The position numbers and the translations under genes are program-made. Of a DNA stretch of 11,694 nt, positions 1 to 11,694 are shown piece after piece. The notes below the pieces were generated by a model, which was given only the letters and a program-made list of their open reading frames with translations, had not been told where the DNA came from and ran no database searches. Position 1 is the first letter of the stretch. The number at the start of each line of letters is the position of its first letter. Source of the stretch: an uncultured Chitinophagaceae bacterium (GTDB lineage Bacteria > Bacteroidota > Bacteroidia > Chitinophagales > Chitinophagaceae); assembly GCA_946885335.1 (NCBI GenBank), contig CAMPGG010000087.1, positions 1-11,694 of the forward strand. Direction: 5' to 3'.

Positions 1-32
1 ATTGTTTCAAGGATGTTATTCTTTATATCCAT
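1..32 (-). CDS. 5' end of a gene leaving the window, possibly cysteine synthase/cystathionine beta-synthase
   Basis: An ATG at 32-30 on the minus strand opens a frame that stays open to the window edge and reads M-D-I-K-N-N-I-L-E-T, followed by an incomplete AT. codon (Ile or Met). The string NNILETI resembles the N-terminus of PLP-dependent cysteine synthases and cystathionine beta-synthases, where it is usually followed by GNTPL; that continuation is outside the window. A perfect TAnnTTTG-type -7 element lies about 20 nt upstream (59-52), so this looks like a real gene start. Eleven codons are too few for a firm family call: the gene start is moderately supported and the product is a guess from N-terminal resemblance. 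Confidence 0.42.
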   Translation of the reverse strand, partial: MDIKNNILET

Positions 33-51
33 ATGATTTTATAATTATTTG

Positions 52-59
52 CAAAGGTA
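52..59 (-). promoter_or_regulatory. Bacteroidota -7 element (TACCTTTG)
   Basis: On the minus strand 59-52 reads TACCTTTG, a full match to the Bacteroidota housekeeping -7 consensus TAnnTTTG. It would start transcription about 14 nt before the ATG at 32. I see no convincing TTG -33 element about 20 nt further upstream, so this is a half-supported promoter. Confidence 0.45.
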
Positions 60-133
60 CATTTTAGAATTGAGGTGAGAATATAGCTTCAATTATGTGG
101 ATTTTGAAAAACGTAAATGGAGTGAGATTAATC

Positions 134-168
134 ATAAAAAAACGCAAAGAACATTTGCCCTTTGCGTT
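134..168 (-). terminator. Rho-independent terminator after the sigma/anti-sigma operon
   Basis: AACGCAAAG (141-149) and CTTTGCGTT (160-168) form a perfect 9-bp stem with a 10-nt loop. Read on the minus strand the stem is followed directly by a run of T (positions 142-136 on this map). It lies 26 bp beyond the stop codon of the anti-sigma gene and would end the sigma-anti-sigma transcript. Confidence 0.85.
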
Positions 169-193
169 ATTCACTCAAAAAAATGATGAGCGT

Positions 194-712
194 TTATGTG
201 TAATGTTTCTTTCTTTTGTTCATCAAAACTTTGTCCAATAGCATCAGGCCAAGAACAACATTGATCATCATAAATATATTGATGTATGTATTGTTGAATA
301 AAGCGCTGTAGTCAACGTTCCTGATATCAACCGGTAACATACTGGTGTCTGAACTGGCAGTCCAATCTATTTGTCCAAAACCATAGATAAGAAATCCAAC
401 AATAAGTACGATAAAAAATATTCCAATACCCCAAATGATCCTATGGTTGATGTATGAACTGGCTGCAGGTGCAATTTGTAAGCGGGTGATTTCTTCCATT
501 ACATTTTTTGTAAAACGCATAGAAGGTTCTTCTAACTCTGTAGCATGAAGCAATTGATTTACTTCAACCAGTTCATTATATTTTTCTCTCCAGGACTGGT
601 TTTCTTCTATCAGCCTTTTTACAACAGGAAGATCATCCGGGTTGCTGAATCCGTCAATATATTCCCATAACCTTTCTTCCATATGCTCGCTGCTGAAATG
701 CTCGGTATTCAT
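194..712 (-). CDS. Putative membrane anti-sigma factor, two TM helices
   Basis: This 172-residue protein is most likely the anti-sigma factor of the ECF sigma gene directly upstream; its ATG lies 14 nt after the sigma stop codon in the same operon. Residues 1-80 are soluble and charged (LWEYIDG near 15-21, then a predicted helical stretch to about 55), as expected for a cytoplasmic sigma-binding region. Two hydrophobic segments follow, about 92-113 and 142-160, separated by a loop of roughly 30 residues and ending in a basic tail (NKRKKH). With both ends inside, the loop would lie in the periplasm and could sense an envelope signal. The protein has no cysteine, so it cannot carry the HxxxCxxC zinc motif of ZAS-type anti-sigma factors. 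The assignment rests on position, topology and length; no family motif was recognised. Confidence 0.68.
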   Translation of the reverse strand: MNTEHFSSEHMEERLWEYIDGFSNPDDLPVVKRLIEENQSWREKYNELVEVNQLLHATELEEPSMRFTKNVMEEITRLQIAPAASSYINHRIIWGIGIFFIVLIVGFLIYGFGQIDWTASSDTSMLPVDIRNVDYSALFNNTYINIFMMINVVLGLMLLDKVLMNKRKKHYT

Positions 713-726
713 GATTAAATAATTTA

Positions 727-1308
727 TTAGTAAATATCTTTTACCTCTTCCCTGAAATGTGTTTCCATTTTTTCCTTCAACCTGGCTCTTGCCCTGTGTA
801 ATCTAACTTTGACCGTATTTGTTTCAAGTCCCAATATTTTAGCGATCTCTTCCAGGTTTTGTTCTGCCTTATAAAAAAGGGTTATAACCTGGGCATCATC
901 CGGTGAAAGTAGTTTAATGGCCTGGTTAACCATGTTAACTTTCGATTTCTGTTCCACCTGGTTAGCCCTGAATCCCGAATCCTGGCTATCGGCCAGTTCA
1001 AATGTTCTTTCATCATCCAGCGAATGCACTTCCATTTTCTTTTTTCGTAAAAAAGTAATGGAAGTGGTATAAACCACCGTGTACAACCAGGTGCTGAATT
1101 TGGATGTTCCTTTAAAATCGGCCAAAGAGCGATATACTTTTACAAAAATATCCTGGGCCACTTCCTCAGCATCTTCCCGGCTTTTGATAAACCGCAGGGT
1201 TAACGTAAAAACATAATTTTTATACCTGTCAACCAGCTCAGAATAAGCATGCTGCTCACCATTCAAAACCCTGCTAATGATCTCTATATCCGTGGATCCA
1301 GTCGACAT
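727..1308 (-). CDS. ECF-type RNA polymerase sigma factor (sigma-70 family)
   Basis: A complete 193-residue ECF sigma factor that redirects RNA polymerase to a specific promoter set. Region 2 spans about residues 22-90: DAEEVAQDIFVKVYRSL (46-62) is the core-binding and -10 recognition signature, followed by FSTWLYTVVY and a basic FLRKKK. A variable acidic linker runs from 93 to 130. Region 4 spans about 133-182, with the helix-turn-helix NLEEIAKILGLETNTVKVRL (151-170) and the basic HRARARLKE that recognises the -35. Length and order are normal for the family. It is first in a two-gene operon with the presumed anti-sigma factor. A TGTAACC-N17-GTCTAA element faces the gene and ends 8 nt before the ATG, suggesting autoregulation and an almost leaderless mRNA. 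No other ATG lies nearby, so the start is well determined. Confidence 0.95.
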   Translation of the reverse strand: MSTGSTDIEIISRVLNGEQHAYSELVDRYKNYVFTLTLRFIKSREDAEEVAQDIFVKVYRSLADFKGTSKFSTWLYTVVYTTSITFLRKKKMEVHSLDDERTFELADSQDSGFRANQVEQKSKVNMVNQAIKLLSPDDAQVITLFYKAEQNLEEIAKILGLETNTVKVRLHRARARLKEKMETHFREEVKDIY

Positions 1309-1316
1309 TCAGTTAG

Positions 1317-1346
1317 TTAGACCCGTTTTTTGTGTTGCGGGTTACA
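1317..1346 (-). promoter_or_regulatory. Candidate ECF promoter for the sigma gene
   Basis: On the minus strand TGTAACC (1346-1340) is followed after 17 nt by GTCTAA (1322-1317). An AAC-type -35 and a GTC-type -10 are hallmarks of ECF promoters, and the same pair with identical spacing occurs twice on the other strand of this spacer. The spacer carries an A-run. Transcription would begin at or within a few nucleotides of the sigma ATG at 1308. The identity of the recognising sigma is inferred from position. Confidence 0.62.
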
Positions 1347-1377
1347 CTGCAAAGAAAATTAATTTCTGGTTGACTAC

Positions 1378-1405
1378 TATATAATAAGTATTGATTTATT
1401 ATATA
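1378..1405. repeat. A/T-only 10-bp inverted repeat in the divergent spacer
   Basis: TATATAATAA (1378-1387) and TTATTATATA (1396-1405) are perfect inverted copies separated by 8 nt. The element lies between the sigma-facing promoter and the first promoter facing the DUF6249-like gene. It could be a regulator operator or simply an easily melted or extruded A/T palindrome; nothing else identifies it. Confidence 0.4.
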
Positions 1406-1445
1406 TATGATTGAAACAGTCTTTTTTAAAATATTATAAATTTCC

Positions 1446-1475
1446 TGTAACCTGCCCGAAATGGTTGTAGTCTTA
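1446..1475 (+). promoter_or_regulatory. Candidate ECF promoter P1 for the DUF6249-like gene
   Basis: TGTAACC (1446-1452) and GTCTTA (1470-1475) are separated by 17 nt, the same geometry as the sigma-facing element. The shared string extends to TGTAACCTG compared with P2, and both spacers hold AAA at the same offset. Start of transcription would be near 1482, giving a leader of about 100 nt. A short inverted repeat, TTAACC (1473-1478) with GGTTAA (1488-1493), overlaps the -10 and could be an operator. Confidence 0.55.
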
Positions 1476-1507
1476 ACCTGTATAGACGGTTAAAAAGTTC
1501 TGAAAAC

Positions 1508-1537
1508 TGTAACCTGGTTCAAAACAGGATGGTCATA
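1508..1537 (+). promoter_or_regulatory. Candidate ECF promoter P2 for the DUF6249-like gene
   Basis: TGTAACC (1508-1514) and GTCATA (1532-1537) are 17 nt apart, 62 bp downstream of P1 and in the same direction. Transcription would begin near 1544, about 40 nt before the ATG at 1583, a more usual leader length than P1 gives. Confidence 0.58.
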
Positions 1538-1582
1538 TAGAACAAACCCAACAAATTCTTTAAAACATTTAAATTTACAATT

Positions 1583-1930
1583 ATGAACGGCGCAGAATTA
1601 TTAATCCCCATCCTGGTTCCTTTAGGTGCATTTGCAATGATATTTGGAATCGTTTACCTCAGAACCAGGGAAAACATGGCTATGATGGAAAGAGGAAAGG
1701 ATCCCCGCAGCCCACGTCCTTACCGTAACCTTAAAAACGGGTTATTATTTATGGGTGCAGGAATTGGTTTACTCCTTGCTTATTTGATCGATGTATTTAC
1801 TATTCCTGAAAGAATAGAACCAGCCCCTCTTTATTTCGCATTAATTGGTATTGGTGGCGGAATGGGCCTCATGCTTTCTTACAAAATAGAAAAGAAAGAA
1901 GTATTTGAGAAGGACCGGGATGTATTGTAA
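1583..1930 (+). CDS. DUF6249-like small membrane protein
   Basis: A 115-residue membrane protein of unknown function that resembles the DUF6249 family, small Bacteroidota proteins often found near ECF sigma genes. Three hydrophobic helices are predicted at about 5-26, 51-71 and 81-100. The loop after the first helix carries RENMAMMERGKDP (29-41), the most family-like part, followed by a basic stretch; the C-terminal tail (EKKEVFEKDRDVL) is charged and probably cytoplasmic. The gene is divergent from the sigma operon and is preceded by two tandem copies of the candidate ECF promoter, which makes it a likely regulon member. It is transcribed alone and ends at a hairpin at 1970. No biochemical role is proposed. 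Confidence 0.85.
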   Translation: MNGAELLIPILVPLGAFAMIFGIVYLRTRENMAMMERGKDPRSPRPYRNLKNGLLFMGAGIGLLLAYLIDVFTIPERIEPAPLYFALIGIGGGMGLMLSYKIEKKEVFEKDRDVL

Positions 1931-1969
1931 AATAAAAAGAAATCAACCCTTTTCTTACAAGCCAACTGT

Positions 1970-1998
1970 AAAGCAATAGCCACCGCTGTTGCTTTTTT
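1970..1998 (+). terminator. Rho-independent terminator of the DUF6249-like gene
   Basis: AAAGCAATAGC (1970-1980) pairs with GCTGTTGCTTT (1985-1995) through 11 bp including one U-G wobble, with a 4-nt loop (CACC), followed by a T-rich run (1993-1998 and 2001-2004). The T-run overlaps the stop codon of the convergent protease gene at 1997-1999. On the minus strand no T-run follows directly, so it is best read as a plus-strand terminator. Confidence 0.8.
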
Positions 1999-3589
1999 AT
2001 TTTCCAATTACTTCCATGGCTTTGATAATAGTAGGATCACTATTATTCAGTACTTCAAAAAAACCCTGGTTGCGCCAGCGGAACCTGGCCAGGTATGCTT
2101 TTAATCTTTGTTCAATTGCTTCCCGGTCTGCCGCTGGTATATTTTGCAAATTGATAGAATCTTTTTTTGCAAACTGCACCAGTTTGTTCCAGGCATCATT
2201 GGTATTATTAAACCGTTTATTAAAATCTGCCGGCGATTTGTATTGGGCAAATAGAGGCAGTCGCTGACTGTAATATTGGTAAACAAAATTATTAAAGGTT
2301 CCTTCCAGGTAAAGTTTGGTTACACTTGCCTGCAGGCGACTGGTATCAATGGGTACAAAAATATCGGGCATGATGCCACCGCCGCCATAAACCTTTTTAC
2401 CTTTTTTGGTAACGTAGGTCTGGCCTTTTACAAACTTGTTTGAATCTGCTGATTGCAATTGTCCATTTTCATGTCGTTCAAACAATTCATCCATGTAAAC
2501 TTCTTTACCATTTGCATAGGAGCGTTGAATACTGCGACCCAATGGTGTATAATAGCGGGCAACCGTTAACCGGATGGCCGATCCATCACTCAATGTATAT
2601 TGTTCCTGCACCAGTCCCTTTCCAAAACTGCGACGGCCAATAATGGTTGCACGATCCCAATCCTGCAATGCGCCGGCTAATACTTCTGATGCGCTGGCGG
2701 CCAGTTCATCTATCAATAAAACCAATTCTCCCTGCTCAAACAAACCATCCCGGCGTGCTTTGTATTCCCGGCGTTTTACATTTTCACCTTCAGTATATAC
2801 AATCAGTTTGTCTTCATCTAAAAAATCATCGGCTATATCAATGGCTTCAATTAATAATCCTCCGCCATTACCTCTCAGGTCCAGAACCAGTTTCTTTAAA
2901 CCATTTGCCTGCAGATCTTCCAATGAACGACTAAATTCTTCATGGGTGGTTTCTGAAAATTTATTCAATTTAATATAACCGGTGATGGAGTCTAACATAT
3001 AAGCAGCATCCAAAGAAGGTAAGGGGATGCGGCCACGGGTAATGGTTACATTTTTTAAATTATTTTGGCGGGAAATCAGCAGTTTTACAGAAGAACCATC
3101 ATCACCCCTGATCAGTTTTTTTATCTGGTCACTTCCAAATCGCCGATTCGTAATTGAAGAATCTCCCACTTTTAAAATGCGATCACCCACCTGCAATCCT
3201 GCTTTATCACTGGGGCCATCGGGAACGACATACAATACATTTACGGTATCATTAAAAATATTGAATTCGATCCCGATGCCTTCAAAATTGCCAATAATAT
3301 CTTCATTGGCTTCACTTAAATCCATTGCGGGTATGTAAACAGAATGGGGATCCAATTCGCTCATCATCTCCTGCATGGCGCCAGCCTGCAAAGAGTCCAT
3401 ATGAACTTTGTCAACATATTTCAGGTTAATCAGGTCAAGCGCTTCCTGCAAAGCAGTACTTCTTTCTTTCTTGAAAAAACTGGCCTGGGTTCCTGTTTGC
3501 TGGTGCAGGCGAAATCCATAGAACATCCCTGCTATCATCACTAATGAAAATATCAGCGGCAACCAAACCTGTAATTTCCTGTTGTTCAT
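1997..3589 (-). CDS. S41 family C-terminal processing peptidase (CtpA/Prc-like)
   Basis: A complete 530-residue serine protease of the tail-specific protease family, which cleaves protein C-termini in the cell envelope. Residues about 8-26 form an N-terminal membrane anchor or uncleaved signal. A PDZ domain covers about 95-175, with GIGIEF at 104-109 and the carboxylate-binding GDRILKVG around 135-142. The S41 core runs about 195-370: LDLRGNGGG (236-244) is followed by the catalytic Ser299 in AASASE and Lys324 in SFGKG, exactly 25 residues apart as in the family, with Gln328 four residues on. The C-terminal part (about 400-530) is a helical extension common in Bacteroidota members. The gene stands alone, convergent to the DUF6249-like gene and divergent from the amino-sugar genes. 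Its substrate is unknown; the nearby membrane anti-sigma is one possible target by location only. Confidence 0.95.
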   Translation of the reverse strand: MNNRKLQVWLPLIFSLVMIAGMFYGFRLHQQTGTQASFFKKERSTALQEALDLINLKYVDKVHMDSLQAGAMQEMMSELDPHSVYIPAMDLSEANEDIIGNFEGIGIEFNIFNDTVNVLYVVPDGPSDKAGLQVGDRILKVGDSSITNRRFGSDQIKKLIRGDDGSSVKLLISRQNNLKNVTITRGRIPLPSLDAAYMLDSITGYIKLNKFSETTHEEFSRSLEDLQANGLKKLVLDLRGNGGGLLIEAIDIADDFLDEDKLIVYTEGENVKRREYKARRDGLFEQGELVLLIDELAASASEVLAGALQDWDRATIIGRRSFGKGLVQEQYTLSDGSAIRLTVARYYTPLGRSIQRSYANGKEVYMDELFERHENGQLQSADSNKFVKGQTYVTKKGKKVYGGGGIMPDIFVPIDTSRLQASVTKLYLEGTFNNFVYQYYSQRLPLFAQYKSPADFNKRFNNTNDAWNKLVQFAKKDSINLQNIPAADREAIEQRLKAYLARFRWRNQGFFEVLNNSDPTIIKAMEVIGK

Positions 3590-3686
3590 TAATTGAAAAT
3601 TCTTTTATTTTTCTTTGATGAGGCTTTTGTTTAACGCATAGCTAAGCGTGTTCTTATATCTTCGCTGTACTTTTTAAAAAAGCGCA

Positions 3687-3710
3687 AAAACAAAAATCGG
3701 CTTTTGTTTT
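3687..3710. repeat. Inverted repeat in the 213-bp divergent spacer
   Basis: AAAACAAAA (3687-3695) and TTTTGTTTT (3702-3710) form a perfect 9-bp stem around a 6-nt loop. The surrounding spacer 3590-3802 lies between the divergent protease and kinase genes and holds no gene or clear TAnnTTTG promoter. A near-palindrome CTTTTT-A-AAAAAG sits just upstream at 3670-3682. Function unknown; a terminator is unlikely at this position. Confidence 0.35.
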
Positions 3711-3802
3711 GTTAATTTGATTGCAAAATAAAGGTTTTGTGGTTATTGGTAAGTAAGCAGAATGTATTACAACAATACTTTAATTAATCATATTTCAAAT
3801 AC

Positions 3803-4645
3803 ATGTCAGTCGTAAAACTCATTGCCGACAGCGGCGCTACAAAAGCTGAGTGGTGCCTTGTCAAGGACAATAAAAGGAAAACAATTTTTACGCAAGGGAT
3901 CAGTCCTTATTTTTTATCTACTGCCCAGATAAAGAATTTAGTGGAAAATGAATTGAAGCCCCATATCAGCAAAACATCAGTGACTGAAATTTATTATTAC
4001 GGCACCGGCTGTGCTAATCCAACCAATGCAAAATCAGTTAAAAAGGCTTTGCAACAAGTTTTTCCGGGGTCAGCAGTAACAGTGAATCACGATTTAATGG
4101 CCGCTGCCCGTTCACTATGTCAGCATCAGAAAGGAATTGCCTGTATTTTGGGCACCGGCTCTAATTCCTGCTTTTATAATGGAAAGAAGATTGTAAAAAA
4201 TAGTCCCGGCCTGGGATATGTATTAGGAGACGAAGCCAGCGGCGCTTACCTGGGAAAAAAAGTTATACAGCATTATTTATATAAAACTTTTGATGATGAC
4301 CTGGTAGCCAGGTTTGACGCAAAATATGTAACCAATGCCGCCGAGATCCTGGAAAATGTTTATAAAAAACCATTGCCTAACCGCTACCTGGCAACTTTTA
4401 CTATGTTTTTGGCTGAAAACCGCGGCCACTATATGATCGAGAATATTATTGAAGACGGTTTAAACGACTTTTTCTTCACCCATTTATGTAAATATAAAGA
4501 AGCATGGAATTTACCCGTTAATTTTGTGGGCAGTGTAGCCAATGGATTTAAAGATGTTTTACTGCAACTTTGCCAATCTTATGAGTTTGAATTGGGTACG
4601 GTTTTAAAAAATCCAATGCAGGGTTTAGTAGAATATCATAACTAG
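3803..4645 (+). CDS. BadF/BadG/BcrA-family amino-sugar kinase (GlcNAc or MurNAc kinase)
   Basis: A complete 280-residue ASKHA-fold kinase that probably phosphorylates GlcNAc and/or MurNAc at C6 using ATP. The fold signatures are present in order: phosphate-1 DSGATKAEW (9-17), a YYGTGC turn (65-70), the likely catalytic Asp97 in NHDLMAAAR, phosphate-2 GTGSNS (117-122), LGDEASGAYLG (141-151), and the adenosine motif FVGSVANGF (241-249). Length is typical for Bacteroidota members. The murQ gene begins 32 bp downstream on the same strand, so both are probably co-transcribed. MurQ needs MurNAc-6-phosphate, which makes MurNAc a likely substrate; kinases of this family acting on MurNAc (MurK of Clostridium and Tannerella) are known. 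Automated annotation would probably say GlcNAc kinase; sequence alone does not separate the two. Confidence 0.9.
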   Translation: MSVVKLIADSGATKAEWCLVKDNKRKTIFTQGISPYFLSTAQIKNLVENELKPHISKTSVTEIYYYGTGCANPTNAKSVKKALQQVFPGSAVTVNHDLMAAARSLCQHQKGIACILGTGSNSCFYNGKKIVKNSPGLGYVLGDEASGAYLGKKVIQHYLYKTFDDDLVARFDAKYVTNAAEILENVYKKPLPNRYLATFTMFLAENRGHYMIENIIEDGLNDFFFTHLCKYKEAWNLPVNFVGSVANGFKDVLLQLCQSYEFELGTVLKNPMQGLVEYHN

Positions 4646-4677
4646 CACCATAAAAAATTACGATAAAGATCAGGAAT

Positions 4678-5493
4678 ATGTCATTTGAAAGAATTACGGA
4701 ACAAAGCAGCAATTATCATCATTTGGAAAAAATGACCATTGAAGAATTGCTTATTAATATTAACAGGGAAGATGCTACCGTACCAGCAGCAATAGAAAAA
4801 GTGATCCCGGAAATTGAAAAACTGGTTTCAGTGATCAGTGATAAAATGTTAGCGGGTGGCCGTTTGTTTTATATAGGTGCCGGAACAAGTGGCCGTATTG
4901 GCGTGGTAGATGCAAGTGAATGTCCACCAACTTATGGTGTTCCTTATGGACTGGTAATAGCGGTTATTGCAGGGGGAGAAAAAGCCATCACGCAGGCAGT
5001 TGAATTTGCGGAAGATGATCGGGAAGAAGGTTGGAAGAATTTACAGGAACACCAGATCAATGATAAAGATGTAGTGATTGGTATTGCAGCCAGCGGAACA
5101 ACACCTTATGTTATTGGCGCATTGGAAGCATGCAGCAAACACGGCATCACAACGGGATCTATCACCAATAATCCAGGTTCTCCATTAACACAGGTCGCTG
5201 ATTTTCCGGTGGCCATTGAAGTAGGACCCGAATTTGTTACCGGGAGTACAAGAATGAAAAGTGGAACTTCTCAAAAGCTGGTTCTCAATATGATTTCTAC
5301 CTCAGTCATGATACAATTAGGCAGGGTAGAAGATAATAAAATGGTCAACATGCAATTGACTAATGAAAAACTGGTTGACCGTGGTACAAAGATGGTCATG
5401 GAAAAAACGGGCATTGATAACTATGATAAGGCAAAGGATTTGCTGTTAAAAAATGGAAGCGTAAAAAAGGCCATCGATAACCTGAATAACTGA
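4678..5493 (+). CDS. murQ: N-acetylmuramic acid 6-phosphate etherase MurQ
   Basis: A complete 271-residue cytoplasmic etherase that removes the D-lactyl group of MurNAc-6-phosphate, giving GlcNAc-6-phosphate and D-lactate in peptidoglycan recycling. It is a SIS-domain protein: the sugar-phosphate site IGAGTSGRIGVVDASECPPT (66-85) contains Glu81, equivalent to the catalytic Glu83 of the E. coli enzyme, and AEDD (111-114) supplies the Asp equivalent to Asp115. GIAASGTTPYVIGAL (135-149) and the family signature EVGPEFVTGSTRMKSGTSQK (181-200) are intact. It is somewhat shorter than E. coli MurQ (298 residues), lacking part of the C-terminal region, as seems usual for Bacteroidota. It follows the kinase gene by 32 bp, coupling phosphorylation to lactyl-ether cleavage. 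Confidence 0.96.
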   Translation: MSFERITEQSSNYHHLEKMTIEELLININREDATVPAAIEKVIPEIEKLVSVISDKMLAGGRLFYIGAGTSGRIGVVDASECPPTYGVPYGLVIAVIAGGEKAITQAVEFAEDDREEGWKNLQEHQINDKDVVIGIAASGTTPYVIGALEACSKHGITTGSITNNPGSPLTQVADFPVAIEVGPEFVTGSTRMKSGTSQKLVLNMISTSVMIQLGRVEDNKMVNMQLTNEKLVDRGTKMVMEKTGIDNYDKAKDLLLKNGSVKKAIDNLNN

Positions 5494-5551
5494 TCTGGAT
5501 TTTTTTCGGTAGCCTCTTAAAGATTGGTAAGTTATTTATCAAATAGTAGTC

Positions 5552-6118
5552 ATGCACGAGATTGAACCTTTCTATAATTGGAGGCATATTTATATTAGTG
5601 AAGAAGATGAGCGGTCGCCATTTTATGGCCGCGACTATTCTGAATTTGAATACACAAACCAGGTTTATAATTATTTTATACATCCACAATGGGACGAATT
5701 TGGTTCCCGCACACTTTACCTGAAAGTTTTATTGGCTGATTATGATGAAAAATATGCCGTTATTGAAATGATCGGTGAATGGAATGACGCCATTGAAAAT
5801 GATATCATGTGGTTGAAACGGGAAGTGATAGATGTTTTTATGCAGGAAGGAATATATAAATTCATTCTGATTGGCGAAAACGTATTGAATTATCACAGCA
5901 GCGATAAAGATTATTACGAAGAATGGTATGATGAAGTGTCTGATGAAAATGGCTGGATCGTTTGTATCAATATGCCCGAACAAACGCAATATGATTTTAA
6001 AAAAGCCAAATTGAATTATTATGTGGAGTTGATGGAAATTGAGAACTGGCGCATTTATAAGCCGTTTCATCTCTTTAAAAAAATAGATAACGAACTCCAG
6101 TCCAGGCTTGCTCCCTGA
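5552..6118 (+). CDS. Protein of unknown function, aromatic- and acid-rich
   Basis: A 188-residue soluble protein that I cannot assign to a characterised family. It has no signal peptide or membrane segment. It is strikingly rich in tyrosine (about 10%) and carries seven tryptophans and many acidic residues. N-terminal FYNWRHIY (7-14) and SPFYGRDYSEFEY (22-34) look like conserved motifs, followed by an alternating hydrophobic stretch TLYLKVLLADYDEKYAVIEM (54-73) that suggests beta strands, then a helical section and IYKFILIGENVLNY (101-114), which reads like an alpha/beta core strand and turn. It starts 58 bp after murQ on the same strand with no terminator between, so it may be a third gene of the amino-sugar operon; the link to that pathway is by position only. 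Codon use resembles the neighbours. Confidence 0.82.
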   Translation: MHEIEPFYNWRHIYISEEDERSPFYGRDYSEFEYTNQVYNYFIHPQWDEFGSRTLYLKVLLADYDEKYAVIEMIGEWNDAIENDIMWLKREVIDVFMQEGIYKFILIGENVLNYHSSDKDYYEEWYDEVSDENGWIVCINMPEQTQYDFKKAKLNYYVELMEIENWRIYKPFHLFKKIDNELQSRLAP

Positions 6119-6194
6119 TCGCAATTTTATATTTAATCTCCATAGCTTATAATTTCTGTAAAAAGATTTTCAAACATATTTGGCGTTCCCGTGT

Positions 6195-6202
6195 TATTTT
6201 TG
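6195..6202 (+). promoter_or_regulatory. Bacteroidota -7 element upstream of sdhC
   Basis: TATTTTTG at 6195-6202 matches TAnnTTTG fully and lies in the 158-bp spacer before sdhC. A TTTG at 6179-6182 is only 12 nt upstream, closer than the usual spacing of about 20 nt, so the -33 element is doubtful. Transcription would start near 6208, leaving a leader of about 70 nt that includes a short GGTCG/CGACC inverted repeat (6241-6245, 6256-6260). Confidence 0.45.
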
Positions 6203-6276
6203 CGGAATTCTACTGGCTGCTATTATCCAAAAAACTGTCAGGTCGACTGCAGCCACGACCGATTAATAGTATTCAT

Positions 6277-6978
6277 ATGAAGTGGTCCGAATTCTTTACA
6301 TCCTCCATAGGCAAGAAGTTAGTAATGGCATTGACCGGTCTTTTTCTCATAAGTTTTTTAGTGGTGCATGCAGGTTTAAATGCTACCATTTGGGCAAATG
6401 ACAATGGAAAAATGTTCAATTTTTCTGCCCATTTCATGGGTTCCATGATTGTTATCCGCATAATGGAGATCGTCCTTTTTATTTTTTTTATCATTCATAT
6501 TATCCAGGGATATGTACTGGAAACCAAAAACCTGCGTCGTCGTGGTAAGGGATATAAAATCAATCTTGCCAACAGGGGTAGCAAATGGTATAGTCGCACC
6601 ATGGGTTTACTCGGAACATTATTATTGTTATTCCTGGTAATGCACTTATATCATTTCTGGACACCGAGCCGCCTGGGTGGTATCGGTGATATACAACCGC
6701 TGAATGAAGTGGACTATGATGGCAAAGGCTATCATAATTTATATGCTGAGATGGTTCGTATATTTCAAAATCCTGTTGTAGTGATTTTATATGTTGTTGG
6801 ATGTATTTCATTAGCATATCACCTGATGCATGGTTTTCAAAGTACGTTCAGAACATTGGGTGTGCACAATAAAAGATATTTAAATATTTTAATTGCTGTT
6901 GGCTATGCATTCGCAATCATTATTTCAGCCACATTCGCCATGATGCCCATATCAATGTATTTTGGCTGGGTGAAATAA
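6277..6978 (+). CDS. sdhC: Succinate dehydrogenase/fumarate reductase cytochrome b subunit
   Basis: The 233-residue membrane anchor of a type B (menaquinone-linked, di-heme) succinate:quinone oxidoreductase. Five hydrophobic helices are visible at about 15-35, 58-80, 105-127, 165-187 and 203-225. Histidines suited to ligate two b hemes lie in the first four: His31, His74, His123 (His126 nearby) and His182 (His185 nearby), the same helix order as the heme ligands of Wolinella FrdC. A single anchor protein replaces SdhC plus SdhD, as usual in Bacteroidota. It passes electrons between the SdhB iron-sulfur chain and the quinone pool. It is the first gene of the sdh operon; sdhA begins 103 bp downstream after a spacer with competing inverted repeats. 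Confidence 0.95.
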
Positions 6979-6984
6979 GGAATG

Positions 6985-7017
6985 GCCTGGAACACCTGCA
7001 ACAATTACCAGGCAGGT
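6985..7017 (+). repeat. Two mutually exclusive inverted repeats between sdhC and sdhA
   Basis: GCCTGG (6985-6990) can pair with CCAGGC (7008-7013), while ACCTGC (6994-6999) can pair with GCAGGT (7012-7017). The right arms share 7012-7013, so a transcript can form one hairpin or the other. No T-run follows, so neither is a terminator; an mRNA processing or stability role is possible but unproven. Confidence 0.4.
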
Positions 7018-7047
7018 AGCATGTAAATTAATTGAACTGGTAATTTT

Positions 7048-7078
7048 TCAAATTGTACAATCTCAAATATTCAAACTG
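7048..7078 (+). repeat. Degenerate TCAAATTG-type repeats upstream of sdhA
   Basis: TCAAATTG (7048-7055), TCAAATAT (7063-7070) and TCAAACTG (7071-7078) are related 8-mers, the last two adjacent, directly before the sdhA ATG at 7082. They resemble the unit of the array before sdhB (9458-9509) but are weaker and not fully in phase. Confidence 0.45.
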
Positions 7079-7081
7079 AAT

Positions 7082-9055
7082 ATGCTCAATTCAAAAATTC
7101 CTGAAGGCCGGTTAAGTCAAAAGTGGGAAGAATATAAAGGTCACGTGCAGTTGGTTAACCCTGCCAATAAAAGAAAGTTAGAAATCATTGTGATAGGAAC
7201 CGGGCTCGCTGGTGCATCAGCCGCCGCTTCACTTGGTGAAATGGGCTACCAGGTTAAAGCTTTTTGTTTCCAGGATTCTCCAAGAAGGGCACACTCCATT
7301 GCCGCGCAGGGAGGTATCAATGCCGCTAAAAATTATCAGAATGACGGTGACTCCGTTTTTCGTTTATTTTATGACACTATCAAAGGAGGTGATTACCGTG
7401 CAAGAGAAGCCAATGTACATCGGCTTGCAGAAGTAAGTACAAATATTATAGATCAATGTGTTGCACAAGGTGTTCCTTTTGCCCGCGAATATGGTGGTTT
7501 ATTAAGTAACCGTTCTTTTGGTGGTACCCAGGTACAGCGTACTTTTTATGCTGCAGGTCAAACCGGTCAGCAACTACTGATCGGCGCATACCAGGCACTG
7601 GAAAGACAAGTTGCACTGGGCAATGTAACCATGTATAGTCGCCATGAAATGCTTGATATTGTAAAAATTGATGGTAAAGCCCGAGGAATTATTGCCCGGA
7701 ATTTAATTACAGGTAAGCTTGAACGTTATTTCGGCCATGCGGTGCTGTTATGCAGTGGTGGTTATGGAAATGTATTTTATTTAAGTACCAATGCCATGGG
7801 CAGCAATGTCACTGCCATTTGGAAAGCACATAAACAAGGAGCATATTTTGGCAATCCATGTTTTACACAAATACATCCTACTTGCATCCCTGTTTCGGGT
7901 GAGCATCAGAGTAAGTTAACGCTGATGTCCGAATCGTTAAGGAATGATGGTCGCATCTGGGTGCCAAAAAAACAACATGACACACGCAAACCAAATGAAA
8001 TACCGGAGGAAGAAAGAGATTATTACCTGGAAAGAAGGTATCCTGCGTTTGGTAACCTGGTTCCCCGTGACGTTGCTTCCCGTGCAGCCAAAGAAAGATG
8101 TGATGCCGGTTATGGTGTAGGAACTTCCCGCCAGGCAGTTTACCTGGATTATGCAGCAGCTATTGAACGTTATGGCAAAATTGAATGCAATAAATTAGGT
8201 ATTGACAATGCTTCCGCCGAAACAATCATTCATCATGGTAAAGAAGTAGTAAAAGAAAAGTATGGTAATCTTTTTGACATGTATGAAAAGATCACCGGTG
8301 AAAATCCTTATGAAACACCTATGCGCATTTATCCTGCCGTGCATTATACCATGGGCGGACTTTGGGTTGATTATGACCTGATGACAACCGTTCCCGGTTT
8401 GTATGCATTAGGAGAAGCGAATTTCAGTGATCATGGTGCCAACAGGTTAGGAGCATCGGCATTGATGCAGGGATTGGCCGATGGTTATTTTGTGATTCCT
8501 TATACGTTAGGAAGTTATTTGGCCAATGAAATCAGGACAGCTGCTATTCCTACGGATCATCCAGCATTTGTCGAAGCTGAAAAAATAGTGAATGATCGCA
8601 TTCACCAATTAAAAAATATCAACGGTAAACAAAGTGTGGAAAGCCTGCATAAAAAATTAGGCAAGATCATGTGGGATAAGTGTGGCATGGCCCGGAATGC
8701 TGAAGGCTTACAGCAAGCAATAACCGAAATTCAGCAATTGAAAAAAGAATTTTGGAGTGATGTCAGGATACCTGGAGAGATTGAAGGATTTAATCCTGAA
8801 CTGGATAAAGCCAATCGCGTAGCAGATTTTATAGAATTAGGCGAGTTGATGTGTATAGATGCATTGCAACGTAATGAAAGTTGCGGTGGCCATTTCCGTG
8901 AAGAAATGCAAACGCCGGAAGGTGAAGCATTACGTGATGATGCAAATTTCCAGTATGTAGCCGCCTGGGAATTCAAAGGCGAACACGAGTGGCAGGTGCA
9001 CAAAGAAGAATTAATATTTGAAGTTGCGAAACCGACACAGAGAAGCTACAAGTAA
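7082..9055 (+). CDS. sdhA: Succinate dehydrogenase/fumarate reductase flavoprotein subunit
   Basis: The 657-residue catalytic flavoprotein that oxidises succinate to fumarate (or the reverse) on the inner face of the membrane. The FAD dinucleotide fold begins at about 34 with [20 protein letters not shown] (37-56). His71 in [15 protein letters not shown] is the expected site of covalent FAD attachment. The capping domain follows; active-site residues include Arg329 in VPRDVASRA and His421 in [31 protein letters not shown] (439-458) is the second FAD contact, and a helical C-terminal domain carries the remainder. Length and N-terminus (SKIPEG) fit Bacteroidota homologues. The next gene is unexpectedly a four-helix-bundle gene, with sdhB after it; in most Bacteroidota sdhB follows sdhA directly. 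Confidence 0.97.
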
Positions 9056-9087
9056 CAATTAAACAATTTTTCAATTTGACAATTAGC
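9056..9087 (+). repeat. 8-bp-phased CAATT repeats between sdhA and the four-helix-bundle gene
   Basis: Four consecutive 8-bp units start with CAATT: CAATTAAA, CAATTTTT, CAATTTGA and CAATTAGC, and a fifth CAAT continues into the next start codon. They fill nearly the whole spacer. TTGACAAT (9076-9083) is the exact reverse complement of the ATTGTCAA unit of the array on the other side of the gene. Confidence 0.55.
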
Positions 9088-9089
9088 CA

Positions 9090-9446
9090 ATGAAAGTTGA
9101 AACCTCTGAAAATATTATTCTTAAGAAATGTATCGAATTTTCATTAGCTACTATTGAATATGTTGAAAAGTTAGAGTTGGTAAAAAAATTTGTAATTGCA
9201 AATCAATTATTAAAATCTGCAACATCCATAGGTGCCAATGTACATGAAGCACAAAATGCAGAAAGTAAAACCGATTTTATACATAAGTTTAAAATTGCGG
9301 CAAAAGAAATTGAAGAAACAAAGTATTGGTTGATTTTATGTAATGAAGCAAAGTCTTATCCAGTTTGTAATCATCTTGCAGATATGCTGTATGAGATTGA
9401 AAAAATAATTACAAAAATTATAGCGACAAGTAAAGCAAATAAATGA
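9090..9446 (+). CDS. Four-helix-bundle protein (TIGR02436/S23-like)
   Basis: A complete 118-residue protein of the four-helix-bundle family first known from intervening sequences in 23S rRNA genes and related in fold to Avd of diversity-generating retroelements. Family core is clear: QLLKSATSIGANVHEAQNAE (39-58), then KTDFIHKFKIAAKEIEETKYW (60-80), followed by a last helix. Four amphipathic helices are predicted at about 8-25, 30-55, 61-85 and 93-114. Basic faces suggest nucleic-acid binding, but no cellular role is established. It sits between sdhA and sdhB, 34 bp after the former and 67 bp before the latter, and is flanked on both sides by AT-rich 8-bp repeats. Its codons are more AT-rich than those of sdhA and sdhB, consistent with later insertion. 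No reverse transcriptase or rRNA gene lies nearby. Confidence 0.92.
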   Translation: MKVETSENIILKKCIEFSLATIEYVEKLELVKKFVIANQLLKSATSIGANVHEAQNAESKTDFIHKFKIAAKEIEETKYWLILCNEAKSYPVCNHLADMLYEIEKIITKIIATSKANK

Positions 9447-9457
9447 ATTTCATGACC

Positions 9458-9509
9458 ATTGTCAAATTGATAAATTGTCAAATTGCCAAATTGTCTAATT
9501 GTCAAATTA
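9458..9509 (+). repeat. Tandem 8-bp repeat array (ATTGTCAA) upstream of sdhB
   Basis: Six units in perfect 8-bp register run from 9458 to 9505, followed by a partial ATTA: ATTGTCAA, ATTGATAA, ATTGTCAA, ATTGCCAA, ATTGTCTA, ATTGTCAA. Three are identical and the others differ at one or two positions. The array fills most of the 67-bp spacer and stops 4 nt before the sdhB ATG, so it lies in the translation-initiation region. Confidence 0.8.
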
Positions 9510-9513
9510 AATT

Positions 9514-10278
9514 ATGGAACATTACTCAATGAATTTAACGCTCCAGATCTGGAGGCAGAAAAACAGCCGGGTTGATGGGAATTTTGAAACCTATGAAGTA
9601 AAAGATATTTCTTCTGAAATGTCATTCCTGGAAATGATCGATGTGTTGAACGAACAATTGATCAATGATGGAAAAGATGCCATTGCATTCGATCATGATT
9701 GCCGGGAAGGTATTTGCGGAGCCTGTTCTATGCATATCAACGGCAGACCGCACGGACCGTGGCACGGAACTACGGTTTGCCAGTTACACATGCGGGCTTT
9801 CAAAAACGGTGACACCATAGTAGTAGAACCCTGGCGATCCCTTGCATTCCCGGTAATTAAAGACCTGGTGGTAGATCGCAGTGCTTTCGATCGGATTATT
9901 CAGGCCGGTGGTTATATTTCTGTCAATACAGGAAATGCTGTTGATGCCAATGCAATTCCCATTGAAAAGGATAATGCTGACGATTCATTTGCGGCAGCTG
10001 CTTGTATCGGTTGTGGAGCATGTGTTGCAGCTTGCAAAAATTCATCTGCCATGCTTTTCCTTTCTGCAAAGGTTTCTCATCTTGCCTTATTGCCCCAGGG
10101 TCATCCGGAAAGAAAAACCCGTGCTTTAAATATGGTTGCTCAAATGGATAAGGAAGGATTTGGTTCCTGTACTTTTACGGGTGCCTGTGAAGCAGTTTGT
10201 CCAAAAGAAATTTCCATCACCAATATATCCAGGTTGAATAAAGAATATTTCAACGCCGGATTTACTATCGATAAATAA
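9514..10278 (+). CDS. sdhB: Succinate dehydrogenase/fumarate reductase iron-sulfur subunit
   Basis: The 254-residue electron-transfer subunit linking the SdhA flavin to the hemes of SdhC. The N-terminal ferredoxin domain binds [2Fe-2S] through Cys63, Cys68, Cys71 and Cys89. The C-terminal domain has [11 protein letters not shown] (164-174) plus Cys219, Cys225 and Cys229: by analogy with E. coli SdhB, Cys164/167/170/229 bind [4Fe-4S] and Cys174/219/225 bind [3Fe-4S]. All cluster ligands are present. The start at 9514 is the most upstream possible because an in-frame TAA lies at 9508-9510; a second ATG at 9529 (giving [10 protein letters not shown]) is a plausible alternative. The gene is last in the sdh operon and is separated from sdhA by the four-helix-bundle gene and an 8-bp repeat array. 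A strong terminator follows. Confidence 0.97.
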
Positions 10279-10297
10279 ATTTATACTGATCATTTTC

Positions 10298-10319
10298 AAA
10301 GCCCTTCGGGGCTTTTTTT
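10298..10319 (+). terminator. Rho-independent terminator of the sdh operon
   Basis: AAAGCCC (10298-10304) and GGGCTTT (10309-10315) form a perfect 7-bp stem closed by a UUCG tetraloop and followed by T to 10319. It lies 19 bp after the sdhB stop codon. Confidence 0.92.
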
Positions 10320-10400
10320 GTTTCAGGCAACATTGGTAAATTCATACTGGTTAATGTAAAACCTAAACATTTTTTAAACCTCAGCTCAATTAAAATAGTA

Positions 10401-11694
10401 ATGGATACAAACCAGGAAGAGAATTTAGCCCCCGGATTAAAAAATTGGGTACATAATATTCAGCCTCCTGTTGCGGAGATTAAACCAAGATCGTTTGTCT
10501 TGCACGATGATACCATCGTGGATAATTATTATTGGATGAATGACTTTTTCAAAAAAGGACCAGATAGTGCAAAAGTGGTCAATTACCTGAAAGAGGAAAA
10601 TGATTACATCGAAAAGGTGATGGCACCAACAAAAAATTTCCAGGAAAGTCTTTTTCACGAAATGAAAAACCGCATCAAAGAAAAAGATGAATCAGTGCCT
10701 GTTTATGATAATGGTTATTATTATTATACACGAAGTGATGAAGGCAGGCAATATTTTAAATATTGCCGGAAGAAGGGTAGCCTGGACGCCCCTGAAGAAA
10801 TTTTGCTGGATGTTGATGAAATGGCCATTGGACATCCTTATTATTCAGCGGTGGGTTTTAGTGTTAGTCCTGATAACAAATTATTAGCTTATGGAGTAGA
10901 TACGGTTAGTCGCCGGGAATATATCATTCATATAAAAAACCTGGAGAGCGGTGAACTTTTAAAAGATCAACTATTACGTACAACCGGGTCTGCTGTTTGG
11001 GCCAATGACAGTAAAACATTGTTCTATACAGAGAAAAATCCGGTTACCCTGCTTACAGAAAAGATCCGGAAACACATACTGGGCCAGGATCCGGCATTAG
11101 ACGAAATTGTTTACCATGAAACCGATAGCACTAATTATATTGGTGTCTCCAAAACAAGGTCTGAAAAATATATATTCATCACCAGCCGTGCTACGATGTC
11201 TTCCGAGGTTCGGTACCTGGAAGCGGATTCACCACATAACCCTTTCAAAATATTTCAACCAAGGATAAAAGATGTGTTGTACAATATAACGCACCAGGGT
11301 AACCGCTTTTTGATCAGGACCAACCAGGATGCCATCAATTTTAAATTGATGGAAGCGCCATTGGATAATACTGATCGATCCACCTGGAAAGAAATCATTC
11401 CGCATCGTCCGGATGTTTTACTGGAAGGTGTAGATGCATTCAGGGATTTCCTGGCTATTACCGAAAGAAAAAATGGTTTACTGCATATACAGGTACGTAA
11501 CCTGCCCGAGGGTTCTGATTATTTTCTTGATTTTGGTGAACCTGCTTATGCTACAAGTATCACCAGTAACCCGGATTATGATACAAAAACATTGCGGTAT
11601 TATTATACATCGCTCACTACGCCTGCTTCAATTTTTGATTTTGATATGATTACAAAACAAAAAAAATTGATGAAGCAGACTGAAGTGCTGGGAG
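10401..11694 (+). CDS. Oligopeptidase B-like S9 peptidase, N-terminal part (runs off the window)
   Basis: The frame from ATG 10401 is open to the window end, giving 431 codons of a family that usually has about 690-720. The product is a prolyl-oligopeptidase-family (S9A) enzyme, most like oligopeptidase B, which cleaves short peptides after basic residues. Only the N-terminal lid and beta-propeller are seen: DNYYWMND (41-48) and YLKEENDY (62-69) match the family entry motif, followed by YYYYTRSDEGRQY (106-118), SPDNKLLAYGVDTVSRREY (156-174) and, near the end, RYYYTSLTTP, which normally precedes the hydrolase domain. The Ser-Asp-His triad lies outside the window, so activity cannot be judged. 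No signal peptide is apparent. It starts 82 bp after the sdh terminator and is probably a separate transcription unit; no clear promoter was found. Confidence 0.92.
   Translation, partial: MDTNQEENLAPGLKNWVHNIQPPVAEIKPRSFVLHDDTIVDNYYWMNDFFKKGPDSAKVVNYLKEENDYIEKVMAPTKNFQESLFHEMKNRIKEKDESVPVYDNGYYYYTRSDEGRQYFKYCRKKGSLDAPEEILLDVDEMAIGHPYYSAVGFSVSPDNKLLAYGVDTVSRREYIIHIKNLESGELLKDQLLRTTGSAVWANDSKTLFYTEKNPVTLLTEKIRKHILGQDPALDEIVYHETDSTNYIGVSKTRSEKYIFITSRATMSSEVRYLEADSPHNPFKIFQPRIKDVLYNITHQGNRFLIRTNQDAINFKLMEAPLDNTDRSTWKEIIPHRPDVLLEGVDAFRDFLAITERKNGLLHIQVRNLPEGSDYFLDFGEPAYATSITSNPDYDTKTLRYYYTSLTTPASIFDFDMITKQKKLMKQTEVLG

Follow-up and report, generated by a model that had tools for sequence, protein, structure and literature searches.

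Candidate promoters for a probably autoregulated ECF sigma factor with a predicted near-leaderless mRNA and for a divergent DUF6249 gene in a Chitinophagaceae bacterium

The window analysed here, a stretch of 11,694 nucleotides from an uncultured Chitinophagaceae bacterium, carries divergent genes for an extracytoplasmic function (ECF) sigma factor and a small DUF6249 membrane protein, and the three TGTAACC-N17-GTC elements in the spacer between them are very probably promoters of the adjacent sigma factor, one serving an operon that would be autoregulated and have a near-leaderless mRNA and a tandem pair driving DUF6249. The candidate promoter of the sigma/anti-sigma operon lies at 1317..1346 on the minus strand (TGTAACC-N17-GTCTAA) and is kept in relatives, and the candidate distal and proximal promoters of DUF6249 lie on the plus strand at 1446..1475 (TGTAACC-N17-GTCTTA) and 1508..1537 (TGTAACC-N17-GTCATA), respectively. 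ECF promoters typically combine an AAC block at -35 with a GTC block at -10. Counting both strands, TGTAACC has seven matches in the window against 1.2 expected, and TGTAACC-N17-GTC occurs exactly three times against a mean of 0.01 in 200 shuffles, none of which contained three. All three matches (minus 1346-1320, plus 1446-1472 and plus 1508-1534) fall inside the sigma/DUF6249 spacer, at the positions given by an earlier, sequence-only reading of this DNA. That reading had also stated that the other TGTAACC sites (4327 and 7624 on the plus strand, 3050 and 2324 on the minus strand) have no GTC at the same offset, which is the case for all four.

A weight matrix of 32 columns, trained on 182 sites of related loci with the window left out, ranks the three elements as the top three positions of the whole window, with scores of 32.2 (distal), 29.3 (proximal) and 14.4 (sigma-facing); the fourth position scores 2.0. 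The sigma-facing site is thus the weakest of the three, lying under the 5% quantile of the training sites (21.5), for which the minimum is 13.7 and the median 29.4.

The sigma factor gene (727..1308, minus strand) encodes 193 amino acids with sigma-70 regions 2 and 4 (Pfam Sigma70_r2, 4.9e-15; Sigma70_r4_2, 5e-11) and no match for region 3, the arrangement that defines ECF (group 4) sigma-70 factors, and it scores 105.4 bits against TIGR02937 (cut-off 42.9). With a profile of 17 sequences, the best match among solved structures is Bacillus subtilis SigW (5wuq_A, 3.4e-27). Against the SigW equivalog model NCBIfam TIGR02948 the protein reaches 106.8 bits, below the curated cut-off of 243.1, and it is therefore called SigW-like rather than SigW. 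Fourteen nucleotides downstream lies a gene for a 172-aa protein (194..712, minus strand) that is the probable cognate anti-sigma factor, with an N-terminal domain of the class I anti-sigma type followed by membrane helices. The protein falls in no accepted Pfam family. A profile of 40 orthologues matches RsiW (5wuq_C, 6.7e-4), and in a Foldseek search with its AlphaFold2 model the top two chains are RsiW (probability 0.98 and 0.94, E 0.21 and 0.44), with MucA next and RslA, ChrR and the anti-sigma factor of SigK lower, all at E 0.2 or worse. Profile and predicted fold, with helices at residues 8-20, 28-37, 39-59 and 65-79, thus point to the N-terminal four-helix sigma-binding domain of class I (ASDI) anti-sigma factors; the Hx3Cx2C motif of the zinc-binding subset is found in none of the 40 orthologues.

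The divergent gene (1583..1930, plus strand) encodes a 115-aa membrane protein with three predicted helices that belongs to DUF6249 (PF19762, 54.8 bits against a cut-off of 33). Its AlphaFold2 model likewise has three helices (mean pLDDT 78, pTM 0.55), and no fold in the PDB matches with an E of 0.001 or less, so the structure gives no function. Elsewhere in the window, an ORF of 118 aa (9090-9446, plus strand) lies in an apparent operon, with a succinate dehydrogenase flavoprotein-like gene on one side and an iron-sulphur-like gene on the other; its product resembles a four-helix-bundle protein of the 23S intervening-sequence type.

Conservation of the elements was assessed in 81 loci, namely the window and the best 80 of at least 514 relatives from a scan of species genomes, a set that leans to close orthologues because only the best 80 were kept. 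The relatives seem to be organisms of Chitinophagaceae and Sphingobacteriaceae type (Niastella, Flavihumibacter, Pedobacter and Mucilaginibacter). Within this best-80-plus-window set, DUF6249 is divergent within 700 nt in 65 loci, divergent with a larger gap in seven, upstream on the same strand in two and absent from the locus in seven. In the 400 nt upstream of sigma, the same 81 loci contain 175 TGTAAC-N18-GTC sites, where 30 dinucleotide shuffles gave a mean of 0.17. Other gaps from 13 to 23 yield 11 matches in the same sequence (81 x 400 nt), ten of them at gap 15, which we suspect reflect GTCGTC overlaps, and one at gaps 13-14, 16-17 and 19-23 together. The sequence-only reading had offered conservation between orthologous sigma-DUF6249 spacers as a check, and here the motif stood firm: facing sigma it is exact in 76 of the 81 loci and has one mismatch in three (L002, L010 and L048, which read GGTAACC), and the remaining two (L072 and L077) are rearranged, with DUF6249 and sigma co-oriented, one strict site before DUF6249 and none left before sigma.

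Toward DUF6249 the best-80-plus-window set has 72 proximal and 37 distal sites. The tandem arrangement proposed for DUF6249 accordingly recurs in many Chitinophagaceae-type loci, and does not extend to the Sphingobacteriaceae-type loci among L056-L080 with DUF6249 divergent, where only one strict site faces DUF6249. Comparison of the loci also brings out bases beyond the search pattern, with an A at offset 29 in 100% of the 76 sigma-facing, 72 proximal and 37 distal sites, and with enrichment of GTa before GTC and of an A/T-rich tract at -18 to -13.

The distance between the sigma-facing site and the sigma gene is held within narrow limits. Measured from the first base of the -35 element, the first codon of the sigma profile lies at 37-43 nt in 76 loci, with an ATG there in 69; in the window, the ATG at 1308 is 38 nt from the first T of the site. 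In 18 genomes drawn from across the phylum the distance to the start codon is 36-39 nt, two of which first scored 34 from a TTG or GTG directly preceding an ATG at 37. On the DUF6249 side, the ATG of the window is 75 nt from the first T of the proximal site, and across the loci the proximal site lies 58-192 nt from the profile's first column, the point to which these distances run and at which an ATG stands in 32 of 72 proximal rows. In the accessible part of the work on Bradyrhizobium japonicum EcfF, +1 was mapped about 6 nt past the -10 element (PMC3420878). If transcription starts at a similar point here, the sigma leader would be about 0-8 nt across loci, and in the window the predicted 5' end would be at 1308..1311 (minus strand), with a leader of about 0-3 nt. 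Because the start codon lies only 36-43 nt from the -35 element, the sigma mRNA should be leaderless or nearly so.

It is unlikely, in our estimate, that the true start codon is instead further downstream or that a longer transcript is used. Such a doubt draws on the scarcity of leaderless mRNAs in the phylum, which make up 5.5% in Flavobacterium psychrophilum (PMC9723704) and, as 5' UTRs under 10 nt, about 3.7% in Bacteroides thetaiotaomicron, both figures taken from the portions of those sources at hand, and on the seven of 76 loci that have a codon other than ATG at the first column of the profile. A downstream start sits poorly with the pattern of substitution, however: in 48 loci, sigma codons 9, 11, 14 and 17 keep their first two positions but vary freely at the third, indicating that translation begins upstream of them, and in the window the ATG at 1308 is the only in-frame ATG, GTG or TTG before codon 15. 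The constancy of the spacing in the 76 loci and in the 18 further genomes also argues against this alternative.

The arrangement extends well beyond close relatives. DUF6249 is present in 27 of 99 genomes drawn from the phylum, and a sigma-facing site is present in 18 of these 27, where the sigma factors are 34-71% identical to that of the window; three are closer relatives (54-71%), two of which (G002 and G045) also belong to the first set of relatives, and the other 15 are at 34-41%. In the nine remaining DUF6249-bearing genomes the strict sigma-facing site was not found; eight have an ECF match in the DUF6249 locus and one does not, and these genomes may represent shifted specificity or other ECF lineages. 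Spacing is less rigid in the deep lineages, since 16- or 18-nt spacer variants face DUF6249 in several loci and the L237 divergon has a 16-nt spacer in both promoters (1858 on the minus strand and 1882 on the plus strand), as if the whole system had shifted by one base together. In another deep-lineage locus, L192, a third strict site (1980, minus strand) directly follows the sigma/anti-sigma genes and precedes a gene for a 352-aa secreted-looking protein, probably one more local target. In a further deep lineage (L195-L199, L201 and L205) the divergon neighbourhood is stable, unlike that of the window, with flanking genes that, from their sequences, are presumably thioredoxin-reductase-like and/or Era-like.

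The motif also follows DUF6249 when the two genes are separated. All four genomes examined in which DUF6249 is separated from sigma have the motif at DUF6249: L148 and L200/L221, both in tandem and the latter with its sigma at L207, and L175 and L180. It was the motif that led to L148, L175 and L180, which come from searches covering the genomes of three of the seven loci without DUF6249 (the other four being L048, L061, L065 and L074). Furthermore, the 27 DUF6249-bearing genomes contain 52 motif matches, divergon sites included, against 26 for the reversed-pattern control, and the 72 genomes without DUF6249 show no excess (22 against 31). Occurrence away from sigma is what might be expected if the sites were operators of a separate DNA-binding regulator for which sigma is merely one target. 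Such an interpretation is nonetheless highly improbable. The motif consists of two unlike blocks, AAC and GTC as in ECF promoters, with one preferred gap, and it is oriented toward the gene start; by eye it shows no dyad symmetry. Its distance to the sigma start, 36-43 nt, is that needed of a core promoter, and it is in excess where DUF6249 is present.

The sequence-only reading had further suggested enrichment of the motif upstream of genes, and in relatives this was upheld. The strict pattern has 170 matches in 40 genomes that carry sigma, against 45 for the reversed pattern and 30 with an N18 spacer, and many of the sites outside the spacer precede members of a few families. Twelve of the 30 N18-spacer matches are one dispersed repeat in a Mucilaginibacter genome (G042), whose 12 copies around GGCGGCGGGCATTCG mimic the motif with an 18-nt spacer. 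A looser pattern gave a modest excess in eight further genomes (37 against 23 for the reversed control); this had suggested a motif without targets beyond the spacer, an idea abandoned once 40 genomes had been searched and the genes behind the sites read.

That reading covered 91 non-spacer sites in 89 loci (80 fetched and nine from the eight-genome looser-pattern search), with spacer sites set aside by position, by eye, and with crude ORF calls; it leaves out G043, G045, G047, G048 and part of G040. Sixty-two sites are intergenic with a following ORF, six are intergenic without one, and 23 are inside an ORF, as is expected of chance matches. The 62 precede genes for DUF2807 lipoproteins (18), PepSY-like secreted proteins (13), carboxypeptidase-like/outer-membrane barrel proteins (5), a beta-lactamase-fold-domain group (4), DUF6249 rows (4), MacB/FtsX permeases (3) and alpha/beta hydrolases (2), the others being single; the 62 include a sigma gene, since L179, a sigma locus, was counted with them.

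A head-GIN (DUF2807) lipoprotein gene with a strict site is found once each in 18 of the 48 genomes searched. The one protein checked by Pfam matches at 3e-42, and all 18 positions agree with PF10988 matches. The fraction is properly taken as 18 of 48, because the 30 genomes used for the DUF2807 count (136 PF10988 matches) were picked after the hits were known and contain all 18. By chance, about 0.005 strict sites are expected within 350 nt before the DUF2807 genes of those 30 genomes, a figure computed with 137 genes (the match column sums to 136), or 0.01 for 48 genomes by scaling. As far as the consulted part of one study goes, DUF2807 is placed among the Toastrack domains of LiaG type, which have a link to envelope stress of the phage-shock kind (PMC11237479), and this fits an envelope-stress reading of the system.

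The one PepSY-like protein scanned falls below Pfam's cut-off. In seven PepSY-like promoters (L120, L124, L127, L160, L164, L170 and L184) the 17-nt spacer contains the word TAnnTTTG, as in TACATTTG. The primary sigma factor of Bacteroidota has this word as its -7 box, and the presence of the word suggests that housekeeping and ECF promoters overlap here or share an ancestral promoter.

Some non-spacer sites stand before genes that have no obvious tie to the envelope, as might be expected if several ECF sigma factors shared the motif, the three promoters then forming a hub not dedicated to the neighbouring sigma. A precedent may exist in the SM6 promoters of F. psychrophilum, which have a conserved CGT box and which, in the available text, the authors suggest are perhaps read by several ECF factors (PMC9723704). 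A paralogous ECF factor could read the same sites, yet the lack of a motif excess in genomes without DUF6249, in which ECF genes were uncounted, speaks against a hub, and we regard it as rather doubtful, though a more serious contender than a separate regulator or a displaced sigma start.

With the neighbouring sigma factor as the preferred reader of the motif, the proposed mechanism is as follows. The promoter consensus would be a -35 element cTGTAACCtG and a -10 element GTCWtA, with 17 nt between TGTAACC and the -10. At rest, the membrane anti-sigma factor, through its RsiW-/MucA-like N-terminal domain, would hold sigma; an envelope signal would release it, and sigma would then amplify itself from the one promoter of the sigma/anti-sigma operon (positive autoregulation) and induce DUF6249 from two tandem promoters in the window and from one or two in relatives. 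In relatives, sigma may also induce the DUF2807 head-GIN lipoprotein, PepSY-like secreted proteins, an outer-membrane beta-barrel protein and FtsX/MacB permeases. The pair is thus probably a self-amplifying envelope-stress switch of the SigW/RsiW kind. The earlier proposal that sigma activates its own operon and DUF6249 is largely supported by these comparisons, as neither conservation nor enrichment in relatives went against it; the near-leaderless sigma mRNA and the wider set of targets proposed here go beyond it.

Autoregulation of an ECF factor is of a known kind, and parts of the system have counterparts elsewhere. The E. coli RpoE-type promoters, GGAACTT-N15-GTCTAA, belong to an autoregulated operon and share the AAC of the -35 element, a GTCTAA-like -10 element and a similar separation; here, in contrast, the -35 element is TGTAACC with 17 nt to GTC. 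B. subtilis SigW/RsiW is the best solved-structure match of both proteins by profile and of the anti-sigma model by fold, yet the SigW promoter, TGAAAC-N16-CGTA, is unlike the motif here, and we know of no DUF6249 divergon at its locus. RsiW also carries, according to the section of the survey seen, a zinc-binding motif (PMC7406223), unlike the anti-sigma factors here. For ECF16/EcfF of Bradyrhizobium, the part of the paper available gives a group-16 -35 element written tGTAACc, like the TGTAACC here, an autoregulated ecfF operon and a transcription start 6 bp after the -10 element; it differs in a CGAA/CGT-type -10 element and a spacing of 14-16 nt (PMC3420878).

Among Bacteroidota, the SM6 promoters of F. 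psychrophilum are, in the text at hand, assigned to ECF sigma factors, including one sigma/anti-sigma operon, and resemble those here in having a CGT box at -10, but their targets are T9SS and band-7 genes (PMC9723704). Porphyromonas gingivalis SigP is likewise a Bacteroidota ECF factor of 193 aa but, from the excerpt consulted, works with PorX on T9SS genes, and its proposed motif is unrelated (PMC4800418). A Bacteroidales sigma/anti-sigma pair similar to EcfO is described, in the portion available, as answering a probable envelope stress, with an anti-sigma factor much larger than the one here (PMC9308784). Class I anti-sigma genes were reported beside only 6% of Bacteroidetes ECFs in the accessible part of one survey (PMC7406223); the anti-sigma factor here lies outside every accepted Pfam family, so counts of such pairs may be too low.

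In the open-licence PMC literature, to the extent that its texts were available, we found neither the motif with a Bacteroidota sigma factor nor the system, its phylum-wide promoter conservation, its regulon or a near-leaderless sigma message, and a search of that literature on DUF6249 returned a single paper, on plant kinases. To our knowledge, few Bacteroidota ECF sigma factors have a defined promoter or regulon. The system described here offers a sharp, testable consensus and a probable anti-sigma factor for one of them, and a first regulatory context for DUF6249. The kept promoter-to-start distance would, in addition, be a clean case for leaderless translation in a phylum where, in the sources at hand, translation starts mostly without Shine-Dalgarno sequences. 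We tentatively entertain, at somewhat less than even chances, a broader view, in which this is a phylum-wide Bacteroidota envelope-stress sigma factor whose mRNA is held leaderless or nearly so by selection, with leaderless translation as part of the switch; it draws on the retention of the 36-43 nt distance even at 34-41% sigma identity and on the rarity of leaderless mRNAs in the phylum. If true, sigma might be made under stress through, for instance, intact 70S ribosomes.
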